DNA from: Candidatus Methylomirabilota bacterium
Lineage (GTDB): Bacteria > Methylomirabilota > Methylomirabilia > Methylomirabilales > Methylomirabilaceae
Reading direction: 5' to 3'
DNA length: 64,000 nt
NCBI GenBank assembly: GCA_003104975.1
Contig: PQAM01000014.1
Coordinates: 1 to 64,000 of the forward strand
The notes beneath the pieces are model-generated. The model was not told the DNA's origin, searched no databases, and saw only the letters and a list, made by a program, of their open reading frames with translations. Shown here one piece after another: positions 1 through 64,000 of the stretch (positions are counted from its first letter, which is position 1; the number at the start of each line of letters is the position of its first letter). A program made the position numbers and the translations under genes.

Positions 1-21
1 GTGAGCGAGGTACTGGAGTAG
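1..21 (+). CDS. tuf: elongation factor Tu, C-terminal end only (partial)
   Basis: The first seven codons read VSEVLE-stop in frame with the window edge. EF-Tu proteins typically end in GAGVV(S/T)xxLE, and tuf commonly lies directly before rpsJ, so this is very probably the last six residues of EF-Tu. The rest lies outside the window. The call rests on six residues plus gene order. Confidence 0.7.
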
Positions 22-40
22 GGGGTTGAAAACTGGACTT

Positions 41-349
41 ATGGAAAATCAGCGAATACGAATCAGGTTGAAGGCCTACGATCATCGCATTCTGGATCAG
101 TCGGCCAAGGAGATTGTGAATACTGCCCAACGAACGGGCGCCCGGGTATCCGGGCCGATTCCTCTGCCGACGAAGATCAGTCGTTTTACCGTGCTGCGTT
201 CGCCGCACATCGACAAGAAGTCGCGGGAACAGTTTGAGATCCGGACCCATCTTCGACTGATGGACATACTGGATGCGCAGCCTCAGACCGTCGACGCCTT
301 GATGCGACTGGACCTGCCGGCCGGGGTCGACGTGGAGATTAAGCTCTAA
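41..349 (+). CDS. rpsJ: 30S ribosomal protein S10
   Basis: Component of the 30S head that also acts as NusE in transcription antitermination. The 102-residue product has the family start ([11 protein letters not shown]) and the conserved THLRLMDI segment near the C terminus. The frame is open from a TTG at 26, but that codon directly abuts a GGGGG stretch, while ATG 41 gives the usual N terminus and length. It is the first complete gene of the S10 operon, 19 bp after the tuf stop. Confidence 0.97.
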
Positions 350-355
350 AAACAG

Positions 356-412
356 CCATCAGCTATGAGCTTTCAGCTTACTGTTGATAGCTGACAGCTA
401 AGAGCTCAGGGT
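356..412 (+). repeat. intergenic hairpin-forming repeat, AGCT/CAGC type
   Basis: The rpsJ-rplC spacer is built from permuted AGCT, TCAGC and GATAGCTGA words. TCAGCTAT near its left end pairs with ATAGCTGA about 20 bases further on. Related but non-identical spacers occur near 5650, 6650 and 12770. The role is unknown; a transcript hairpin or an attenuating structure is possible. Confidence 0.6.
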
Positions 413-414
413 CA

Positions 415-1053
415 ATGACGATGAGTATCGGATTACTTGGTAAAAAGGTGGGCATGACTCACCTGTTTGACGATGCCGGAAACGCGGTTCCCGTGACGGT
501 CATCGAGGCGGGACCATGCCCAATCGTTCAGAGGCGGACGACGGGGGCCGACGGCTACGAGGCGATTCAGATCGGCTACCGCGCTGAGCGGAAGACCAGG
601 GCGGTGACGAAGCCGATGAAGGGGCACTTTGAAAAGGCCAAGGTAGCTCCTCAGAAGCACTTGCGGGAGTTCCGACTTGAGGCTCGCGATAGTTCGACAT
701 ATACCGTCGGCCAGGTGCTGACGGTCGAGCTCTTCGAGCCTGGAGAAGAGGTCCAGGTTACCGGTGTAACGAAGGGCAAGGGTTTTCAGGGTGGGGTCAA
801 ACGGTGGGGTTATCTCGGCGGTCCGGAGACACACGGCTCAATGTTCCACCGAGCCCCCGGGTCGATCGGCGCATCATCGTTCCCGTCAAGGGTTTTCAAG
901 GGACACCATATGCCCGGACGAATGGGTACGGATACGGCCAGCGTCAGGGGACTCAGGGTTGTCAAGGTCCTGCCTGAACAAAACCTGGTACTGGTGAAGG
1001 GTGCGATACCCGGACCGGCTGGCGGTCTGGTAACGATCTACAAGCGAGGCTAA
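415..1053 (+). CDS. rplC: 50S ribosomal protein L3
   Basis: Early-assembly 23S rRNA-binding protein near the peptidyl-transferase centre. The 212-residue product starts with the family motif GLLGKKVGMT and carries the central loop GVTKGKGFQGG and the PGSIGASSFPSRVFKG segment that reaches toward the PTC. Starts at ATG 415 or ATG 421 are both plausible; 421 gives the more standard N terminus. rplD follows 4 bp after the stop. Confidence 0.97.
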   Translation: MTMSIGLLGKKVGMTHLFDDAGNAVPVTVIEAGPCPIVQRRTTGADGYEAIQIGYRAERKTRAVTKPMKGHFEKAKVAPQKHLREFRLEARDSSTYTVGQVLTVELFEPGEEVQVTGVTKGKGFQGGVKRWGYLGGPETHGSMFHRAPGSIGASSFPSRVFKGHHMPGRMGTDTASVRGLRVVKVLPEQNLVLVKGAIPGPAGGLVTIYKRG

Positions 1054-1057
1054 GGCG

Positions 1058-1690
1058 ATGTCGGTGATAGTCCAGGCAGTAGACGCGAACGGCGTCAAGA
1101 CAGAGATGGCTTTGGGTGAGGCCGTGTTCGGTGCGCCCATCGCCGCACATCTCGTGCATAACGTCGTCAAGATGCAACTCGCAAACCGTCGTCAGGGAAC
1201 GGCTTCCACTCGTACACGGTCGGACGTTCGCGGTGGCGGCAAGAAACCGTGGAAGCAAAAGGGGACCGGACGGGCACGATCGGGAACCCGACGCTCGCCG
1301 GTGTGGCGGGGTGGCGGAACGGTATTCGGTCCGCATCCGCGGAGTTACGGGTACGTCGTACCGCGTCAGGTACGGGCGGCCGCCCTTCGGGCTGCGCTCT
1401 CTGAGAAGGTTCGCGCCGGGCAGTTTGTGGTCGTTGATAGCCTGTTACTGGAAGAACCAAGCACCAAGGCCTTTAAGGCGCTCCTGGAGCGATTAGGAGT
1501 CCAGGGTCGCGCACTGATCGTGACCGAACAGGTTCAGCGAGAAGAGGCGACCGCCAAGTCCTGCCGGAATCTTCCTGGTCTGACCCTGTTATCGCTGGAT
1601 GGGCTGAACGTATACGACATCCTGAGACATGATACCCTCGTGATGACCAGAGGCGCGCTCAGTGCAGTCGAAGAGGCGTGGAGGCCATGA
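1058..1690 (+). CDS. rplD: 50S ribosomal protein L4
   Basis: Binds 23S rRNA domain I and lines the exit tunnel. In some bacteria it also represses its own S10 operon; nothing here proves that. The 210-residue product has the basic loop TRSDVRGGGKKPWKQKGTG, which extends into the tunnel, and the GPHPRSY segment. Its TGA overlaps the ATG of rplW (ATGA at 1687-1690), indicating translational coupling. Confidence 0.97.
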   Translation: MSVIVQAVDANGVKTEMALGEAVFGAPIAAHLVHNVVKMQLANRRQGTASTRTRSDVRGGGKKPWKQKGTGRARSGTRRSPVWRGGGTVFGPHPRSYGYVVPRQVRAAALRAALSEKVRAGQFVVVDSLLLEEPSTKAFKALLERLGVQGRALIVTEQVQREEATAKSCRNLPGLTLLSLDGLNVYDILRHDTLVMTRGALSAVEEAWRP

Positions 1691-1977
1691 AAGAGGTCTA
1701 CCAGATCATTCGCCGTCCGCTCATTACCGAGAAGGGGACGGATTTACGGGACCGGACGAACCAGTACCTGTTCGAAGTAGCCCGAGACGCCAATAAGATC
1801 GAGATTAAACGTGCGATCGAATCGCTGTTTCGGGTTACGGTGCTGCATGTACGAACGCTGTCCGTCAAAGGGAAGCGAAAGCGACTAGGCCGTTTTGTCG
1901 GCCGCACCTCCGACTGGAAAAAGGCGGTGGCGTCCCTGAAAGAAGGGCAAACCATCGAGTTCTTTGAGGGGGCATAA
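1687..1977 (+). CDS. rplW: 50S ribosomal protein L23
   Basis: Exit-tunnel rim protein and docking site for trigger factor and SRP. The 96-residue product has the family motif RRPLITEKG near its start and the C-terminal GRTSDWKKA block. The frame also opens at GTG 1678, but ATG 1687 overlaps the rplD stop and follows a GTGGAGG Shine-Dalgarno sequence, so it is preferred. rplB begins directly after the stop. Confidence 0.96.
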   Translation: MKEVYQIIRRPLITEKGTDLRDRTNQYLFEVARDANKIEIKRAIESLFRVTVLHVRTLSVKGKRKRLGRFVGRTSDWKKAVASLKEGQTIEFFEGA

Positions 1978-2796
1978 ATGCCGATTCGTGCGTATAATCC
2001 GACATCAGCAGGCCGGCGCTTCCAGACGGTTCTGGAGTATGCCGACGTTACGAAAGCCCTTCCGGAGAAGGCGCTGCTCCGACCGCTGAGAAAAAGCGGA
2101 GGTCGGAACAGCGCCGGCCGCCTCACAGTGCGGCATCGCGGAGGCGGCCACAAACGACAATATCGACTGATCGACTTTAAGCGCAATAAACTCGGGATTC
2201 CGGCTACGGTGGCGTCGATTGAGTACGATCCGAACCGATCGGCGCGTATCGCCCTTCTTCACTATGCCGATGGAGAGAAGCGATATATCGTCGGGCCGGT
2301 CGGACTTCAGGTCGGCGAGCGCGTGATGTCCGGTCCGGACGCCGAGATCAAGGTCGGTAACGCCCTACCCTTGCGCGTCATTCCGGTCGGGCTGACGCTT
2401 CATAATCTCGAACTGAAGCCCGGCAAGGGGGCTCAACTGGCGCGTAGCGCCGGATCGGGCGTCCAGTTTCTGGCCAAGGAGGGCGACTACGGCCTGGTGA
2501 AGCTGCCGTCCGGTGAGTTGAGACGAATTCGGTTGGATTGCATGGCCGTCATCGGCCAGGTCGGGAACCTGGACTACGAAAATGTATCGTTGGGAAAGGC
2601 CGGGCGGTCGCGTTGGCTTGGAATCAGGCCGGCCGTTCGCGGTGTCGCGATGAACCCTCATGATCACCCGCTGGGCGGCGGCGAGGGCAAGTCGTCCGGA
2701 GGTCGCCATCCCTGTAGTCCCTGGGGAAAATTAGAGCGAAAAACCAGAAAGAAGGGGAAACCCTCGGATCGCTTCATTGTAAAACGCCGAAAGTAG
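1978..2796 (+). CDS. rplB: 50S ribosomal protein L2
   Basis: Needed for subunit association and peptidyl-transferase centre integrity. The 272-residue product is normal in length and shows [18 protein letters not shown], the [10 protein letters not shown] motif and [12 protein letters not shown] near the C terminus. The Asp-His pair implicated in peptidyl-transferase function in E. coli L2 is kept; the following His of the common DHPHGGG is Leu here. The ATG immediately follows the rplW stop. Confidence 0.97.
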
Positions 2797-2854
2797 GAAC
2801 GCGTATGAGGCGTCAGGGGGAAGGTGTCATTCGCTCTACTGAACGGAGGTTAGT

Positions 2855-3139
2855 GTGCCGCGTTCATTAAAGAAGGGTGCGTACGTCGACCCGAAGCTGC
2901 TCCGGAAGATCGAGGCGATGAATGAGGGCAGGGAGAAGAAGATCATCAAGTCCTGGTCCCGGCGCTCCGTTATTCTGCCTGAGTTTGTCGGCCATACGCT
3001 GGCGATTCATAACGGCAAGAAGTTTATCCCGATCTATATCAGTGAGAATATGGTTGGACATAAGCTGGGCGAGTTTTCTCCAACCCGAACCTTCCGTGGG
3101 CATGGGGCGCACACCGCGCGCTCCAGTGCACTCAAATAA
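2855..3139 (+). CDS. rpsS: 30S ribosomal protein S19
   Basis: 30S head protein that contacts S13 and the A-site finger. The 94-residue product starts [11 protein letters not shown] and contains KSWSRRSVI and [14 protein letters not shown], all family hallmarks. The start is GTG 2855, 4 bases after a strong GGAGGT at 2845-2850. The 58-bp spacer from rplB is ordinary sequence. Confidence 0.96.
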
Positions 3140-3157
3140 AAGAGGATCGTCCCGATC

Positions 3158-3505
3158 ATGGAATGTCGCGCAGTCGGCCGCTTCATAGGAATCCCGCCCC
3201 GCAAGGCGAGGCTTGTCGTAGACCTGATTCGCGGTCGCGGTATCAGTCAGGCTCTCGATACGATGCGGTACACGAAAAAGTATGCCGCCAGGGCGATCGA
3301 GAAGATTCTCAAATCGGCCCTGGCCAATGCCCAGCATAATCACGGAGCGAAGAATATTGATCGCCTGTACGTAAAGGAGGCCTTTGTCGATCAGGGCCCG
3401 ACCATCAAGCGATTCCGGCCTCGTGCTATGGGACGGGCGAACCCGATCAAGAAGCGGAGCAGTCACATTACGATCGTGCTGAAGGAGAAAGAGGCTGCCC
3501 TGTGA
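3158..3505 (+). CDS. rplV: 50S ribosomal protein L22
   Basis: Globular 23S-binding domain plus a beta-hairpin reaching into the exit tunnel. The 115-residue product has the family opening GIPPRKARLVVDLIRG and the hairpin segment FRPRAMGRANPI, where macrolide-resistance mutations cluster in other species. It lies between rpsS and rpsC in standard order. Confidence 0.97.
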   Translation: MECRAVGRFIGIPPRKARLVVDLIRGRGISQALDTMRYTKKYAARAIEKILKSALANAQHNHGAKNIDRLYVKEAFVDQGPTIKRFRPRAMGRANPIKKRSSHITIVLKEKEAAL

Positions 3506-3579
3506 CCGAGCGGGCGCTGGAGATGCCGGATAGGCGGCTCTCTGCGAGGTTCGGTGAATAACGACGTGGCGGAGGTGTG

Positions 3580-4287
3580 ATGGGACAGAAGGTACACCCT
3601 GTAGGATTTCGGCTTGGCCTCATTAAACCCTGGAGGTCCAGGTGGTTTGCCATGAAGGGCTATGCGGACGCCTTGCATGAAGATCTGAAATTCCGTCGCT
3701 TCATCAAGGAGCGGGTTTATCATGCCGGGGTGTCGGGAATCGACATCGAGCGCAAGGCCGATCAGATTCGAGTGGTCATCCACACCGCGCGCCCCGGGAT
3801 CATCATCGGGAAAAAGGGATCCGAGGTTGATAAGCTGAAGGCCGCACTGGCGGGCATGACCAAGAAGCCGATCCAATTGGATATCGTCGAGGTACGAAGG
3901 GCGGAACTCGACGCGCAATTGATCGCCGAGCAGATTGCGTCGCAACTGATGCGACGAGTGGCCTTCAGGCGGGCGATGAAGAAAACCGTCCAATCGTCGA
4001 TGCGGCTCGGGGCCCAGGGTGTGCAGATCGCCTGCGCCGGCCGGCTTGCCGGGGCGGAGATTGCCCGCCGGGAATGGTATCGTGAGGGGCGGATGCCGCT
4101 CAATACGTTGCGAGCCGACATCGACTACGGTTTTACGCAGGCCAAAACGACGTACGGACTGATCGGGGTCAAGTGCTGGGTCTACCATGGCGAGGCGGTG
4201 CCGGAGACGCTGGCGGCCAAACAGGAACGGGAGATGCCGCAAGCGCCTTCGCGGCGGCCCCGCGGGCCGAACCCCGCGCAGGGCTAG
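3580..4287 (+). CDS. rpsC: 30S ribosomal protein S3
   Basis: mRNA-entry-channel protein with helicase activity together with S4 and S5. The 235-residue product starts [13 protein letters not shown]. It has a type II KH domain around the [15 protein letters not shown] motif and a C-terminal domain ending in a basic, Pro-rich tail. GTG 3577 is also in frame but abuts the GGAGGT; ATG 3580 is preferred. Confidence 0.97.
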
Positions 4288-4296
4288 GAAACGGGC

Positions 4297-4716
4297 ATGT
4301 TACTACCAAAGCGCGTCAAATTTCGAAAGCAACACCGCGGCAGGCGATCAGGAATCGCCATCGCCGGGTCGACGTTGGCGTTCGGTGAATACGGCCTGAA
4401 GGCGCTTGAGGCGGCGTGGATCACCAATCGCCAGATTGAGGCCGCCCGTCGGGCCATTACGCGCCATATCAAGAGGGGCGGCAAGGTGTGGATCCGGATC
4501 TTTCCCGATAAACCCATTACAAAGAAGCCCGCCGAGACGCGGATGGGTAAGGGAAAGGGAGCACCGGAAGGCTGGGTCGCAGTGGTCAAGCCCGGTCGCG
4601 TCCTCTGTGAGATGGAAGGGGTGACGGAGAGCACCGCCAAGGAGGCTATGCGTCTGGCCGCACATAAACTGCCCATTGCCACGCGGTTCGTATCGCGGAC
4701 GATGGCGGTGAGTTGA
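4297..4716 (+). CDS. rplP: 50S ribosomal protein L16
   Basis: A-site-proximal large-subunit protein needed for A-tRNA accommodation. The 139-residue product shows the family start [16 protein letters not shown], the [11 protein letters not shown] segment and [16 protein letters not shown], the conserved loop near the peptidyl-transferase centre. rpmC starts 9 bp downstream of the stop. Confidence 0.97.
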
Positions 4717-4724
4717 GGGCGAGG

Positions 4725-4946
4725 ATGGATGCGAAGGAGTTCCGTGGACTGAGCGCGGTGGAGTTGGAACACAAGCTCCGCGAGATCAGGGATGAACTGT
4801 TGAAGTTAAAGCTGCGCGCGGCGGTCACGCCGCTCGAAAACCCGGCCCGTATCCGTCAACTGCGTCGGGAGATCGCCGTCGGGGAGACGGTGCGGGGAGA
4901 GTCCATGCGCAAACAGGCAGCAGCAGCGGTGGAGCGAACGCCATGA
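4725..4946 (+). CDS. rpmC: 50S ribosomal protein L29
   Basis: Small helical protein at the exit-tunnel rim. The 73-residue product contains [16 protein letters not shown] and the [13 protein letters not shown] helix typical of L29. An in-frame TTG at 4713 overlaps the rplP stop, but ATG 4725, right behind GAGGGCGAGG, gives the usual [10 protein letters not shown]-type start. Its stop overlaps the rpsQ start (ATGA). Confidence 0.95.
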
Positions 4947-5212
4947 CCGAACAAAAAAAGCGGGGTCGTCGGAAAGCCCTGGTTGGGGTCGTGGTCAGCA
5001 ATAAGATGCACAAGACGGTCGTCATTATGGTCGAGCGCCTTGTGCGTCACGGGGCCTACGGCAAGATGGTCCGTTGCCGGACCAGGTTCAAGGCCCACGA
5101 CGAGGACAATCGGTGCGGGGTAGGCGACAGGGTTGCCATCATGGAGACGCGCCCTCTGAGCAAAGAGAAGCATTGGCGCGTCACAGAAATCCTGGAAAAG
5201 GCAGCTCTCTGA
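4943..5212 (+). CDS. rpsQ: 30S ribosomal protein S17
   Basis: OB-fold primary binding protein of the 16S 5' domain. The 89-residue product contains [19 protein letters not shown] and the HYG-like patch near YGKMVRC. It begins with ATG 4943, overlapping the rpmC stop by 4 bases. A 53-bp spacer with C-rich repeat words (CCCCTAACCTCTAACCCC) separates it from rplN. Confidence 0.96.
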
Positions 5213-5265
5213 GCAACCACCCCCTAACCTCTAACCCCTGATCGAAGCGTGATAGGTGAAGAATC

Positions 5266-5634
5266 GTGATCGGCTTACGGACAATTATGGAGGTGGCCGA
5301 TAATTCCGGCGCCAAGCGGATCTCTCTGATCAAGGTGCTGGGAGGATCCGGAAAGCGGTATGCCCGTCTGGGCGATGTGATCGTCGCGAATGTCAAGGAG
5401 GCGATCCCGGAAGGGTCGGTGAAGAAAGGCGATGTCGTGAAGGCGGTGGTGGTCAGGACGTCGAAAGAGCTGCGACGTCCGGACGGCTCATACATCAAAT
5501 TTGATCGGAACGCTGCGGTGCTCCTCAACGAACAGAATAACCCGGTCGGGACGCGAATTTTCGGGCCGGTGGCCAGGGAGCTGCGTGAAGCGCGGTTTAT
5601 GAAGATTATCTCCCTGGCGCCAGAGGTGGTCTGA
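5266..5634 (+). CDS. rplN: 50S ribosomal protein L14
   Basis: Forms bridge B8 with the 30S subunit and binds the silencing factor RsfS. The 122-residue product is the usual length, with [19 protein letters not shown] near the start and [11 protein letters not shown] near the C terminus. The start is GTG 5266, behind an AGGTGAAG Shine-Dalgarno sequence. Confidence 0.96.
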
Positions 5635-5681
5635 TAGGGGATAGCTAACGGCTGACGATGGTCAGCTCGGTCTGTGAGGGT

Positions 5682-6014
5682 ATGATGGCGGTGGGACAGG
5701 GGCTTCCGATCAAGAAAAACGATCTGGTCGCCGTGATTGCCGGAAAAGACAAGGGCAAGCAGGGCAAGGTCGTGAGGGTGATTCCCAAGACCATGCGGGC
5801 TGTCGTGGAGAAAGTCAATATGGTGAAGCGCCACACCAAGCCGGGACATGGCTCCAAGCAGGGAGGGATCCTCGAGCGAGAGAATCCTATTCACGCGTCG
5901 AATCTGATGCTGGTGTGCAACAAGTGTGATCGTGCCGTGCGCGTCGGTTTCAGCCGACTCGCTGATGGTCGAAAGGTGCGGGTGTGCAAGAAGTGCGGCG
6001 AAGGCATCGAGTAG
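5682..6014 (+). CDS. rplX: 50S ribosomal protein L24
   Basis: Assembly-initiator 50S protein with a KOW domain ([19 protein letters not shown]) and a C-terminal zinc-ribbon-like CNKC...CKKCG segment. The start is uncertain: ATG 5658, 5682, 5685 and GTG 5691 are all in frame. The upstream ATG lies inside a GCTGAC-GATG-GTCAGC hairpin (5651-5666), so a start at 5682 or later is favoured; only the first few residues are affected. rplE follows 10 bp downstream. Confidence 0.94.
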
Positions 6015-6024
6015 GGGAAGGATA

Positions 6025-6639
6025 ATGACGCAAGGGGCGAAAACGAAGAGGACAGCGAAATCGGGCGCGACGGAATCCCGGACCGAGCCTCGTGCGATGC
6101 CGCGACTCCGCGAACGCTATCATGCGGTGATTGCACCCGCCCTGATGAAGCAATTCCGGCTGCAGAACATCTGGCAGGTGCCCCGCCCGTCGAAGGTCGT
6201 CATCAATATGGGACTCGGGGAGGCCGTGGCCAATGTCAAGGTGATCGACGCCGCCGTTGAGGAGCTCTCGGCTGTTACCGGGCAAAAGCCGGTTGTCACA
6301 CGCGCCAAAAAATCAGAGGCCGGGTTCAAACTGCGGACCGGGGTTCCTATCGGCTGTAAGGTGACGCTGCGCGGGGATCGGATGTATGAGTTTCTCGATC
6401 GATTCGTCAATGTCGCGCTTCCGCGAATTCGGGACTTCCGCGGTGTTCCCGCCAAGTCGTTCGACGGTCGCGGTAATTATAATCTTGGGGTCAAAGAGCA
6501 GCTCATCTTTCCCGAGATCCAGTACGACAAGGTCGAGGCCGTCCGGGGTATGGATATCGCCATCGAGACGTCGGCCAAGACCGACGAACAGGCGCGTGCG
6601 CTCTTGGAGCATTTGGGATTTCCCTTTCAGAAGAGTTAA
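6025..6639 (+). CDS. rplE: 50S ribosomal protein L5, with N-terminal extension
   Basis: 5S rRNA-binding protein of the central protuberance. The core from about residue 25 is standard, with [36 protein letters not shown] and [19 protein letters not shown] 6025 sits behind a GGGGAAGG Shine-Dalgarno sequence and gives 204 residues, about 25 more than usual. The extra N terminus is basic and Thr/Ser-rich. An internal ATG (MPRLRERY) would give the normal length. Confidence 0.95.
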
Positions 6640-6700
6640 TACAGAACAGCACTCAGCAATCAGTGTTCAGCAGCAAGCTGAGGGCTGACGGCTGACAGCT
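6640..6700 (+). repeat. intergenic hairpin-forming repeat, CAGC/GCTG type
   Basis: The rplE-rpsN spacer contains CAGCACTCAGC and CAGTGTTCAGCAGC, followed by GCTGAGGGCTGACGGCTGACAGC, which can pair as an imperfect hairpin. The word content matches the spacers before rplC and before rpsM. Confidence 0.55.
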
Positions 6701-6712
6701 TGGGAGCCGAAT

Positions 6713-6898
6713 ATGGCGAAGACGTCGCTGATCGTAAAAAGTCAGCGTGAACCGAAATTCAAGGTGCGCCGGTATCACCGTTGTCGTATCTGTGGGCGAC
6801 CGCGCGGCTACCTCAGGAAGTTCGAGATGTGCCGAATCTGTTTTCGAGATCTGGCGCTCAGAGGTGAGGTCCCCGGCGTCATTAAGGCCAGTTGGTAG
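6713..6898 (+). CDS. rpsN: 30S ribosomal protein S14, zinc-binding (type Z)
   Basis: Short S14 of 61 residues located in the 30S head. The two CxxC pairs (CRIC at about 24-27 and CRIC at about 40-43) mark the zinc-dependent form rather than the about 100-residue zinc-free form. ATG 6713 follows an apparent GGGAG Shine-Dalgarno sequence. Position between rplE and rpsH is standard. Confidence 0.97.
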
Positions 6899-6982
6899 GT
6901 GCGTACGCGCGCTCGAGACAGGGCGTAAGCATTTCTGAAAGAGACATCAAACGTTCAACGGAGAAGGTGGAGCTACTCGATT

Positions 6983-7378
6983 ATGATGACCGATCCCATC
7001 GCTGACATGCTGACCAGGCTGAGGAACGCCAATGCAGCCGCCCATGACAAGGTTCATATCCCCATCTCCAGGGTCAAGGTTGAGATTGCCAAGGTCCTGC
7101 GGGCAGAGGGGTACATTAAGAACGTTAAGGTCCTCGACATCGACGGTCATCGAGTACTTCGGATTGACCTTCGATATGGTGCCGGCGACCAGCGGATCCT
7201 CAGCGGGCTTCAGCGGGTGAGCCGACCGGGGCTACGAGTGTATGCGACCTCGAGGCGGCTGCCGCGGGTCATGAACGGTCTGGGCGTGGCCATCCTGTCG
7301 ACCTCGCAGGGAATCATGACAGGACGTTCAGCCAGAGAACGTGGTGTGGGCGGCGAGGTCCTCTGTTACGCGTGGTAA
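6983..7378 (+). CDS. rpsH: 30S ribosomal protein S8
   Basis: Central-domain 16S rRNA-binding protein; in E. coli it is the spc-operon autorepressor, which is not tested here. The 131-residue product shows [14 protein letters not shown] at the start and the C-terminal [10 protein letters not shown]-like block ([24 protein letters not shown], read in two parts). ATG 6983 and ATG 6986 are adjacent alternatives. Confidence 0.97.
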
Positions 7379-7467
7379 ATGCGAGGTCGTCGGCCGGTCT
7401 GGTGACGGGGCGCCGCGGAACGACCAGAGCCCGCGCCGCGCGTGATTCTAAAGGAAACGGATAGGGT

Positions 7468-8004
7468 ATGTCACGAATCGGAAAGAAGCCGATCCCGTTA
7501 TCGGATCAGGTGAAGGTAGAGATTGCAGGGGGTCATATTGCGGTCCAGGGACCGAAGGGGAAGTTGTCGATGCGTCTCCACCCCTCGATGGGAGTGAGGG
7601 TGGAGGATAACCAGCTTCACTGTGTGCGACCCTCGGACAATAAACTGCATCGGTCGCTTCACGGTCTGACCCGGACGCTGATCGCCAATATGATCGAGGG
7701 CGTGACGAAGGGATTCGAAAAGAAACTGGAGATGGTTGGGGTCGGCTATCGGGCCTCGGTCCAGGGACGAAACCTTTCTCTGACGCTGGGGTATTCGCAT
7801 CCGCTCATCTATCCTCTGCCTGAGGGGATCAATGTATCGGTGGAGGGCCAGAATCTCGTGACGATCTCCGGATCGGATAAACAACAGGTCGGTGCGGTTG
7901 CCGCCAAGCTTCGGAGTCTCAGGCCGCCTGAACCGTATAAGGGCAAGGGGGTCAAGTACGCGGGCGAGCGCATTCGTCGTAAGGCCGGAAAGGCCGGCGC
8001 ATAG
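7468..8004 (+). CDS. rplF: 50S ribosomal protein L6
   Basis: Binds 23S domain VI near the GTPase-associated region. The 178-residue product starts MSRIGKKPIPL. It has two repeated alpha/beta domains, with VGVGYRA in the first half and the C-terminal PEPYKGKGVKYAGE signature. The 89-bp upstream spacer is GC-rich with no ORF. Confidence 0.97.
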   Translation: MSRIGKKPIPLSDQVKVEIAGGHIAVQGPKGKLSMRLHPSMGVRVEDNQLHCVRPSDNKLHRSLHGLTRTLIANMIEGVTKGFEKKLEMVGVGYRASVQGRNLSLTLGYSHPLIYPLPEGINVSVEGQNLVTISGSDKQQVGAVAAKLRSLRPPEPYKGKGVKYAGERIRRKAGKAGA

Positions 8005-8035
8005 ATGATCGCCCGCGTTTGTGGGAGGGGTTGAG

Positions 8036-8404
8036 TTGATCAGTCACGAAGCCAAACAGCAACGTCGGTTGCGTCGTCATCGCCGAATCAGGAAGCGCGT
8101 TGTCGGCAGCGCCGCCTGTCCGCGACTCTGCGTGTTCAGGAGCGCTCGTCATATTTATGCCCAGATCGTTGACGACGAGCAGGGCAAGACGCTCGCCGCC
8201 GCCTCCACCCTCTCGAAGGAGATTCGAGAAAAGGGTCGCGTGGGGAATAAGACGGCTGTCGCCCGGTTGGTCGGCGAGCTCCTGGGGAGCAAGGCGCTTG
8301 CGGCGCACATCTCACGGGTCGTATTCGATCGTGGCGGATTTAAATTTCACGGCCGCGTGAAGGCATTGGCCGACGGCCTTGGGGACAAGGGCGTGAAGAT
8401 CTGA
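8036..8404 (+). CDS. rplR: 50S ribosomal protein L18
   Basis: 5S rRNA-binding central-protuberance protein. The product shows RHRRIRKRVVG, RLCVFRSARHIYAQIVDD and the C-terminal FDRGGFKFHGRVKALAD. The frame opens at GTG 8021, but TTG 8036 lies 5 bases after GGGAGGGG and yields 122 residues, close to the usual length, so a TTG start is chosen. Confidence 0.95.
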   Translation: MISHEAKQQRRLRRHRRIRKRVVGSAACPRLCVFRSARHIYAQIVDDEQGKTLAAASTLSKEIREKGRVGNKTAVARLVGELLGSKALAAHISRVVFDRGGFKFHGRVKALADGLGDKGVKI

Positions 8405-8407
8405 TAG

Positions 8408-8449
8408 AGTTTTTAGTTTTGAGTGGTGAGTGCCTGAAAACTAAAAACT
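8408..8449 (+). repeat. perfect 13-bp inverted repeat in the rplR-rpsE spacer
   Basis: AGTTTTTAGTTTT (8408-8420) and AAAACTAAAAACT (8437-8449) are exact reverse complements around a 16-base loop. The A/T-only stem lacks the GC-rich base of a classical terminator, and essential genes continue downstream. It has the same design as the other spacer repeats but a different sequence. Confidence 0.75.
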
Positions 8450-8480
8450 AACTGCACACTGGAAGAGAGAAGGAGAAGAG

Positions 8481-8990
8481 TTGAAGCCGATTAAAGCTGA
8501 CTCGCTGAACCTGGCCGAGCGTATCGTCCACATTAACCGGGTCGCGAAGGTGGTTAAAGGGGGACGACGGTTCACCTTCAGCGCCCTTGTCGTGGTGGGC
8601 GATCAGAGCGGACACGTCGGCATCGGACTGGGCAAAGCGCACGAGGTGCCGGAGGCGATTCGAAAGGGGATCGAGGCAGCGAAGAAGGATTTGGTCGGTA
8701 TCGCGCTGATGCAGACGAGCATTCCTCACGAGGTCGTGGGACGGTTCGGGTCGAGTCGGGTTATGCTGAGGCCGGCCTCGCAAGGCACCGGGGTTGTCGC
8801 GGGCAGAGCGGCTCGTGCCGTGTTGGAGGCCGCCGGCGTTCGTGATGTCCTGTCGAAATCACTGGGATCCGATAACCCTCACAACGTCGTGAAGGCGACA
8901 TTGAGGGGGCTTCAGTCGCTTCGCGCGCCTGAAGACGTCGTGCGTACGCGAGGCATACGTCAGGAAGGGCTGGCTGCCCAAGGGGCATAG
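8481..8990 (+). CDS. rpsE: 30S ribosomal protein S5
   Basis: Decoding-fidelity protein on the back of the 30S subunit. The 169-residue product has the dsRBD-like N-terminal domain with [21 protein letters not shown] and [17 protein letters not shown], then the second domain with [12 protein letters not shown]. The start is TTG 8481, preceded by a purine-rich AGAGAAGGAGAAGA stretch; no in-frame ATG fits. Confidence 0.96.
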
Positions 8991-8991
8991 G

Positions 8992-9192
8992 ATGGATAAA
9001 GGTTTGCGAATTATCCTGCGGAAAAGCAAGATCGGCCACCCGGCGCACCAGGGTCGGGTGCTGAGCGGGCTGGGGTTGCGTCGAATCAATCAGTCTGTGG
9101 TTCGCGCCGACACCCCGATCATTCGGGGGATGATCAGGAAGGTGGTCCACCTAGTGGATGTGCAGCAGGTTGAAAGCGAGGAGAGGGGATGA
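8992..9192 (+). CDS. rpmD: 50S ribosomal protein L30
   Basis: Small 50S protein. The 66-residue product has the family pattern [19 protein letters not shown] followed by RIRK-like VVHLVDV. ATG 8992 is one base after the rpsE stop, and its own stop overlaps the rplO ATG, so the three genes are tightly coupled. Confidence 0.95.
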
Positions 9193-9632
9193 GGCTGCAC
9201 GAGTTAAAGCCGCCGGCGGGGGCGACCAGACGCCGAAAGCGTGTCGGCCGTGGAACCGGCTCCGGCCACGGCAAGACATCCGGTAGGGGTGAAAAGGGGC
9301 AGAAGGCGCGATCTGGCGCTCATATCCACCCATGGTTCGAAGGCGGGCAGCTCCCGCTGCATCGCCGTGTCCCAAAGCGGGGTTTTACCAATCGATTTAA
9401 GAAGGTCTACGCGACCGTGAACGTGAAAGATCTCGAGCGCTTTGAGGCCGGAACACACGTGACCCCCGGGCTGTTGCAAGAGAGACGGCTGATCAAGGAT
9501 CTGGGGGCGGGGCTCAAGGTGCTGGCCGAAGGGACACTCAGCAAACCTCTTAGCGTTGCCGCCCATAAGTTCTCCAAGCGATCGATCGAGAAGATCGTCG
9601 CCAGCGGTGGAAAGGTCGAGGTCATCGCCTGA
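9189..9632 (+). CDS. rplO: 50S ribosomal protein L15
   Basis: Late-assembly 50S protein. The 147-residue product has the Gly/Arg-rich N-terminal tail ([23 protein letters not shown], read in parts), [17 protein letters not shown], and a C-terminal [10 protein letters not shown] segment. It overlaps rpmD at its start and secY at its end by a few bases. Confidence 0.97.
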
Positions 9633-10939
9633 TGGATGGCGTCGGCAATATCTTCAGAGTTCCCGAGCTCAAGAAGCGAATCATCTTCACCGCCCTCGCG
9701 CTGATTGCATACCGGATCGGATCCCACATTCCGACGCCCGGCATCGATGCGCACGCGTTGTCGTCATTTTTTCAGCAGGCCGGCGGAACGCTCCTCGGCT
9801 TCTTCGACCTCTTCTCCGGCGGTGCGCTGCGGCGACTCAGCATCCTTGCGCTGGGCATCATGCCGTATATCAGCTCGTCGATCATCCTCCAGCTCCTTGC
9901 CGTGGTCTTTCCTCCGTTGGAGAAGCTGAGCAAAGAGGGGGAGCAGGGGCGAAAGAAGATCTCTCAATATACGCGCTACGGCACTGTCTTGCTGGCGGCG
10001 ATTCAGGCGATGGGGATCGCCATCGGTCTTGAAAGTATGCAAAGTCCGATCGGCGAGCAGATCGTGATGAATCCCGGGATCGGCTTTCGCCTGTTGACCA
10101 CGATCACGCTGACTACCGGCGCGATCTTCCTCATGTGGCTGGGCGAGCAGATCACCGAGCGGGGGATCGGCAACGGAATCTCACTTCTCATCTTTGCCGG
10201 CATCATCGTCCGGGTTCCCGAGGCGATTGTGAACACCTGGCGGCTGCTGACGACGGGCGAGCTGAATGTCGTATCGTTGCTGCTTGTGCTGATCGTGATG
10301 GTGCTCGTGGTGGCCGGCGTCATTATCATGACCCTCGGCCAGAGGCCGATTGCTGTACAGTATGCCAAACGGGTGGTCGGCCGTCGAATCTACGGGGGTC
10401 AGAGCACGCATATCCCGCTACGGATCAACACGGCCGGGGTCATCCCGGTGATCTTTGCGGCCTCCATCATCGTATTTCCCGCGACCATCGCCCAATTTTT
10501 CAATCATCCCTGGATGCAGGCGATCGCCCGGGCGCTTTCCCCGGCGACCATCCTCTACACCGTGCTGTATGCGGTTGCCATTATCTTCTTTACCTATTTT
10601 TATACGGCGATTGTCTTTAATCCCACCGACGTTGCTGATAATATGAGAAAGTATGGGGGATTTATCCCTGGGATCCGTCCGGGTGCTAGGACAGCGGAAT
10701 TTATCGAAAAGGTGCTGGATAGGATCACGCTGGTGGGGGCCATCTATCTGACGCTCATCTCCATTCTTCCGGAACTGTTGATTACAACGATGAACGTCCC
10801 CTTCTTCTTTGGCGGCACCTCCCTCTTGATCGTCGTTGGTGTTGCACTGGATACCGTACAGCAGGTGGAGTCGCACCTGCTCATGCGAAACTATGAGGGA
10901 TTTCTCAAGAAGACTCGAATTAAGGGCAGGCTGGGGTAG
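9632..10939 (+). CDS. secY: preprotein translocase subunit SecY
   Basis: Channel subunit of the SecYEG inner-membrane translocon. The 435-residue product has about ten hydrophobic segments; recognisable blocks are RIGSHIPTPGID near the start, FSGGALRRLSI, GIMPYISSSII, KISQYTRYGT and the cytoplasmic-loop motif IRPGARTAEFIEKVL. The ATG at 9632 overlaps the rplO TGA by one base. Placement after rplO is standard for the spc operon. Confidence 0.97.
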   Translation: MDGVGNIFRVPELKKRIIFTALALIAYRIGSHIPTPGIDAHALSSFFQQAGGTLLGFFDLFSGGALRRLSILALGIMPYISSSIILQLLAVVFPPLEKLSKEGEQGRKKISQYTRYGTVLLAAIQAMGIAIGLESMQSPIGEQIVMNPGIGFRLLTTITLTTGAIFLMWLGEQITERGIGNGISLLIFAGIIVRVPEAIVNTWRLLTTGELNVVSLLLVLIVMVLVVAGVIIMTLGQRPIAVQYAKRVVGRRIYGGQSTHIPLRINTAGVIPVIFAASIIVFPATIAQFFNHPWMQAIARALSPATILYTVLYAVAIIFFTYFYTAIVFNPTDVADNMRKYGGFIPGIRPGARTAEFIEKVLDRITLVGAIYLTLISILPELLITTMNVPFFFGGTSLLIVVGVALDTVQQVESHLLMRNYEGFLKKTRIKGRLG

Positions 10940-10945
10940 TCGGCC

Positions 10946-11593
10946 ATGCGGCTTGTCCTCCTGGGACCGCCGGGCGCTGGCAAGGGGACACAAGCCAGGC
11001 TGCTGACGGCCAAGTGTGACGCCGTGCACGTCTCTGCCGGCGATCTCCTGCGGCAAGCCGTTGATGATGGCTCAGAATTGGGCCGGACGGCGAAGTCGAT
11101 TATGGCGCGGGGAGCGCTCGTCCCTGACGGTATCGTCATCGGGATCATCGAAGAGCGGTTGAAGAGGCGGGATTGCGCGAGCGGTTACATCCTGGATGGG
11201 TTTCCCAGAACGCTGCGACAGGCTGAGGCGCTGTCAGAGGTTCTTGCGCTGCTGCGCGCGCCGCTCGATTGGGTCATCAGCATGGAGGTATCCGAGGATG
11301 ACTTGGTCAGACGGCTTGCCGGCCGTCGAATTTGTCGGACCTGTGGGTCGATGTTCCACGTTGATACACGGCCGCCGGTGCGGTCCGGGTTGTGCGACCA
11401 TTGTGGGGGGCCGCTCTTTCAACGGGACGACGACAGGGAGGATACGATCCGTCATCGACTCAGGGTCCACCGGGAGCAGACCGAGCCGCTGATTGCCTAT
11501 TACGAGAAGTTAGGGCTACTGAGACGCATCGACGGTCATGGGACGATTGAGGAGATCGCTCAGCGCATCGATCAGGTCCTGGGGATTCGGTAG
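10946..11593 (+). CDS. adk: adenylate kinase, zinc-lid type
   Basis: Catalyses ATP + AMP = 2 ADP. The 215-residue product has the P-loop GPPGAGKGT (residues 7-15), the DGFPRT motif and the long LID domain. The LID carries two Cys pairs (CRTCG and CDHCG), so it should bind structural zinc. It lies 6 bp after secY and before map, a common arrangement. Confidence 0.97.
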   Translation: MRLVLLGPPGAGKGTQARLLTAKCDAVHVSAGDLLRQAVDDGSELGRTAKSIMARGALVPDGIVIGIIEERLKRRDCASGYILDGFPRTLRQAEALSEVLALLRAPLDWVISMEVSEDDLVRRLAGRRICRTCGSMFHVDTRPPVRSGLCDHCGGPLFQRDDDREDTIRHRLRVHREQTEPLIAYYEKLGLLRRIDGHGTIEEIAQRIDQVLGIR

Positions 11594-11600
11594 TACGGCG

Positions 11601-12380
11601 ATGATGATCCTGAAGGCCCCGTGGGAAATCGATCTGATGCGGAAGAGCAGTCGGATCGTCGCCGAAACGTTGAGCAGGCTGACGGCACTGATAGAGCCGG
11701 GACTGACGACCCTCGAGTTGGATCGGTTTGCAGAGGCGTATATCCTGAGGCGAGGGGGAAAGCCGGCGTTTAAGGGCTATCGCGGCTATCCCTATACGCT
11801 CTGCGCGTCCGTCAATGAGCAGGTGGTGCACGCGTTCCCGTCGGCGAGGCGGCTGAAGGAGGGTGATATTATAAGCCTGGATCTGGGAGTGGTCGTTGAT
11901 GGGTATTACGGGGATGCTGCCGTGACGGTTCCTGTGGGACGGGTATCCGCAGAGGCCGAGCGTTTGATCGCGGCAACTCGAGGCGCGCTGACGAGGGCGA
12001 CGGCGGTCGTACGGTCCGGCAATCACCTCTCGGATATCTCGCATACCGTACAGTCTACGCTCGAGGCCCAGGGCTTTTCGGTTGTTCGCCTGTTTGTTGG
12101 TCACGGGATCGGCCGGTCGCTACACGAGGAACCGCAGATCCCGAACTTCGGACCGCCGGCCCAAGGCCCTGTCCTGAAACCCGGGTTGGTGCTTGCCATT
12201 GAGCCGATGGCGAATGTCGGGACCTCGGATGTGATGATCCTTGATGATCACTGGACGGCCATCACATGCGACCGGTCGCTGTCGGCCCATTTCGAGCATA
12301 CTGTTGCGCTCACCGAGGCTGGCGCGCAGGTGTTGACCGACTTCGCCGAATACGAGGCCGTTGAAGGTGCGGGTCGCTGA
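11601..12380 (+). CDS. map: methionine aminopeptidase, type I
   Basis: Removes the N-terminal Met from nascent proteins using two metal ions. The 259-residue product keeps the ligands: Asp in [12 protein letters not shown], His in [12 protein letters not shown], Glu in AIEPM and Glu in HFEHTV. The frame is open from 11538 inside adk, but ATG 11601 (or 11604) fits the family. Its stop overlaps the infA ATG. Confidence 0.96.
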
Positions 12381-12598
12381 TGCCGAAGGAAGAGGCGATT
12401 GAGGTTGAGGGGACCGTTATCGAGCCTTTGCCGAATGCGATGTTTCGGGTAGAGCTGGAAACGGGACACAAGGTGTTGGCGCATATCTCCGGTAAGATGC
12501 GCATGCATTTTATTCGAATACTGCCGGGAGACAAGGTTATCGTGGAGCTCTCTCCATACGACCTGACTCGAGGGCGGATCATTTACCGCTATAAGTAA
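12380..12598 (+). CDS. infA: translation initiation factor IF-1
   Basis: OB-fold factor that occupies the 30S A site during initiation. The 72-residue product is exactly the usual size and shows [38 protein letters not shown] and the C-terminal RIIYRYK. It overlaps map by one base and precedes rpmJ. Confidence 0.97.
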
Positions 12599-12629
12599 GG
12601 TGTGAGCGGAGGGTGGGAGGCGGGGCGCG

Positions 12630-12743
12630 ATGAAGGTTCGAGCATCAGTCAAACCGATCTGTGAGAAGTGCAAGATCGTCCGACGTAAGAGGGTGCTACG
12701 GGTTGTGTGTGAAAATCCGCGGCACAAACAACGACAAGGATAG
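12630..12743 (+). CDS. rpmJ: 50S ribosomal protein L36
   Basis: A 37-residue ORF (38 codons with the stop) starting ATG 12630 reads [17 protein letters not shown], then a basic stretch with a third Cys ([13 protein letters not shown]). This is the L36 zinc-ribbon pattern (CxxC, later C and H). A GGGTGGGAGGCGGGG stretch lies upstream. The position between infA and rpsM is canonical. Confidence 0.95.
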
Positions 12744-12770
12744 CTGGTTTTCGGGCAGCCTTTCGCTGTG

Positions 12771-12790
12771 AGCTGTCAGCTGAAAGCTGT
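12771..12790 (+). repeat. intergenic AGCTGTCAGCTGAAAGCTGT repeat
   Basis: Short palindromic AGCTG/CAGCT words in the rpmJ-rpsM spacer, preceded by GCTGTG. It has the same word family as the spacers at 356 and 6640. Confidence 0.5.
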
Positions 12791-12804
12791 TGTTGAGGAC
12801 ACGT

Positions 12805-13179
12805 ATGGCACGTATCGCCGGGGTAGACCTTCCGAGAGAAAAACGACTCGAGGTTGCGCTGACCTATATCTATGGTATAGGCCGCTCGGCTTCCTACAAG
12901 ATCTTGCGGGACTCAGGGGTGAGCCCGGATGTTCGCGTCAAGGATCTGACCGAGGAAGAGATTACGAAGCTGCGGCGAACCATTGAGGGCAACTATAGGG
13001 TGGAAGGAGACCTGAGGCGCGAGGTCTCCATGAATATCAAGCGGCTCATGGATATCGGCGCGTACCGCGGCCTCAGGCACCGGCGGGGTCTCCCGGTTCG
13101 CGGCCAGCGAACCAGTACCAACGCCCGGACCCGCAAGGGTCCTCGTCGGACGGTCGGCGCGAAGAGTAAGAAAACATAG
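12805..13179 (+). CDS. rpsM: 30S ribosomal protein S13
   Basis: 30S head protein forming inter-subunit bridges and touching the P-site tRNA. The 124-residue product starts [20 protein letters not shown] and has the helix-two-turn-helix [10 protein letters not shown] and the basic tail [19 protein letters not shown]. An in-frame upstream start at 12790 is unlikely, since ATG 12805 gives the exact family N terminus. Confidence 0.97.
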
Positions 13180-13229
13180 TCAGGTCGGGTGGCCGGCTGA
13201 TTCCCGATCACTCAGCGACTGGAGGAAGA

Positions 13230-13640
13230 ATGGCGGAAGAGGCAAAACCGAGACGTTCGGCAGGACGATCGGGGGGCAGGAGAGAGACCAAGAATATCGC
13301 GCACGGGATTGCGTGCGTCCAGGCGACGTTCAACAATACCATCGTCACCATCACCGATGTGACGGGCAACGTCGTGGCTTGGGCAAGCGCCGGTTCGGTG
13401 GGGTTCAAGGGATCGCGCAAGAGTACGCCATTTGCCGCACAGAGGGCTGCGGACAGCGCCGCCCAGAAGGCGATGGGCCATGGTATGAAAGAGGTCAAGG
13501 TCTATGTGAAGGGTCCGGGTGCGGGTCGAGAGGCAGCCATTCGAGCCTTGCAGGCCGCGGGTATGGAGATTGTCGCCATTAAGGACGTCACGCCGATTCC
13601 GCACAACGGTTGCAGACCGTCGAAACGGAGACGTGTATGA
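13230..13640 (+). CDS. rpsK: 30S ribosomal protein S11
   Basis: Platform protein near the 3' end of 16S rRNA. The 136-residue product has [35 protein letters not shown] and the C-terminal [16 protein letters not shown] signature. GGAGG lies 6 bases before ATG 13230. Confidence 0.97.
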
Positions 13641-13697
13641 CGCCCCTGTCCGCATCGATATATCACTATCATCCGGTCATTCTGGAGGGAGATGTTC

Positions 13698-14324
13698 GTG
13701 GCTAGATATCGGGATCCCGTGTGTAAGCTCTGTAGACGCGAGGGGATGAAGCTGTTTTTGAAGGGGGATCGATGTTTCTCCGCCAACTGCGCGATCGAGA
13801 AGCGTAACTACGCTCCCGGTATGCATGGCCAGCGACGGACCAAGGTGTCCGACTACTGCCGGCAACTCCGCGAAAAGCAGAAGATGCGCCGAATCTATGG
13901 CGTCCTGGAAACCCAGTTCCGGAAATATTTCCGTCTGGCCGAGCGACAGAGTGGGATTACCGGTGAAAACCTCGTCAGGATTCTGGAGCAGCGACTGGAT
14001 AGTGTGGTTCATCGTCTTGGATTTGCCGCATCCCGCGCACAGGCGCGGCTATTGATCACTCACGGTCACATCATCGTCAATGGGCGAAAAACGGACATTG
14101 CGTCCTACCGGGTGCGTCCGGGTGACATCATCGAGGTCCGTCCCAAGAGTCGCGAAATGTCGGCCATTCAGGCGGCTCTTGAAGGGGCCAAGCGGCGTGG
14201 GTTGCCGAGTTGGCTGGAGCTTGATGCGACGAACATGAAAGGGACTGTCCGATCGATGCCATCCCGGGAGGAGATCGCTATCCCCGTGGAGGAACAGTTG
14301 ATCGTCGCGCTGTACTCCAAATAA
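13698..14324 (+). CDS. rpsD: 30S ribosomal protein S4, zinc-finger form
   Basis: Primary 16S-binding protein and part of the mRNA-entry helicase. GTG 13698, 7 bases after GGAGGGAG, gives MARYRDPVCKLCRREG and 208 residues; ATG 13692 is only one base from that Shine-Dalgarno sequence. Four Cys in CKLC...C...C make it the C+ (zinc) form. The S4 RNA-binding domain spans about residues 97-160 (RLDSVVHRLGFAASRAQARL). Confidence 0.96.
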   Translation: MARYRDPVCKLCRREGMKLFLKGDRCFSANCAIEKRNYAPGMHGQRRTKVSDYCRQLREKQKMRRIYGVLETQFRKYFRLAERQSGITGENLVRILEQRLDSVVHRLGFAASRAQARLLITHGHIIVNGRKTDIASYRVRPGDIIEVRPKSREMSAIQAALEGAKRRGLPSWLELDATNMKGTVRSMPSREEIAIPVEEQLIVALYSK

Positions 14325-14345
14325 TGGTGGGCGTGGGAGGTTTTG

Positions 14346-15374
14346 ATGATCCAGAAGTTTAAAAGCATCCAGAAGCCCAAGCGGCTGGACTGCGAGCTGG
14401 AGTCTCTGACGAGCACATACGGCAAGTTTTATGCGGAACCCTTCGAGCGTGGGTTTGGATTGACCATTGGGAACGCGCTTCGGCGTATTCTCCTCTCTGC
14501 CATTGAGGGGGCTGCGGTCACGACCGTTCGAATCGCCGGGGCGCTGCACGAGTTTTCGACCATTCCAGGGGTGAAGGAGGATGTGACCGATATCATCCTG
14601 AACCTCAAGGGTCTACGATTCCGGCTTCACGTGGACCAGCCGAAGACCCTGCACCTGAAGGCGTTTTCAGAGGGCGAAATTCGAGCCGAACATATCACAC
14701 CGGATCCCGACGTCGAGATCTTGAATCCTGATCGGCACATTGCAACCTTGGAGCAGGATGGCAAACTTGAGTTGGAGCTGGAGGTACGCCATGGCCGAGG
14801 CTATGCTCCGGCCGAGCGTAACAAGCGGGAGGGCCAACCGGTTGATGTCATCGCGATAGACTCTATCTTTTCCCCGATCCGGAAGGTCAATTTCCTCGTT
14901 GAAGACACCCGTGTCGGCCAGATCACCGACTACAACAAACTGACTATGGAAGTCTGGACCGACGGCAGTATCCTGCCTCGTGATGCGATCGCCTATGCCG
15001 CCAAGATCCTCAAGGATCACCTTGGCATATTCACCAACTTTGAAGAGGAGCCGGAGGGTGAGGGGATTGTCATCGACGAGGCCAAGAAGCAGCTTCTGGA
15101 CAACCTGAATCGAAGTGTCGATGAGCTGGAGCTCTCGGTGCGATCTGCCAATTGCTTGAAGCACTCGGAGATTCGATATATCTATGAGTTGGTCGTCAAG
15201 AGCGAGGCCGAGATGTTGAAGACCAAAAATTTCGGTCGGAAGTCGCTGAATGAGATCAAAGAGATCCTTGCCGGTATGGGATTAACCTTAGGAATGAAAC
15301 TGGAAGGCCTCCCTGTTGGCGAGTCTATTGGGAAACGAGGGGAGAAACCCTCGAAGGCCTTAACGGGGGCCTGA
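14346..15374 (+). CDS. rpoA: DNA-directed RNA polymerase subunit alpha
   Basis: Assembly platform of RNA polymerase. The 342-residue product has the N-terminal dimerisation domain ([35 protein letters not shown]) and the C-terminal domain (about 255-325) for UP-element and activator contact ([27 protein letters not shown]). ATG 14346 follows GGGAGG by 6 bases; an adjacent in-frame TTG at 14343 is unlikely. Confidence 0.98.
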
Positions 15375-15417
15375 GCCTGGCCTGATTTCACACGGTCAGG
15401 CGGGAGTGCCTGTAACT

Positions 15418-15891
15418 ATGCGACATAGGAAAGCTGGGAGGAAGCTCGGCCGCACCACGGCTCATCGCGAGATGCTCCTCCGCAATCTGCTGACATCACT
15501 CTTTCATTACGAGAAGATCGTGACGACTGAGGCGAAGGCCAAGGAGTTGCGCAAGCTGGCGGATAAGGTGATTACGCTGGCCAAGCGTGGCGATTTGCAT
15601 GCGCGTCGGCAGGCGGCCGAGGTTGTGCAGGATGAAGATGTCTTGAAAAAGCTGTTCGACTCCATCGGGAGCCGCTATAAGGATCGGAACGGCGGCTATA
15701 CGAGGCTGACTAAGCTGGAGTACAGAATGGGGGACGGCGCCCCACTGGCGGCCATCGAGCTGGCAGAGGTCGGTGCCGCGATTGCGGTCGCGGCGGCGCC
15801 GGCCAAGCGTCGCGGTCGGCGTGGAGACAAAGGGCAGACGCCGAAGCCAAGGCCGGCCGAACCCACAGCGGCCCCTCCGCCCGGCGCCTAG
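15418..15891 (+). CDS. rplQ: 50S ribosomal protein L17
   Basis: Exit-tunnel-side 50S protein and last gene of the superoperon. The product begins [23 protein letters not shown] (read in parts) from ATG 15418; GTG 15406 is in frame but would prefix an atypical N terminus. It has 157 residues, longer than the usual 120-130, because of an Ala/Pro/Arg-rich C-terminal tail (from about residue 118). A small hairpin (CCTGA/TCAGG) lies in the spacer after rpoA. Confidence 0.96.
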
Positions 15892-15919
15892 TGTAGCGCG
15901 TCACAAATGGCTTTATACT

Positions 15920-15997
15920 CCGTTCGTGCTGAGCCTGTCGAAGCATGAACGGAACTCATTGGAACCATGAGCCCTTCGACAAGCTCAGGGCGAACGG
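15920..15997. repeat. interspersed palindromic element, CTTCGACAAGCTCAG type
   Basis: Two 33-base arms, 15920-15952 and 15965-15997, are inverted copies of one unit with the core TGAGC(C/T)TGTCGAAG, flanked by CCGTTC and GAACGG. Units with this core are familiar intergenic repeats in many environmental bacteria. It lies between rplQ and the operon terminator, in the only gene-free stretch of nearly 500 bp (15892-16380). Confidence 0.75.
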
Positions 15998-16076
15998 AAT
16001 AAGTAAAGAAACGTTAGACTCACTACACTAGTAGGCCCGGTCGGTCTTCAAAGACAATACGTTGATTTGAACCTTA

Positions 16077-16117
16077 GGTGCCCTTCCCGGTTCGTTCGGG
16101 AAGGGCACCGTTGCTTT
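16077..16117 (+). terminator. intrinsic terminator of the S10-spc-alpha superoperon
   Basis: GGTGCCCTTCCCG (16077-16089) and CGGGAAGGGCACC (16097-16109) form a perfect 13-bp stem with a 7-base loop, followed by GTTGCTTTT. It lies 186 bp after rplQ and before the rhs locus, separating core from accessory transcription. Confidence 0.9.
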
Positions 16118-16255
16118 TACTGGGACCGCGCCGCCAAAGTTTTTCCCCACCCCGACCTCCTGTTTCCACTACCCCCATCGTTCAACGCTATACCTCATCT
16201 TTAATCCGAACAAACTAGTATAAGTCTTAATTCACTACTAGTGCATATTTTTTAC

Positions 16256-16284
16256 TTGACGTGCTTGGAGTGAGCATGTAAAAA
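16256..16284 (+). promoter_or_regulatory. candidate sigma70-type promoter for the rhs gene
   Basis: TTGACG (16256-16261, 5 of 6 consensus), a 17-base spacer and TAAAAA (16279-16284, 4 of 6) lie about 100 bases upstream of the rhs start, in a locally AT-rich patch. The -10 match is modest, so this is a prediction only. Confidence 0.4.
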
Positions 16285-16380
16285 GCTCGGGAAGAATGGT
16301 CCGGCGTCGAATAGAGTCTGGTCTGGTGCCGTAGCAACGTCTGCGTTCGTTTCACACGGAAGCCTGTGGAGGGACCGGTC

Positions 16381-19300
16381 ATGATCCTGATCCGGAGGGT
16401 TCGACGGGCGGCGCAGGCGACAACCCGTGTAGCCTGCCGGAGGCCGGCGCTTCTCGTAGCCGCGCTCCTGGCACTCTTCATCGCCGGCACGGCCGCGTTT
16501 CTCGGTCCGCTTTGGGCCGCTCAAGGCATCATCAGGACGATCACCCCATCGGCAGCCTACGTCGGCGATCAGGTCACGATCGAAGGCCACGGCTTCGGTG
16601 CCCACAACGTCCAGATCACCGTCGGAGGCCTGGCAGCCCAGGTCCTCTCGGCGACCGGCCACTCGGCCACCTTCCTTGCGCCAACGGGTGTTCACCCCGG
16701 GCCTACCACCGTGACCGCCACCAACCCCGGCGGCCGATCCGGCAGCATCGCCTTCACCGTCCTCGACCACCCGCCCGTCGCGAATGCCGGCCCCGACCAG
16801 ACCGTCTTCGTCACCGGCACGGTCCAGTTCGACGGCTCTGCCTCCTCCGACGCCGACGGCGACCCGCTGACCTTCCACTGGACGTTCGTCTCGGCCCCAG
16901 CAGGCAGCACCACGACGCTGTCCGATCCCACAGCGGTGCGCCCCACGATCCTCATCGATCGCCCGGGGACCTATGTCGTCCAGCTACTCGTCAACGACGG
17001 CTACACCGACAGCGCGCCCGACACCGTCCAGATCGGCACGCTCAACTCGCGCCCGGTGGCCGACGCCGGCCCCGACCAGACCGCCCACATTGGCAGCCTC
17101 ATCCAGCTCGACGGCGCCGCCTCCTCCGACATTGACGGTGATCCGCTGACCTACGCCTGGACCTTCGTCACCACGCCAGCCGGCAGCCAGGCCACCTTGA
17201 TGGACGCGACCACAGCGCATCCCTCCTTCGTAGCCGACCTCCCGGGTCGCTACGTCGCAGGACTGATCGTCAACGACGGCGCCCTTGACAGTAAGCCGGC
17301 CGCGGTGCAGATCGACACCTATAACTCTCGCCCGGTGGCCGACGCCGGCCCGGATCAGCAGGCGACCGTCGGCGACACCGTCCAACTCGACGGCAGTTAC
17401 TCCTCCGACGTGGATGGCGATCCTCTGACCTACCGGTGGTCGTTGACCACGATTCCCACCGACAGCGCGGTGAGCCTGCTCGATCTCACGACGGCGCAAC
17501 CGACCTTCGTGCCAGACCTCCCCGGCGATTACGTCGGACAGCTCATCGTGAACGACGGCTTCGAGGACAGCCTGCCTGACACCGTCGCCATCAGCGCAAC
17601 GCCCCCGCCAAATCGGCCACCCGTGGCCGGGGATGATGCCGCCGTCACCGACGAGAACGCCGTAGTCGGCATCGCCGTCCTGGGTAACGATAGCGATCCC
17701 GACGTCGATCCGCTCACGATTACGGCCGTCACGCAGGGAACCAACGGCGGGACGGCCACCATCAACGGCGTCACCGTCACCTATACTCCGCCAGCCAACT
17801 GGAGCGAGACCGACAGTTTCACTTACATCATTACCGACGGGCGCGGCGGGACGGCCACGGCCACTGTGACCGTGACCGTCAACCCCGTGAATCACCCCCC
17901 AACGGTGACGTTGACAGCGGACCAGACGGGCGGTGCGCCGCCTCTCACTGTCACCTTCACCGCTACCGCCAACGATCCGGATGGCGATCCCCTAACCTAC
18001 GCCTGGGACTTCGGCGACGGGACGACAAAACCAAATGGCAGCGCGAGCGAAAGCCACACCTATCAGACCGCCGGGAGCTTCACCGCCACCGTCACCGTCT
18101 CGGACGGCACGGCGACTGCCCAGGCGAGCCTCACCATCACCCCGTCAGTCGGGCCTCCCGATCCCAGTACCGTGGCGCCGCCTCTATCGCAGACCTCTAC
18201 CACCGATCTCGGCAGCGGGACCGCGTTCTTGTACTCCGGCTCCAATCCGATCCAGACCGGCGTGGCCCCTGGGACGATCACCCCCATACGGGCAGCGGTC
18301 CTGCGCGGCCGGGTCTTCAATGACCTGGGAACGCCGCTCCCCGGCGTGACGATCAGCATTCTCAATCACCCGGAGTTGGGCCAGACCCAGAGCCGCGCCG
18401 ATGGTTGGTTCGACCTGGCCGTCAACGGCGGCGGGCTGCTGACGGTCACGTACACGCTCGGCGGATTTCTGCCCGCCCAGCGCGGCGTCGACGTCCCCTG
18501 GCAGGACTTCGCCATCCTGCCTGAGGTCGTGATGGTCCCTCGTAATTCGCAGGCCACGACGATAGACCTGACAGCCCCGATACCCATACACGTCGCGCAG
18601 GGCAGCGTGGTTACCGACGCCGACGGCACCCGGCAGGCCGCGCTGCTGATCCCGCAGGGGACGCAGGCGCAGGTCCTGCTCCCTGACGGGAGCACCCAGG
18701 CGGTGAGTAGTCTCACCCTGCGGCTGACGGAGTACACCGTGGGACCTGACGGACCCAAGCGGATGCCCGCCCCCCTGCCGCCCACCAGCGCCTACACCTA
18801 CGCGGTGGAACTGGGCGCCGATGAGGCGATCGCCAAGCTCGGCGGCAAGGACGTCCTCTTCAACCAGCCGGTCTTCTTCTACGTGGACAACTTCCTGAAC
18901 TTCCCGGTCGGCATTCCCGTGCCGACGGGCTACTACGACAACAGCTGGGGCGTATGGGTGGCGTCCGACAGCGGTCGGATCATCAAGATCCTCAGCGTCA
19001 CCGGCGGTCTGGCCGACCTGGACACCGATGGCGACGGCCTCGCCGACAACGGTCTGGGGATCAGCGATGCCGAACGGGCGCAACTGGCCTCACGTTATGC
19101 GGTCGGTACCAGCCTGTGGCGTGTGCCCGTGTCGCATCTCTCCACCTGGGACTGCAACTGGCCTCCCTCGCCGCCACAAGACGCGGAAACCCATCAAGGG
19201 CCGGCTCCCACGCCGGACCCCCAACCCAACAAGCCCAACCAATGTGAAGGCTCCATCGTCGGCTGCCAGAACCAGACTCTCGGGGAGGCGTTGCCCGTGG

Positions 19301-22300
19301 CCGGGACGCCGTTTTCGCTCTATTACAAGAGCGACCGAGCGCCGGGCCGCACCGCGGCTTACAGCGTGGACATCACCCTCAGTGGCTCCTCCGTCCCCGC
19401 CAGCCTGAAGCGAGTCGATCTGGAGGTTTTGGTAGCCGGGCGGCTCTTCACGCAAAGCTTCCCATCGAATCCGAACCAGCGCACGACCTTTACCTGGGAC
19501 GGTCTAGATGCCTATGGTCGACCGGTGCAGGGGCAATATTTGGCGACGGTGCGGATCGGATACGTGTATGACGAGGCCTACCAGGTGACGGATCGATTCG
19601 GCTCTAACGGGAACGGGATTCCCATTACCGGCAGCCGCGCACGCCGCGAGGTGACGCTGTGGCGGACCGACACAGTCAGGATCGGCCCATGGGACGCCCG
19701 TGGCCAGGGGTTGGGTGGCTGGACGCTAAGCGCGCATCATGCGTATGATCCTCTGGGCAAAGTGCTCTATCTGGGGAATGGCAGCCAACGTAGCGCAAAC
19801 AGTATTCACCATACGATTACCACTGTGGCCGGAACGGGAGGCGCCGGCTTCAGCGGCGATGGTGGCCCGGCTACCCAGGCTGGTCTTAATTGGATTTACG
19901 ACGTCGCCGTAGCTCCCGACGGCAGCCTCTACATCGCTGATGGGGGTAACCATCGCATTCGCCGGGTGGGGCCGGATGGGATGATTACGACCGTAGCTGG
20001 TACGGGATATTGGGGCTTTAGCGGCGATAGCGGTCCGGCCACCCAGGCTACCCTGTATTGGCCTTCCGGCGTCGCCGTGGCCTCGGATGGTAGCCTCTAT
20101 ATTGCTGACAGCGGCAACCGTCGCATCCGCCGGGTGGGGCCCGACGGAATAATCACTACCATGGCCGGAACGGGAGCTTTGTTGGGCTCTAGCGGCGATA
20201 GCGGTCCGGCCACCCAGGCTACCTTTAGTGCGGTCGGCGGCGTCGTCGTAGCCCCGGACGGTAGTGTCTATATCGGTGACTCCTATCGAATTCGCCGAGT
20301 AGGACCGGATGGGATCATTACGACCGTGGCTGGAACTGGGCTTGCGGGCTTCAGTGGCGACGGCGGCCCGGCCACCCTGGCTACCCTTCGGGGTGGCAAA
20401 GTTGCCGTAGCTCCGGGCGGTAGCCTCTATATTGCCGACACAGACAACTATCGCATCCGCCGGGTGGGGCCCAATGGGATCATCACCACCGTAGCCGGTG
20501 CGGGGTGGTTTGGGTACCGCGGCGATGGCGGCCCGGCCACCCAGGCTCACCTTGATTGGACTTACGACGTCGCTGTAGCCCCCGACGGTAGCGTCTATCT
20601 CATTGACTACAATCGCGTCCGCCGGGTGGGACTTGACGGGATCATTACCACCATAGCCGGCAAGGGGACTAATGGCTTCAGCGGCGATGGCGGCCCGGCC
20701 ACTGCGGCTACCCTTTATTCTCCTTACGGCCTCGCTGTGGCTCCTGACGGTAGCTTCTATATCGCAGACACCTATAACTTTCGCGTCCGCCGGGTGGGGC
20801 TGCCGCTACCGGGATTTTCAGATTCGGATCTGGTCGTTCCCTCCGAAGACGGCCGTGAACTGTACCAGTTTAATGCGAATGGCCGCCACCTGCGCACACT
20901 CCACGCCCTTACGGTTGCCACGCTCTATACCTTCACCTACGACAGCGAGGGCCGCCTCACCCAGGTCACCGACGGCGACGGCAACGTGACGACCATCCAG
21001 CGAGACGGCAGCGGCAACCCTACGGCCATTGTCGCGCCATTCGGCCAGCAGACGACCCTCGCGCCGGACAGTAACGGGTTCTTGAGTAGCGTCACCGACC
21101 CATCGGGCGCCACGACCCAACTCACCTATTCCCCAGACGGGCTGCTCACCACCCTCACCGATCCCAAGGGGAACGTGCATCACTTCATCTACGACAGCCT
21201 GGGCCGCCTGCTCAAGGATCAGGACCCTGCCGGCGGCTTCCTCACCCTGACACGGACCGAGACAACCAATATGTATAGCGTGGCTGTGACCAGTGCCCTC
21301 GGCCGCACTTCTGCTTTCCAGATCGCGCAGCTCTCGACCGGGGATGAGCGGCGAGTCAACACCGACCCCGCCGGGCTCCAGCGCATGGTGCTGATCAAGA
21401 CCGACGGCACCGAGCAGACGACGAACCCGGATGGGACGATCTCGACGCGAATCGACACCGGCGACCCGCGCTGGGGGATGATGGCGCCCATGCCCAAATC
21501 GCTTACAATTGTCACTCCAGGTGGCCTGACCTTGACCAGCACCAGTACCCGAACCGCGACCCTGTCGAATCCCGACAATTCCTTGAGCCTCACCGCTCAG
21601 GACGATACCCTCGTCCTCAACGGCCGAACCTCGACCACCCACTTCGACGCGGCCACCCGGACCTTCACGACCACCAGCCCCGCAGGCCGCATCAGCACCC
21701 GGATCATCGACCCCCAGGGCCGGACGACCTCCACACAGCTCATCGGCCTCGCGCCAGTGACCATGACCTACGATCCCTTCGGCCGCTTGGCGACCATCAC
21801 CACCGGCACCGAAGCCGACGCCCGAACCACAACCATGACCTACGATGCCAATAGCTACCTCCAATCGATCACCGACTCCGTGGGGCGCGTCACCAGCTTC
21901 ACTTACGACGCTGTCGGGCATCCCCTGACCCAGACCCTCCCCGACGGCCGCGTGCTCCAAACGAGCTATGACAGTAACGGCAACGTGGCGAGCATGATCC
22001 CACCGAGCCGCCCTGCCCACGCCTTCGACTACACGCCCGGGGATCTCGAATCCGCCTACCATCCCCCCTCTCCCCTTGCGGGAGAGGGTGGGGGTGAGGG
22101 GGTCAGCACCACCTACACCTACAATGCCGACCGGCAACTGACGCTGGTGACGCGTCCGGATGGCCAAACGCTGTCGCTCGCCTACGACACTGCCGGCCGC
22201 CTGAACTCGCTCGTCACCCCAACCGGCACGCTCCAGTATGCCTACAGCGGGACCACTGGGAATCTCAGCTCGATTACCGCGCCGGGCAGCACGCTCAGCT

Positions 22301-23898
22301 ACGTCTATGATGGGCCGCTCTTGAAGCAAACGACCTGGAGCGGGACCGTGGTCGGGAGCGTCTCGCAGACCTACGACAATAACTTCCGCATCACCTCCCA
22401 GAGTCTCAACGGCGCGAACGCGGTGACGTTCGGCTACGACAACGATTCGCTACTCACATCCGCTGGCGCCCTCAACATTGCGCGCAACGCACAGCATGGC
22501 CTTATTACGGGTACCACGCTCGGGAGCGTCACTGATACCAGGAGCTATAGCCCCTTCGGCGAACTGAGCACCTACACCGCCACCGTCAGCGGTTCACCCG
22601 TCTTCGCGACGACCTACACTCGTGATAGACTGGGGCGGATCACGCAGAAGGTGGAGACGATCTACGGCAGCACCGATACGTTCGACTACGCGTACGACCA
22701 GGCCGGTCGTCTGACAGAGGTCACGAAAAATGGGACGGTGCTCTCCAGCTACACCTACGATGGCAACGGCAACCGACTGAGCCTGACCACCCCCAGCGGC
22801 ACGGTCAATGGGAGTTACGACGCGCAAGATCGGCTGACGCAGTACGGCAGCACGACCTACAGCTACTCGGCCAACGGGGACTTGCAATCGACGACGACCG
22901 GTGGCCAGGTGACCACGTATCAATATGATGTACTGGGGAATCTTACCAGCGTCGCAGGCCCTGCCGGGTCCACCATCGACTACCTGATCGACGGCCAGAA
23001 TCGCCGGATCGGCAAGAAAGTCAACGGAACACTGACCCAAGGCTTCTTGTATCAGAATCAGCTCAACCCGGTCGCGGAACTTGATGGTGCGGGGAATGTG
23101 GTGTCCCGCTTCGTGTACGGCAGCCGTAGCAACATCCCCGACTACATGATCAAGGGTGGGGTGACGTATCGCATCATCAGTGACCATCTCGGGAGCCCAC
23201 GGTTAGTCGTCAACACCGCCGATGGTAGCATTGCCCAGCAACTGGACTACGACGAGTTCGGCAATGTCCTCACCGACACCCACCCGGGCTTCCAGCCCTT
23301 CGGCTTCGCCGGCGGCCTGTACGATCCCGACACAGGGTTAGTCAGATTCGGCGCCCGCGACTACGACGCGGGGACGGGCAGGTGGACGGCGAAAGATCCT
23401 ATTCGCTTCAAAGGCGGCGATACCAACCTCTACGGCTACGTCCTGAACGATCCCGTCAACTTTGTTGACCCGAACGGACAGTTCGCTTTCCATTTGCATT
23501 TTGGAATTACCTATTTCGCCGCACGAGCTTCAGGGTACGGCGTAAAAGATAGTCTATCGTTGGCATGGAATGTCATGAGCGAGGATCGGAGCGCGCTTAG
23601 CCATGATCCCGATTCAACAAGAGTTCATGCCATGGGCGGTGACTTGGGAACCCGCTATCAAACGCCTGCTGAAGCTATCGCCGCCGCAAAGGCTTACATC
23701 AATGATCCAAGCAATCCGCTCTCCGGAAGGATTCATTCTGCCCAGGACTTGCCGATTCATGCCGGGGAAAGCATGCAAGCTTTCGGCTGGAATTGGTCCA
23801 CGGTCCAGCATCTCTTTAGAGATATATTCGGTGGAGGCGTTATAGGCCAAGCGTATCAAAACACCCGTGCTATTCTAAATGGTAGATGTGGAAAATGA
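16381..23898 (+). CDS. secreted Rhs/YD-repeat protein with TIG, PKD, NHL domains and variable C-terminal tip
   Basis: A 2,505-residue exported protein. A basic start plus hydrophobic stretch (about 22-46, ending LWAAQG) looks like a signal peptide. Then come an IPT/TIG domain (53-125), three PKD domains (130-407), a cadherin-like domain (410-503), a fourth PKD (505-588), a carboxypeptidase-regulatory-like domain (639-726), six NHL repeats starting ITT(V/M/I)AG (about 1144-1475), and YD repeats with the Rhs core ending at [15 protein letters not shown] (about 2338). The last 140 residues are a unique, AT-richer tip with spaced His residues ([19 protein letters not shown]). Rhs shells are known to encapsulate C-terminal toxins; toxicity of this tip is inferred. 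ATG 16381 sits 7 bases after GGAGGG. The last four bases overlap the next ORF. Confidence 0.93.
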
Positions 23899-24521
23899 GA
23901 TTGATCAAACCGATTATTTTATCATCTATATCTATCGCTGTGTTTTTACTAGAGGGTATTATGATGATCAGTGCCGATGAGCCAAGCCTGTCTAAGGCCG
24001 ACGAAGTGCTAATCGCGCCTAATTCAATCGGGATGCCTCTGGGCACAATTTTGCTGATACGGGAAAGCGGGAATTATGGTGCAGTTAAGTTTACTAAATG
24101 CTGGACTGGAAAAACTGATTACGATCAGCATGCAGAATACGAATCTTATTATCAAGGTGATAAGACGGGTGACTTTGGTAAGTCTAATGTGAAGCACCGG
24201 AAAGAGGAGGTCTATTACAAAAAACCAAGCTTCTCTATCTTTGGACACCCTATTAGTATAGGCGATAAAAGGGATATCCGATGCGGTCCTATAGAGCTCT
24301 GGTGGTCGGGTCTTAAGTGCGTAACCACGGTATATTTTAACAGGCACGATCAGAAGCAAGGTGATTACTATGGCATAGAGCTTGCCCCAACTCCTTGGAC
24401 AGATATTTCTCAGGTAAATGTTTTTGACCCACGAATCCGATGGTACAAATACGATGAGAACCGGAAGGATGTGAGTATTCTTGTAGACCGATTATGGGAT
24501 GACAAAGAAGGCAGCCGGTGA
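23895..24521 (+). CDS. small exported protein overlapping the rhs tip; candidate immunity protein
   Basis: Unrecognised 208-residue protein. ATG 23895 shares ATGA with the rhs stop, so translation should be coupled. The N terminus ([24 protein letters not shown]) carries a signal peptide or anchor, so the product probably acts in the envelope. The gene is clearly AT-richer than its neighbours, as is the rhs tip before it. Its stop falls exactly where homology to the rhs core restarts (GATGAGCGCCGGGTCAACAC). In rhs loci the gene following the tip usually encodes the cognate immunity protein; that assignment here is by position only. Confidence 0.75.
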
Positions 24522-26588
24522 TGAGCGCCGGGTCAACACCGATCCCGCCGGGCTCCAGGCCTCGCGCCGGTCAATATGGCTTACGATGCCGTCGGCCGCC
24601 TGGCGGCGGTCACGACCGGCACCGGACCGGATGCCCGCACGACGACCTTTGCCTACGACAGCCAGAGCTATCTCCAATCCATCACCGATCCGCTGGGGCG
24701 CAGCACCACCTTCGCCTACGACGCCGTCGGCCGACCCCTCACCCAGACCCTCCCCGACGGCCGCGTGCTCCAGACCACCTACGATGCTAACGGCAACGTC
24801 ACCGCCCTCACCCCGCCCAGCCGCCCCCAGCATCAGTTCGATTACACACCCGTGGATCTCGAATCCGCCTACCATCCTCCCTCGCCCCTCACAGGGGGAG
24901 AGGGTGGGGGTGAGGGGCTCAGCACCACCTACACCTACAACGCCGACCGGCAACTGACGCAGGTCACACGTCCCGACGGCCAGACGGTAGACGTGGCCTA
25001 CGACACCGCCGGCCGCCTGAGCACCACGGCCTTCTCTCGAGGTCAGGTGACCGACAGCTACAACGCCACAACCGGCAATATCAGCAGCGTGAGTGCTCCG
25101 GACGGGATCAGCCTCGCCTACACCTACGACGGCTCGCTCCTTACCGGCATGACGTGGAGCGGACCCATCGCCGGCAGCGTCAGCCGCACCTACAACACCG
25201 ACTTCCGGGTGGCGAATCAAAGCGTCAACGGGGCCAACCCGATCAGTTTCGGCTACGACGCCGATTCGCTGCTGACGACCGCTGGAGCGGAGACCATCAC
25301 GCGCCGGACGGATAATGGGCTGATCTCGGGGACCACGCTCGGCCCGGTAACGGATAGCCGCAGCTACAACGGTTTTGGCGAGCTGACTACCTACACCGCG
25401 ACCGTCAGTGGCTCCCCGGTGTTCGCCACGACCTACACCCGTGATAAACTCGGGCGGATCACGCAGAAGGTGGAGACGCTCTCTGGCAGCACGGACACCT
25501 TCGACTACGCGTACGACCCTGCCGGTCGTCTGCAAGGGGTTACGAAAAACGGGTCGGTGATATCAACGTACACCTACGATCCCAACGGTAACCGGCTGAA
25601 TCTGACCACCCCCATCGAGACCGTGAGCGGCACCTATGACGGCCAGGATCGGCTGACACAGTACGGCGGGACGACCTACGGCTACTCAACCAATGGCGAG
25701 CTGCAGAGCGCGACGACGAGTGGCCAGACTACGATGTACCAATATGACGTGTTGGGGAATCTTACAAGCGTCGTTGGACCCACGGGGTTCACCATCGAGT
25801 ACGTCGTGGACGGTCAGAACCGCCGAATCGGCAAGAAGGTCAACGGGACGCTGACCCAAGGCTTCTTGTATCAGAGTCAGCTCAACCCGGTTGCCGAGCT
25901 TGATGGGACCGGCGCAGTTATCAGCCGCTTCGTCTACGGCAGCCGCGCCAACGTCCCCGACTACGTGATTAAGAATGGCGTGACCTACCGGATTGTCTCT
26001 GATCACTTGGGATCACCGCGGCTCGTCGTCGATGTCGCCACCGGCAGCGTCGCGCAGCAACTGGCCTACGACGAGTTTGGTAACGTCCTCACCGACACCC
26101 ACCCCGGCTTCCAGCCCTTCGGCTTCGCCGGCGGGCTGTACGATCCCGATACCGGCCTGGTGCGCTTTGGTGCCCGGGATTATGATGCGGAGACGGGGAG
26201 ATGGACGACGAAAGACCCGATCCGCTTTAGCGGTGGCGACACGAACCTGTACGGGTATGTCGTGAACGATCCAGTGAACGAGACAGACCCATTTGGCCTC
26301 TATTGGTTTCGGCAACCTTGGCAAACACCTGGTGTTGTCGGGCGTCTACACACCATAGTTCCGCCAGAGGGCCCAGTCAGTGAGTTTATTGAACAGGATG
26401 TGCCGGCAGGTTATACGTTTGGCGAAATGCATGACAGTTTTGTGGATGCTGCTACCCGATCCGGAATCCCAGATTGGCTAGCGAATATTCCATCAATGAT
26501 CCCTGTATATCCGGTTGCGGTAGGCACAGAAGTATTGAGAGGTCTGGGAATTCTTCCGCAACCGACGCCACCCGCTTTGTGCAAATGA
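24519..26588 (+). pseudogene. orphan Rhs core-plus-tip cassette (N-terminally truncated)
   Basis: Homologous to the C-terminal part of the large Rhs protein (nucleotides about 21344-23480 of it) but lacking signal, NHL and shell start. Its first about 40 bases match position 21344 onward, then it jumps to the sequence matching 21748, an internal deletion of about 370 bases that shifts the frame. The longest frame, 24576-26588, gives 670 residues from ATG with no obvious Shine-Dalgarno sequence. It keeps YD repeats and the core end [15 protein letters not shown], then a different tip of about 100 residues (GYTFGEMHDSFVDAA, GIPDWLANIPSM). Probably a silent displaced tip module that could recombine with the full-length gene. 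Confidence 0.8.
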
Positions 26589-27072
26589 AGAAGCTCAACC
26601 GAATGAGTATCGCGCGAGCCAGCATCGCATTCTCCCTGTTAGCTATGGTTGGCGCCATATTCTTCGGCCGAAGCCACGCAAGCGAAGGGCCGCAGCCTGG
26701 GAATCGATACAAAATCGTCAAACCCGTATACTTGATTGCTGCATATGAAAGCCTTAACAACAGGCAAATCAGCAGAGAGACGGCGTTTGCATATTTGCGA
26801 CCAAGGCAGAGCCCCAAGAGGGCTTGGTTAGCGTTTCAAAGCGAGGTGCCAATAGGTACAATTATGACCATCATTGGCCCGGCACCAAAACCAGCAGTCT
26901 GGCACCTTCCCTTTTTTTCAAGCGCTACTCTGTATACCTTGTCCGATTAGACCCGGACCTGTCGCGTGGTCTTGACGTTATGCTTGAACTTAGTCTTGGG
27001 ATGGAAGGAAGCCTCGATGGGCTGAATCCGGAACTATTTAGCCGGTACAAACACGAAGAGGTCAGCCCCTGA
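26585..27072 (+). pseudogene. frameshifted exported protein overlapping the orphan rhs tip; candidate immunity gene
   Basis: ATG 26585 overlaps the orphan rhs stop as ATGA, exactly as in the first cassette. The first frame gives a 121-residue product with a clear signal peptide (MKKLNRMSIARASIAFSLLA up to about residue 33, SHA) that stops at 26950. At a T7 run (26912-26918) a -1 shift continues into a protein-like frame (KRYSVYLVRLDPDLSRGLD) that ends at 27072, right where rhs-core homology begins again. This suggests a single-base loss or sequencing error in an originally about 162-residue gene. No family recognised. Confidence 0.65.
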
Positions 27073-27240
27073 CCTACGACGCCAGCAGCTATCTCCAATC
27101 CATCACCGACTCCGTGGGACGTGCGACAAGCTTCACCTACGACGCCGTCGGCCGGCCCCTCACCCAGACCCTCCCCGACGGCCGCGTGATCCAAACGAGC
27201 TACGATCTCAACGGCAACGTCACCGCCCTCACCCCGCCCA
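27064..27240 (+). pseudogene. third rhs core remnant
   Basis: A 58-codon stretch reading [17 protein letters not shown] and [19 protein letters not shown] matches YD repeats of the large Rhs protein (about 21838-22010) and of the orphan cassette (about 24650-24830). It begins at the end of the second candidate immunity gene and breaks off after NVTALTPP. It has no start, core end or tip, so it is a decayed third module. Confidence 0.85.
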
Positions 27241-27269
27241 ACTGCCTGGGGCGTATGGCCCGTGGCCCA

Positions 27270-27695
27270 TCAGGGGCGGCGGAGCGTTTCCAGGAAGCTT
27301 TTCAGGTCGGTGATGTTGATGCCGTGGAAGTATTTGAGGGTCCGCAGGTGGGGGTCTCTGGAGACGATGTAGTCGGCGCCGGCTTCCATGGCACAGGCAA
27401 GGAACATGTCGTCGGTAGGGTCATCCGAGACCTTGTGCACGGTATAGCGGCCTGTGGTGAAGGTCGCCTTTTCCAGAATCAGGCCGATGAACTCGTCGAC
27501 GTCTTCGTCCGAGGCATGGAACTGTTTCAAGATTCGAGGGGAGTGGAGCACGCGGTACAGCTCGGCGATGATTTCTTTGGAGGTGACCAGGATAAAGGCG
27601 CCGTCGGCGATCGTGTCCCGGAGCTCTTTGGCCAAGCCCTCCTTCGCAAAGGCCACGCTGACCATGACGCTGGTATCGATGACGGCCTTACACAC
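27270..27695 (-). CDS. PIN-domain toxin (ribonuclease), COG1569-like
   Basis: PIN nuclease of 141 residues, predicted to cleave RNA with Mg2+. Acidic residues typical of the active site are present: Asp in VIDTSV near the start, Glu in EIIAEL, and Asp in DDPTDDMFL and VSRDPHL. GTG at 27695 overlaps the end of the upstream XRE antitoxin gene by 8 bases, a typical antitoxin-first toxin-antitoxin operon. Its 3' end lies 30 bp from the rhs remnant. Confidence 0.88.
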   Translation of the reverse strand: MCKAVIDTSVMVSVAFAKEGLAKELRDTIADGAFILVTSKEIIAELYRVLHSPRILKQFHASDEDVDEFIGLILEKATFTTGRYTVHKVSDDPTDDMFLACAMEAGADYIVSRDPHLRTLKYFHGINITDLKSFLETLRRP

Positions 27696-28182
27696 GCGCG
27701 TGGGCTTTATCCCTGATGGCGGTCACGGCCTCATCGATGACCTTGTCGATCTCCTCCTGCGAGTAGGCCCTGGCCCCCCTCGCCAGCTTGTCCGTGATCT
27801 CGCGGAAGCGTTGCGACCAGGACTGCTCGGCCTTGGGCCGGATCATCTTCTCAACCTGATGCTTCACGATCACCCCCTCCAGGATGCGCTTGACCGCTTG
27901 CCGTTCCGCCTCGTCTAGACCGGCGATCAGCTCGAACTGCTCTAAGAGCTCACGGTCCAGGAGACGGCTTGCGGCAATCCCTGTCTCCTTGTCGAACGCC
28001 AGCTCATCGATGGAGACCCCCAGGGCTTTGGCCAACCTGACCAGCACGTCTAAGGTTGGGGACGAGTGGCCGGCCTCATAGCGCCGGATTTGCGAGATCG
28101 CCACGCCGCTTCGCTTCACCAGGTCTTCCTGCGTCAGGTGCTTCTCTTTTCTGATCCGTGCTAAGTTCTTGCCGAACGACAT
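27688..28182 (-). CDS. XRE-family antitoxin with C-terminal toxin-binding extension
   Basis: A 164-residue protein. Residues about 7-60 form an HTH_3 domain (KNLARIRKEKHLTQEDLVKR, YEAGHSSPTLDVLVRLAKAL); the C-terminal half is a helical, charged segment likely to bind the PIN toxin. The frame is open farther upstream, but ATG 28182 follows AAGGAGGT at good distance and gives the correct HTH start. It probably autoregulates through the direct repeats upstream. Confidence 0.88.
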   Translation of the reverse strand: MSFGKNLARIRKEKHLTQEDLVKRSGVAISQIRRYEAGHSSPTLDVLVRLAKALGVSIDELAFDKETGIAASRLLDRELLEQFELIAGLDEAERQAVKRILEGVIVKHQVEKMIRPKAEQSWSQRFREITDKLARGARAYSQEEIDKVIDEAVTAIRDKAHARV

Positions 28183-28226
28183 GGCACACACCTCCTTGGG
28201 CAGAGTCGTTGTATGGCTGACTTGTA

Positions 28227-28254
28227 ATACCTCAACAGATATGAGATATACCTC
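28227..28254 (-). promoter_or_regulatory. candidate operator: two direct repeats upstream of the XRE antitoxin
   Basis: Read on the minus strand, GAGGTAT occurs twice (28254-28248 and 28233-28227), 21 bases apart, that is two helical turns, 45-72 bases before the antitoxin ATG in an AT-rich stretch. Spacing on one helix face suits cooperative binding of an autoregulatory HTH protein. Inference only. Confidence 0.35.
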
Positions 28255-28449
28255 TTTAAGTATCTTATCCATTTTCAGGTGGGCGTCAAGGCTTTTCGCG
28301 TGACAGGGGGGTCGGAGCAGTCGACATGCGGATCACCGAAGGCGAGCACAGCCAACGCTGCGTGCCGGATCCCCGCGCAGTGCCTCGAGCCGCTGCCCCG
28401 TTCGACGGATTCCTCTTGCTGTAGCATGTACCCGTGCTCTCGTGGCTTC

Positions 28450-28743
28450 ATGATCCGGTCCTTCGCGGACGACGGTACGGAAGATGTGTTTAACGGCCTG
28501 AATACCAGAGCGGCCCGTCGAGCCTATCCGTATGAACTGTGGCCCGTAGCCGGACGGACACTTGACCAGCTTGATTCCGTGGAACGGTTAGAAGAGCTTC
28601 GGATCCCTCCTGGGAACCGCCTGGAAGCGTTGGCGGGAAACCGCAAAGGCCAACACAGCATTCGAATGAACGAGCGGTACCGGGTCTGCTTCCGGTGGAC
28701 CAGCAAGGGTCCGGCGGAGGTCGAAATCGTAGACTACCATTAA
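28450..28743 (+). CDS. higB: HigB-like toxin (RelE superfamily mRNA interferase)
   Basis: A 97-residue RelE-fold toxin expected to cleave mRNA on the ribosome. It contains the family pattern IRSFADDGTEDVF, RLEELRIPPGNRLEAL and the C-terminal HSIRMNERYRVCFRW followed by VEIVDYH. The frame is open from 28279, but ATG 28450 is the family start. The higA antitoxin gene follows 25 bp downstream, the toxin-first order typical of higBA. Confidence 0.93.
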   Translation: MIRSFADDGTEDVFNGLNTRAARRAYPYELWPVAGRTLDQLDSVERLEELRIPPGNRLEALAGNRKGQHSIRMNERYRVCFRWTSKGPAEVEIVDYH

Positions 28744-28768
28744 TGGGCAGCGTGCAAGGAGAGCAGTC

Positions 28769-29077
28769 ATGGTTCGAGTGCCGACACATCGAGAACCCAC
28801 CCACCCTGGCGAGATGCTCTTGGAGGCATTCCTGACGCCCATGGGACTCTCACAGCGGGACTTAGCCCGTCGGATTCGAGTGCCCTATCAACGGGTCAAC
28901 GAACTGATTAATCGTCGGCGGGGCATCACGCCAGGGACCGCTTTGCGGCTGGCGAAGTGTTTTGGGAACTCTCCGGGCTTCTGGATGAACCTTCAGCTTC
29001 GATGGGACCTCTACCGAGCACGATCGGCCGAAGCAGAGGCTCTTAAGAGAATTCGTCCACTTCGCACTGTAGGCTGA
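28769..29077 (+). CDS. higA: HigA-like antitoxin (XRE HTH)
   Basis: A 102-residue antitoxin. It has the VAPI/HigA start RVPTHREPTHPGEMLLEAFL and an HTH (LSQRDLARRIRVPYQRVNEL). The C terminus carries the typical GNSPGFWMNLQLRWDLYRA block. A short AAGGAGAG Shine-Dalgarno sequence precedes ATG 28769. It likely represses higBA with HigB as co-repressor. Confidence 0.93.
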   Translation: MVRVPTHREPTHPGEMLLEAFLTPMGLSQRDLARRIRVPYQRVNELINRRRGITPGTALRLAKCFGNSPGFWMNLQLRWDLYRARSAEAEALKRIRPLRTVG

Positions 29078-29173
29078 GGTAAGAAAAGGGGAACAGGAAT
29101 TACGTCTGCTCGTGTCGCGCGTTGGTTGTCCTGAGACGGTCACGCCATCTCGCGACCCTTTAATGTTAATGTC

Positions 29174-29202
29174 TTGACAATGGGTCTTCAAATATTCATA
29201 CT
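29174..29202 (+). promoter_or_regulatory. promoter for the CopG-MazF module
   Basis: TTGACA (29174-29179, perfect) is followed by a 17-base AT-rich spacer and CATACT (29197-29202, 4 of 6). It lies 36 bases upstream of the antitoxin ATG. TGTGGTA occurs twice just downstream (TGTGGTAGGCTTGTGGTAT) and could be the autoregulatory operator. Confidence 0.65.
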
Positions 29203-29237
29203 GTGGTAGGCTTGTGGTATGACCATCAGGAGATGAT

Positions 29238-29495
29238 ATGGGCAAAACAGTCAAGATCGCCATTAGCCTTCCTGCGGATCTGCTTGAGGCTTTAGAAAAG
29301 GAGCGTCAGGCCAGAAATGAGAGCCGGAGTCAGTTCTTTCGTGAGGCCGTAGAGCATCTTCTTCGTCAGAAGCGCCTTCAGGAGACCGTAAAGCAGTATG
29401 TGCAGGGTTACCTGGCTGAGCCTGAAAGCGATGAGGAAGTCGCATCCGTACAGCAGGCCAGTATGGGTGCACTCCGTCTGGAAGACTGGTCTTGA
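29238..29495 (+). CDS. ribbon-helix-helix (CopG-type) antitoxin, MazE-like
   Basis: An 85-residue protein whose N terminus is an RHH DNA-binding domain (VKIAISLPADLLEALEKERQ, SRSQFFREAVEHLLR). An acidic C-terminal tail (AEPESDEEVASVQQ) likely masks the toxin. ATG 29238 follows AGGAGAT. Its TGA overlaps the TTG start of the MazF gene. Confidence 0.9.
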   Translation: MGKTVKIAISLPADLLEALEKERQARNESRSQFFREAVEHLLRQKRLQETVKQYVQGYLAEPESDEEVASVQQASMGALRLEDWS

Positions 29496-29809
29496 GACGC
29501 GGTGAGATCTGGTGGGCGGAACTGCCTGCTCCAGCTGGTACTCGACCGGTGGTTCTCTTGTCCCGCGATGAGGCGTATCCGGTCCGCAGGCTGGTGACCG
29601 TGGCACCGGTAACTACCCGTGTCCGCCGCATCGCATCGGAAGTTCCCTTGGGTCGTGAGGACGGTCTGCCCCGGTCGTGCGTGGTGAACCTCGATACGAT
29701 TATTACTATCGCCAAGGACAGCCTTCGAGGGCACGTCGCCAACCTCAGCCAATCGAAACTCAGAGCTGTTGAGGAAGCTCTTCACTTTGCCCTCGGGCTG
29801 GAATGGTAA
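29492..29809 (+). CDS. mazF: MazF/PemK-family endoribonuclease toxin
   Basis: A 105-residue mRNA interferase with family motifs RRGEIWWAELP, GTRPVVLLSRDEA and VNLDTI. The start is TTG 29492, overlapping the antitoxin stop by 4 bases, so translation is coupled. The usual conserved Arg and Thr/Ser catalytic positions (RPVVLLS, VTVAPVTT) appear intact. Confidence 0.93.
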   Translation: MRRGEIWWAELPAPAGTRPVVLLSRDEAYPVRRLVTVAPVTTRVRRIASEVPLGREDGLPRSCVVNLDTIITIAKDSLRGHVANLSQSKLRAVEEALHFALGLEW

Positions 29810-29913
29810 GGGGAATAAGGAGAGGATTTCTCCTTTACAACGGGATGACCGTTGTGGTACGAGAAGAATCTCGGAACGGTGAAGCGGCTTGTGCGGCACA
29901 CAGGGGAAGCGTG

Positions 29914-31998
29914 ATGAGCGGGATAGAGATCTCCAAAATCCGGAACGTCGCTATCGTAGCCCACGGGGGCGCAGGGAAGACGACACTGACCGAGGCGATG
30001 CTGTTCGACGCCGGGGCGACGTCTCGGCTTGGGCGGGTCGATGACGGAACGACTGTTACCGATTTCGACGAGGATGAGATCAAGCGGAGGATGAGCATTA
30101 GTTCGGCCTTGGCCTTCTGTGAATGGAAGGGGCATAAGCTCAACCTGATTGATACCCCTGGCGCGTCGATCTTCCTGACCGATACCCGGAATTGTCTGAG
30201 GGTGGTCGATGGTGCGGTCGTCGTGGTCAGTGCCGTGTCCGGCGTCAAGGTTCAGACCGAAAAGGTGTGGGCGTGCGCTGAAGCGGAAGGTCTGGCCAGG
30301 ACGATTTACATCAATAAGATGGATCAGGAGCAGGCCGACTTTTTCCGGGTCCTCGAGGATATTCAGAAGAACCTCTGCCGGGTGGCTGTGCCCACCCACA
30401 TTCCGATAGGGGCGCACGCGTCGTTTACGGGCACGATTGATCTGCTGCGGATGAAGGCCCTGACCTTTCAGGACGAGCGGCCGGGTAAATTCTCTGAGGG
30501 GGAGATTGCGCCTGACCTGAGATCAAAGGCGGAACAGCTTCGCGCAGGCATGATGGAGGCGGTTGCGGACAGTGACGACCGGCTGCTGGAGAAGTATCTG
30601 GAAGTCGGCACCCTTTCGGACGAGGAGTTGAAGTCCGGACTCCGGCGGGCGGTCATCGGGGGAAAGCTGGTTCCGGTCCTCTGCGGATCGGCCCTTAAGA
30701 ATATTGGCGTTCCGCCTTTCCTCGATCTGTTGGCGGACCTCTTTCCATCTCCCGCGGATCGTCGGGCTGTTGCGGGAATCGATCCGAGGGGCGGCGAGTC
30801 ATTGATCCGGGAAAGCCCAGCGGATGCTCCCTTGTCCGCCCTGGTATTCAAGACGCTTGTCGATCCGTATGCCGGCAAGATTAACCTGTTGCGCGTCTAC
30901 TCCGGCGTCCTGACCTCAGATTCCGGCGTCTACAACAGTACCAAAGGCTGTAAAGAAAGGATCGGCCCGGTCGTGGTGCTCCGGGGTAAGAATCAGATCC
31001 CGGTTCCGGCTATTGGGGCCGGCGATCTTGGGGCTGTGGTTAAGTTGAAAGAGACCGGTACGGGGGATACGCTTTGTGATGAGCGAAACCCGATCTGTCT
31101 GGAGCCGGCCACCATCCCGAGTCCCATCATTGAATACGCCATCGTACCCAAGACGCGCGGGGACGAGGAAAAAATGAGTTCAGGGCTCCAACGACTACGA
31201 GAAGAGGATCCATCGCTTCACATTCGACGTGATGCCCAGACCAAAGAGATTATGCTGGCCGGGATGGGTAAGGCTCATTTGGAAATCGCGGTCGATCGTC
31301 TGAAGCGGAAGTTCGGACTCGAAATCCAGATGAAGACACCCCGCGTACCGTATAAAGAGACCATTCATGGCCGAACTGACGTTCAAGGAAAGCACAAAAA
31401 ACAGACCGGGGGCCATGGACAATACGGCGATTGTTGGATCAGACTCGAGCCGCTTCCCCGCGGAGCCGGATACGAGTTTGTGAACCAGATTGTCGGGGGC
31501 GCAATCCCCAAACAGTATATTCCCGCGGTCGAGAAGGGGATTGTGGAGGCGATGGATGAGGGGGCCTTGGCCGGCTATCCCGTCGTGGATGTGAAGGTTA
31601 CCCTCTATGACGGTTCGTACCATTCTGTCGACTCCTCGGAAATGGCCTTTAAGATCGCCGGATCATTGGCGTTCAAAAAAGGGGTCTTGCAGGCGAATCC
31701 GACGCTTCTTGAGCCGATGATGACCGTCGAGGTCATCGTTCCCGATGAGTGCATGGGGGATGTCATCGGCGATCTGAACAGTAAACGGGGACGTGTGATG
31801 GGTGTAGAGGCGAAGGGTAAGATGCAGACGATCAGGGCTCAGGTGCCGCTGGCTGAAATCCTGGAATATGCGACGCAGCTTAAGGCTATTACCGGCGATC
31901 GCGGCGACTACACGGTAGAGTTCTCCCACTACGACGAGGTGCCCCCCCATCTGAAGGAGCGCGTGATTGCCGAGCTGAAAAAGGCCAAGGGCGAGTAG
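29914..31998 (+). CDS. elongation factor G-like translational GTPase (FusA2-type)
   Basis: A 694-residue protein with full EF-G architecture: G domain (AHGGAGKTT at 17-25, DTPG, NKMD), domain II, and domains III-V. It is not the canonical factor: G1 lacks the usual AHIDAGKTT, and the switch I RGITI motif is replaced by KRRMSIS. Canonical fusA normally sits before tuf, which here would lie just left of the window. ATG 29914 has GGGGAAG upstream. Paralogues of this type are of uncertain function; ribosome translocase activity should not be assumed. It stands alone between the toxin-antitoxin block and rimP. Confidence 0.92.
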   Translation: MSGIEISKIRNVAIVAHGGAGKTTLTEAMLFDAGATSRLGRVDDGTTVTDFDEDEIKRRMSISSALAFCEWKGHKLNLIDTPGASIFLTDTRNCLRVVDGAVVVVSAVSGVKVQTEKVWACAEAEGLARTIYINKMDQEQADFFRVLEDIQKNLCRVAVPTHIPIGAHASFTGTIDLLRMKALTFQDERPGKFSEGEIAPDLRSKAEQLRAGMMEAVADSDDRLLEKYLEVGTLSDEELKSGLRRAVIGGKLVPVLCGSALKNIGVPPFLDLLADLFPSPADRRAVAGIDPRGGESLIRESPADAPLSALVFKTLVDPYAGKINLLRVYSGVLTSDSGVYNSTKGCKERIGPVVVLRGKNQIPVPAIGAGDLGAVVKLKETGTGDTLCDERNPICLEPATIPSPIIEYAIVPKTRGDEEKMSSGLQRLREEDPSLHIRRDAQTKEIMLAGMGKAHLEIAVDRLKRKFGLEIQMKTPRVPYKETIHGRTDVQGKHKKQTGGHGQYGDCWIRLEPLPRGAGYEFVNQIVGGAIPKQYIPAVEKGIVEAMDEGALAGYPVVDVKVTLYDGSYHSVDSSEMAFKIAGSLAFKKGVLQANPTLLEPMMTVEVIVPDECMGDVIGDLNSKRGRVMGVEAKGKMQTIRAQVPLAEILEYATQLKAITGDRGDYTVEFSHYDEVPPHLKERVIAELKKAKGE

Positions 31999-32122
31999 AC
32001 CCCCGCCCGCACGCCGTTCCTTGACCCCCTTGATTTGCCCTGTACAACCTCATAGAAGCATGCTATTTTACATTAGGTGGGCCAATGATGCCCGCTCTTT
32101 GTTTTATAAGGGGTGGTAATGT

Positions 32123-32584
32123 ATGGCTGGGGAGGTGATCGAGCGCGTCAGGTCGATTGCCCTTCCGCTCTTCACGGAATTAGGGCTCGAGTTGGTAGAT
32201 ATCGAGTTCCGTCGAGAGATAGGCGGCTGGGTGCTCCGCCTCTATCTCGATAAGAGTGGCGGGGTGACCCTGGGGGATTGCCAGCGAGTAAGCGAAGAGC
32301 TGAGCGATCTTCTGGATGTCGAGAACCTGATCAACCATCCGTACACGCTCGAGGTGTCTTCACCTGGTGTGAACCGGCCACTGCGCCGGGAGGCGGACTT
32401 TCTTCGTTTTGTCGGCCAACGGGCGAGGATCGGCACGTCGCAGGCCATTGAGGGCCAACGGCGGTTTCTCGGCGTGCTGAAGGGGTACGAGGACGGAACG
32501 GTATCGCTGGAACGGGAGAATGGGACGGTTGTGTCCATTCCCCATGCGCTGATTGTGAAGGCTCGTTTGGATCCAATCCTTTGA
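32123..32584 (+). CDS. rimP: ribosome maturation factor RimP
   Basis: Needed for 30S maturation. The 153-residue product has the N-terminal domain with ELGLELVDIEFRRE and VLRLYLDK, the VSSPGVNRPLR motif and a C-terminal SH3-like domain. It is the first gene of the nusA-infB operon. The 124-bp upstream region contains TGCTATTTTACAT, a possible extended -10, but no convincing -35. Confidence 0.96.
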   Translation: MAGEVIERVRSIALPLFTELGLELVDIEFRREIGGWVLRLYLDKSGGVTLGDCQRVSEELSDLLDVENLINHPYTLEVSSPGVNRPLRREADFLRFVGQRARIGTSQAIEGQRRFLGVLKGYEDGTVSLERENGTVVSIPHALIVKARLDPIL

Positions 32585-32594
32585 AGACAGGGGT

Positions 32595-32682
32595 CAGAGG
32601 ATAGGGGTTGGGGGTTAGAGAAAGAAACGCAATAGGTTCTTTTGGATCCCCAGCCCCCAACACCCAGCCCCTATACCCTGGT
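32595..32682 (+). repeat. intergenic inverted repeat, GGGGTTGGGGG/CCCCCAACACCC type
   Basis: In the rimP-nusA spacer ATAGGGGTTGGGGGTT pairs imperfectly with CCCCCAACACCCAGCCCCTAT about 40 bases downstream. Similar C-rich words occur in the rpsQ-rplN spacer. It may fold in the transcript; no T-run follows, so termination is unlikely. Confidence 0.6.
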
Positions 32683-32690
32683 ATTAAAAA

Positions 32691-33989
32691 ATGGGCATCG
32701 ATTTACTGCAGGTCATAGAACAGGTCGGGCGAGAGAAAGAGATCGACTCGGCGGTGCTGATCGAGGCGGTCAGCGCGGCGATCCTTTCAGCATCCCGCAA
32801 GACGCTGGGGACGGCCCTCGACCTGCGCGTAGAGTTCGACCGACAGGCGCGTTGCTTCAAGCTGTACGCAGTGCGGAAGGTCGTCGAGCAGGTTATGAAC
32901 CCCCACGTCGAGACCTCCGTTGAAGAGGCTCAACGACTTCATCCCGGGGCCCAACCTGGCGACGAGGTCAAGTTCGAGGTGCAGGCGAAAGAGTTCGGCC
33001 GGATTGCCGCCCAGACCGCAAAGCAGGTGATCATTCAGCGAGTCAAAGAGGCTGAGCGGGAGAGCGTCTTTCAGGCCTTTCGGGCCAGGGTGGGTGAATT
33101 GGTGGGCGGTGTCGTACAGCGGGTGGCCAAGGGTAACGTCATCGTCAATCTCGGGAAGGCTGAGGCCGTTCTCCCGCCAAGAGAACAACTTCCCCGTGAG
33201 GATTACAGAGTTGGCGATCGGATTCGAGCGTACGTGCTGGATGTGAAGAAACTCCCCCGTGGATCACAGGTCGTGCTCTCGCGAACGCATCCCGGGCTGT
33301 TGGCCAAGCTGCTCGAGATCGAAGTTCCGGAGATCTACGAAGGGATTGTCGAGATCAAGGCAGTTGCCCGAGATGCGGGCGAACGAGCCAAGGTAGCGGT
33401 CGCCTCGCGAGACAGCAATGTCGATCCGGTAGGCGCCTGTGTGGGCTATCGTGGGAGTCGGATTCAGGCCATCGTCAGGGAGCTGATGGGCGAGAAGGTC
33501 GATGTCATTACCTGGAAAGACGATCCGGCGTCCTTTGTCCGAAGTGCGCTTGCGCCGGCCGAGATTGAGAGTGTCGAGGTTGTCGAGGCGACCCATACGC
33601 TTCATGTGTTAGTGGCCGACGGCCAGCTCTCCCTCGCTATCGGCAAAAGGGGACAGAATGCCCGGTTGGCGGCGAAGCTGCTGGGATGGAAGGTCGATGT
33701 CAAGGGTCGAGGGGAGGTTCAGAGGGCACCTGAGGAGCCGATTCAGCCGGCGATCGAGGGTCAGGTGCCGGCGGCGGAGCGTTCGACCGAGGAGATCCCG
33801 CAGTTGGCGAAAGTGCTGGGTGTAGGAGAGAAGTTGGCCGATCGCTTGATTGAGGCCGGGCTGGACAGTTGTCAGAAACTGGCCCATGCCTCGGACGACG
33901 CCCTGGTCCAGGTGGAGGGGATTGGGCCAAAGACGGCCCAGAAATTGATTGAGGCTGCGAAGGCGGCCCTCGCCTCTGGAGATGAGTAG
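32691..33989 (+). CDS. nusA: transcription termination/antitermination factor NusA
   Basis: RNA polymerase-binding elongation factor of 432 residues. It has the N-terminal RNAP-binding domain (1-125), the S1 domain (about 135-200, GGVVQRVAKGNVIVNLG), tandem KH domains (about 230-350; DPVGACVGYRGSRIQAI, LAIGKRGQNARLAAKL) and a C-terminal helix-hairpin-helix (about 370-430, LVQVEGIGPKTAQKL). The ATG follows the spacer repeat; ylxR starts directly after the stop. Confidence 0.97.
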   Translation: MGIDLLQVIEQVGREKEIDSAVLIEAVSAAILSASRKTLGTALDLRVEFDRQARCFKLYAVRKVVEQVMNPHVETSVEEAQRLHPGAQPGDEVKFEVQAKEFGRIAAQTAKQVIIQRVKEAERESVFQAFRARVGELVGGVVQRVAKGNVIVNLGKAEAVLPPREQLPREDYRVGDRIRAYVLDVKKLPRGSQVVLSRTHPGLLAKLLEIEVPEIYEGIVEIKAVARDAGERAKVAVASRDSNVDPVGACVGYRGSRIQAIVRELMGEKVDVITWKDDPASFVRSALAPAEIESVEVVEATHTLHVLVADGQLSLAIGKRGQNARLAAKLLGWKVDVKGRGEVQRAPEEPIQPAIEGQVPAAERSTEEIPQLAKVLGVGEKLADRLIEAGLDSCQKLAHASDDALVQVEGIGPKTAQKLIEAAKAALASGDE

Positions 33990-34631
33990 ATGGGGGCCGA
34001 GCCTTTCCGTTCGTGTGTCGCCTGTCGCACCAGCCGACCGAAACGAGAGCTCATTCGTCTGTATCCTGCAGGGGATGGAAGACTCAATGTGGATCTTGGC
34101 GGCGGATCGGGACGTGGGGCCTATGTCTGTCCGCGTCGTCCCTGCCTGGAACAGGCGGTGAAGAGGGGTGAGTTTGCCCGCTGCCTCAAGACAGCGGTGG
34201 CGCCACTGACTGTCGAGACCCTGGAGGGGTTGATTCGAGAGGGTGTGGCTCGTAAGGTGACGGCGCTCCTGGGCCTTGCGCGGCGGGCGGGTAAGATCGC
34301 CTCAGGCGCAGAAGCGGTAGATTCGGCCGTCAAGCGTCATTCGGCCAGATTGATCTTGGCTGCGACAGACGCATCGGCGAACTCGATCGCGAAGGTAAGA
34401 CATGTGGCCGCACAGGTCGGCGTGGTATGGATGCAGGCCATGGGGAAGACGGAATTGGGGGCCGCTGTGGGAGGCGCCCCTCGAGCCTGCATTGCGGTAA
34501 TGGACCCGCACTTTGCGGGGGCGCTGATGTCGGTGCTGAACAACATACCGGCAGCAGCGAAGACGAGAGAGGCCGCGTGGTCAGATCGACAAGTTGAGGA
34601 GACCGCGGGGCCTCGGAAGGCGCGGGGGTAA
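33990..34631 (+). CDS. YlxR (DUF448) - L7Ae-like fusion protein
   Basis: A 213-residue RNA-binding protein. The N-terminal YlxR domain (about 1-85) has FRSCVACRTSRPKRELIRL and GRGAYVCPRRPCLEQA. The C-terminal domain (about 88-185) resembles the L7Ae/YlxQ fold (LLGLARRAGKIASGAEAV, LILAATDASANS). In many bacteria these are two adjacent genes between nusA and infB; here they form one reading frame. The ATG immediately follows the nusA stop. Function is probably RNA or ribosome associated. Confidence 0.88.
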   Translation: MGAEPFRSCVACRTSRPKRELIRLYPAGDGRLNVDLGGGSGRGAYVCPRRPCLEQAVKRGEFARCLKTAVAPLTVETLEGLIREGVARKVTALLGLARRAGKIASGAEAVDSAVKRHSARLILAATDASANSIAKVRHVAAQVGVVWMQAMGKTELGAAVGGAPRACIAVMDPHFAGALMSVLNNIPAAAKTREAAWSDRQVEETAGPRKARG

Positions 34632-34637
34632 TCCGAC

Positions 34638-37040
34638 GTGGGAATGATAAGGGCGTACGATCTGGCGAAAGCGCTTGGGATATCAAGTAAAGAGCTGCTT
34701 GAGCGGCTTGAGCAGTCCGGCCTGCACCTCAAGAGTCACAGCAGTAACGTCGACGAGGATCAGGTGAGATCGCTCCTGGATGTTGCTGCGCGCGAGAAGA
34801 AAGGTCGGCCGAAGCCCAAATCACACGAGGTGCCCGCATCGACCCGCGTGACGCCGGTAGAACGTAAACGTCCCAGGACGGGAAAGGCTGAAGCGCCGGC
34901 GCCGGTTCCCGAGACACCAACGCCCAGACCCGCTCGACCCAAGTCCGTCGAAGCGAAGACGGTGTCCGAGGCCACGCCCCTGTCTGAACGAATCACACCG
35001 GCCGAACGAGCAAGCCCGGTTGGGCAGAAGGGGCCGCACCGACCGAAGGCCGAAGCTCCCCAGCAGCCGTCTCAGGCAACAGCCGTCATGAAGCCGCCGC
35101 CCTCGGTCCCGACAGAGCCTGTTCGCCAGGCTGCGGCTCCGGCCCCGCGCGTCAAGGAGGCGCCGTCCAGGGCCGCAGGTCCACCTGCGCCTGGTGCCGT
35201 ACCCGGGCAGAGGGCGACCGTGATACCGGCGGCGCCGGAGCCGCAGGTACAGGCCGAGCAGGTTCAGCGCGAGTCCCCGGTCCCGACACGTCCGATCGTG
35301 AAGATGGCGGAGACCATCACCGTCAAGGAGCTGGCCGACGGCATCGCGATGAGCCCCAGCGAGATCATCAAGCAATTGATCAAGATGGGGATTATGACCA
35401 CGATCAACCAGCCGCTGGACGTGGAGATCGTCAAGCGCGCCGCCGACCGGATCGGGTTCTCAGTAGAAGTCATGCCGCTGGAGGAGGCGGCAACCGGGGC
35501 GGAGGAGCGCGAGGACCCTTCGCTGCTGTTGCCCAGGTCGCCGGTGGTGACGATCATGGGCCATGTCGATCACGGCAAGACCTCGCTGCTGGATGCGATT
35601 CGGCAGACCAATGTCATCGCCTCGGAGGCCGGGGGGATTACTCAGCACATCGGCGCCTATCAGGTCGATCTGCCGGGCGGGAAGATCACGTTTCTGGATA
35701 CGCCGGGCCACGAGGCGTTCACCGCCATGCGGGCGCGTGGAGCGCAGGCAACCGATATTGTCGTCCTGGTCGTCGCGGCGGATGATGGGGTCATGCCTCA
35801 GACGCTGGAGGCGATCAGCCACGCGAAGGATGCGGGCGTCCCGATCCTGGTCGCGGTCAACAAGATCGACAAGCCGGGGGCGGATCCGAACCGTGTCATG
35901 CAACAGTTGGCGGAACAGGGTCTGGTTCCGGAAGAGTGGGGAGGTCAGACAATCTTTGTGGAGGTCTCGGCCAAGAAAAAGATCGGCATCGACCACCTAC
36001 TCGAGATGCTCTTGCTGTTGGCCGAGATTCAAGAGTTGAAGGCGAACCCGCACAAGGCGGCGAAAGGTGTCATCATCGAGGCCGAGCTGGATCGTGGTCG
36101 GGGTCCGGTGGCGACCGTGTTGGTGCAGCAGGGTACGCTGAAGGTGGGGGACGTCCTGGTCGCCGGACTGCACTCCGGTCGGGTACGGGCCATGAACAAC
36201 GATAAGGGCAAGAGGGTCCAGACGGCCGGACCTGCGACCCCGGTTGAGGTACTGGGCCTTTCGGGCGTCCCCATGGCCGGTGATACGTTTGTTGTTGTGT
36301 CCGATGAACGAAAAGGGCGACAGATCGCCCTCAGCCGACAGCAGAAACATCGCGAGGAGACGATCCTTACGAAGCATCATGTGACCCTGGAGGATCTGCA
36401 CCGTCGCATCCAGGAGGGCGAGGTTAAAGAGCTTCGGATGATCATCAAGGGGGACGTTCAGGGCTCCATCGGGCCGTTTCGTGAATCGTTGGGACGGATC
36501 GGCAGCGATGCGGTTCGATTGAAGGTCATCCATGCGTCGGTCGGCGCCATCACCGAGACCGATGTGATGCTGGCGTCGGCCTCGAATGCGATCATCGTCG
36601 GATTCCACGTGCGTCCGGAACCGAAGGCCCAGAAGCTGGCCGAACAGGAGGGCGTAGAGATCCGGCTGTATACCGTCATCTATAACGCGATCAACGAGAT
36701 CCGGCAGGCGATGGAGGGTCTGCTGGAGCCGACGTATGTCGAGCGCCCCATCGGTCGTGTGGAGGTGCGTCAGGTCTTTGCGGTCCCGAAGGTAGGGACC
36801 ATCGCCGGCTCGATGGTTGTGGAAGGGAAGGTCTGTCGGGACAGTCAGATTCGTCTTATCCGGGACGGCAAGGTCGTTCACAAGGGGCGGGTCGGATCGC
36901 TTCGTCGGTTCAAAGAGGATGTTCGTGAGGTGCAAAACGGATTTGAATGTGGCGTCGGTCTGGTGAACTTTAACGACGTCAAGGTTGGTGATGTCCTGGA
37001 CGTGTTCGAACTGGAATCGATCGCTCAAAAACTGTCATAG
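34638..37040 (+). CDS. infB: translation initiation factor IF-2
   Basis: GTPase that recruits fMet-tRNA and joins subunits. The 800-residue product has an N-terminal IF2_N domain ([16 protein letters not shown]), a long Pro/Ala-rich linker (about 55-215), and a second IF2_N ([20 protein letters not shown]). The G domain from about 305 has [20 protein letters not shown] and NKID, followed by domains II-IV. GTG 34638 or ATG 34644 can start it; the choice changes two residues. Confidence 0.97.
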
Positions 37041-37045
37041 TGTCC

Positions 37046-37080
37046 ACACTCAACACTGACCACTGAACACTCAACACTGC
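37046..37080 (+). repeat. intergenic CACTCAACACTGA repeat
   Basis: The infB-ylxP spacer consists of tandem degenerate words (CACTCAACACTGACCACTGAACACTCAACACT). Its reverse-complement words (GTGTTCAGTG) appear in the next spacer at 37389. A hairpin-type low-complexity spacer without coding signal. Confidence 0.6.
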
Positions 37081-37088
37081 TTTATCGT

Positions 37089-37376
37089 ATGACCGTTGGA
37101 ACGTGCCGCGTCGAGTTATATCTGGCCGGTAATAACTCCCTGAAGGGTAAGCGACGGGTTATCAAGAGCATGAAGGATCGTATCCGGGGCCGCTTCAACG
37201 TCTCGGTTGCCGAGGTCGATCGTCTCGACGAATGGCAACGCGCGACGCTGGGAATCGCCTGCATCAGCAATAGTTCCCGATTGGTGGACGAGACCCTGAC
37301 CAAGGTAGTGAACCTTATCGAAACCGACGCCGAGGCCTTGATTCTCGATTATGAGATCGAGCTGATGGCCCAGTAA
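37089..37376 (+). CDS. ylxP: YlxP-like DUF503 protein
   Basis: A 95-residue DUF503 protein with the family pattern CRVELYLAGNNSLKGKRRVIKS followed by VAEVDRLDEWQRATLGIACIS (read in parts). Homologues sit between infB and rbfA in many bacteria and have been linked to ribosome assembly; the molecular role is unclear. ATG 37089 lies 8 bp after the spacer repeat. Confidence 0.93.
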   Translation: MTVGTCRVELYLAGNNSLKGKRRVIKSMKDRIRGRFNVSVAEVDRLDEWQRATLGIACISNSSRLVDETLTKVVNLIETDAEALILDYEIELMAQ

Positions 37377-37388
37377 CGGCAGTCTTAA

Positions 37389-37440
37389 GTGTTCAGTGTA
37401 TGGTTGGGAGTCACTCAACACTGAACACTCAACACTCCCA
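37389..37440 (+). repeat. intergenic inverted repeat, GTGTTCAGTG/CACTGAACAC
   Basis: GTGTTCAGTG at the left pairs exactly with CACTGAACAC about 25 bases downstream, followed by further CAACACT words. It lies in the ylxP-rbfA spacer and belongs with the repeat before ylxP. Confidence 0.65.
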
Positions 37441-37459
37441 CGCTTCGGGGGGGACGGGG

Positions 37460-37822
37460 ATGCAAGGTAGACGGGCCGATCGGGTCGGCGCATTGATACA
37501 GGAAGAGCTGAGCCGTCTGATCCTCCAGTCGGTGAAGGATCCGAGGGTTCGGTGTGTGACGGTCACCCGCGTCAGGGTAAGCGATGATCTGGAACACGCC
37601 CGGATCTATGTTGCCTCAATGGGTGGCGACGAGAACCGGCGCCGGGAGGCGCTGGTTGGTCTGAAGTGTGCGGCCGGCTTTCTCCGCGGAGAATTGGGAC
37701 GCCGGTTGTGCCTGCGCTACATCCCGGAGTTACTCTTTTTCCTCGATGATTCGCTGGAGCAAGAGATGCATCTGGCCGAGCTGTTCCGGCAGATCGAGGC
37801 GACAGGGACAAAGGAGCCATAA
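37460..37822 (+). CDS. rbfA: ribosome-binding factor A
   Basis: KH-fold 30S maturation factor. The 120-residue product has RRADRVGALIQEELSRLIL, the DPRV motif and VSDDLEHARIYV. The frame is open from 37400, inside the repeat; ATG 37460 after GGGGGGGACGGGG gives the normal protein. The PHP gene follows 2 bp after its stop. Confidence 0.96.
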   Translation: MQGRRADRVGALIQEELSRLILQSVKDPRVRCVTVTRVRVSDDLEHARIYVASMGGDENRRREALVGLKCAAGFLRGELGRRLCLRYIPELLFFLDDSLEQEMHLAELFRQIEATGTKEP

Positions 37823-37824
37823 CC

Positions 37825-38697
37825 ATGGCGAGCCGTGTCGATCTGCATCTGCATACTACGGCCTCTGATGGCGCGCTTCGGCCCAACGAGCTGGTGCGGG
37901 CCGCCGACTCCATCGGGATCCGCGTCATCGCGGTCACCGACCACGACAGTGTGAACGGAATCGCCGAGGCGCAAGAGGCTGCCTTAGACCTGGCCCTCGA
38001 GGTGATCCCGGGAATCGAGATCAGCGCAAGTCTGGACCGCGACGATATCCATGTCCTGGGTTATCTGCTGGATCCGAACGAGCCGTCCCTGCAGACGGCT
38101 CTCCGCCGGCTTCGCGAGGACCGACTTGCTCAGGCCCGCGCCATGGTCGAGCGACTGGGCGCGCTCGGCCATCCGCTTGAGTGGGATCGTGTGATGGCCA
38201 TTGCCGACGGGGGATCGGTCGGACGGCCGCACATCGCGAAGGCCCTGGTAGAGCGCGGCGCCGTTGCCACCGTGGATGAGGCATTCTCGCAGTTTCTGCG
38301 GCGGGGGGGTCCGGGCTATGTCGAAGGCCCGACGATCCTCCCGCAAGAGGCAGTCGAGCTCATCAGGGGGGCTCACGGTCTACCCTCTCTGGCGCACCCG
38401 ATCATTGTGGGGGCCAGCGACTACCATCCGGATCTCGAGCGATTGCTCCCGATATTGAAGGAGGCGGGCCTGGAGGGGATTGAGACCTACTATAAAGGGT
38501 ATACCCCGGAGATCACCGCCTCCCTGCTCGCTATTGTCGACCAATATCGATTGATCCCCACTGGTGGGAGCGATTTCCACGGCGGTGGGGTTGTTGCCGA
38601 CGCCGAGTTAGGCGGGGTTGAGGTACCCTGGGAGAGTGTCGAGCGTTTGCGGAGCAGAAGACAGGAATTGGATGCACGGCGGGTGACCGCCAACTAA
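37825..38697 (+). CDS. PHP-domain phosphoesterase (YciV/TrpH-like)
   Basis: A 290-residue PHP protein. The metal-binding motifs are intact: DLHLHTTASDG at the start, VTDHDS, GIEIS, the LAHP motif and SDFHGG near the C terminus. Relatives such as E. coli YciV degrade short RNAs or hydrolyse 3',5'-nucleoside bisphosphates. In many bacteria the gene between rbfA and truB encodes a DHH-type nanoRNase (NrnA); here a PHP enzyme occupies that slot, suggesting an analogous role. The substrate is inferred. Confidence 0.9.
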   Translation: MASRVDLHLHTTASDGALRPNELVRAADSIGIRVIAVTDHDSVNGIAEAQEAALDLALEVIPGIEISASLDRDDIHVLGYLLDPNEPSLQTALRRLREDRLAQARAMVERLGALGHPLEWDRVMAIADGGSVGRPHIAKALVERGAVATVDEAFSQFLRRGGPGYVEGPTILPQEAVELIRGAHGLPSLAHPIIVGASDYHPDLERLLPILKEAGLEGIETYYKGYTPEITASLLAIVDQYRLIPTGGSDFHGGGVVADAELGGVEVPWESVERLRSRRQELDARRVTAN

Positions 38698-38709
38698 TTG
38701 CTGGGGCGT

Positions 38710-39654
38710 ATGATGGAACTGAGCGGAGTCTTGAATATCAATAAGCCAAGTGGGATGACCTCCCATGACGTGGTGGACGTGGTGCGGCGTCTGCTGAAGA
38801 TGCGCCGCGTCGGCCACACCGGTACGCTTGATCCGAGGGCGACCGGTGTGCTGCCGTTGTGTATCGGACGGGCCACTCGAATCGCGCAATTTCTCACCCA
38901 GGCGGATAAAGAGTATCTGATCACGATGCGGCTCGGTATCACGACGGACACCCTGGATGCGGACGGCAAGGTGCTGTCGACAACCGATCATGTCGATGTC
39001 GACCCTGCCCGACTGCGGGAGGTCTTGGACAGCTTTGTGGGAGAGATCCAGCAGGTGCCGCCCCTGTTCTCTGCGAAGAAGCATCACGGGGAGCGGCTCT
39101 ATCGTCTGGCTCGCCGGGGTGAGACGGTTGAACGGCAGCCGATTGCGGTGCGGATCCATGAGCTGACATTGCTGGAGTGCGACGTGCCCTTCGTCCGGTT
39201 CCGCGTCAGTTGCTCGAAGGGGACGTACGCGCGCACCCTGTGTGATGACGTCGGTCGCATCCTGGGATGCGGGGCGCACCTGTATGCGTTGACCCGTGTC
39301 CGGTCCGGCCGCTTCCTGATTGACGAGGCGCTGACGCTGGAGCAGCTTGAGCAGGCCGTCGTAGAAGACCGTATTCGCGATGTGTTGATTCCAATCGGCG
39401 AGGCGTTGGGCCATCTCCCGATGGTCAGGATCCACCCCGAGTCCTCTCGATGCGTGGTCCAGGGGGTCGGAATGGCGGCCGGCGCGCTGTTAAGCTTTCC
39501 TGTCGAGGTGGAAAAGGGGGACCTTGTCCGGGTCCTGGGATACCGGCGCCAACTGTTGTCGCTGGCTGAGGCGACGGTGACCGGCCGGGAATTCCCCGCG
39601 GTCGATCCGCGCCGGATCGTATTGCGGCCGGTACGGGTCCTTGCCGGCCAATGA
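38710..39654 (+). CDS. truB: tRNA pseudouridine(55) synthase
   Basis: Makes pseudouridine 55 in the T-loop of tRNAs. The product (about 314 residues) has NINKPSGMTSHDVV, the catalytic-Asp motif GHTGTLDPRATGVLP and the SCSKGTYARTLCDD block, plus a C-terminal PUA-like region. ATG 38710 or 38713 is the start. It overlaps ribF by 4 bases. Confidence 0.96.
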   Translation: MMELSGVLNINKPSGMTSHDVVDVVRRLLKMRRVGHTGTLDPRATGVLPLCIGRATRIAQFLTQADKEYLITMRLGITTDTLDADGKVLSTTDHVDVDPARLREVLDSFVGEIQQVPPLFSAKKHHGERLYRLARRGETVERQPIAVRIHELTLLECDVPFVRFRVSCSKGTYARTLCDDVGRILGCGAHLYALTRVRSGRFLIDEALTLEQLEQAVVEDRIRDVLIPIGEALGHLPMVRIHPESSRCVVQGVGMAAGALLSFPVEVEKGDLVRVLGYRRQLLSLAEATVTGREFPAVDPRRIVLRPVRVLAGQ

Positions 39655-40661
39655 TTGTTGTCGAGCGTATTGAGGATCTGGAGGGTGCGTATCCCTCGTC
39701 AGCGGTGGCGGTCGGGACATTCGACGGGGTGCATCTCGGACATCGCGAGATTTTGAGCCGCGTGGTGCGGCGTGCTCGTCGGGATGGGGAGACGGCGGTT
39801 GTTTTTACCTTCGTGCGACATCCGCTGGAGGTGGTCAATCCACTCAACACCCCGCCCCTTATTACGCCGCTCTCGATTAAACGCGACATCCTGGCGGCGA
39901 TCGGCATCGATCTCACGATCGCCGTCGACTTTACCCCGTCCCTGGCCGCGACCTCTCCGCGCGATTTCGTCACGCGCTACCTGGTTGATCGACTCGGAGC
40001 GCGGTTTGTGTGTATCGGGTATGACTTCGCCTTCGGGCGGGCCCGGGCGGGATCGGTGGAACTGCTCAGGGCGCTCGGTGCGGAGCATGGGTTCGAACTT
40101 GAGGTGGTCCCCGCGATGACGGTTGACGGCCACGTGGTGAGTTCCACCTCCATCCGCCGTCTACTTGCACGGGGAGATCTGTACCGAGCGACGCGCCTGT
40201 TGGGGCGACCGTACGCGATTCGGGGGGTCGTTGAACGCGGCGCCAGACGGGGCAGGGCGCTGGGCTATCCGACGGCCAATCTCCCCGTCACGTCGGATGT
40301 CATGGTACCGGATGGCGTCTACGCCGGCCAGGCGTGGATCAAACAGGGGCTGCACAAGGCGCTGATCAACATCGGGCGGGCCCCAACCTTCGGCAATGAG
40401 GCGAGACGGGTGGAGGTCCACCTGCTGAAGGCCCAGGAAGAGGAATTGTACGGAGAGACGATGACACTCTTCTTCATTGAACGCCTGCGGGACGAGCGGC
40501 GTTTTGACGACCCGTCATTGCTCCAGACCCAGATCGACTGCGACAAGCGGGCGGCGGAGGCGGTATTGGCCGCTTTCCCGCGGTTTGCACCGGAAGAATG
40601 GGCTTTACTCCAGGGTGGGCCTGTGCTATCGTACTCGCGGTTTCAGGTATCTATTGAATAA
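39651..40661 (+). CDS. ribF: bifunctional riboflavin kinase / FAD synthetase
   Basis: Makes FMN and FAD. The 336-residue product has the N-terminal FAD synthetase domain ([17 protein letters not shown], about 20-35; the STSIRRLL motif near 165) and the C-terminal riboflavin kinase domain ([12 protein letters not shown], about 205-215; VEVHLL). The ATG overlaps the truB stop. A truB-ribF-rpsO-pnp order is widely conserved. Confidence 0.96.
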
Positions 40662-40680
40662 GAAAGGAGGACACGGCTTC

Positions 40681-40950
40681 GTGGGCAAGGCGTCTACAAA
40701 CAAGCACGAGATCATCGGACAGTATCGGCTGCATGAGACCGACTCCGGCTCGCCGGATGTACAGATTGCGCTCCTCACCGGACGGATCGGCTATCTGACC
40801 GAACATCTGAACAGCCACAAGAAGGATTTCCACTCCAGACGGGGGCTGCTCCGCCTCGTCGCACGGCGCCGGAAGCTCTTGGATTACCTCAAGAGCAAAG
40901 ACACCAACAGATACAAGCAGATCATCGAAAGGTTGGGAATCCGTAAATGA
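40681..40950 (+). CDS. rpsO: 30S ribosomal protein S15
   Basis: Primary 16S central-domain protein. GTG 40681 follows AAAGGAGG by about ten bases and gives exactly 89 residues with [19 protein letters not shown] and [22 protein letters not shown] (in parts). The frame extends upstream without a credible start. It overlaps pnp by 4 bases. In E. coli S15 represses its own translation; no specific fold was checked here. Confidence 0.96.
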
Positions 40951-43058
40951 GCTGTCGGGTTGAGCGGATCATCGAAGGTAAACCGTTACGTATCGAGACC
41001 GGGCGTGTGGCCAGGCAGGCCGATGGCGCCGTGTTGGTTCAGTATGGCGATACGGTTGTGCTGGTCACGGTCGTAGCATCAAAACAGGCGCGGCAGGGGA
41101 TCGATTTCTTTCCACTCACCGTCGATTATCAGGAGCGGGCCTACGCAGCCGGAAAAATTCCGGGCGGTTTTTTCAAGCGTGAGGGTAAACCCCACGACAA
41201 GGAAACCCTGACCTCACGCCTGATCGATCGTCCACTCCGCCCCCTCTTCCCGGACGGCTATCGACAGGATGTGCAGATCATTGCGACGGTCCTGTCGGCC
41301 GACCAGCAGAACGATCCCGACGTCCTCGCGGTATTAGGCGCCTCCGCTGCGCTCAGCATCGCGCCGATCCCGTTTTTGGGTCCGATCGGGGCGGTCCGCG
41401 TGGGCCGGGTCGGGGGCAGATTGCTCCTGAACCCCACCTATGGCCAGATGCAGGAATCGGACATCGATATGGTGGTCGCGGGGACCAGGAATGCCGTAGT
41501 CATGCTGGAGGCCGGCGCCAACGAGGTCCCGGAGGACGCCATGGTTGAGGCGATCGAGTTCGGTCATAAGGGGATGCAGCCCTTGATCGACATGGTGCTG
41601 GAGCTGGCTCATGCGCTCCGGATCGAAAAGGCGCCCTTCCAGGTCGCGCCCCCGGATCCGGACCTGCGTGATCGTGTCAGCGCCATGGTCCGTCAGGGAC
41701 TCCGGGCGTTGGCCGGCGTTGCCGAGAAGGAGGAGCACCGCAGCCGTCGGCAGCAGCTCTTTGATGAGGTGATGGCGGCGTTTGCCGACGAGCCGGACAA
41801 CCGGAAGTCGACGGTCGGTGGACTGTTTGAGGCCATCGAGCATGAGGAGTTGCGTCGCATGATTCTGGAAGAGGGGCGGCGGGCAGACGGACGGTCGCTG
41901 GAGCAGGTCCGACCGATCACCGCCGAGGTCGGCGTCCTGCCCAGAACGCACGGGTCGGCCCTCTTTACCAGGGGTCAGACGCAGGCGCTTGTGACCACGA
42001 CGCTCGGGACATCGGAGGACGAACAGCGTCTGGACGACCTTGAAGGAGAGGCCACCAAACGGTTTATGCTTCATTACAACTTTCCGCCGTTCAGTGTCGG
42101 CGAGGTCAGGTTCATGCGCGGTCCCGGACGGCGCGAGATCGGACACGGGGCATTGGCCGAGCGGGCGCTCCTCGCGGCACTGCCGCCGAAAGAGGAGTTC
42201 TCGTATACCCTTCGCATCGTGTCGGATATTCTCGAATCGAATGGATCGTCCTCGATGGCGACGGTGTGCGGGGCGAGCCTCAGCCTGATGGATGCAGGCG
42301 TGCCGATCCGATCGGCGGTGGCGGGGGTCGCGATGGGGCTTGTCGTCGAGGGCGAGCAGACCGCGATTCTTACCGATATCATCGGACTTGAGGACCACCT
42401 TGGCGATATGGATTTCAAGGTCGCCGGGACCCGCAAGGGGATTACGGCACTGCAACTGGACATCAAGACCCAGGGGATTGCGCCGAGCCTCATGCCGAAG
42501 GCGATGGGACAGGCCAGGCGCGCCCGTTTGCACATCCTGGACCAGATGGACCAAGCCATTGCCACACCGCGGTCGACTATCTCGGCCTATGCGCCGCGCA
42601 TCATTACGTTGATGATCCCGGTCGATAAGATCCGCGATGTCATCGGTCCGGGCGGCAAGGTGATTCGAGGGATTGTGGCGGACTCCGGGGCCAAGATCGA
42701 TGTGTCGGACGACGGGCGGGTCGAGATCGCCTCGGTCGACGGAGAGGCCGCGCAGAAGGCGTTGTCGATCATCAGCAAGATTGTCGAGGTTCCCGAGGTC
42801 GGGAAGGTCTATCAAGGGAAGGTCGTCAAGATCATGGACTTTGGCGCCTTCGTACAGATCTTGCCGGGAACCGATGGCCTGCTGCACATCTCACAGATTG
42901 CCGAGCACCGGGTCAAACGGGTCGAGGATGTCCTGGCGGAAGGGGATGAGGTCGCGGTCAAGGTGATCGATGTCGACAAGAACGGAAAGATCCGGTTGAG
43001 TCGGAAAGAGGTGTTGCAGGCGGAGGCGCAGGTCAAGACGGAGCAAAGGCCGTCGTAA
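40947..43058 (+). CDS. pnp: polyribonucleotide nucleotidyltransferase (PNPase)
   Basis: Phosphorolytic 3'-5' exoribonuclease of the degradosome. The 703-residue product has two RNase PH domains (first with [20 protein letters not shown] and [10 protein letters not shown]; second from about 310 with EEGRRADGR and FNFPPF-like [10 protein letters not shown]). A KH domain (about 556, [12 protein letters not shown]) and a C-terminal S1 domain (about 618-690) follow. ATG 40947 overlaps the rpsO stop. Confidence 0.97.
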
Positions 43059-43062
43059 GTGT

Positions 43063-44316
43063 ATGGGCCGTCTCTCCTATAATCGTCAGGTGTTGCCGAA
43101 CGGGATGGTCGTGCTCAGCGAGCGGATGCCCGCCGTCAAGTCGGCGACTATCGGCGTCTGGGTCCGGGTCGGGTCGCGGGATGAGGCGGCCGAGGCGGCC
43201 GGCATCTCGCATTTTATCGAGCACATGCTTTTCAAGGGGACCGGGCGGCGCAGCGCGCAGGAGATCGCCGCCGCCATCGACGCCGTCGGCGGCACGCTTG
43301 ACGCCTTCACCAGCCGTGAGACCACCTGTTTCTATGCCAAGGTCCTCGGTGAGCACCTCCCTCTGGCGATCGATCTCCTGTCTGACACCTTTCTTCACTC
43401 CAATCTTGACCCCAAGGATATCGAGCGGGAGCGGGACGTCGTCCTCCAGGAGATCAAGATGGTGGAGGATACCCCAGACGACCTGGTCCACGACCTCTTT
43501 GCGGAGGCGATCTGGAGCGATCACCCGGTGGCCAGACCGATCCTTGGGCGGAAGGAGACCGTACGAGCGTTTACGCGGGACGATGTGCGCGGCCATATGG
43601 AGCGTTTCTACCGGCCTGACCGCACCATCGTTGTCGCAGCGGGCGATCTGGAGCATGAGCGGCTGGTCGACCTGGTGGTCGGGGCATTCAACGGGTTTGA
43701 AGGCCGATCGGTCCATACCGATCTGCCGCCGCCGAGCTGCACGGCGGCGGTCAGGGTGGAGGAGCGCGATACGGCCCAGCTTCACCTCTGTCTCGGGGTG
43801 GATGGCCTGCCGCACGCGCACCGGGATCGGTACGCGCTCTATTTGCTCAACGCCATGTTGGGCGGCAGCATGAGCTCCCGACTCTTTCAGGAGGTGCGGG
43901 AAAAGCGAGGGCTTGCGTATTCGATCTACTCCTACCAGGCATCCTATCGCGATTGTGGTCTGCTGGTCGTCTATGCCGGCACCGATCCGGATTCCTCCAG
44001 CCAGGTCGTCGACCTGATTCGGGCCGAGTGCGCCCGTTTACGCAACGAACCGATCGATCCGGTCGATCTCCAGCGGGCAAAGGATCAGTTGAAGGGGAAT
44101 CTGCTGCTCGGTCTGGAGGGGACCGGCAGTCGGATGACGCGTCTGGCAAAGACCGAGATCTATTTCGAGGGTACCTATAGCCTGGATGATATCATCGCCG
44201 GGATCGATGCGGTGTCCATGGATCAGTTCGAGTCGCTGACGAGGCGGATCCTGCGTGACGAGGCGTTTGCTATCACGACCATCGGTCCTGTTGCTCAGGC
44301 GGCCCTCCTGTCATAA
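43063..44316 (+). CDS. M16-family zinc metallopeptidase (YmxG/processing-peptidase-like)
   Basis: A 417-residue protease with the inverted zinc motif HxxEH (H50-F-I-E-H54) and the distal Glu segment ERERDVVLQEIKMVEDTPDD about 75 residues later. The C-terminal half is the inactive repeat with GGSMSSRLFQEVREKRGLAY. The single-chain length matches bacterial processing-peptidase-like M16B enzymes often found next to pnp. Substrates are unknown. It starts 4 bp after pnp. Confidence 0.93.
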   Translation: MGRLSYNRQVLPNGMVVLSERMPAVKSATIGVWVRVGSRDEAAEAAGISHFIEHMLFKGTGRRSAQEIAAAIDAVGGTLDAFTSRETTCFYAKVLGEHLPLAIDLLSDTFLHSNLDPKDIERERDVVLQEIKMVEDTPDDLVHDLFAEAIWSDHPVARPILGRKETVRAFTRDDVRGHMERFYRPDRTIVVAAGDLEHERLVDLVVGAFNGFEGRSVHTDLPPPSCTAAVRVEERDTAQLHLCLGVDGLPHAHRDRYALYLLNAMLGGSMSSRLFQEVREKRGLAYSIYSYQASYRDCGLLVVYAGTDPDSSSQVVDLIRAECARLRNEPIDPVDLQRAKDQLKGNLLLGLEGTGSRMTRLAKTEIYFEGTYSLDDIIAGIDAVSMDQFESLTRRILRDEAFAITTIGPVAQAALLS

Positions 44317-44319
44317 GAA

Positions 44320-44402
44320 CAGGGTGTAGGGTTGAGGGTGTAGGGCGCAAAGGCTCAATATTCATCCAATCACTAACCGCTTATCACTAGCCACTGACTG
44401 TC
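44320..44402 (+). repeat. intergenic low-complexity repeat before purB
   Basis: The spacer contains GTAGGGTTGAGGGTGTAGGG followed by CACTAACC, TATCACTAGCCACTGACTG words. It resembles the other word-permutation spacers, although no long perfect stem is visible. Confidence 0.45.
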
Positions 44403-45695
44403 ATGATTCCCCGCTACGCACTGCCCCGGATGGTCTCTGTATGGGAACCGCAGAGCCGCTACGCCGCCTGGTTGCGGATCGAGCTGTTGGCGTGCGAGGC
44501 ATGGGTCGAGCTGGGCGTCGTCCCGCGTGAGGCGCTCCACGTCATCCGGGAGCGGGCCGATTTCGACATCGATCGTATCCAGGAGATCGAACGGGAGGTT
44601 CGCCACGACGTTATCGCCTTTGTCTCGGCGGTGGCGGAACGGGTCGGCCCGGAGGCGCGTTACCTGCACTTCGGTCTGACCTCCTATGATGTGGTAGATA
44701 CGGCCCTGGCGGTGCTGCTCCAGCAGGCCGCCGACATTCTGTTGGACGACCTGGGGGCGCTCTCCAGAACCGTCGCCGACCTCGCCCGACGCCATAAACG
44801 TACGATCATGATCGGGCGGACGCACGGCATCCATGCCGAGCCGACCACCTTCGGCCTGAAGCTGGCGCTCTGGTACTGCGAGGTGGAGCGGAATCTCGAC
44901 CGTCTCCGACGGGCCAGGGAGAGTGTGGCCTACGGCAAGCTCTCCGGCGCCGTCGGGACCTTCGCCCACCTGCCGCTGTTTGTGGAGCAGTATGTCTGCT
45001 CGCGCCTCGGGCTCAAGCCGGCGCCGATCTCCAGCCAGATCATCTCCAGGGATCGGCACGCGGAATTCCTGCAGACGCTGGCGCTGATCGGAACCTCGCT
45101 CGACAAGTTTGCCGTCGAGATCCGTCATCTGCAGCGGACCGAGGTGCGCGAGGTGGAGGAGCCGTTTGTCGAGGGTCAGAAGGGTTCGTCGGCCATGCCG
45201 CACAAGCGAAATCCGGTTGCCTGTGAACAGGTGTCCGGGTTGGCGCGACTGCTGAGGAGCTACGCCCAGTCCGGCCTGGAGAATGTGCCGCTGTGGCACG
45301 AGCGCGACATCAGCCACTCCTCGGTAGAACGGGTGATCCTTCCCGATGCGACCATCCTGCTGGACTACCTGCTGGTCCGGTTCCGGGAGGTGCTTGAGGG
45401 TCTGCGGGTCTATCCGGATCGGATGCGACGCAACCTGGAGCTGACGGGAGGGCTGGTATTTTCTGAGGCGGTCTTGCTGGCGCTGATCGGGAAGGGGCTC
45501 ACCCGGGAAGAGGGCTACCGGCTGGTGCAGCGACATGCCATGCAGGCGTGGGAGTCGGGGGAGGCGTTCAAGCCGCTCCTGTTGGCCGATCCGGAGATCG
45601 GTCGACACCTCTCTCCCGCCGAGGTTGAAAGTTGCTTTGATCTGGACTATCATCTGCGGCATCTGGACGATATCTTCGCCCGCGTCGGCCTGTAA
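44403..45695 (+). CDS. purB: adenylosuccinate lyase
   Basis: Acts twice in purine synthesis, cleaving SAICAR and adenylosuccinate with release of fumarate. The 430-residue product has the fumarase-superfamily signature SSAMPHKRNP (about 263-272), GRTHGIHAEPTTFG with a catalytic His, and HERDISHSS. ATG 44403 lies after the spacer repeat. Downstream purS, purQ and purL continue the pathway. Confidence 0.97.
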   Translation: MIPRYALPRMVSVWEPQSRYAAWLRIELLACEAWVELGVVPREALHVIRERADFDIDRIQEIEREVRHDVIAFVSAVAERVGPEARYLHFGLTSYDVVDTALAVLLQQAADILLDDLGALSRTVADLARRHKRTIMIGRTHGIHAEPTTFGLKLALWYCEVERNLDRLRRARESVAYGKLSGAVGTFAHLPLFVEQYVCSRLGLKPAPISSQIISRDRHAEFLQTLALIGTSLDKFAVEIRHLQRTEVREVEEPFVEGQKGSSAMPHKRNPVACEQVSGLARLLRSYAQSGLENVPLWHERDISHSSVERVILPDATILLDYLLVRFREVLEGLRVYPDRMRRNLELTGGLVFSEAVLLALIGKGLTREEGYRLVQRHAMQAWESGEAFKPLLLADPEIGRHLSPAEVESCFDLDYHLRHLDDIFARVGL

Positions 45696-45729
45696 TGCAG
45701 TGAATCTAATACCGTATTCATTCTGGAGC

Positions 45730-45818
45730 CGTCATTCCCGCGAAAGCGGGAATCCAGAACTCCCGGTATTTCCTGGATTCCGGCTCGCGCCCGCGATGCG
45801 GGCTCGTCCGGAATGACG
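45730..45818. repeat. interspersed palindromic element, CGTCATTCCCGCGAAAGCGGGAAT type
   Basis: The ends CGTCATTCC and GGAATGACG are inverted; inside are TCCCGCGAAAGCGGGA and CCCGCGATGCGGG hairpins and an ATCCAG/CTGGAT pair. The about 90-bp nested palindrome resembles MITE/REP-like elements common in environmental genomes. It sits between purB and purS. Confidence 0.8.
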
Positions 45819-45890
45819 TCCGCAAAATAGGTAGCGAATTTCAGAAACAGGACACTAGCAACGTCAGACGCTCATACTCAACACGCCCAA

Positions 45891-46145
45891 ATGTTAACCG
45901 CAAAGATCTACGTGACACTGAAGCCCGGCGTCCTCGACGCCCAGGGCGATACGGTCCGGTCGGCCCTGCAGACGCTCGGCTTTGAAGGGCTTACCGACGT
46001 ACGGGTCGGTAAGTTTATGGTGTTGACGCTGAACGGCCTGACCACGGAGCAGGCGACGGCACAGGTCGACGAGATGTGCAGGCGGCTGCTGGCGAACCCG
46101 GTGATCGAAGACTATCGCTTCGAGCTGCAGGAGGCCGCGACATGA
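45891..46145 (+). CDS. purS: phosphoribosylformylglycinamidine synthase subunit PurS
   Basis: Small structural subunit of the PurSQL FGAM synthase complex. The 84-residue product starts AKIYVTLKPGVLDAQGDTV and contains FEGLTDVRVGKFM, the family core. It overlaps purQ by 4 bases, supporting stoichiometric expression. Confidence 0.96.
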   Translation: MLTAKIYVTLKPGVLDAQGDTVRSALQTLGFEGLTDVRVGKFMVLTLNGLTTEQATAQVDEMCRRLLANPVIEDYRFELQEAAT

Positions 46146-46837
46146 GGTTCGGCATTGTGGTCTTTCCGGGCTCCTGGAGCCATCAGGACTTCCACCACGT
46201 CATTGTCAATGTCCTGAAGGAGGAGGCCTGTTACCTCTGGCATAAAGAGGCCGACCTTCACGGTTCCGATTGCGTGATCCTGCCGGGAGGATTCGCCCAC
46301 GGCGACTATCTGCGGTCAGGGGCCATAGCGAGGCTTTCCCCCGTTATGCGCGCGGTAGCGGCCTTTGCGGACGCAGGTGGCCCGGTCCTGGGGAGCTGCA
46401 ATGGGTTTCAGGTCCTGACCGAGGCGGGATTACTTCCGGGCGCGCTCCTGCCGAACGACTGCCTGCACTACCGGTGCCGCTGGGTCCATCTGCGGGTAGA
46501 AAGCCGACAGACCTCCTTTACCGCCGCCATGCAGTCTGGACAGGTCGTACGGATGCCGATTTCACACGGCGACGGCCGGTACTACATCGACCGGATCGGG
46601 TGGCAACGGCTGATCGACGGCGACCAGATCATCTTTCGCTATTGTGATGCGAACGGATCGCTGATGCAGGATGCCAATCCCAACGGGTCGCTGGATCACA
46701 TCGCCGGGATCTGCAACGAACGCCGCAATGTCCTTGGATTGATGCCGCATCCGGAGCGGGCCGCCGAGTCGATCCTGGGTTCGGAGGACGGCCGCCTGAT
46801 GTTGACGTCGATCCTTGATCGCGTGGTCCACGCCTGA
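46142..46837 (+). CDS. purQ: phosphoribosylformylglycinamidine synthase subunit PurQ
   Basis: Glutaminase subunit that supplies ammonia to PurL. The 231-residue class I amidotransferase has the FPGS start motif, [13 protein letters not shown], nucleophile Cys86 in GSCNGFQ and the His-Glu pair in PHPERA. Most PurQ proteins have Ile or Val at the residue before the nucleophile; Ser here is a mild variation. ATG 46142 overlaps the purS stop. Confidence 0.96.
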
Positions 46838-46847
46838 GGCCCCGACG

Positions 46848-49064
46848 ATGACCGTCTCGGTGATGTCTGCAGATCTGATCGCGTCGCACGGCCTGACGGC
46901 CGATGAGTACGAGCGGATCGCCGCGATCATCGGTCGCGAGCCGAACCTGGTCGAACTGGGGATGTTCGGCGCGATGTGGTCGGAGCACTGCAGTTACAAG
47001 AGTTCGCGGGTCCATCTGGCTACGCTCCCGACGATAGGGCCGCGCATCCTGCAGGGGCCCGGTGAGAACGCAGGCGTCATTGACATCGGGGATGGGCTGG
47101 CGCTGGTCTTCAAGATGGAAAGTCATAATCACCCCTCGTTCATCGAGCCGTATCAGGGGGCGGCGACGGGCGTCGGCGGGATCATCCGGGATATCTTTAC
47201 CATGGGCGCAAGGCCGATTGCGCTGTGCGATGCGCTCCGGTTCGGGCCGCTGACCGATCCGAAGAACCGCTACCTCTTCGGTCGTGTGGTGGCCGGGATC
47301 TCAGGGTACGGTAACGCCGTGGGCGTTCCGACCGTGGGCGGGGAGGCATACTTCGCTGAGCCGTACAGCGGTAACCCTCTGGTCAATGTCTTCTGCGTCG
47401 GAATCGCGCGGAAGGATCGGCTCTTTTTCGCCAAGGCGGGTGGGATCGGCAACCCCGTTATCTATGTCGGGGCCAGGACCGGGCGCGACGGCATCCATGG
47501 CGCCACGATGGCCTCCGGCGTCTTCGATGAGGAGGCCGAGACGAAACGGCCAACCGTCCAGGTCGGCGACCCATTTCGTGAAAAGCTGTTGATCGAGGCC
47601 TGCCTGGAGCTGATGGCGGGGGACGATCTGATTGCGGTTCAGGATATGGGGGCGGCGGGGCTGACCTGCGCGACCGCCGAGATGGCCGCGCGCGGCGGCA
47701 CTGGGATCGAGATCGACCTCGCCCATGTCCCACGGCGAGAGCCGGGCATGACGGCGTACGAACTGATGCTCTCCGAGTCGCAGGAGCGGATGCTGGTTGT
47801 TGCGAAGGCGGGAAGCGAGGCGCGGGTGCGAGCGGTCTTTGACAAGTGGGATCTTGACGCGGCCGTCATCGGGCGGGTCACCGAAGGGGGGCTGTTGCGG
47901 GTCCTGGATCATGGCAGGCCGGTCGCGGAGATCCCGGCTGATGCCCTGGCATCGGAGGCGCCCGCCTATCGCCGGCCGAGCCGACGCCCTGTCGAAGCCG
48001 ATGCCGGCCAACGGCTTGACCTGGATAGCCTGCCGTTGCCTGACGACTATGCGGCCATCCTGTTGGAGCTGTTGCGTTCGCCCAACCTCTGTTGCAAGGA
48101 ACGAATCTGGGAGCGATACGACCACATGCTGTTTCTAGGCACAATCGTGGGACCGGGGTCGGACGCTGTGGTCCTGCGGCTTCCCGGAGGTCGGCGCGCC
48201 ATTGCGCTCTCGGTCGACGGCAACGGCCGCTACTGTGCGATCGATCCGTATCGTGGGGCCATGATCGCCGTCGCTGAGGCGGCCAGAAACGTCGTCTGCT
48301 CGGGCGGAGAGCCGCTCGCGATCACTAACTGTCTGAACTTCGGCAACCCGGAGCGCCCGGAGATCATGTGGCAGTTCGTCGAGGCGGTCAGGGGGATCGG
48401 AGAGGCCTGCCGGGCCTTCCAGACCCCCGTGACCGGCGGCAACGTGAGTTTGTATAATGAGACGTCGGGACAATCGATCTTCCCGACCCCGATGATCGGG
48501 ATGGTCGGCCTCCTGGACGATGTCGTCCACGCCATGGGCCAGTGGTTTACGCGCGAAGGGGATCTGGTGGCACTCCTGGGCGAGACGCGGGAAGAGCTGG
48601 GGGCCAGCGAGTACCTCGCGATCCGGTTCGGCCTGGTCCAGGGTGCGCCGCCGGCGTTGGACCTGGCCCGAGAGCGGGCCGTACAGGGCGCCTGTCTGGA
48701 GGCGATCCAGGCAGGGATCGTCAGTTCGGCGCATGACTGCTCGGACGGCGGACTGGCCGTCGCCCTGGCGGAGGCCTGCCTGGGACCGACGCCGATCGGG
48801 ATCGATGTTCAACTGACGGATGCGATTCGGCCCGATGCGCTCCTTTTTGGAGAAACGCAATCCCGGATTCTCGTCTCCCTCAAGCCGTCGGATTGGTCGA
48901 GACTGGAAAAGATTGCCGCGGCGCACCAGGTCCCTGTGGCGCGCCTTGGAACGGTCGGAGGGACGCGGTTCAGGCTTCGCGGCCCGGCATGCGGGGTTGA
49001 CCTGGCGCTGGATGGGATGCAGACCGCCTGGCGAGGCGGCCTGGCATCATCCCTTGGTGCGTAA
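46848..49064 (+). CDS. purL: phosphoribosylformylglycinamidine synthase subunit PurL (small type)
   Basis: Synthetase subunit converting FGAR to FGAM. The 738-residue product has [13 protein letters not shown], the Mg-binding [20 protein letters not shown] and two AIRS-like halves (second with [12 protein letters not shown]). Size and separate purS/purQ define the three-subunit form. ATG 46848 lies 10 bp after purQ; the frame is open slightly upstream. Confidence 0.97.
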
Positions 49065-49080
49065 AGCGGGAGAGACGGAT

Positions 49081-50385
49081 ATGAAACCGGTACAGATCGG
49101 GATCTTGGGGTTCGGGACCGTCGGATCCGGGGTCGTGAAGCTGATCCAGGAAAACAGCGCCCTTCTGCAGCAACGACTGGGTGGGCCGGTCGTCATTCGT
49201 CGGATCGCCGATACCGACATCCATCGACGGCGAAATGTTGAGGTCGATCCGGCCCTCCTGACTACCGATGCGATGGCCGTGCTGGAGGACCCCGCCATCG
49301 ATATTATCGTCGAGCTGATCGGCGGGTGCGGCGTCGCGCTTCGGTTTTGCCGGGAGGCGCTCAACCGGAACAAGCACCTGGTCACCGCCAACAAGGCGCT
49401 CTTGTCCACGCACGGGCTTGAACTGTATCGGACCGCTGCGGCGCGTCGGGTCTCGATCGGATTTGAGGCCAGCGTCTGCGGCGGTATTCCGCTGATCCGG
49501 GCGATGAAGGAGGGGCTGGTGGCCGATCGGGTCCGCTCGATCAGCGGCATCGTCAACGGGACCTGCAATTATATCCTGACGACGATGACGGACAGTCGAC
49601 GGCCGTTCGCCGAGGTACTGGCGGAGGCGCAGGCCCACGGCTACGCCGAGGCCGATCCGTCGTTGGATGTCGACGGGATCGACTCGGCCCACAAGCTGCA
49701 GATCCTGGCGACACTGGCGTTCGGATCGTATGTGCCGCTCGACCGGATCCACGTCGAGGGAATCAGGCGGATTGATGCCTCCGATATCGAATATGCGCGC
49801 GAGCTGGGGTACCGGATCAAGCTGCTGGCGATTGCCAAACAGCTTGATGGCGAGTTGGAGGTGAGGGTCCATCCGGCGCTCATTCCCGAGGATGATCTAC
49901 TGGCCTCGGTCGGTGGTGTCCACAATGCCGTCTACGTGGTCGGCGACGCGGTCGGCTCGCTGATGTTCTACGGGCGCGGGGCGGGCCAGATGCCGACCGC
50001 TTCGGCCGTCGTCAGCGATATTGCCGAGATTGCCAGGGGCCTGCTGCACGATCCGACGGCAAGGGGTGTTCCGCTCCCGCCGATCTCGGAGGTGGAGGCG
50101 CAGATCAAGGAGATGTCGACGGTCCGCTCCTCTTACTATCTCAGGATCATGGCGATCGACAAGCCGGGCGTCCTGTCGAGGGTCACCGGGATCCTGGGCA
50201 GCAACAACATCAGCCTCGTCTCCGTCATCCAGAAAGGACGCCATGAACAGAGCGCCGTCCCGATCGTCATGTTGACCCACGAGGCGGTTGAGGGCGATAT
50301 GCAGCGGTCGTTATGCGCGATCGACCAACTTGATGTGGTCAGCAAAGGGACCGTCTGTCTCAGGGTCGAGGGGGTTACCGATTGA
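49081..50385 (+). CDS. hom: homoserine dehydrogenase with C-terminal ACT domain
   Basis: Reduces aspartate semialdehyde to homoserine. The 434-residue product has the NAD(P)-binding GFGTVGSGVV (about 9-18), VTANKALLS, GIVNGTCNYILTTM and the catalytic region EADPSLDVDGIDSAHKL (in parts). A C-terminal ACT domain (about 352-430, IMAIDKPGVLSRVTGILG) probably confers threonine feedback. ATG 49081 is 16 bp after purL; thrC follows. Confidence 0.97.
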   Translation: MKPVQIGILGFGTVGSGVVKLIQENSALLQQRLGGPVVIRRIADTDIHRRRNVEVDPALLTTDAMAVLEDPAIDIIVELIGGCGVALRFCREALNRNKHLVTANKALLSTHGLELYRTAAARRVSIGFEASVCGGIPLIRAMKEGLVADRVRSISGIVNGTCNYILTTMTDSRRPFAEVLAEAQAHGYAEADPSLDVDGIDSAHKLQILATLAFGSYVPLDRIHVEGIRRIDASDIEYARELGYRIKLLAIAKQLDGELEVRVHPALIPEDDLLASVGGVHNAVYVVGDAVGSLMFYGRGAGQMPTASAVVSDIAEIARGLLHDPTARGVPLPPISEVEAQIKEMSTVRSSYYLRIMAIDKPGVLSRVTGILGSNNISLVSVIQKGRHEQSAVPIVMLTHEAVEGDMQRSLCAIDQLDVVSKGTVCLRVEGVTD

Positions 50386-50392
50386 GCCTGCC

Positions 50393-51457
50393 ATGAAAAC
50401 GATGAGATGGAAAGGGATTATCGAACAGTATCGGGAGTTTTTACCCGTCACCGATCGGACGCCGGTCGTGACGCTGGGCGAGGGGAATACACCGCTGATT
50501 CTGGCCGACCGGCTTCGGACCAGGATCGGGGTGGAGGCGAAGATCTATCTGAAGTACGAGGGACTCAATCCGACCGGCTCCTTTAAGGATCGGGGGATGA
50601 CCCTCGCGATCACCAAGGCGGTGGAGGAGGGTGCGCGAGCGGTTATCTGCGCCTCAACCGGGAACACCTCGGCCTCAGCGGCCGCGTATGCGGCGCGAGC
50701 GGGACTGCGCGCCTTTGTTCTGATCCCGGAGGGGAAGATTGCGCTGGGGAAACTTGCGCAGGCGATGATCCACGGCGCGCAGGTGCTGCAGATTGAGGGA
50801 AACTTTGACCAGGCCCTGCAGATCGTCAGGCGGGTCGCCGCCGAGCAGCCCGTTGTGCTGGTCAACTCGGTGAACCCGTACCGGATCGAGGGACAGAAGA
50901 GCGGCGCCTATGAGGTCTGTGACCGGCTCGGACGAAGCCCGGACTATCACTTTATTCCGGTCGGTAACGCCGGCAATATCACCGCCTACTGGAAGGGGTA
51001 CCAGGAATATCTGAAGGCCGGACTGACCACCTCGCTGCCGAAGATGATGGGGTGGCAGGCGGCGGGTGCGGCACCCATCGTCCTGGGGAGGGTGGTCGAA
51101 CAGCCGGAGACGATCGCCACGGCGATCCGGATCGGTAACCCGGCAACGTGGAGCGGGGCCTTGGCCGCTGCGGGCGAGTCGGGCGGTGGGATTGATATGG
51201 TCTCCGACGACGAGATTACCGAGGCCTATCGTCTGTTGGCTTCGACGGAAGGGGTCTTCTGTGAGTTGGCCTCGGCCGCATCGGTGGCGGGGCTCATCAA
51301 ATATTGCCGGTCGCATTGCCTTGCCAAGGATGCCGTGGTGGTCTGCGTGTTGACGGGGCACGGCCTGAAAGAGCCCGATGCGGCCATCCGTCTCTCGCAG
51401 CAGCCTGTGACGGTGAAGGCCGATCCTGAGGCCGTACTGAAACTCCTATCGGTCTAG
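50393..51457 (+). CDS. thrC: threonine synthase
   Basis: PLP enzyme converting O-phosphohomoserine to threonine. The 354-residue product has the PLP lysine in NPTGSFKDRGM (Lys65), the phosphate-binding VPVGNAGN-like IPVGNAGNITAYWKG, and a C-terminal VLTGHGLKEPD. ATG 50393 (or 50402) starts it, 7 bp after hom, so the two threonine-pathway genes are co-transcribed. Confidence 0.96.
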   Translation: MKTMRWKGIIEQYREFLPVTDRTPVVTLGEGNTPLILADRLRTRIGVEAKIYLKYEGLNPTGSFKDRGMTLAITKAVEEGARAVICASTGNTSASAAAYAARAGLRAFVLIPEGKIALGKLAQAMIHGAQVLQIEGNFDQALQIVRRVAAEQPVVLVNSVNPYRIEGQKSGAYEVCDRLGRSPDYHFIPVGNAGNITAYWKGYQEYLKAGLTTSLPKMMGWQAAGAAPIVLGRVVEQPETIATAIRIGNPATWSGALAAAGESGGGIDMVSDDEITEAYRLLASTEGVFCELASAASVAGLIKYCRSHCLAKDAVVVCVLTGHGLKEPDAAIRLSQQPVTVKADPEAVLKLLSV

Positions 51458-51478
51458 GCCCCGCCTCGCGATTTTCGT

Positions 51479-51507
51479 TTGACAGCCGGGATGGCCGACG
51501 CTATAGT
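51479..51507 (+). promoter_or_regulatory. strong sigma70-type promoter for tRNA-Gly
   Basis: TTGACA (51479-51484), an exact 17-base spacer and TATAGT (51502-51507) place transcription start near 51514, a few bases before the tRNA. It is the best promoter match seen in the window. Confidence 0.85.
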
Positions 51508-51519
51508 GCTGTGTTGAAT

Positions 51520-51594
51520 GCGGGAATAGCTCAGCGGTAGAGCATCGCCTTGCCAAGGCGAGGGTCGCGGGTTCAAATCCCGTTTCCCGCTCCA
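51520..51594 (+). tRNA. tRNA-Gly (anticodon GCC)
   Basis: Cloverleaf of 75 bases: acceptor GCGGGAA pairs with TTCCCGC, the D-arm is AGCTCAGCGGTAGAGC, the anticodon loop TTGCCAA carries GCC, and the T-arm contains GGTTCAAATCC. The 3' CCA is encoded (ends TCCA). Confidence 0.97.
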
Positions 51595-51725
51595 TCCTGT
51601 CGACTCAAGAACCGATATCGAACGGATAGATGAAGTAATCGGCATGTTGCCTATGGCCGTGCCCACCCAGCGTGTCGTATCCTACCGCCTGAACTGCTGG
51701 ATCACGTCAGCATCACCTCCCGCAT

Positions 51726-51801
51726 GGCGGCGTAGCCAAGTGGCTAAGGCAGAGGTCTGCAAAACCTTTATTCGGCGGTTCGAATCCGCCCGCCGCCTCC
51801 A
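51726..51801 (+). tRNA. tRNA-Cys (anticodon GCA)
   Basis: Cloverleaf of 76 bases: acceptor GGCGGCG pairs with CGCCGCC, the D-arm is AGCCAAGTGGCTAAGGC, the anticodon loop CTGCAAA carries GCA, and the T-arm has GGTTCGAATCC. CCA is encoded. It lies 131 bp after tRNA-Gly with no separate promoter evident, so it may be co-transcribed. Confidence 0.97.
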
Positions 51802-51896
51802 CACTTCTTTCGGTACATGTCAGGACATTATATATGGTTTCGAATACGGCAGGAGGAGGTGACGCTCCCGTCTGTCGATCTTTGTGGAGGAGCTCT

Positions 51897-52472
51897 ATGG
51901 AAGAAGAAGAAAAGGCTATATCTCAAGAAGCGAAGCATACGTCCTGGGTGAAACGGGTCATGGCCTACATCGCCATCGGGGAGGCCGTAGTGGTGTTTGT
52001 CGGCATTCAGCTCATACCCTGGGGCCGACCCGTTCTTGACCTTCCGGTAAAAGCCGAGCCGAAATGGGACAGTCCCTCAACGAGACAGCTATTCTTCCGC
52101 GCGTGTGGCGATTGTCACAGCAACCAAACCGTCCTGCCGTGGTACGACCTCATCGCACCCATCACATGGATGATCAACCGCGACATCGAGAAGGGTCGCG
52201 CTGCCCTCAACGTGTCGGAATGGGGACGCGAAGAGAACGAAGCAGGCGAGGCTGTGGACACTATCAAAAACGGCTCTATGCCGCCTACGCTGTATACGCT
52301 CTTCCACCCGTCGGCGAAACTCTCCGCATCCGACAAGGAGACGTTGGTCCAAGGCCTGGTGACCACATTCGGCAGCGAGCCCAAGCGCGATCGGAAAAAA
52401 AAGAAGCCGTCGGACGCCATGCGATTCTTCCCCGCTCAAGAGGATAACTTCCACACCGATACGGACAGATAG
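51897..52472 (+). CDS. membrane-anchored haem-binding domain protein (CxxCH)
   Basis: A 191-residue protein with a short cytoplasmic N terminus, one transmembrane segment (about 20-40) and a periplasmic domain with one c-type haem motif C70-G-D-C73-H74. The segment after it (NQTVLPWYDLIAPITW) and NVSEWG match the haem-binding domain family (PF14376-like). Probably a periplasmic electron carrier; partners are not visible nearby. ATG 51897 has GTGGAGGAG upstream; the C terminus is Lys-rich. Confidence 0.85.
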   Translation: MEEEEKAISQEAKHTSWVKRVMAYIAIGEAVVVFVGIQLIPWGRPVLDLPVKAEPKWDSPSTRQLFFRACGDCHSNQTVLPWYDLIAPITWMINRDIEKGRAALNVSEWGREENEAGEAVDTIKNGSMPPTLYTLFHPSAKLSASDKETLVQGLVTTFGSEPKRDRKKKKPSDAMRFFPAQEDNFHTDTDR

Positions 52473-52497
52473 GCGTCTTGACGAAAGACTCTCCTAT

Positions 52498-52588
52498 GTC
52501 ATCGCGAGACGAAGCCGAAGCAATCTCGCAGTCTTTCAAGACAATGACGGTGAGATTGCCGCGCTGCCTGTTGGCCGCTCGCAATGAC
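52498..52588. repeat. interspersed palindromic element, GTCATTGCGAG type
   Basis: Ends GTCATCGCGAG and CTCGCAATGAC are inverted, with GAAGCAATCTCGCA and GTGAGATTGCCGCGC as inner inverted arms. The about 91-bp element is a third palindrome family in the window and lies between the haem-binding gene and the acyl-CoA dehydrogenase. Confidence 0.8.
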
Positions 52589-52689
52589 GGAGCGGGAGGG
52601 GGGTGTGTTCAAGCCCACAGGCGTTGCAGCGCCAATTCCTGTATGGTGATTACTCCGGTGATCAACTCCGGACGCTGGATGGGCGAGCC

Positions 52690-53841
52690 ATGGACTTTGA
52701 ACTGAGCGAGGCGCAGCAGGCGATTCAGGCGATGGTGCGGGACTTTGCCGAGCGGGAGATCGCGCCGGTCGCCGCCGATCTCGACGAGCACGAGGCCTTT
52801 CCGACCGAGATCATCCGAAAGCTCTCGGGACTGGGGCTGATGGGTATCCTCCTGCCTAAAGAGTACGGCGGCGCGGGGATGGACTATATTAGCTATGCCC
52901 TGATCCTCGAGGAGCTTGCGCGCCACGACGCGTCAGTAGCCCTGACCGTAGAGTCACACAACTCCCTCTGCAGTAACCACATCTACCTCTTTGGCAGCGA
53001 CACTCAGAAACGGGCCTATCTTCCCCAACTGGCCGGCGGGCAGGCCCTTGGCGCCTGGGCGCTGACAGAGCCAGGATCGGGAAGTGACGCGGCCGGTCTG
53101 CAGACGACGGCCGCGCGCGACGGTGACCAGTGGGTGCTGAACGGGACAAAGAACTTCATCACCCAGGGGAGTGTGGCGGGCGTCTATGTGATCATGGCCC
53201 TGACCGATCGGGCGAAGCGAGAGAAGGGGATCTCGGCCTTTATTGTTGAGCGAGGAACGCCCGGGTTGCGGGTCGGCCGGAAGGAGCACAAGATGGGATT
53301 TCGGGCCTCCGACACGGCCCAGGTCGTTCTGGAAGATCTGCGGATTCCGGATGCGAACCTGCTGGGCGAGTTGCACTACGGCTTTATCGATGCGCTCACG
53401 ATCCTGGATGCGGGACGGATCGGGATGGCCGCCCTCAGTGTCGGGATCGCCCGCGGCTGTCTGGAAGAAGGACTGAAATACGCCAAGGCGCGACAGGCAT
53501 TTGGCCGGCCGATTGCCAATTTCCAGGCGATCCAGTGGAAGCTGGCGGACATGGCCACCGAGATCGACGCGGCCAGACTTCTCGTCCTGCAGGCCGCCTA
53601 CCTGAAAGACGTCGGTCAGCCGTTTACCAAGGAGGCATCATACGCCAAGCTCTTTGCCGCCGAGGTGGCCATGAAGGCCGCGACTGAGGCGGTACAGATC
53701 TACGGGGGGTACGGCTATATTAAGGAGTATCCGGTCGAGCGCTACTTCCGCGACGCCAAGTTCTGTGCCATCGGCGAAGGGACCTCTGAGATCCAGCGAC
53801 TGATCATCGCCCGCGAACTGCTGGGCCGCTCGTATGTGTAG
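52690..53841 (+). CDS. acyl-CoA dehydrogenase
   Basis: FAD flavoenzyme catalysing alpha,beta-dehydrogenation of acyl-CoA. The 383-residue product is of standard length, with [16 protein letters not shown] (FAD/substrate loop), [30 protein letters not shown] and the C-terminal [22 protein letters not shown] (in parts), where a Glu acts as base in many family members. The frame opens at 52603 but ATG 52690 gives the right start. Chain-length specificity is unknown. meaB follows. Confidence 0.94.
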
Positions 53842-53875
53842 GGGCGCTGCTTGCTGCGCCCAGCATGTGTAACGC

Positions 53876-54814
53876 ATGGAACTGGTAGACAAAATCCTCA
53901 AGGGTGATGTGCGCGCGGCGGCCCGCCTCATGACGATGATCGAAAACGGCGACGCCGAGGCCAGGGCTGCGCTGAAGTCGCTCTACCCCCATACCGGCTC
54001 GGCCCACATCGTGGGGATCACCGGCCCGCCAGGATCCGGCAAGAGCACGCTGGCGGACCGGCTCACGGAAGAGCTGCGAAAACGCGACAAGACGGTGGGG
54101 ATTGTAGCGGTCGATCCGACCAGCCCGTTCACCGGAGGGGCGATCCTGGCGGACCGGATCCGGATACAGAGTCACAGTCTTGACGCGGGCGTCTTTATCC
54201 GCAGCATGGCGACGCGAGGCCACCTGGGCGGCCTGGCCCGCGCCACCAACGAGATCGTCGACGTCATGGATGCGTCGGGGAAAGAGGTCATCCTGATCGA
54301 GACGGTGGGGGTGGGCCAGGATGAGGTGGAGGTCGTGGGAACAGCGCATACCTGCATAGTGGTCTCGGTCCCGGGTCTCGGCGACGAGGTCCAAACCTTC
54401 AAGGCGGGCATCCTGGAGATCGGCGACCTGTTCGTGGTCAACAAGGCCGACCGGGAGGATGCGAACCGGACCGCCACGGAACTTGAGATGATGCTGCAGA
54501 TGGCGCCGAAGGGATTCGGCTGGTCTCCAAAGGTCCTCAAGACGGTCGCTACAACCGGGGAAGGTGTTGCCGGGCTGCTGGATGCGATCTTCGAGCACCG
54601 GGCCTTCATGGATGAGCGCGATCTGCGGAGGCAAAAGGGACGGGAACGAAGCGAGCGGGCATTTCGGGCACTGCTACAGGAGACGCTTACGACCAGGGCG
54701 CTGGAGCGGTTTGACCGGAATGGGCGCATGAAAGAGCTGATCGCCCGCGTTGCCGACCGCACCCTCGATCCCTACACCGCCGTCGAAGAGGTCGTCGCCA
54801 CGCTCGGCCTGTAG
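53876..54814 (+). CDS. meaB: MeaB/ArgK-family G-protein chaperone of methylmalonyl-CoA mutase
   Basis: A 312-residue GTPase that protects and reloads B12-dependent acyl-CoA mutases. Walker A GPPGSGKST (50-58), VDPTSPFTGGAILADRIRM-like segment, ETVGVGQ and NKADRED are all present. The mutase itself is not in the window. Pairing with an acyl-CoA dehydrogenase suggests propionyl- or branched-chain acyl-CoA metabolism. Confidence 0.95.
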   Translation: MELVDKILKGDVRAAARLMTMIENGDAEARAALKSLYPHTGSAHIVGITGPPGSGKSTLADRLTEELRKRDKTVGIVAVDPTSPFTGGAILADRIRIQSHSLDAGVFIRSMATRGHLGGLARATNEIVDVMDASGKEVILIETVGVGQDEVEVVGTAHTCIVVSVPGLGDEVQTFKAGILEIGDLFVVNKADREDANRTATELEMMLQMAPKGFGWSPKVLKTVATTGEGVAGLLDAIFEHRAFMDERDLRRQKGRERSERAFRALLQETLTTRALERFDRNGRMKELIARVADRTLDPYTAVEEVVATLGL

Positions 54815-54887
54815 GGACCACCCCGAGTACCTGCTGTCTGCCCTCTGCTGCCTGTCGCTTATTGCGCGCGACTAATACAACAAATGC

Positions 54888-54930
54888 AAAAACGCGAGAA
54901 CCCATCCCCGGTTCGCTCTGCGACGTTTTT
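54888..54930. terminator. candidate bidirectional terminator between converging genes
   Basis: AAAAACG (54888-54894) pairs with CGTTTTT (54924-54930), and inside GCG-AACC (with an AG bulge) pairs with GGTTCGC. An A-tract on one side and a T-tract on the other let it act on both strands, between meaB (+) and the minus-strand gene that ends at 54949. Confidence 0.6.
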
Positions 54931-54948
54931 AAACAAGGTGAGTGTCTA

Positions 54949-55848
54949 TTAGAGCAATTCCAGTTTTGCACCATCCCAATTGAGCGTTGCCTCTGTTACA
55001 TGAACCCCTCTATTGTTTTTGTGGTCAAGAGCCACTGGAATATAGACTTGATATTGCTTCCTGTCGCGAACCTTCTTTCTCAATTCTGAAAGGTTCTTCT
55101 CGATGTCCTTCGAAAATGTCCGGATACTGTACCCATGCATACCACCTATAATGAACATAGAGAAGTTATTATCAAAAGGATTCGTTATTTTTGTGATCAG
55201 GAGAACTTCCTCTTTTAAGAATCCATTTTCGTCTTTTTTGAAGCACTTTGGATTTGATGACGAACGGTTGTCGACAATTGCATATAATGGGCGCTCAACA
55301 ATGCCTCCTTCGCATCTCTTTGCTTTTTCTATCGTACCGCCATAGGAACCATATTCGACATCTCCACAGTAGTAGCCCCATCTTAGGTTATTGCTACTAA
55401 AGATTGGAAAGTTGATGCCACTCTGAAGAGGTTCATATTGATATCCGGTAACAGCACCACCAAGCATATTGGATACCGGACCACCTAAAATGATTAATTC
55501 TTTCTCGATATCAAGTTTAAGTAACGTATCATCTGGTTGAACTTCTTCGAACGTTATTTGTCCACTTAAGGATGTTTCTACAGCCTTTGAAAAAGCCGCG
55601 CTCGCGGTCTTTAAATATTCGGACAACCCCTTTTTCCCTTCAGCTCTTGCGAGTTGATTTGTCCCTGCATAAATCTGTAAAGGTTTTGATATGTCGGCGA
55701 CGTGGCTTAATTCGGATTTTCTAAGTTCATCCTTAAACCACTCATATATCCCTGGAATACGAACCCCGATTGCGTTAAGTACTGTTGTTGCTAAAATCGT
55801 ACCTGTACTTTTTAAGATTTCCCGTCTATCAAATAGATTTATATTAAT
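54949..55848 (-). CDS. exported protein of unknown function with Tat-like signal; apparent AUU start
   Basis: Unrecognised, AT-rich gene. The frame is open upstream to a stop at 55872-55870. The first NTG codon is a TTG at 55626, which would give 225 residues, but the extra 74 codons are clearly protein-like: NLFDRREILKSTGTILATTV resembles a twin-arginine signal. ATT 55848 lies 8 bases after GGAG in an AAGAAGGAGAAGGGG Shine-Dalgarno stretch, giving 299 residues. The body contains LIILGGPVSNMLGG and FIIGGMHGYSIR. Either a real AUU start or an ATG-to-ATT mutation; the latter would make it a new pseudogene. Low GC suggests acquisition. Confidence 0.7.
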   Translation of the reverse strand: MNINLFDRREILKSTGTILATTVLNAIGVRIPGIYEWFKDELRKSELSHVADISKPLQIYAGTNQLARAEGKKGLSEYLKTASAAFSKAVETSLSGQITFEEVQPDDTLLKLDIEKELIILGGPVSNMLGGAVTGYQYEPLQSGINFPIFSSNNLRWGYYCGDVEYGSYGGTIEKAKRCEGGIVERPLYAIVDNRSSSNPKCFKKDENGFLKEEVLLITKITNPFDNNFSMFIIGGMHGYSIRTFSKDIEKNLSELRKKVRDRKQYQVYIPVALDHKNNRGVHVTEATLNWDGAKLELL

Positions 55849-55936
55849 TTCCCCTTCTCCTTCTTTCTGTTATTCTGTTGTTGCGGCTTCACTAAAGAGT
55901 AGACTGCTTGACCTACCTTCATCTAGTTTCATCATC

Positions 55937-55992
55937 GTTAGCGCGGATTCTATTGTGTCGGTCGGCGGTTCGCAAGGGATTTCTGAGTTTTG
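55937..55992 (+). repeat. 56-bp direct repeat, left copy
   Basis: GTTAGCG...TTCGCAAGGGATTTCTG...; 47 of 56 positions agree with 56868-56923. The two copies flank the integrase remnant and the RelE/ParE-type module. On the minus strand both stay open and read QN(S/P)EIPCEP, so they may be duplicated ends of an old gene. Confidence 0.75.
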
Positions 55993-56019
55993 CAGATCGG
56001 ACAAGCACTGCACATGTTG

Positions 56020-56182
56020 TCAGCCCACTGGTCCCCCGGTCGAACGACCCTCTGAACCTGTTTCGAGGCCATCCGCCGGGCTACGCTCCCCGTCCGCTAC
56101 GGTTCAAGACGTGGGTATGAACCATGGTCGTGCTGACATGCCGGTGACCCAACAGCTCCTGAACCATCCGGATACCGTAGCC
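56020..56182 (-). pseudogene. tyrosine recombinase (integrase) C-terminal remnant, frameshifted
   Basis: The minus-strand frame from 56182 reads [19 protein letters not shown] then [13 protein letters not shown], the catalytic C-terminal block (HxxR region and active-site Tyr neighbourhood) of XerD/IntI-like recombinases. In typical members this is ...MIYTHVLNRG; the usual Tyr is His here (MVHTHV). A TAG at 56081 interrupts it, and a shifted frame continues RSPADGL to 56020. No N-terminal part is present. Confidence 0.75.
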
Positions 56183-56233
56183 GTGAAGGTTTCCTTGACA
56201 CTGTTCCGAAGTGTTCCCTCACCCGTACCCTGG

Positions 56234-56533
56234 TTAGGGTACCGTGACTCTTCCCTTCCAGAGGCTCGGCTCGCGACTGCAGTGCATGACAGCTACAATA
56301 AGGATGAACTCCGGTTCGATGACATACAGGATTCCATAAGGAAAGACGTGCGTGAGGCAGCGTCGGACATCCTCGTCAAGGACTCGCCAACGTTCCGGAG
56401 ATTCAAGAATACGGCGGATGGCGTCCTCAACGGCTTCGACGAATCTCGTGGCAAGCGACGGGTCGCGTTCGGCGTAGTGGAGAGTTGCTTTCCGGTATTC
56501 CTCAAGTGCTTCGGGGTGAAACTCCCATCTCAT
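56234..56533 (-). CDS. RelE/ParE-family toxin
   Basis: A 99-residue toxin with the family pattern FHPEALEEYRKATLHYAERD, ERWRVLDEDVRRCLTHVFPYGILYV (in parts) and the C-terminal VAVMHCSREPSLWKGR. The ATG overlaps the antitoxin TGA by 4 bases. Whether it targets gyrase (ParE) or mRNA (RelE) cannot be told from sequence alone. Confidence 0.92.
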   Translation of the reverse strand: MRWEFHPEALEEYRKATLHYAERDPSLATRFVEAVEDAIRRILESPERWRVLDEDVRRCLTHVFPYGILYVIEPEFILIVAVMHCSREPSLWKGRVTVP

Positions 56534-56763
56534 CGGCGAACAGCGTCGCGTACCCTCTTGAGAGCTTCATCGCCAGGGATACCCTCGACGCGCCCGCTTC
56601 GTACTTCATCTCGCCTACGCTTTGCCTCCGCGACCCACAGCCGGTCGATCTGCCCGAGTTCCTCAGCATCCAAGCTCTCGACCAGAAGGTCCGCGAGCTG
56701 TGCCCGCGATTCGGTCGGTAGGCTCATGGCCTGTTTGGCCAGCTTTTTTATGGTTGTCGCCAT
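56530..56763 (-). CDS. addiction module antitoxin (TIGR02574-like)
   Basis: A 77-residue antitoxin with the family features KKLAKQAMSLPTESRAQLAD, LLVESLD and the C-terminal AEAKRRRDEVRSGRVEGIPG. The frame is open farther upstream, but ATG 56763, about ten bases behind GAGGT, gives the family start. It encodes the partner of the overlapping RelE/ParE toxin. Confidence 0.9.
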   Translation of the reverse strand: MATTIKKLAKQAMSLPTESRAQLADLLVESLDAEELGQIDRLWVAEAKRRRDEVRSGRVEGIPGDEALKRVRDAVRR

Positions 56764-56867
56764 ACTCAAAACATACCTCAATCGTATCGAGTCATCAAGC
56801 GGAAGCGCTGACTCCGATGGTTTTATTGAGTAGGTCCGTCGGCATATCTCCATCGGATTTTATTGTA

Positions 56868-56923
56868 GTTAGCGTGGATTTTATTGGGTCTATCAGCGGT
56901 TCGCAAGGGATTTCTGGGTTCTG
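56868..56923 (+). repeat. 56-bp direct repeat, right copy
   Basis: Second copy of the repeat at 55937, 931 bp away in the same orientation, with 84 percent identity by direct alignment. It lies upstream of the antitoxin and downstream of msrQ. Confidence 0.75.
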
Positions 56924-56981
56924 TGGGTTGGGCCAACGCGCTATGCGGAGGAGTCCCCGGCACGTATGCTGCCGGAGGGGA

Positions 56982-57647
56982 TTAATTGCGGCGCATGTCA
57001 CCGGCGGTCCGTATCGGTGAATAGCCGCCGCGAAGCCATGCCAAAACGCCAAACCAGGCTTGTCGTCGCGCCCAGTCCCACAGGCGAACGCCCAGCAGGA
57101 CGGCGAGGATGGCGGCGTACAGGTACGGATCGTTCACCCCTTTCTTGACCAGCCACAGATAATGCAGGACGCCCAGCAGGCCGATGAGGTAGACCAGCCG
57201 GTGCAGCCGTCGCCAGTTCTTCCCCCCCAGACGTTGTATCATCCCTGACGTGGAGGTGGCCGCCAGCGGTATCAGCAGCGTTAGTGCAAGCATGCCGACG
57301 GTGATATATGGCCGCTCGACGATATCCGAGATCAGTTCCGCCCATTCGAAGAAGTGATCGACCGCAATCCAGACGGTGAAGTGAAGGCAGGCGTAGAAGA
57401 ACGCGAACAGTCCCAGCAGGCGCCGCAGGCCCATCTGCCATGAGATCCCAAGCGCAATCCGGAGGGGTGTCAACGCGAGGCTCGCGAGCAGCAGCCGAAG
57501 CGTGGTGTCGCCGAGGAGGTTCGTCACGTACGAGATCGGGTTGGCGCCGAGACCGTCAGTGAGGAATCGATGCAGGAGTAGAATCAGGGGCGATAATGCA
57601 ATCGCCCATACGGCGCTCTTCAGGGTGATGCGGGCTCGCGTGGACAT
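56982..57647 (-). CDS. msrQ: MsrQ, haem-binding membrane subunit of the periplasmic Met-sulfoxide reductase
   Basis: A 221-residue inner-membrane protein with about six transmembrane helices that passes electrons from the quinone pool to MsrP. The YedZ pattern is clear: GLRRLLGLFAFFYACLHFT with a haem-ligand His, GKNWRRLHRLVYLIGLLGVLHY (in parts) with further His ligands. It starts 3 bp after msrP in the same operon. Confidence 0.95.
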   Translation of the reverse strand: MSTRARITLKSAVWAIALSPLILLLHRFLTDGLGANPISYVTNLLGDTTLRLLLASLALTPLRIALGISWQMGLRRLLGLFAFFYACLHFTVWIAVDHFFEWAELISDIVERPYITVGMLALTLLIPLAATSTSGMIQRLGGKNWRRLHRLVYLIGLLGVLHYLWLVKKGVNDPYLYAAILAVLLGVRLWDWARRQAWFGVLAWLRGGYSPIRTAGDMRRN

Positions 57648-57650
57648 CGT

Positions 57651-58607
57651 TCAGAAGTTCCGGCGCAGGTCCATCCCCGCGTAGAGCGAGGCGATCTGGT
57701 CGGCATAGCCGTTGAACATCAATGTCTTGCGTCGTCGGAACTCGCCGATCCGCCGTTCGGTCCCCTGGCTCCAGCGCGGATGATCGACGTCAGGATTGAC
57801 GTTCGAGTAAAACCCGTACTCGCTCGGGGCGGCCTTTTCCCACGTCGTCTTGGGTTGCTCGCTTACGAAGCGGATCCGCACGATCGACTTGGCGCTTTTG
57901 AAGCCGTACTTCCACGGGACGACGACGCGAACCGGGGCCCCGTCCTGGTTCGGCAACACCTGCCCGTACAGCCCGAAGGTGAGCAACGTGAGGGGATGCA
58001 GCGCCTCATCCAGTCGTAACCCCTCTACGTAGGGCCAATCGAGTGAGGAGAGGTTGAACAGACCCTTGCGCTGTCCGGGGAACTGCGCAGGATCGTGAAG
58101 GGTGGTAAACTCGACGAACCTGGCCTTGCTCGTCGGCGCGACCCGCTTGATAAGGGACGCGAGCGGGTAGCCGATCCACGGGATCACCATCGACCACCCC
58201 TCGACGCAGCGCAGGCGATAGATCCGCTCTTCCAGGGGGAAGAGCCGCATCAACTCCTCGACGTTATACCGTCCGGGGCGCGCGACGTACCCATCGATCT
58301 GGACGGTCCATGGGCGCGGTTTGAGCAGATGCGCGAGCCGCGACGGGTCGTCCTTATTCGGACCGAACTCCCAGAAGTTATTGTAGGTCGTGATATTTTC
58401 AAGCGATGTCAGGGATTCGTCTACACTGTATCGCTGGCTGCGGCTTGCCGGGAGACGTTCGCCTGTCGACGGGGGCGTCGCAGCCGTCGATCCGGTCGGG
58501 GTCAGCAGCAGGGCCGCCATCCCGATCAGGAACGATCGCCGGTTGAGGTACAGCTTGTAGTCCGTAATCTCTGACGGCGCCATGTCCGGGGCATGCCTGA
58601 TCAACAT
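57651..58607 (-). CDS. msrP: MsrP, molybdenum protein-methionine-sulfoxide reductase catalytic subunit
   Basis: Periplasmic Mo-cofactor enzyme repairing oxidised methionines in envelope proteins. The 318-residue product has a twin-arginine signal (NRRSFLIG, about 22-29), the MSRP N-terminal pattern, the presumed Mo-ligand Cys134 in [10 protein letters not shown] and the C-terminal [19 protein letters not shown] 58607 is 5 bases after AGGAGG. It is transcribed with msrQ. Confidence 0.96.
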
Positions 58608-58678
58608 ACTGTCCTCCTGCTATTCAGCTCCTACTTCCTTAGACGCTGGACAGTGTCATGTGGTTGCGTGATTCGAGG

Positions 58679-59236
58679 CTAGAGCCCTCGCAGGCGGCCC
58701 GCGTGCAAGACGGCGATAATGGTCATGGCGTCGACGATCTCGCCCTGCAGGACCATCTGGATGGCGTCGGTAAATGGGAAGGCCCGGACCTCAATGAACT
58801 CGGTATCGTCCGGCGGCCGCTCGAGTCTCGTCAGTTCCTCGCCGATAAAAAGGTGAGCCGTTTCGTCCATCACGCTCTTGCTCGTGTGAAAACTGCTGAG
58901 CGGCGTGAGCCGCCCCGCCTGATACCCGATCTCCTCACTCAGCTCCCGCTGGACTGCCGCCTCGATCGACTCGCCATCATGGATCCCGCCGGTCGGCATC
59001 TCCCAGGTGGCCCGCTTGGCGATATACCGGTACTGCTGCACAAGGAGGACTGTCCGGCTGTCGAGGAAGGGGAGGATACCGACACACTCACCGCAGGTCA
59101 CCACGCCGTAAATCGTCGTCCGGCCGTCAGGAAGTCCGACCAGGTCTTCGCGAAGGGACAACCATCGGTTCCGATAGATCGACCGGCTGGAGAGGGTCTT
59201 CCATGCCGCTTCTGCCAACGTATGCCTTTTCATCAT
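58679..59236 (-). CDS. NUDIX hydrolase, ADP-ribose pyrophosphatase-like
   Basis: A 185-residue protein with a complete Nudix box at about 83-105 (G-G-x5-E-x7-REUxEExGY). The preceding VLLVQQYRYIAKRATWEMPT matches ADP-ribose pyrophosphatases, which hydrolyse ADP-ribose to AMP and ribose 5-phosphate. The frame starts earlier (59326) but ATG 59236 follows GTGGAG. Substrate is inferred. Confidence 0.92.
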   Translation of the reverse strand: MMKRHTLAEAAWKTLSSRSIYRNRWLSLREDLVGLPDGRTTIYGVVTCGECVGILPFLDSRTVLLVQQYRYIAKRATWEMPTGGIHDGESIEAAVQRELSEEIGYQAGRLTPLSSFHTSKSVMDETAHLFIGEELTRLERPPDDTEFIEVRAFPFTDAIQMVLQGEIVDAMTIIAVLHAGRLRGL

Positions 59237-59313
59237 GTCTGCTCCACGAGAAACTGTTTCGTATGCTCGGTCTGTCCGACGGTGAGCTGATGAAAAAGCG
59301 CCGTAGCGTGATA

Positions 59314-61950
59314 CTATTCGCCGCACTGCTGGATCAGCTTCGCCACAAGCCCGGTCCAGCCGGTCTGGTGACTGGCGCCGATCCCAGCGCCGTTGTCGCC
59401 GTGAAAGTATTCAAAGAAGAGTACCAGGTCGCGCCAGTAGGGATCATGCTGAAATGTCTGTGTCACGCCGTATACCGGCCTCCGGCCATCGCGGTCGCGC
59501 AGGAAGATACGGCTCAGCCGGCGCGCGATCTCTGCGGCCACCTCCCACAAGGTCATCATCCGGCCCGATCCGGTGGGACACTCCACCGTGTAGTCGTCGC
59601 CCAGATAGTAATGGAACTTCTGGAGCGATTCGATGATCAGATAGTTGACCGGGAACCAGATCGGGCCGCGCCAATTCGAATTGCCGCCGAAGAGGCCCGT
59701 GCTCGATTCGGCCGGTTCGTAATCCACCCGGTGCTCCATGCCGTCCACGGTGAGCGTGAACGGGTGATCGTGATGGTAGCGGGAGATCGCCCGGATCCCG
59801 TACGGCGACAGGAACTCCCGCTCATCGAGCATCAGCCTGAGCACCCGGCGCAATCGCTCGGGATTGGCGATGGAGAGCAGGCGGCGCTTCTTTTGACCGG
59901 GGGTCCGCATGCAGGCGCATCCCAGGGTAAGATCCGGACGGTGATCGATGAACCACTCCAGACGCCGCTTGAAACCGGGCAGCCGGTCCAATAGCTCCGC
60001 GTCCAACGTTTCGACGGCAAACAGCGGGATCAGGCCCACCATCGACCGGACCTTCAGGGGTACGTGACGGTCGTCCGGCAGGTGCAACACATCGTAGTAG
60101 AAGCCGTCGGCCTCGTCCCACAAACCGAGGGTATTCATGGCGTGGGCGATGTAGATAAAGTGCTCCCAGAACTTGCTGGCCACATCCTCATAGGCCGAGT
60201 TTTCGCGCGCCAGCTCCAGGGAGATCGCCAGCAGGTTCAGGGTGTACATCCCCATCCAGCTCGTTCCGTCGGCCTGCTCAATATGGCCGCCCGTGGGCAG
60301 CGGCTTACTGCGATCAAAGATGCCGATGTTGTCCAGCCCCAGAAAGCCGCCCTGGAAGACATTCCGTCCCTCGGCGTCCTTCCGGTTGACCCACCAGGTG
60401 AAGTTGAGCAGAAGCTTGTGGAAGACGCGCTCCAGGAAGGCCCGATCCCCTTGGCCGCGACGCTTCTTTTCGATCTTATAGACGCGCCAAGCGGCCCAGG
60501 CGTGAACGGGCGGGTTCACATCGCCGAAGGCCCATTCGTAGGCGGGGAGTTGCCCGTTGGGATGCATGTACCACTCGCGCAGCATCAGCACCAGTTGTTC
60601 CTTGGCAAAGTCGGGATCGATCAGCGCCAGTGGGAGGCAGTGAAAGGCCAGATCCCAGGCGGCATACCAGGGGTACTCCCACTTATCGGGCATGGAGATG
60701 ACATCGGCATTGTACAGATGCGTCCACTCGCGGTTGCGCCCGCTCAGCCGCTCTGGAGGGGGCTGGGGAAGGCCCGGATCGCCCGCGAGCCACTGCGCAA
60801 CCACGTAGTGATAAAACTGCTTCGACCAGAGCAGCCCGGCGAACGCCTGGCGCATGACGGTCCGGGCGTCGGGCGAGAGGTCCTGGGGAATGATTGTTGC
60901 GTAGAACTCCTCGGCCTCGCGCTGCCGCTCCGAGAACAGTTGTTCGAAGTCAGCGCCGAAGGGATTTTCGCCGGTGGGTGGCACCTGTGTATCCGTAAGT
61001 CGCAATCGGATTGTCGCCATCTCGCCCGGGCCGAGGGAGAGCGGATAGTGGGCGGCCGCCTTCGTCCCTGCCGGCTCAGGGTTCACCGCCTTCTTCGCAC
61101 CGTGGACCACGTAGTCGTTGATGCCGTCCTTCGCATAGATCGAGCCGTTATCGGCCCCGTAGAGCCGCCGGCTGTTGGTCTCATTTTCGGTGAAGAGCAA
61201 CTCGGGCGAGCCTTCACAGTGCAGCCATCGGAGGCCATAGTAGGGATGGGCCACCTCGATGACGGCGTGACCCTCCCGGTCCTTCGCCCGTCGCAGGCTC
61301 GGGCGTAGCTCGTCGTAACCCCAGGACCAAGTGTTGCGGAACCAAAGCGTCGGCAACAGGTGCAATGACGCGCGATCCGGCCCGCGATTGACCACACTGA
61401 TCCGGACGAGGATATCGTCTGCGCTCGCCTTAGCATATTCAACAACGATGTCGAAGTAGCGATTTTCATCGAAGACGCCCATATCCAGCAGCTCATACTC
61501 GGGGGCGCTTCGCCCGCGCCGCCGGTTTTCGTCCACCAGTCGCTCGTACGGGAACTCTGCCTGCGGGTACTTATAGAGATACTTCATATAAGAATGGGTG
61601 GGGGTCGAGTCCACGTAGAAGTAATACTCTTTGACGTCCTCACCGTGATTGCCTTGATTTCCCGTCAGGCCGAAGAGTCGCTCCTTGAGGATCGGATCTC
61701 GGCCGTTCCAGAGCGCGACCGCGAAACAGATGAGCTGGTGACGATCGCAGATGCCGGCGAGGCCGTCCTCCCCCCACCGATAGGCCCTCGAACGGGCGTG
61801 GTCGAAAGGGAAGTAGTCCCAGGCGGTCCCCTGCGGACTGTAATCCTCACGCACGGTCCCCCAGGCGCGTTCGCTCAAGTAAGGTCCCCAGCGCTTCCAG
61901 TGGACCCTGCGCTCGCGCGACTCCTCAAGTCTTGCCTCTTCTTTCGTCAT
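59314..61950 (-). CDS. GH63-type glucosidase (mannosyl-oligosaccharide glucosidase/MGH-like)
   Basis: An 878-residue protein with an N-terminal beta-sandwich domain and an (alpha/alpha)6 catalytic domain. Family blocks include [64 protein letters not shown] and [15 protein letters not shown] at the C terminus. These enzymes hydrolyse alpha-glucosidic linkages in glycosides or compatible solutes; the substrate here is unknown. No signal peptide, so cytosolic. ATG 61950 is about 8 bases after AGGAG. Confidence 0.9.
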
Positions 61951-62036
61951 GGATCGTTCTCCTGCTAATAGGGTTCTGCGACCTCACAGAACACCTTGAT
62001 GGCGCCATGGCCGGCGCTTGACCTACACAAAAGACC

Positions 62037-63404
62037 TCATGCCGGCTTGACCTCTTCCATCAGCGTGAAGAAGCCCTCGGCGAGTGTCGGATGGATATAG
62101 ACCGCGCCTTTTAGCAGGGTGTAGGGCAGTCCCGCAAGCATGAGCGTACCAAGCATCTGAATCAATTCGCCGCCTTCGGTTGCCAGGATAGCCGCACCAA
62201 GAATGCGGTCGTTGGGAGCATCCACGACGAGCTTCATGAACCCACTCGTCTCATCCCGCTCGATGGCGCGAGCAACCCAGCCCATTGGAATCTTCCCGAT
62301 CTTCAGGCTATGACCTTTCGCTCTCGCCTCCTTCTCGGTCATGCCGACCCGGCCCAATTGCGGATCGGTAAACACGGAGTACGGGATAATGCGGTGATCG
62401 ATCGTCAGGTTCTGCCCTTCGACAAGGTTCGCGTAGAGGATCTGGTAGTCGTTATAGGAGATGTGCGTGAAAGCAGGTCCGCCTTTTACGTCGCCCAGGG
62501 CCCAGATACCGGGCACATTTGTCTCCAGGCGGCCGTTCACCGCGATATAGCCTTTGGCATCGGTCTGCACGCCGGCCTGCTCCAATCCCAGGTCGTCGGT
62601 GTTGGGCCTTCGCCCGGCGGCCACCAGGAGATGCGAACCGGATATCACCTGAGAGCCGCCATCCCCATTAAGGATCAGTGTAATCCGGCCGTTCGCACGC
62701 TGGATCCGGCTTGTGCGTGCGCGAAGTACGAAGGAGATGCCTTCGCCTTCGAGGATCTTGTGCATCTCGGCCGCGACGTCGGGATCCTCACGCGTGAGGA
62801 TCTCATCGCCTCGGTGGACGATTGTCACGCGGCTGCCGAACCGCCCAAACATCTGTCCGAACTCCAGCCCGATATAGCCGCCGCCCAGGACCAGCAGGTG
62901 CTCGGGCACCTCACGCAGCTCCATGATGCTGGCGTTGGTCAGGTAGGCGGTCTCGTCAAGCCCTTCGATGCGCGGAATATCGGGGCGAGTGCCCGTGTTG
63001 ACGAAGATCCGCTCGCCCTCCAGGACCTCGGCTCCGACCTGGATCGCGTGGGGACCGACAAATCGGGCATGCCCGCGATTGAGGTCCAGATTCGGGCGTT
63101 GGTCCACCTTACGCTGTTGCCCGGACCTGAAGCTCTGAACGATCGCGTCCTTGCGGGCCACGATGCCAGGCAGATCGACGCTGACCTCGCCCGTCCGGAC
63201 GCTCCAGCGGGCTGCGTGACGGGCGTAATGGGCCACCTGCGCGGAGGCGACCATCGTTTTTGTCGGCGTGCAACCGGTATTGATGCAGGTGCCGCCGAGA
63301 TATTCCTTCTCGATCAGGGCCACGCGCCAGCCAAGGTCGGCCAGCTTATGTGAGAGGGGGTTGCCGCCCTGGCCTGAACCGATCACGATCGCGTCGTATA
63401 TCAT
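62037..63404 (-). CDS. FAD-dependent pyridine nucleotide-disulfide oxidoreductase (mercuric reductase-like)
   Basis: A 455-residue class I flavoprotein. It has the FAD-binding GSGQGGNP near the start, the redox-active pair C40/C45 in GGTCINTGCTPTKT, NAD(P)-binding LGGGYIGLEFGQMFGRFG, and the C-terminal HPTLAE with the catalytic His. It lacks both the N-terminal metal-binding domain and the C-terminal Cys pair of MerA, so mercury reduction is not supported. Substrate unknown. Confidence 0.92.
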   Translation of the reverse strand: MIYDAIVIGSGQGGNPLSHKLADLGWRVALIEKEYLGGTCINTGCTPTKTMVASAQVAHYARHAARWSVRTGEVSVDLPGIVARKDAIVQSFRSGQQRKVDQRPNLDLNRGHARFVGPHAIQVGAEVLEGERIFVNTGTRPDIPRIEGLDETAYLTNASIMELREVPEHLLVLGGGYIGLEFGQMFGRFGSRVTIVHRGDEILTREDPDVAAEMHKILEGEGISFVLRARTSRIQRANGRITLILNGDGGSQVISGSHLLVAAGRRPNTDDLGLEQAGVQTDAKGYIAVNGRLETNVPGIWALGDVKGGPAFTHISYNDYQILYANLVEGQNLTIDHRIIPYSVFTDPQLGRVGMTEKEARAKGHSLKIGKIPMGWVARAIERDETSGFMKLVVDAPNDRILGAAILATEGGELIQMLGTLMLAGLPYTLLKGAVYIHPTLAEGFFTLMEEVKPA

Positions 63405-63419
63405 TGGAGGGACTCCTTC

Positions 63420-63698
63420 TCAGCACAGCCGCACAAGCAGATGGTCTCCAACCCGCAGGGCATTGGCGATGATGGTCAGTGCCGGGTTCATCGCGCCGCT
63501 TGAGGGGAAAAAGCTATTCAGTTCCCTTCGGGAATCGTCGAATGCCTTGAGTAGGCCGAACGGTGGGTCGGTGCGGCCGAGGTCTGTGCTCGATGTGAAG
63601 ATGAGGTCGTTCTGGCTGTTATGGAATGACATGCAGATGGCGAGGATCGTCGCGATCATGAACAGGGGCAGAACACTTGCTCTCACCGTCTTATCCAT
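63420..63698 (-). pseudogene. small ORF ending in a GMC oxidoreductase C-terminal remnant
   Basis: The last about 25 codons read FFPSSGAMNPALTIIANAL then RVGDHL, the C-terminal signature of GMC-family oxidoreductases (FPSSGxxNPxLTIxAxALRxADHL). The preceding about 60 residues (hydrophobic LPLFMIATILAICMS then polar sequence) do not belong to that family. ATG 63698 has GGGG 5 bases upstream. Probably a scar left by deletion of a large oxidoreductase gene; expression is doubtful. Confidence 0.55.
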
Positions 63699-63784
63699 CT
63701 GTGCCCCGCTGAGTATTGGGAGCCGACGTTGATCGCGTCTCCACGGGGTCATCTGCTCACCACGGAGGATAATCACATCATAGC

Positions 63785-63955
63785 ACACGCTCAGGGTCAG
63801 ATGTTCGAGAACCGTTACTGCCGCACGGCACAGGCAGAAATCATGAAGCTGGCCAGCCCGGCAGCCTCCATCAGATACTCAGACCAATGACGAGACAGCG
63901 CCTCAAACCACTCATCGTCCTTCCGGCTGGTATGGCTCGCCACAACGTCAGACAT
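63785..63955 (-). pseudogene. N-terminal fragment of an aquaporin-like channel, frameshifted
   Basis: The minus-strand ATG 63955 opens a 46-codon ORF: after a hydrophilic start it reads WSEYLMEAAGLASFMISACA, typical of the first helix of MIP-family channels, then stops at 63815. A +1 shifted frame continues TVLEHLTLS, as expected next in this family. Later helices and NPA motifs are absent. Too short to function. Confidence 0.5.
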
Positions 63956-64000
63956 ATCCGCACCACTGGATAGACTAGTACTTCACTGCGAAAGTTAACG

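What the first reader, a model, noticed from the sequence alone, without database searches (positions are those of the whole stretch)
16381..27240. Three-module rhs array with displaced tip cassettes
A full-length secreted Rhs gene is followed by a second rhs-core-plus-tip module lacking its N terminus and by a third core remnant. The cassettes have a consistent grammar: rhs core, unique AT-richer tip, overlapping small exported ORF, then rhs core again. Displaced rhs-CT/immunity modules are known in enterobacteria as reservoirs for tip exchange; this one uses a different, NHL/PKD-bearing scaffold. The core copies differ at roughly one base in five by eye, so the array is old and may be maintained.
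Basis: partly seen in the sequence, partly recalled or inferred. Interest (0 to 1): 0.8.

Follow-up and report, generated by a model that had tools for sequence, protein, structure and literature searches.

The report
Bacterial teneurin with spare toxin tip
A methane-oxidising bacterium carries a large toxin-shell gene, of the bacterial kind related to animal teneurins, followed by a second, headless copy with a different tip and a scrap of a third, as if old tips are kept behind the working gene.

Summary
The array is real. Module 1 (16366-23898) is a 2510-aa teneurin-like protein (TLP) with TTR, FN-plug, NHL and YD-shell domains; its best solved relative is a bacterial TLP (9ifo/9pt5, 1604-1607 bits). 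It ends in a cleavage motif, a 139-aa tip and a small ORF overlapping the tip's stop by ATGA. Module 2 (24515-26950) repeats that grammar without the N terminus, with a different tip and small ORF; 'module 3' is a 174-bp core scar. The two cores are 75.1% identical (dS 0.87, dN/dS 0.21), about as far apart as this TLP and that of another Methylomirabilis species, so this is no recent duplication or assembly artefact. That species carries tip1 and its small ORF on a single TLP elsewhere; tip2 was found in none of the other 94 held genomes of the phylum. I read the locus as a TLP polymorphic toxin with a displaced tip/immunity cassette, like orphan rhs-CT modules of enterobacteria. Tip exchange between strains could not be tested, toxicity is inferred, and neither tip matches a known family above its cut-off. 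In the literature searched I found no displaced cassette on a TLP and no TLP in Methylomirabilota.

The parts
16366..23898 (+). Module 1: full-length teneurin-like protein (TLP): hydrophobic N terminus (by eye), PKD/Ig-like repeats, TTR, FN-plug, NHL, YD-shell, DPxG motif, tip1
16366..17910 (+). N-terminal display part (residues 1-515), 75% identical to the N terminus of a non-TLP rhs protein of the same genome
18289..23478 (+). TLP superfold region, colinear with residues 399-2145 of the Bacillus TLP (PDB 9ifo, 9pt5)
23479..23898 (+). tip1: polymorphic C-terminal domain of module 1, 139 aa, starts just after PVNFVDPNG and ends in CGK
23895..24521 (+). imm1: predicted exported immunity protein of tip1 (ATGA overlap; the mechanical ORF call starts at 23886)
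24515..24558 (+). 44-bp core piece overlapping the stop codon of imm1, homologous to 21338-21381
24558..26297 (+). Module 2 core (3' part of a YD-shell, PVNETDPFG at its end), homologous to 21745-23478; open frame from 24576
26298..26588 (+). tip2: displaced C-terminal domain, 96 aa, no similarity to tip1, ends in CK
26585..26950 (+). imm2: predicted exported immunity protein of tip2 (ATGA overlap), 121 aa; an overlapping frame stays open to 27072, so it may be frameshifted
27073..27246 (+). Module 3: 174-bp core scar, no tip recognised
27270..28272 (-). PIN-domain and HTH genes in the same island (not part of the array)
28279..29809 (+). HigB-like toxin + HTH protein, then RHH protein + PemK/MazF-like toxin, in the same island (not part of the array)

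Best explanation
The locus is a polymorphic toxin system of the bacterial teneurin-like protein (TLP) class with one displaced tip/immunity cassette and one core scar. Module 1 is the working gene: the protein is exported (inferred), the YD-shell encloses tip1, the DPxG site cuts tip1 free inside the shell (inferred from TLP structures), and tip1 acts on neighbouring bacteria, while imm1, exported by the same cell, neutralises tip1 arriving at its envelope (inferred). Module 2 is a former or alternative tip/immunity pair without a scaffold; it cannot be exported as it stands and is most likely a silent reserve that could be joined to the scaffold by recombination within the shared core (inferred). 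How module 2 arose, by a single crossover with an incoming core-tip-immunity piece or as the remnant of a neighbouring TLP gene that lost its head, is left open in this statement.
For: TLP domains in order: TTR 642-723, FN-plug 1003-1071, NHL, YD-shell 1492-2346. 1604-1607 bits to the solved bacterial TLP over about 1730 residues, against 408 for the best animal teneurin. PxxxxDPxG in both modules ([18 protein letters not shown]), and EGS at the FN-plug cleavage loop as in 9pt5. A TLP immunity gene directly downstream is shown by experiment for Methylosarcina fibrata in PMC13018210 (passages). ATGA overlap of tip and small ORF in both modules and in the two other TLPs of the phylum. tip1 84% and imm1 73% identical in G013, together, at the end of a TLP. 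Displaced layout as described in Jackson 2009 and Koskiniemi 2014 (passages). Seven of eight congeners read have the empty site.
Against: No family or fold identifies either tip as a toxin: Pfam, NCBIfam, PADLOC, PHROGs and PDB sequence searches are empty or below cut-off or weak for tips and small ORFs (the lowest E-values are 0.064 for tip1 to DUF6765 and 0.0062 for imm1 to phrog_23901, function unknown). The models of tip1 and imm1 are unusable (pLDDT 44.7 and 33.8); tip2 and imm2 were not modelled. Core identity of 75% is far below the 95% at which main/orphan recombination was shown in Salmonella. No strain comparison shows a swap. imm2 may be broken. The second junction does not fall at the stop of imm2 as called. 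Signal peptides were judged by eye.
Confidence: 0.78

Rival explanations
1. Tandem genes, then decapitation: two (or three) complete TLP genes of diverged lineages lay side by side; deletions removed the N terminus of the second and nearly all of the third. No tip exchange is involved; module 2 is a truncated pseudogene. (This overlaps with the best explanation, which leaves the origin open, so the odds do not add up to one.)
For: M1-M2 core dS 0.87 with dN/dS 0.21 and an open 670-codon frame say that module 2 evolved under selection for most of its history, as a full gene would. The end of imm1 and the core share CCGG.GA at the junction, as a deletion at microhomology could leave. The second junction does not fall at the called stop of imm2. 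PMC13018210 reports genomes with up to four TLPs (section 6).
Against: The first junction falls exactly at the stop codon of imm1, whose C terminus is the same as in G013. Only one FN-plug match exists in the genome, so no second head was found; the DNA search covered only the 3' part.
Confidence: 0.36
2. Module 2 is an active stand-alone toxin/immunity pair that works inside its own cell as a type II toxin-antitoxin, as the title of PMC7043789 claims for Salmonella rhs elements.
For: The frame is open; three toxin-antitoxin-like pairs lie next to it in the island; PMC7043789 (title and start of abstract only).
Against: The small ORF looks exported, which suits an envelope-acting tip; promoter-like matches in 23400-27300 on both strands are near chance level (4 found, shuffle mean 2.5, sd 1.8); the ATG at 24576 has no evident ribosome-binding site (by eye).
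Confidence: 0.08
3. Recent tandem duplication or assembly artefact.
For: Two similar cores in one contig.
Against: 25% divergence; no similarity between the two tips or the two small ORFs.
Confidence: 0.01

Closest known systems
Bacterial teneurin-like proteins (TLP), e.g. BiTLP of Bacillus inaquosorum, PDB 9ifo/9pt5 (PMC13018210)
   Same: TTR, FN-plug, NHL, YD-shell, PxxxxDPxG motif, short polymorphic C-terminal domain (139 and 96 aa here; average about 15 kDa in the paper), small gene immediately downstream
   Different: Followed by a displaced tip/immunity cassette and a core scar; the host phylum Methylomirabilota is not among the six phyla that the paper lists
Enterobacterial rhs loci with C-terminal displacement (PMC2935791) and orphan rhs-CT/rhsI of Salmonella LT2 (PMC3967940)
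   Same: Full gene plus downstream core-fragment + tip + immunity units without start or export signals; AT-richer tips
   Different: There the core copies are reported as always identical within the loci compared (Jackson) or 95% identical over 522 bp (Koskiniemi); here 75% over 1.7 kb, and the scaffold is a TLP
Metazoan teneurins
   Same: Same superfold by sequence (408 bits to teneurin-2)
   Different: The cleavage motif is absent from mammalian teneurins and the C-terminal domain lies outside the shell, according to PMC13018210 (section 7)

Membership tests
Bacterial teneurin-like protein (TLP) | FN-plug, NHL and YD-shell domains together | tested here: met
   All three over the Pfam cut-offs in module 1; 1604-1607 bits to 9ifo/9pt5
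Bacterial teneurin-like protein (TLP) | PxxxxDPxG cleavage motif with an upstream DPx(G/R/L) | tested here: met
   DPIR...PVNFVDPNG in M1, DPIR...PVNETDPFG in M2
Bacterial teneurin-like protein (TLP) | FN-plug cleavage loop with conserved serine | tested here: met
   CEGSIVGC in M1 aligned to CNKEGSIIGA in 9pt5; cleavage itself not tested
Bacterial teneurin-like protein (TLP) | TIP domain in the N-terminal part (96% of TLPs in the paper) | not tested
   No separate TIP search; the alignment to 9pt5 is one continuous match from its residue 399
Bacterial teneurin-like protein (TLP) | Small polymorphic C-terminal toxin and adjacent immunity gene | tested here: inconclusive
   Layout met; toxin and immunity activity not testable here
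Displaced/orphan rhs-CT/immunity module | Core fragment + different tip + small ORF downstream of a full gene, lacking start and export signals | tested here: met
   start and export signals judged by eye, promoter scan near chance level
Displaced/orphan rhs-CT/immunity module | Core copies (nearly) identical to the main gene | tested here: not met
   75.1% identity; best patch 92.5% over 120 bp, 22024-22143
Displaced/orphan rhs-CT/immunity module | Tip attached in one strain and dissociated in another | not testable with these tools
   One genome per species held; tip2 found in 1 of 95 genomes, the window's own
T6SS-associated PAAR-Rhs | N-terminal PAAR domain | tested here: not met
   No PAAR among the 18 Pfam families listed for module 1

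The most novel reading that the evidence does not exclude
Bacterial teneurins exchange toxin tips by keeping displaced tip/immunity cassettes behind the working gene, even when the cores have diverged to 75%, with short well-matched patches serving as the joints, and they also borrow their N-terminal display part from other rhs genes. The exchangeable tips share only an entry rule (DPxG at the front) and an exit rule (a cysteine as second or third residue from the C terminus: CGK, CRK, CK) that lets any tip be tethered by a disulfide to the FN-plug cysteine, as C2216-C719 is in BiTLP.
Probability: 0.25. Interest if true: 0.72.

Novelty: new variant of a known kind. Interest (0 to 1): 0.52.

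Why it matters
Bacterial TLPs are homologues of animal teneurins and were shown in 2026 to be toxin/immunity systems; that paper's main text does not mention recombination, so how their tips are exchanged looks open. A TLP locus with an archived tip would suggest that they use the displacement route of Rhs and CDI systems, and it gives a concrete pair of tips and immunity genes to test. It also adds Methylomirabilota to the phyla in which that paper reports TLPs.

Tried and rejected
Fold of tip1 and imm1: two-sequence alignments gave pLDDT 44.7 and 33.8, so no fold search was run; tip2 and imm2 were not modelled. Tip identity: tip1 has only sub-threshold Pfam matches (DUF6765, E 0.064, residues 11-36; DUF5633, E 0.079); its G013 homologue has none. 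By eye its conserved His and the GRIH..QD...H string recall zinc-dependent phospholipase C/P1 nuclease-like domains; that resemblance is recalled, not tested, and I do not claim it. Homologues of the cassettes: none on 72,556 plasmid records (tip1, tip2, imm1, imm2), none in viral contigs for tip1, one for tip1 in the 84,980 genome species by a scan that finds close relatives, which is the G013-like contig. Recent exchange of tip1 between species: tip dS 0.57 is below 7 of 9 scaffold segments, but imm1 is saturated (dS 3.1) and two scaffold segments are as low (0.47, 0.56), so no exchange is inferred. Mobile-element signs: no tRNA and no Rfam match near the island, no integrase recognised by eye in the ORF list, no direct shared word of 10 to 20 bases between 16081-16400 and 29601-29860. 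Displaced modules in other TLPs: none in the 14-kb G013 contig or in 30.5 kb around a Streptomyces megaplasmid TLP. In G021 a 128-bp, 100% identical core copy lies at the contig edge about 6 kb downstream, joined to another rhs fragment; it cannot be told from an assembly effect.

Considered and rejected: reading G008's rhs genes as TLPs (core matches, translations of two of them; no FN-plug match in G008). The own genome's second rhs (contig 6, L019) matches the module-1 core at 29% and gave no FN-plug match, so it is no TLP, although its N terminus is shared.

The odds of the tandem rival went from 0.33 to 0.36 for that reason.
Full report
WHAT IS THERE. The window is contig 14 of a 3.0-Mb genome in a genus of 15 held genomes. 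The contig that matches tip1 in the named collection has the length of the G013 contig and is titled Candidatus Methylomirabilis sp. isolate Ru_enrich_MO2, so the genus is Methylomirabilis, phylum Methylomirabilota. Module 1 is a 2510-aa ORF (16366-23898) with a hydrophobic N terminus (by eye), PKD and Ig-like repeats, TTR, FN-plug, NHL and YD-shell domains. It matches the solved Bacillus TLP colinearly over about 1730 residues. After PVNFVDPNG comes tip1 (139 aa); its stop overlaps the start of a 208-aa ORF, imm1 (211 aa as called mechanically). The stop of imm1 (24519-24521) lies inside the first bases of a new core copy. That copy has a 44-bp piece, a 364-bp gap relative to module 1 that breaks the frame, then 1.7 kb of core open from 24576, ending in PVNETDPFG, tip2 (96 aa) and imm2 (26585-26950), again with an ATGA overlap. 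A third core piece of 174 bp at 27073-27246 ends without a recognised tip. It begins at the stop of a frame that overlaps imm2 and is open to 27072; whether that frame is the rest of imm2 is unknown. Tip1 and tip2 are not similar (best E 14), nor imm1 and imm2 (best E 0.21).

AGE AND SELECTION. Over 572 codons the cores of modules 1 and 2 are 75.1% identical; NG86 dS 0.87, dN 0.18, ratio 0.21. Module 1 against the G013 TLP gives core dS 1.1 and 0.47-1.69 in nine scaffold segments, against 0.66-1.48 for five chromosomal genes of the same species pair; the first 430 residues were left out of the segment table. So modules 1 and 2 are about as far apart as the species are. With G013 as outgroup, single-site changes are 81 synonymous/71 nonsynonymous on the module 1 branch and 94/111 on the module 2 branch, with 68 ambiguous sites set aside (Fisher p 0.20). 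Module 2 is thus at most slightly relaxed. A neutral simulation of the module 2 core expects 13 stops (11 with transition bias) at half the observed dS, and at 0.1 substitutions per site zero stops occur in only 0.25% (1.5%) of 400 runs. None is present. I infer that module 2 evolved under selection for most of its history and lost its head late, or is still selected.

CONTACT BETWEEN THE COPIES. One patch, 22024-22143, is 92.5% identical (1 of 5000 codon shuffles as high at 40 codons; for the best windows of 30 and 20 codons in the same place p is 0.0014 and 0.0052). For third positions alone the values are weaker: 0.022, 0.084 and 0.047. The patch contains an in-frame copy of a short dispersed repeat, with 18 further matches on other contigs of this genome, shared by both modules but not by G013. 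This is compatible with gene conversion, or with a shared late insertion. The longest exact shared run between the cores is 32 bp.

BOTH ENDS ARE MODULAR. Residues 1-515 of module 1 are 75% identical to the N terminus of a non-TLP rhs protein of the same genome (L019, 391 of 518 aligned positions), whose core matches that of module 1 at only 29%. The DNA match to the G013 TLP begins only at 17617, about residue 418. So the display part too seems to have been joined from elsewhere, somewhere in residues 418-515.

SURROUNDINGS. In 7 of 8 congeners whose locus I read, rplQ is followed directly by the EF-G-like gene; the eighth (G009) matched only on the left side. I read 8 of the 13 congeners with an rplQ match. 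In the window 13.7 kb lie between (16126-29818), holding the array and PIN/HTH, HigB-like/HTH and RHH/PemK-like genes.

RELATIVES. FN-plug matches occur in 3 of 95 genomes of the phylum: own, G013 and G021. tip1 is in 2 of 95, imm1 in 2 of 15 of the genus (not searched wider in whole genomes), tip2 in 1 of 95, imm2 (121-aa frame) in 1 of 95. G013 has one TLP with tip1 (84%) and imm1 (73%), then a transposase-like ORF (by eye), and no second module. G021 has a TLP with a third tip and a membrane-protein-like ORF on an ATGA overlap; tip2 shows no match to its tip. At its contig edge, about 6 kb downstream, lies a 128-bp identical core copy joined to another rhs fragment. This hints at the same process but may be an assembly effect, and that genome is listed with 10% contamination.

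HOW IT LIKELY WORKS. Shown here: the domain layout, the motifs, the cassette repeat, the divergence and the empty site. Established for TLPs elsewhere (PMC13018210; abstract, sections 6-8 and passages read): in BiTLP the shell encloses the cleaved C-terminal domain and the FN-plug is cut as well; three of nine chosen C-terminal domains, and that of BiTLP when given a signal peptide, inhibited E. coli; a downstream gene gave immunity in M. fibrata. Inferred: export, cleavage and toxicity of tip1; an envelope target, because imm1 and imm2 look exported and the G021 partner looks membrane-bound; and silence of module 2. For its origin I give displacement by an incoming tip somewhat under even odds and decapitation of a tandem TLP a little over one third. 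The low core identity speaks for the latter, the clean first junction for the former.

A SIDE PREDICTION. tip1, its G013 homologue and the unrelated tip2 have a cysteine as third, third and second residue from the C terminus (CGK, CRK, CK). The final lysine may owe to the AAATGA overlap with the next start; the cysteine does not. In BiTLP a C-terminal-domain cysteine, 21 residues before the end, is disulfide-bonded to a cysteine just before the FN-plug cleavage site (section 7). Module 1 has a cysteine near that place (CEGS, residue about 960 counted; C-x-x-EGS in BiTLP). The G021 tip ends without one, so the rule is at best regional.

LITERATURE. Jackson 2009 (PMC2935791, abstract and passages) describes C-terminal displacement in enterobacteria with identical core copies of one clade. 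Koskiniemi 2014 (PMC3967940, abstract and passages) shows main/orphan fusion at a locus with 522 bp of 95% identity. The main text of PMC13018210 has no match for orphan, recombination, tandem, paralog or cassette and lists six phyla without Methylomirabilota; its supplements were not read. Searches for teneurin with orphan and Rhs (6 papers, all listed), Methylomirabilis with Rhs (0 papers), and teneurin with polymorphic toxin, immunity and bacteria (15 of 492 listed) showed no title on displaced TLP cassettes; of those I opened PMC13018210 and PMC3150448 only. Poole 2011 (PMC3150448, passages) compares teneurins with Rhs in its discussion. Only open-licence papers are in that library.

Noticed in passing
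window 22065-22101 and 24878-24917: A short dispersed repeat lies in frame inside both rhs cores (read as PPSPL.GEGGGEG); the genome search lists 18 further partial copies on other contigs.
   Followed up: partly
window 16366-17910 and L019 10470-16706: The N-terminal 515 residues of the TLP are 75% identical to those of a non-TLP rhs gene on contig 6 of the same genome; that gene's C-terminal end looks like a lipase-type hydrolase by eye.
   Followed up: partly
window 27270-29809: Three toxin-antitoxin-like pairs in a row (PIN/HTH on the minus strand, HigB-like/HTH, RHH/PemK-like) share the island with the TLP array.
   Followed up: partly
window 26585-27072: imm2 ends at 26950 in its frame, while an overlapping frame stays open to 27072 past a run of T near 26914: a possible frameshift, a sequencing error in a homopolymer, or nothing.
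   Followed up: no
L050 5009-12387: The N-terminal PKD part of the G013 TLP is listed as a separate ORF (11113-12387) overlapping the main ORF start, so that gene may be frameshifted near its 5' end.
   Followed up: no
L071 1-343: A fragment of a different rhs gene is fused to 128 bp identical to the neighbouring TLP core, at a contig end.
   Followed up: partly

Follow-up and report, generated by a model that had tools for sequence, protein, structure and literature searches.

An AT-rich, cassette-like orphan gene behind meaB in a Methylomirabilota genome with candidate AUU and AUA start codons and a Tat-like N-terminus

We describe an orphan gene on the minus strand of contig PQAM01000014.1 of a Candidatus Methylomirabilota bacterium, within a window of 64,000 nt (positions 1 to 64,000). 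The best explanation, to which we give a probability of about 0.5, is that it is a foreign, AT-rich, cassette-like gene that is transcribed from a promoter in a repeat, starts weakly at AUU or AUA, and has a Tat-type N-terminus. As a cassette-like unit, the gene would occupy a variable site of the chromosome behind meaB and be transcribed from a TTGCGA-N17-TAGAAT promoter in the upstream repeat copy. The AAGGAG/AAGGGG tract would recruit ribosomes, which would initiate at a low rate at AUU 55848 (or AUA 55842), as in infC, pcnB and cvfC1, and expression would be expected to be both low and IF3-sensitive. The product would start with (M)NINLFDRREILKSTG..., and its Tat-type N-terminus would send the protein to the membrane or anchor it there.

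RESULTS

The open frame and its candidate start codons

On the minus strand, where all the features of this gene lie, a frame is open from an in-frame TAA (55870..55872), which is the upstream limit for a translation start in this frame, to the stop codon ending at 54949. Read from the TAA, the strand continues with CAG AAA, the purine-rich codons GAA GGA GAA GGG GAA, and then ATT AAT ATA AAT CTA TTT GAT, followed by AGA CGG GAA ATC TTA AAA and AGT ACA GGT. From the ATT the frame (54949..55848) has 299 codons and a stop. Its first NTG codon (ATG, GTG or TTG) is TTG 55626 (55624..55626), codon 75 from the ATT, so that 74 codons are free of NTG. An earlier note on this DNA had given the same frame, coordinates and spacing, and these were borne out when the TAA, the AAGGAG, the 8-nt spacing, the ATT, the 74 codons, the TTG and the stop were all re-read; as it had also said, NTG-limited gene calling of the standard kind begins at TTG 55626. 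No clear −1 or +1 slippery site was seen on inspection of the frame by eye. A terminator-like hairpin with a T-run lies 3′ of the gene (54895..54910), of a kind whose count is no higher than in shuffled sequences.

We observed two codons in good Shine–Dalgarno (SD) register near the expected N-terminus, where there is no NTG. The ATT (55846..55848) is preceded at 8 nt by AAGGAG (55857..55862), the strong SD of the earlier note, and the ATA two codons further 3′ (55840..55842) is preceded, also at 8 nt, by a second purine run, AAGGGG (55851..55856). The pairing energies are −8.1 kcal/mol for ATT, −7.7 for ATA and −4.6 for TTG 55626, and −8.1 kcal/mol is reached at only 3.3% of the positions within the gene. 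As each codon follows a purine tract at 8 nt and the two SD energies hardly differ, the start would be AUU or AUA, and we regard AUA 55842 as equally plausible an initiator as AUU 55848.

Codons 1–74 as coding sequence

When the 222-nt segment upstream of TTG 55626 was shuffled, its 74 codons stayed open in 0.3% of the trials, and were both open and NTG-free in 0.015%. We also trained a positional base-composition model on codons 75–299 and applied it to this segment, which scored +2.7 bits in the gene frame, the alternative frames giving −9.5 and −7.1; among 5000 shuffles, 114 did as well. Taken by themselves, the first 37 codons give a weak coding signal (+0.2 versus −4.7 and −2.5). Composition (weak in the first half), the Tat motif and the distance from the repeat, both described below, all indicate that coding sequence reaches the AUH codon. 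Three tests, each of moderate strength, agree that the 222-nt segment is coding: the open frame compared with shuffles, the base-composition model and the Tat-like motif.

The promoter-bearing repeat as a ruler for the gene start

Directly upstream lies a copy (55889..55989) of a ∼105-nt, integron-like repeat. From an alignment of 16 copies, we observed that its most conserved part, TTGC and TA[GA]AAT at 17-nt spacing, resembles a sigma-70 promoter, and that imperfect dyads come after this part. In the copy before the orphan gene, a −35-like TTGCGA (55970..55975) and a −10-like TAGAAT (55947..55952) are spaced by 17 nt, and this pair is predicted to act as a promoter. The repeat model matches 11 of the 15 Methylomirabilis-type genomes, often as several copies at gene-length spacing. 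At least 11 of 15 Methylomirabilis genomes have accessory genes with this repeat in front of them, often in arrays; further copies were seen at 56824–56920 of the window, on contig C14 of genome G000 (at 71412, 84933, 86300 and 87540) and at loci L047–L068 and L083–L125.

Another 27 copies are followed by an ORF of at least 85 codons, and in 19 of these an NTG start, the only kind listed, lies at most 70 nt from the repeat end. The corresponding distances are 37 nt for the ATT, 43 nt for the ATA and 259 nt for the TTG. Since most other genes start within 70 nt, this ruler favours a start at 55848 or 55842. In the same NTG-only listing, comparable repeat-linked genes start at ATG, GTG or TTG; a non-NTG start is therefore an exception even among the repeat-linked genes.

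Taken together, four fairly independent lines (the coding frame, the SD, the signal motif and the distance behind the repeat) support that translation should begin near 55848 and not at 55626. The earlier note's start from about 55848 is to this extent upheld, but it had overlooked the AUA at 55842.

A Tat-like N-terminus

Codons 1–74 encode a Tat-type N-terminus, NLFDRREILKSTGTILATT. From the ATT, it begins (M)NINLFDRREILKSTGTILATTVLNAIGV, which is of the twin-arginine type, and the Tat-like signal DRREILKSTGTILATTVLNAIGV covers residues 7–29 (55762..55830). The combination of RRx(phi)(phi) near the N-terminus with a following hydrophobic stretch occurs in ∼0.1% of shuffled N-termini. TatC, and hence the translocase, is encoded in the genome, and the neighbouring MsrP carries an NRRSFLIG signal. 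As in Tat signal peptides of the SRRxFLK type, the orphan has DRREILKSTG, with the arginines at 8 and 9 from the ATT, and then a moderately hydrophobic stretch. Unlike them, it has isoleucine in place of phenylalanine and a charged stretch after the signal, and no clear AxA cleavage site was found in the predicted N-terminus. The TAT signal profile gave no match with this short query, for which the HMMER filters drop weak matches. The product is probably exported, but the 'Tat-exported' label in the earlier note is a motif call, and the Tat-like N-terminus may instead be a membrane anchor.

Homologue and structure searches

No homologue of the orphan was found in Pfam, NCBIfam, PADLOC, PHROGs, the PDB, plasmids, phages, viral contigs or GTDB contigs, where the contig scans require near-exact peptide matches, so that distant relatives would escape, nor in ∼400 whole genomes, the majority of them belonging to two phyla. 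The GTDB contigs were scanned twice, once with a hand-made degenerate alignment in which the extra rows are invented variants that steer the pattern search. We rejected a weak match in G000:C12 (E 0.0125) as chance, as it contains an internal stop; a PADLOC match to PtuA (E 0.01) and matches to Pfam TMP_C were likewise judged to be chance. AlphaFold predictions from the single sequence, for the whole protein and for its C-terminal part, were unusable (pLDDT 32). From the signal alone, our guess is that the ∼200-residue C-terminal domain could be that of a small envelope-associated accessory protein.

Foreign composition and likeness to integron cassettes

The gene forms a 1-kb island of 39–41% GC in surroundings of 55–65% GC. 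Directly upstream, beside the repeat copy, is a fragment of an integron-integrase C-terminus (56087..56185, minus strand; TIGR02249 positions 275–307). Behind meaB, other species hold different genes, some after the same repeat, such as genes of 282 codons in G004 and 306 codons in G006, so that the orphan resembles one exchangeable unit among many. Its best reading is as a horizontally acquired, AT-rich, cassette-like gene.

As with the gene cassettes of integrons (sedentary chromosomal or integrase-less arrays), the genes here are single, foreign in composition and close to clustered ∼105-nt repeats, the repeat sites occur at gene-length spacing in arrays, and 3′-end fragments of integron integrases adjoin some of the Methylomirabilis repeats. 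An integron integrase is present in the genus, intact and above the cut-off in G013 and as two frame pieces in G000. Unlike cassette sites, however, the Methylomirabilis repeat bears a promoter-like sequence in every copy and sits downstream of the integrase 3′ ends, and no covarying attC stem was found in it. The repeat gave no consensus fold and no covariation for a single-strand attC hairpin, for which reason the attC hairpin reading was dropped and the gene is termed cassette-like rather than filed as an integron cassette. Rfam gave no match at the gathering score.

Several observations were made around these elements. The intact integron integrase (L081:2080–3159, on G013:C37), which scores 469 bits against TIGR02249, directly follows imuB-like and dnaE2-like genes, placed as if in an SOS mutasome operon. 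Downstream of the 3′ end of this integrase are GAGATAGGCCGCC repeats that resemble a portion of the 105-nt element, an order opposite to the customary intI/attI layout. Short C-terminal pieces of integron integrases (profile positions ∼260–315), e.g. at L031, L033, L034 and L035 and in the window at 56087–56185, are scattered by the dozen across the Methylomirabilis genomes, and some immediately precede the promoter-bearing repeat. At 56234–56778 of the window, a pair of a ParE-type toxin and an addiction-module antitoxin (PF05016, PF09720) stands behind another repeat copy and is apparently a neighbouring cassette-like unit. The meaB of the single-contig relative G006 (L071:84–1018) was found in two tblastn frames, residues 1–229 and 230–312, possibly owing to a frameshift or a sequencing error.

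AUH starts in infC and in known cases

In all 14 of the Methylomirabilis infC genes read, a conserved ATC stands where IF3 should begin, 8 nt behind AAGGAGG or a close variant. At these loci (L126–L139) the likely start is thus ATC and not ATG, GTG or TTG, and automated annotation probably misplaces it. AUH starts therefore probably exist and work in the Methylomirabilis lineage, and presumably IF3 discrimination operates there. With this precedent in the genus, use of AUU or AUA is plausible for the orphan, and low expression is predicted.

infC (IF3; AUU, AUC or AUA) is a housekeeping gene that is autoregulated and whose odd start is conserved, and in E. coli the odd start of pcnB has been experimentally established. 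Like infC, the orphan has a non-NTG start behind a strong SD, but the conserved odd start and the autoregulation belong to infC, whereas the orphan is a single-genome gene with no apparent feedback logic. In S. aureus, cvfC1 starts at AUU with a strong SD at ∼10% of the efficiency of AUG, and in poor medium AUU and AUA sites there reached ∼10% of what AUG gave (PMC13009471). pcnB of E. coli and cvfC1 and ccpN of S. aureus, with AUU or AUA, resemble the orphan in having an inefficient start with an SD and low expected expression (PMC13009471); cvfC1 and ccpN, unlike the orphan, which is known from one genome, are conserved across species and experimentally tested. The best reading is that the orphan joins the small known class of AUU/AUA-started genes (infC, pcnB, cvfC1).

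DISCUSSION

Two readings of the start, between which the earlier note did not choose, compete: a rare weak start or a mutated one. The latter, which is the main rival of a weak AUU/AUA start, says that there was once an ATG at 55848 or 55842 that has since mutated, leaving the gene silent or weakly expressed, or that the base was wrongly assembled or sequenced in a normal gene that has been misread. Both ATT and ATA are one base from ATG, the change from ATG to ATA is a common transition, and one changed base or base-call error would look identical to what we see. The neighbouring repeat-linked genes have NTG starts, acquired genes decay often, and integrase fragments lie in the area. However, neither a stop nor a frameshift interrupts the remainder of the 300-codon frame despite the 40% GC of the DNA, and the SD tract is intact as well. 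We regard a lost or misread ATG as possible, if rather unlikely.

Initiation at TTG 55626, which would make the upstream 222 nt a long leader and leave the Tat-like peptide to chance, is improbable. TTG is a legal start codon, is the choice of the standard NTG-limited gene caller, and has an SD of its own, though a weak one (AAGGG, 9 nt upstream, −4.6 kcal/mol). Against it, the upstream segment is open, in the coding frame, and encodes a signal-like N-terminus, and the start would leave a gap of ∼260 nt behind the repeat versus at most 70 nt in most others.

A wider reading is just as doubtful: an integron-like system in Methylomirabilis with a promoter in every cassette site, where an AUU/AUA start disciplined by IF3 would keep an exported foreign protein low, possibly coupled to a leader ORF. 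This leader, of 27 codons in another frame (55839..55922, minus strand), has its AUG within the repeat and extends as far as the AUU/AUA region, its stop (55841–55839) overlapping the ATA at 55842. That it feeds ribosomes to the orphan by coupling or frameshift, in the way that ORF-11 of attI1 feeds them to class 1 cassettes without an RBS (PMC8876359), is speculative and the least probable of the alternatives, since the leader AUG is not conserved in the other repeat copies and the leader has no clear coding bias, and with the good SD of the orphan itself coupling is not needed.

A low-rate start at AUU or AUA in an acquired gene is hence the explanation we prefer. Standard gene callers miss or shorten genes with such starts, of which few are documented, and the promoter-bearing repeat can serve as a practical ruler when gene starts are to be placed in the Methylomirabilis genomes. 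If the explanation is true, weak starts occur in acquired genes too, where low expression may ease their acceptance.
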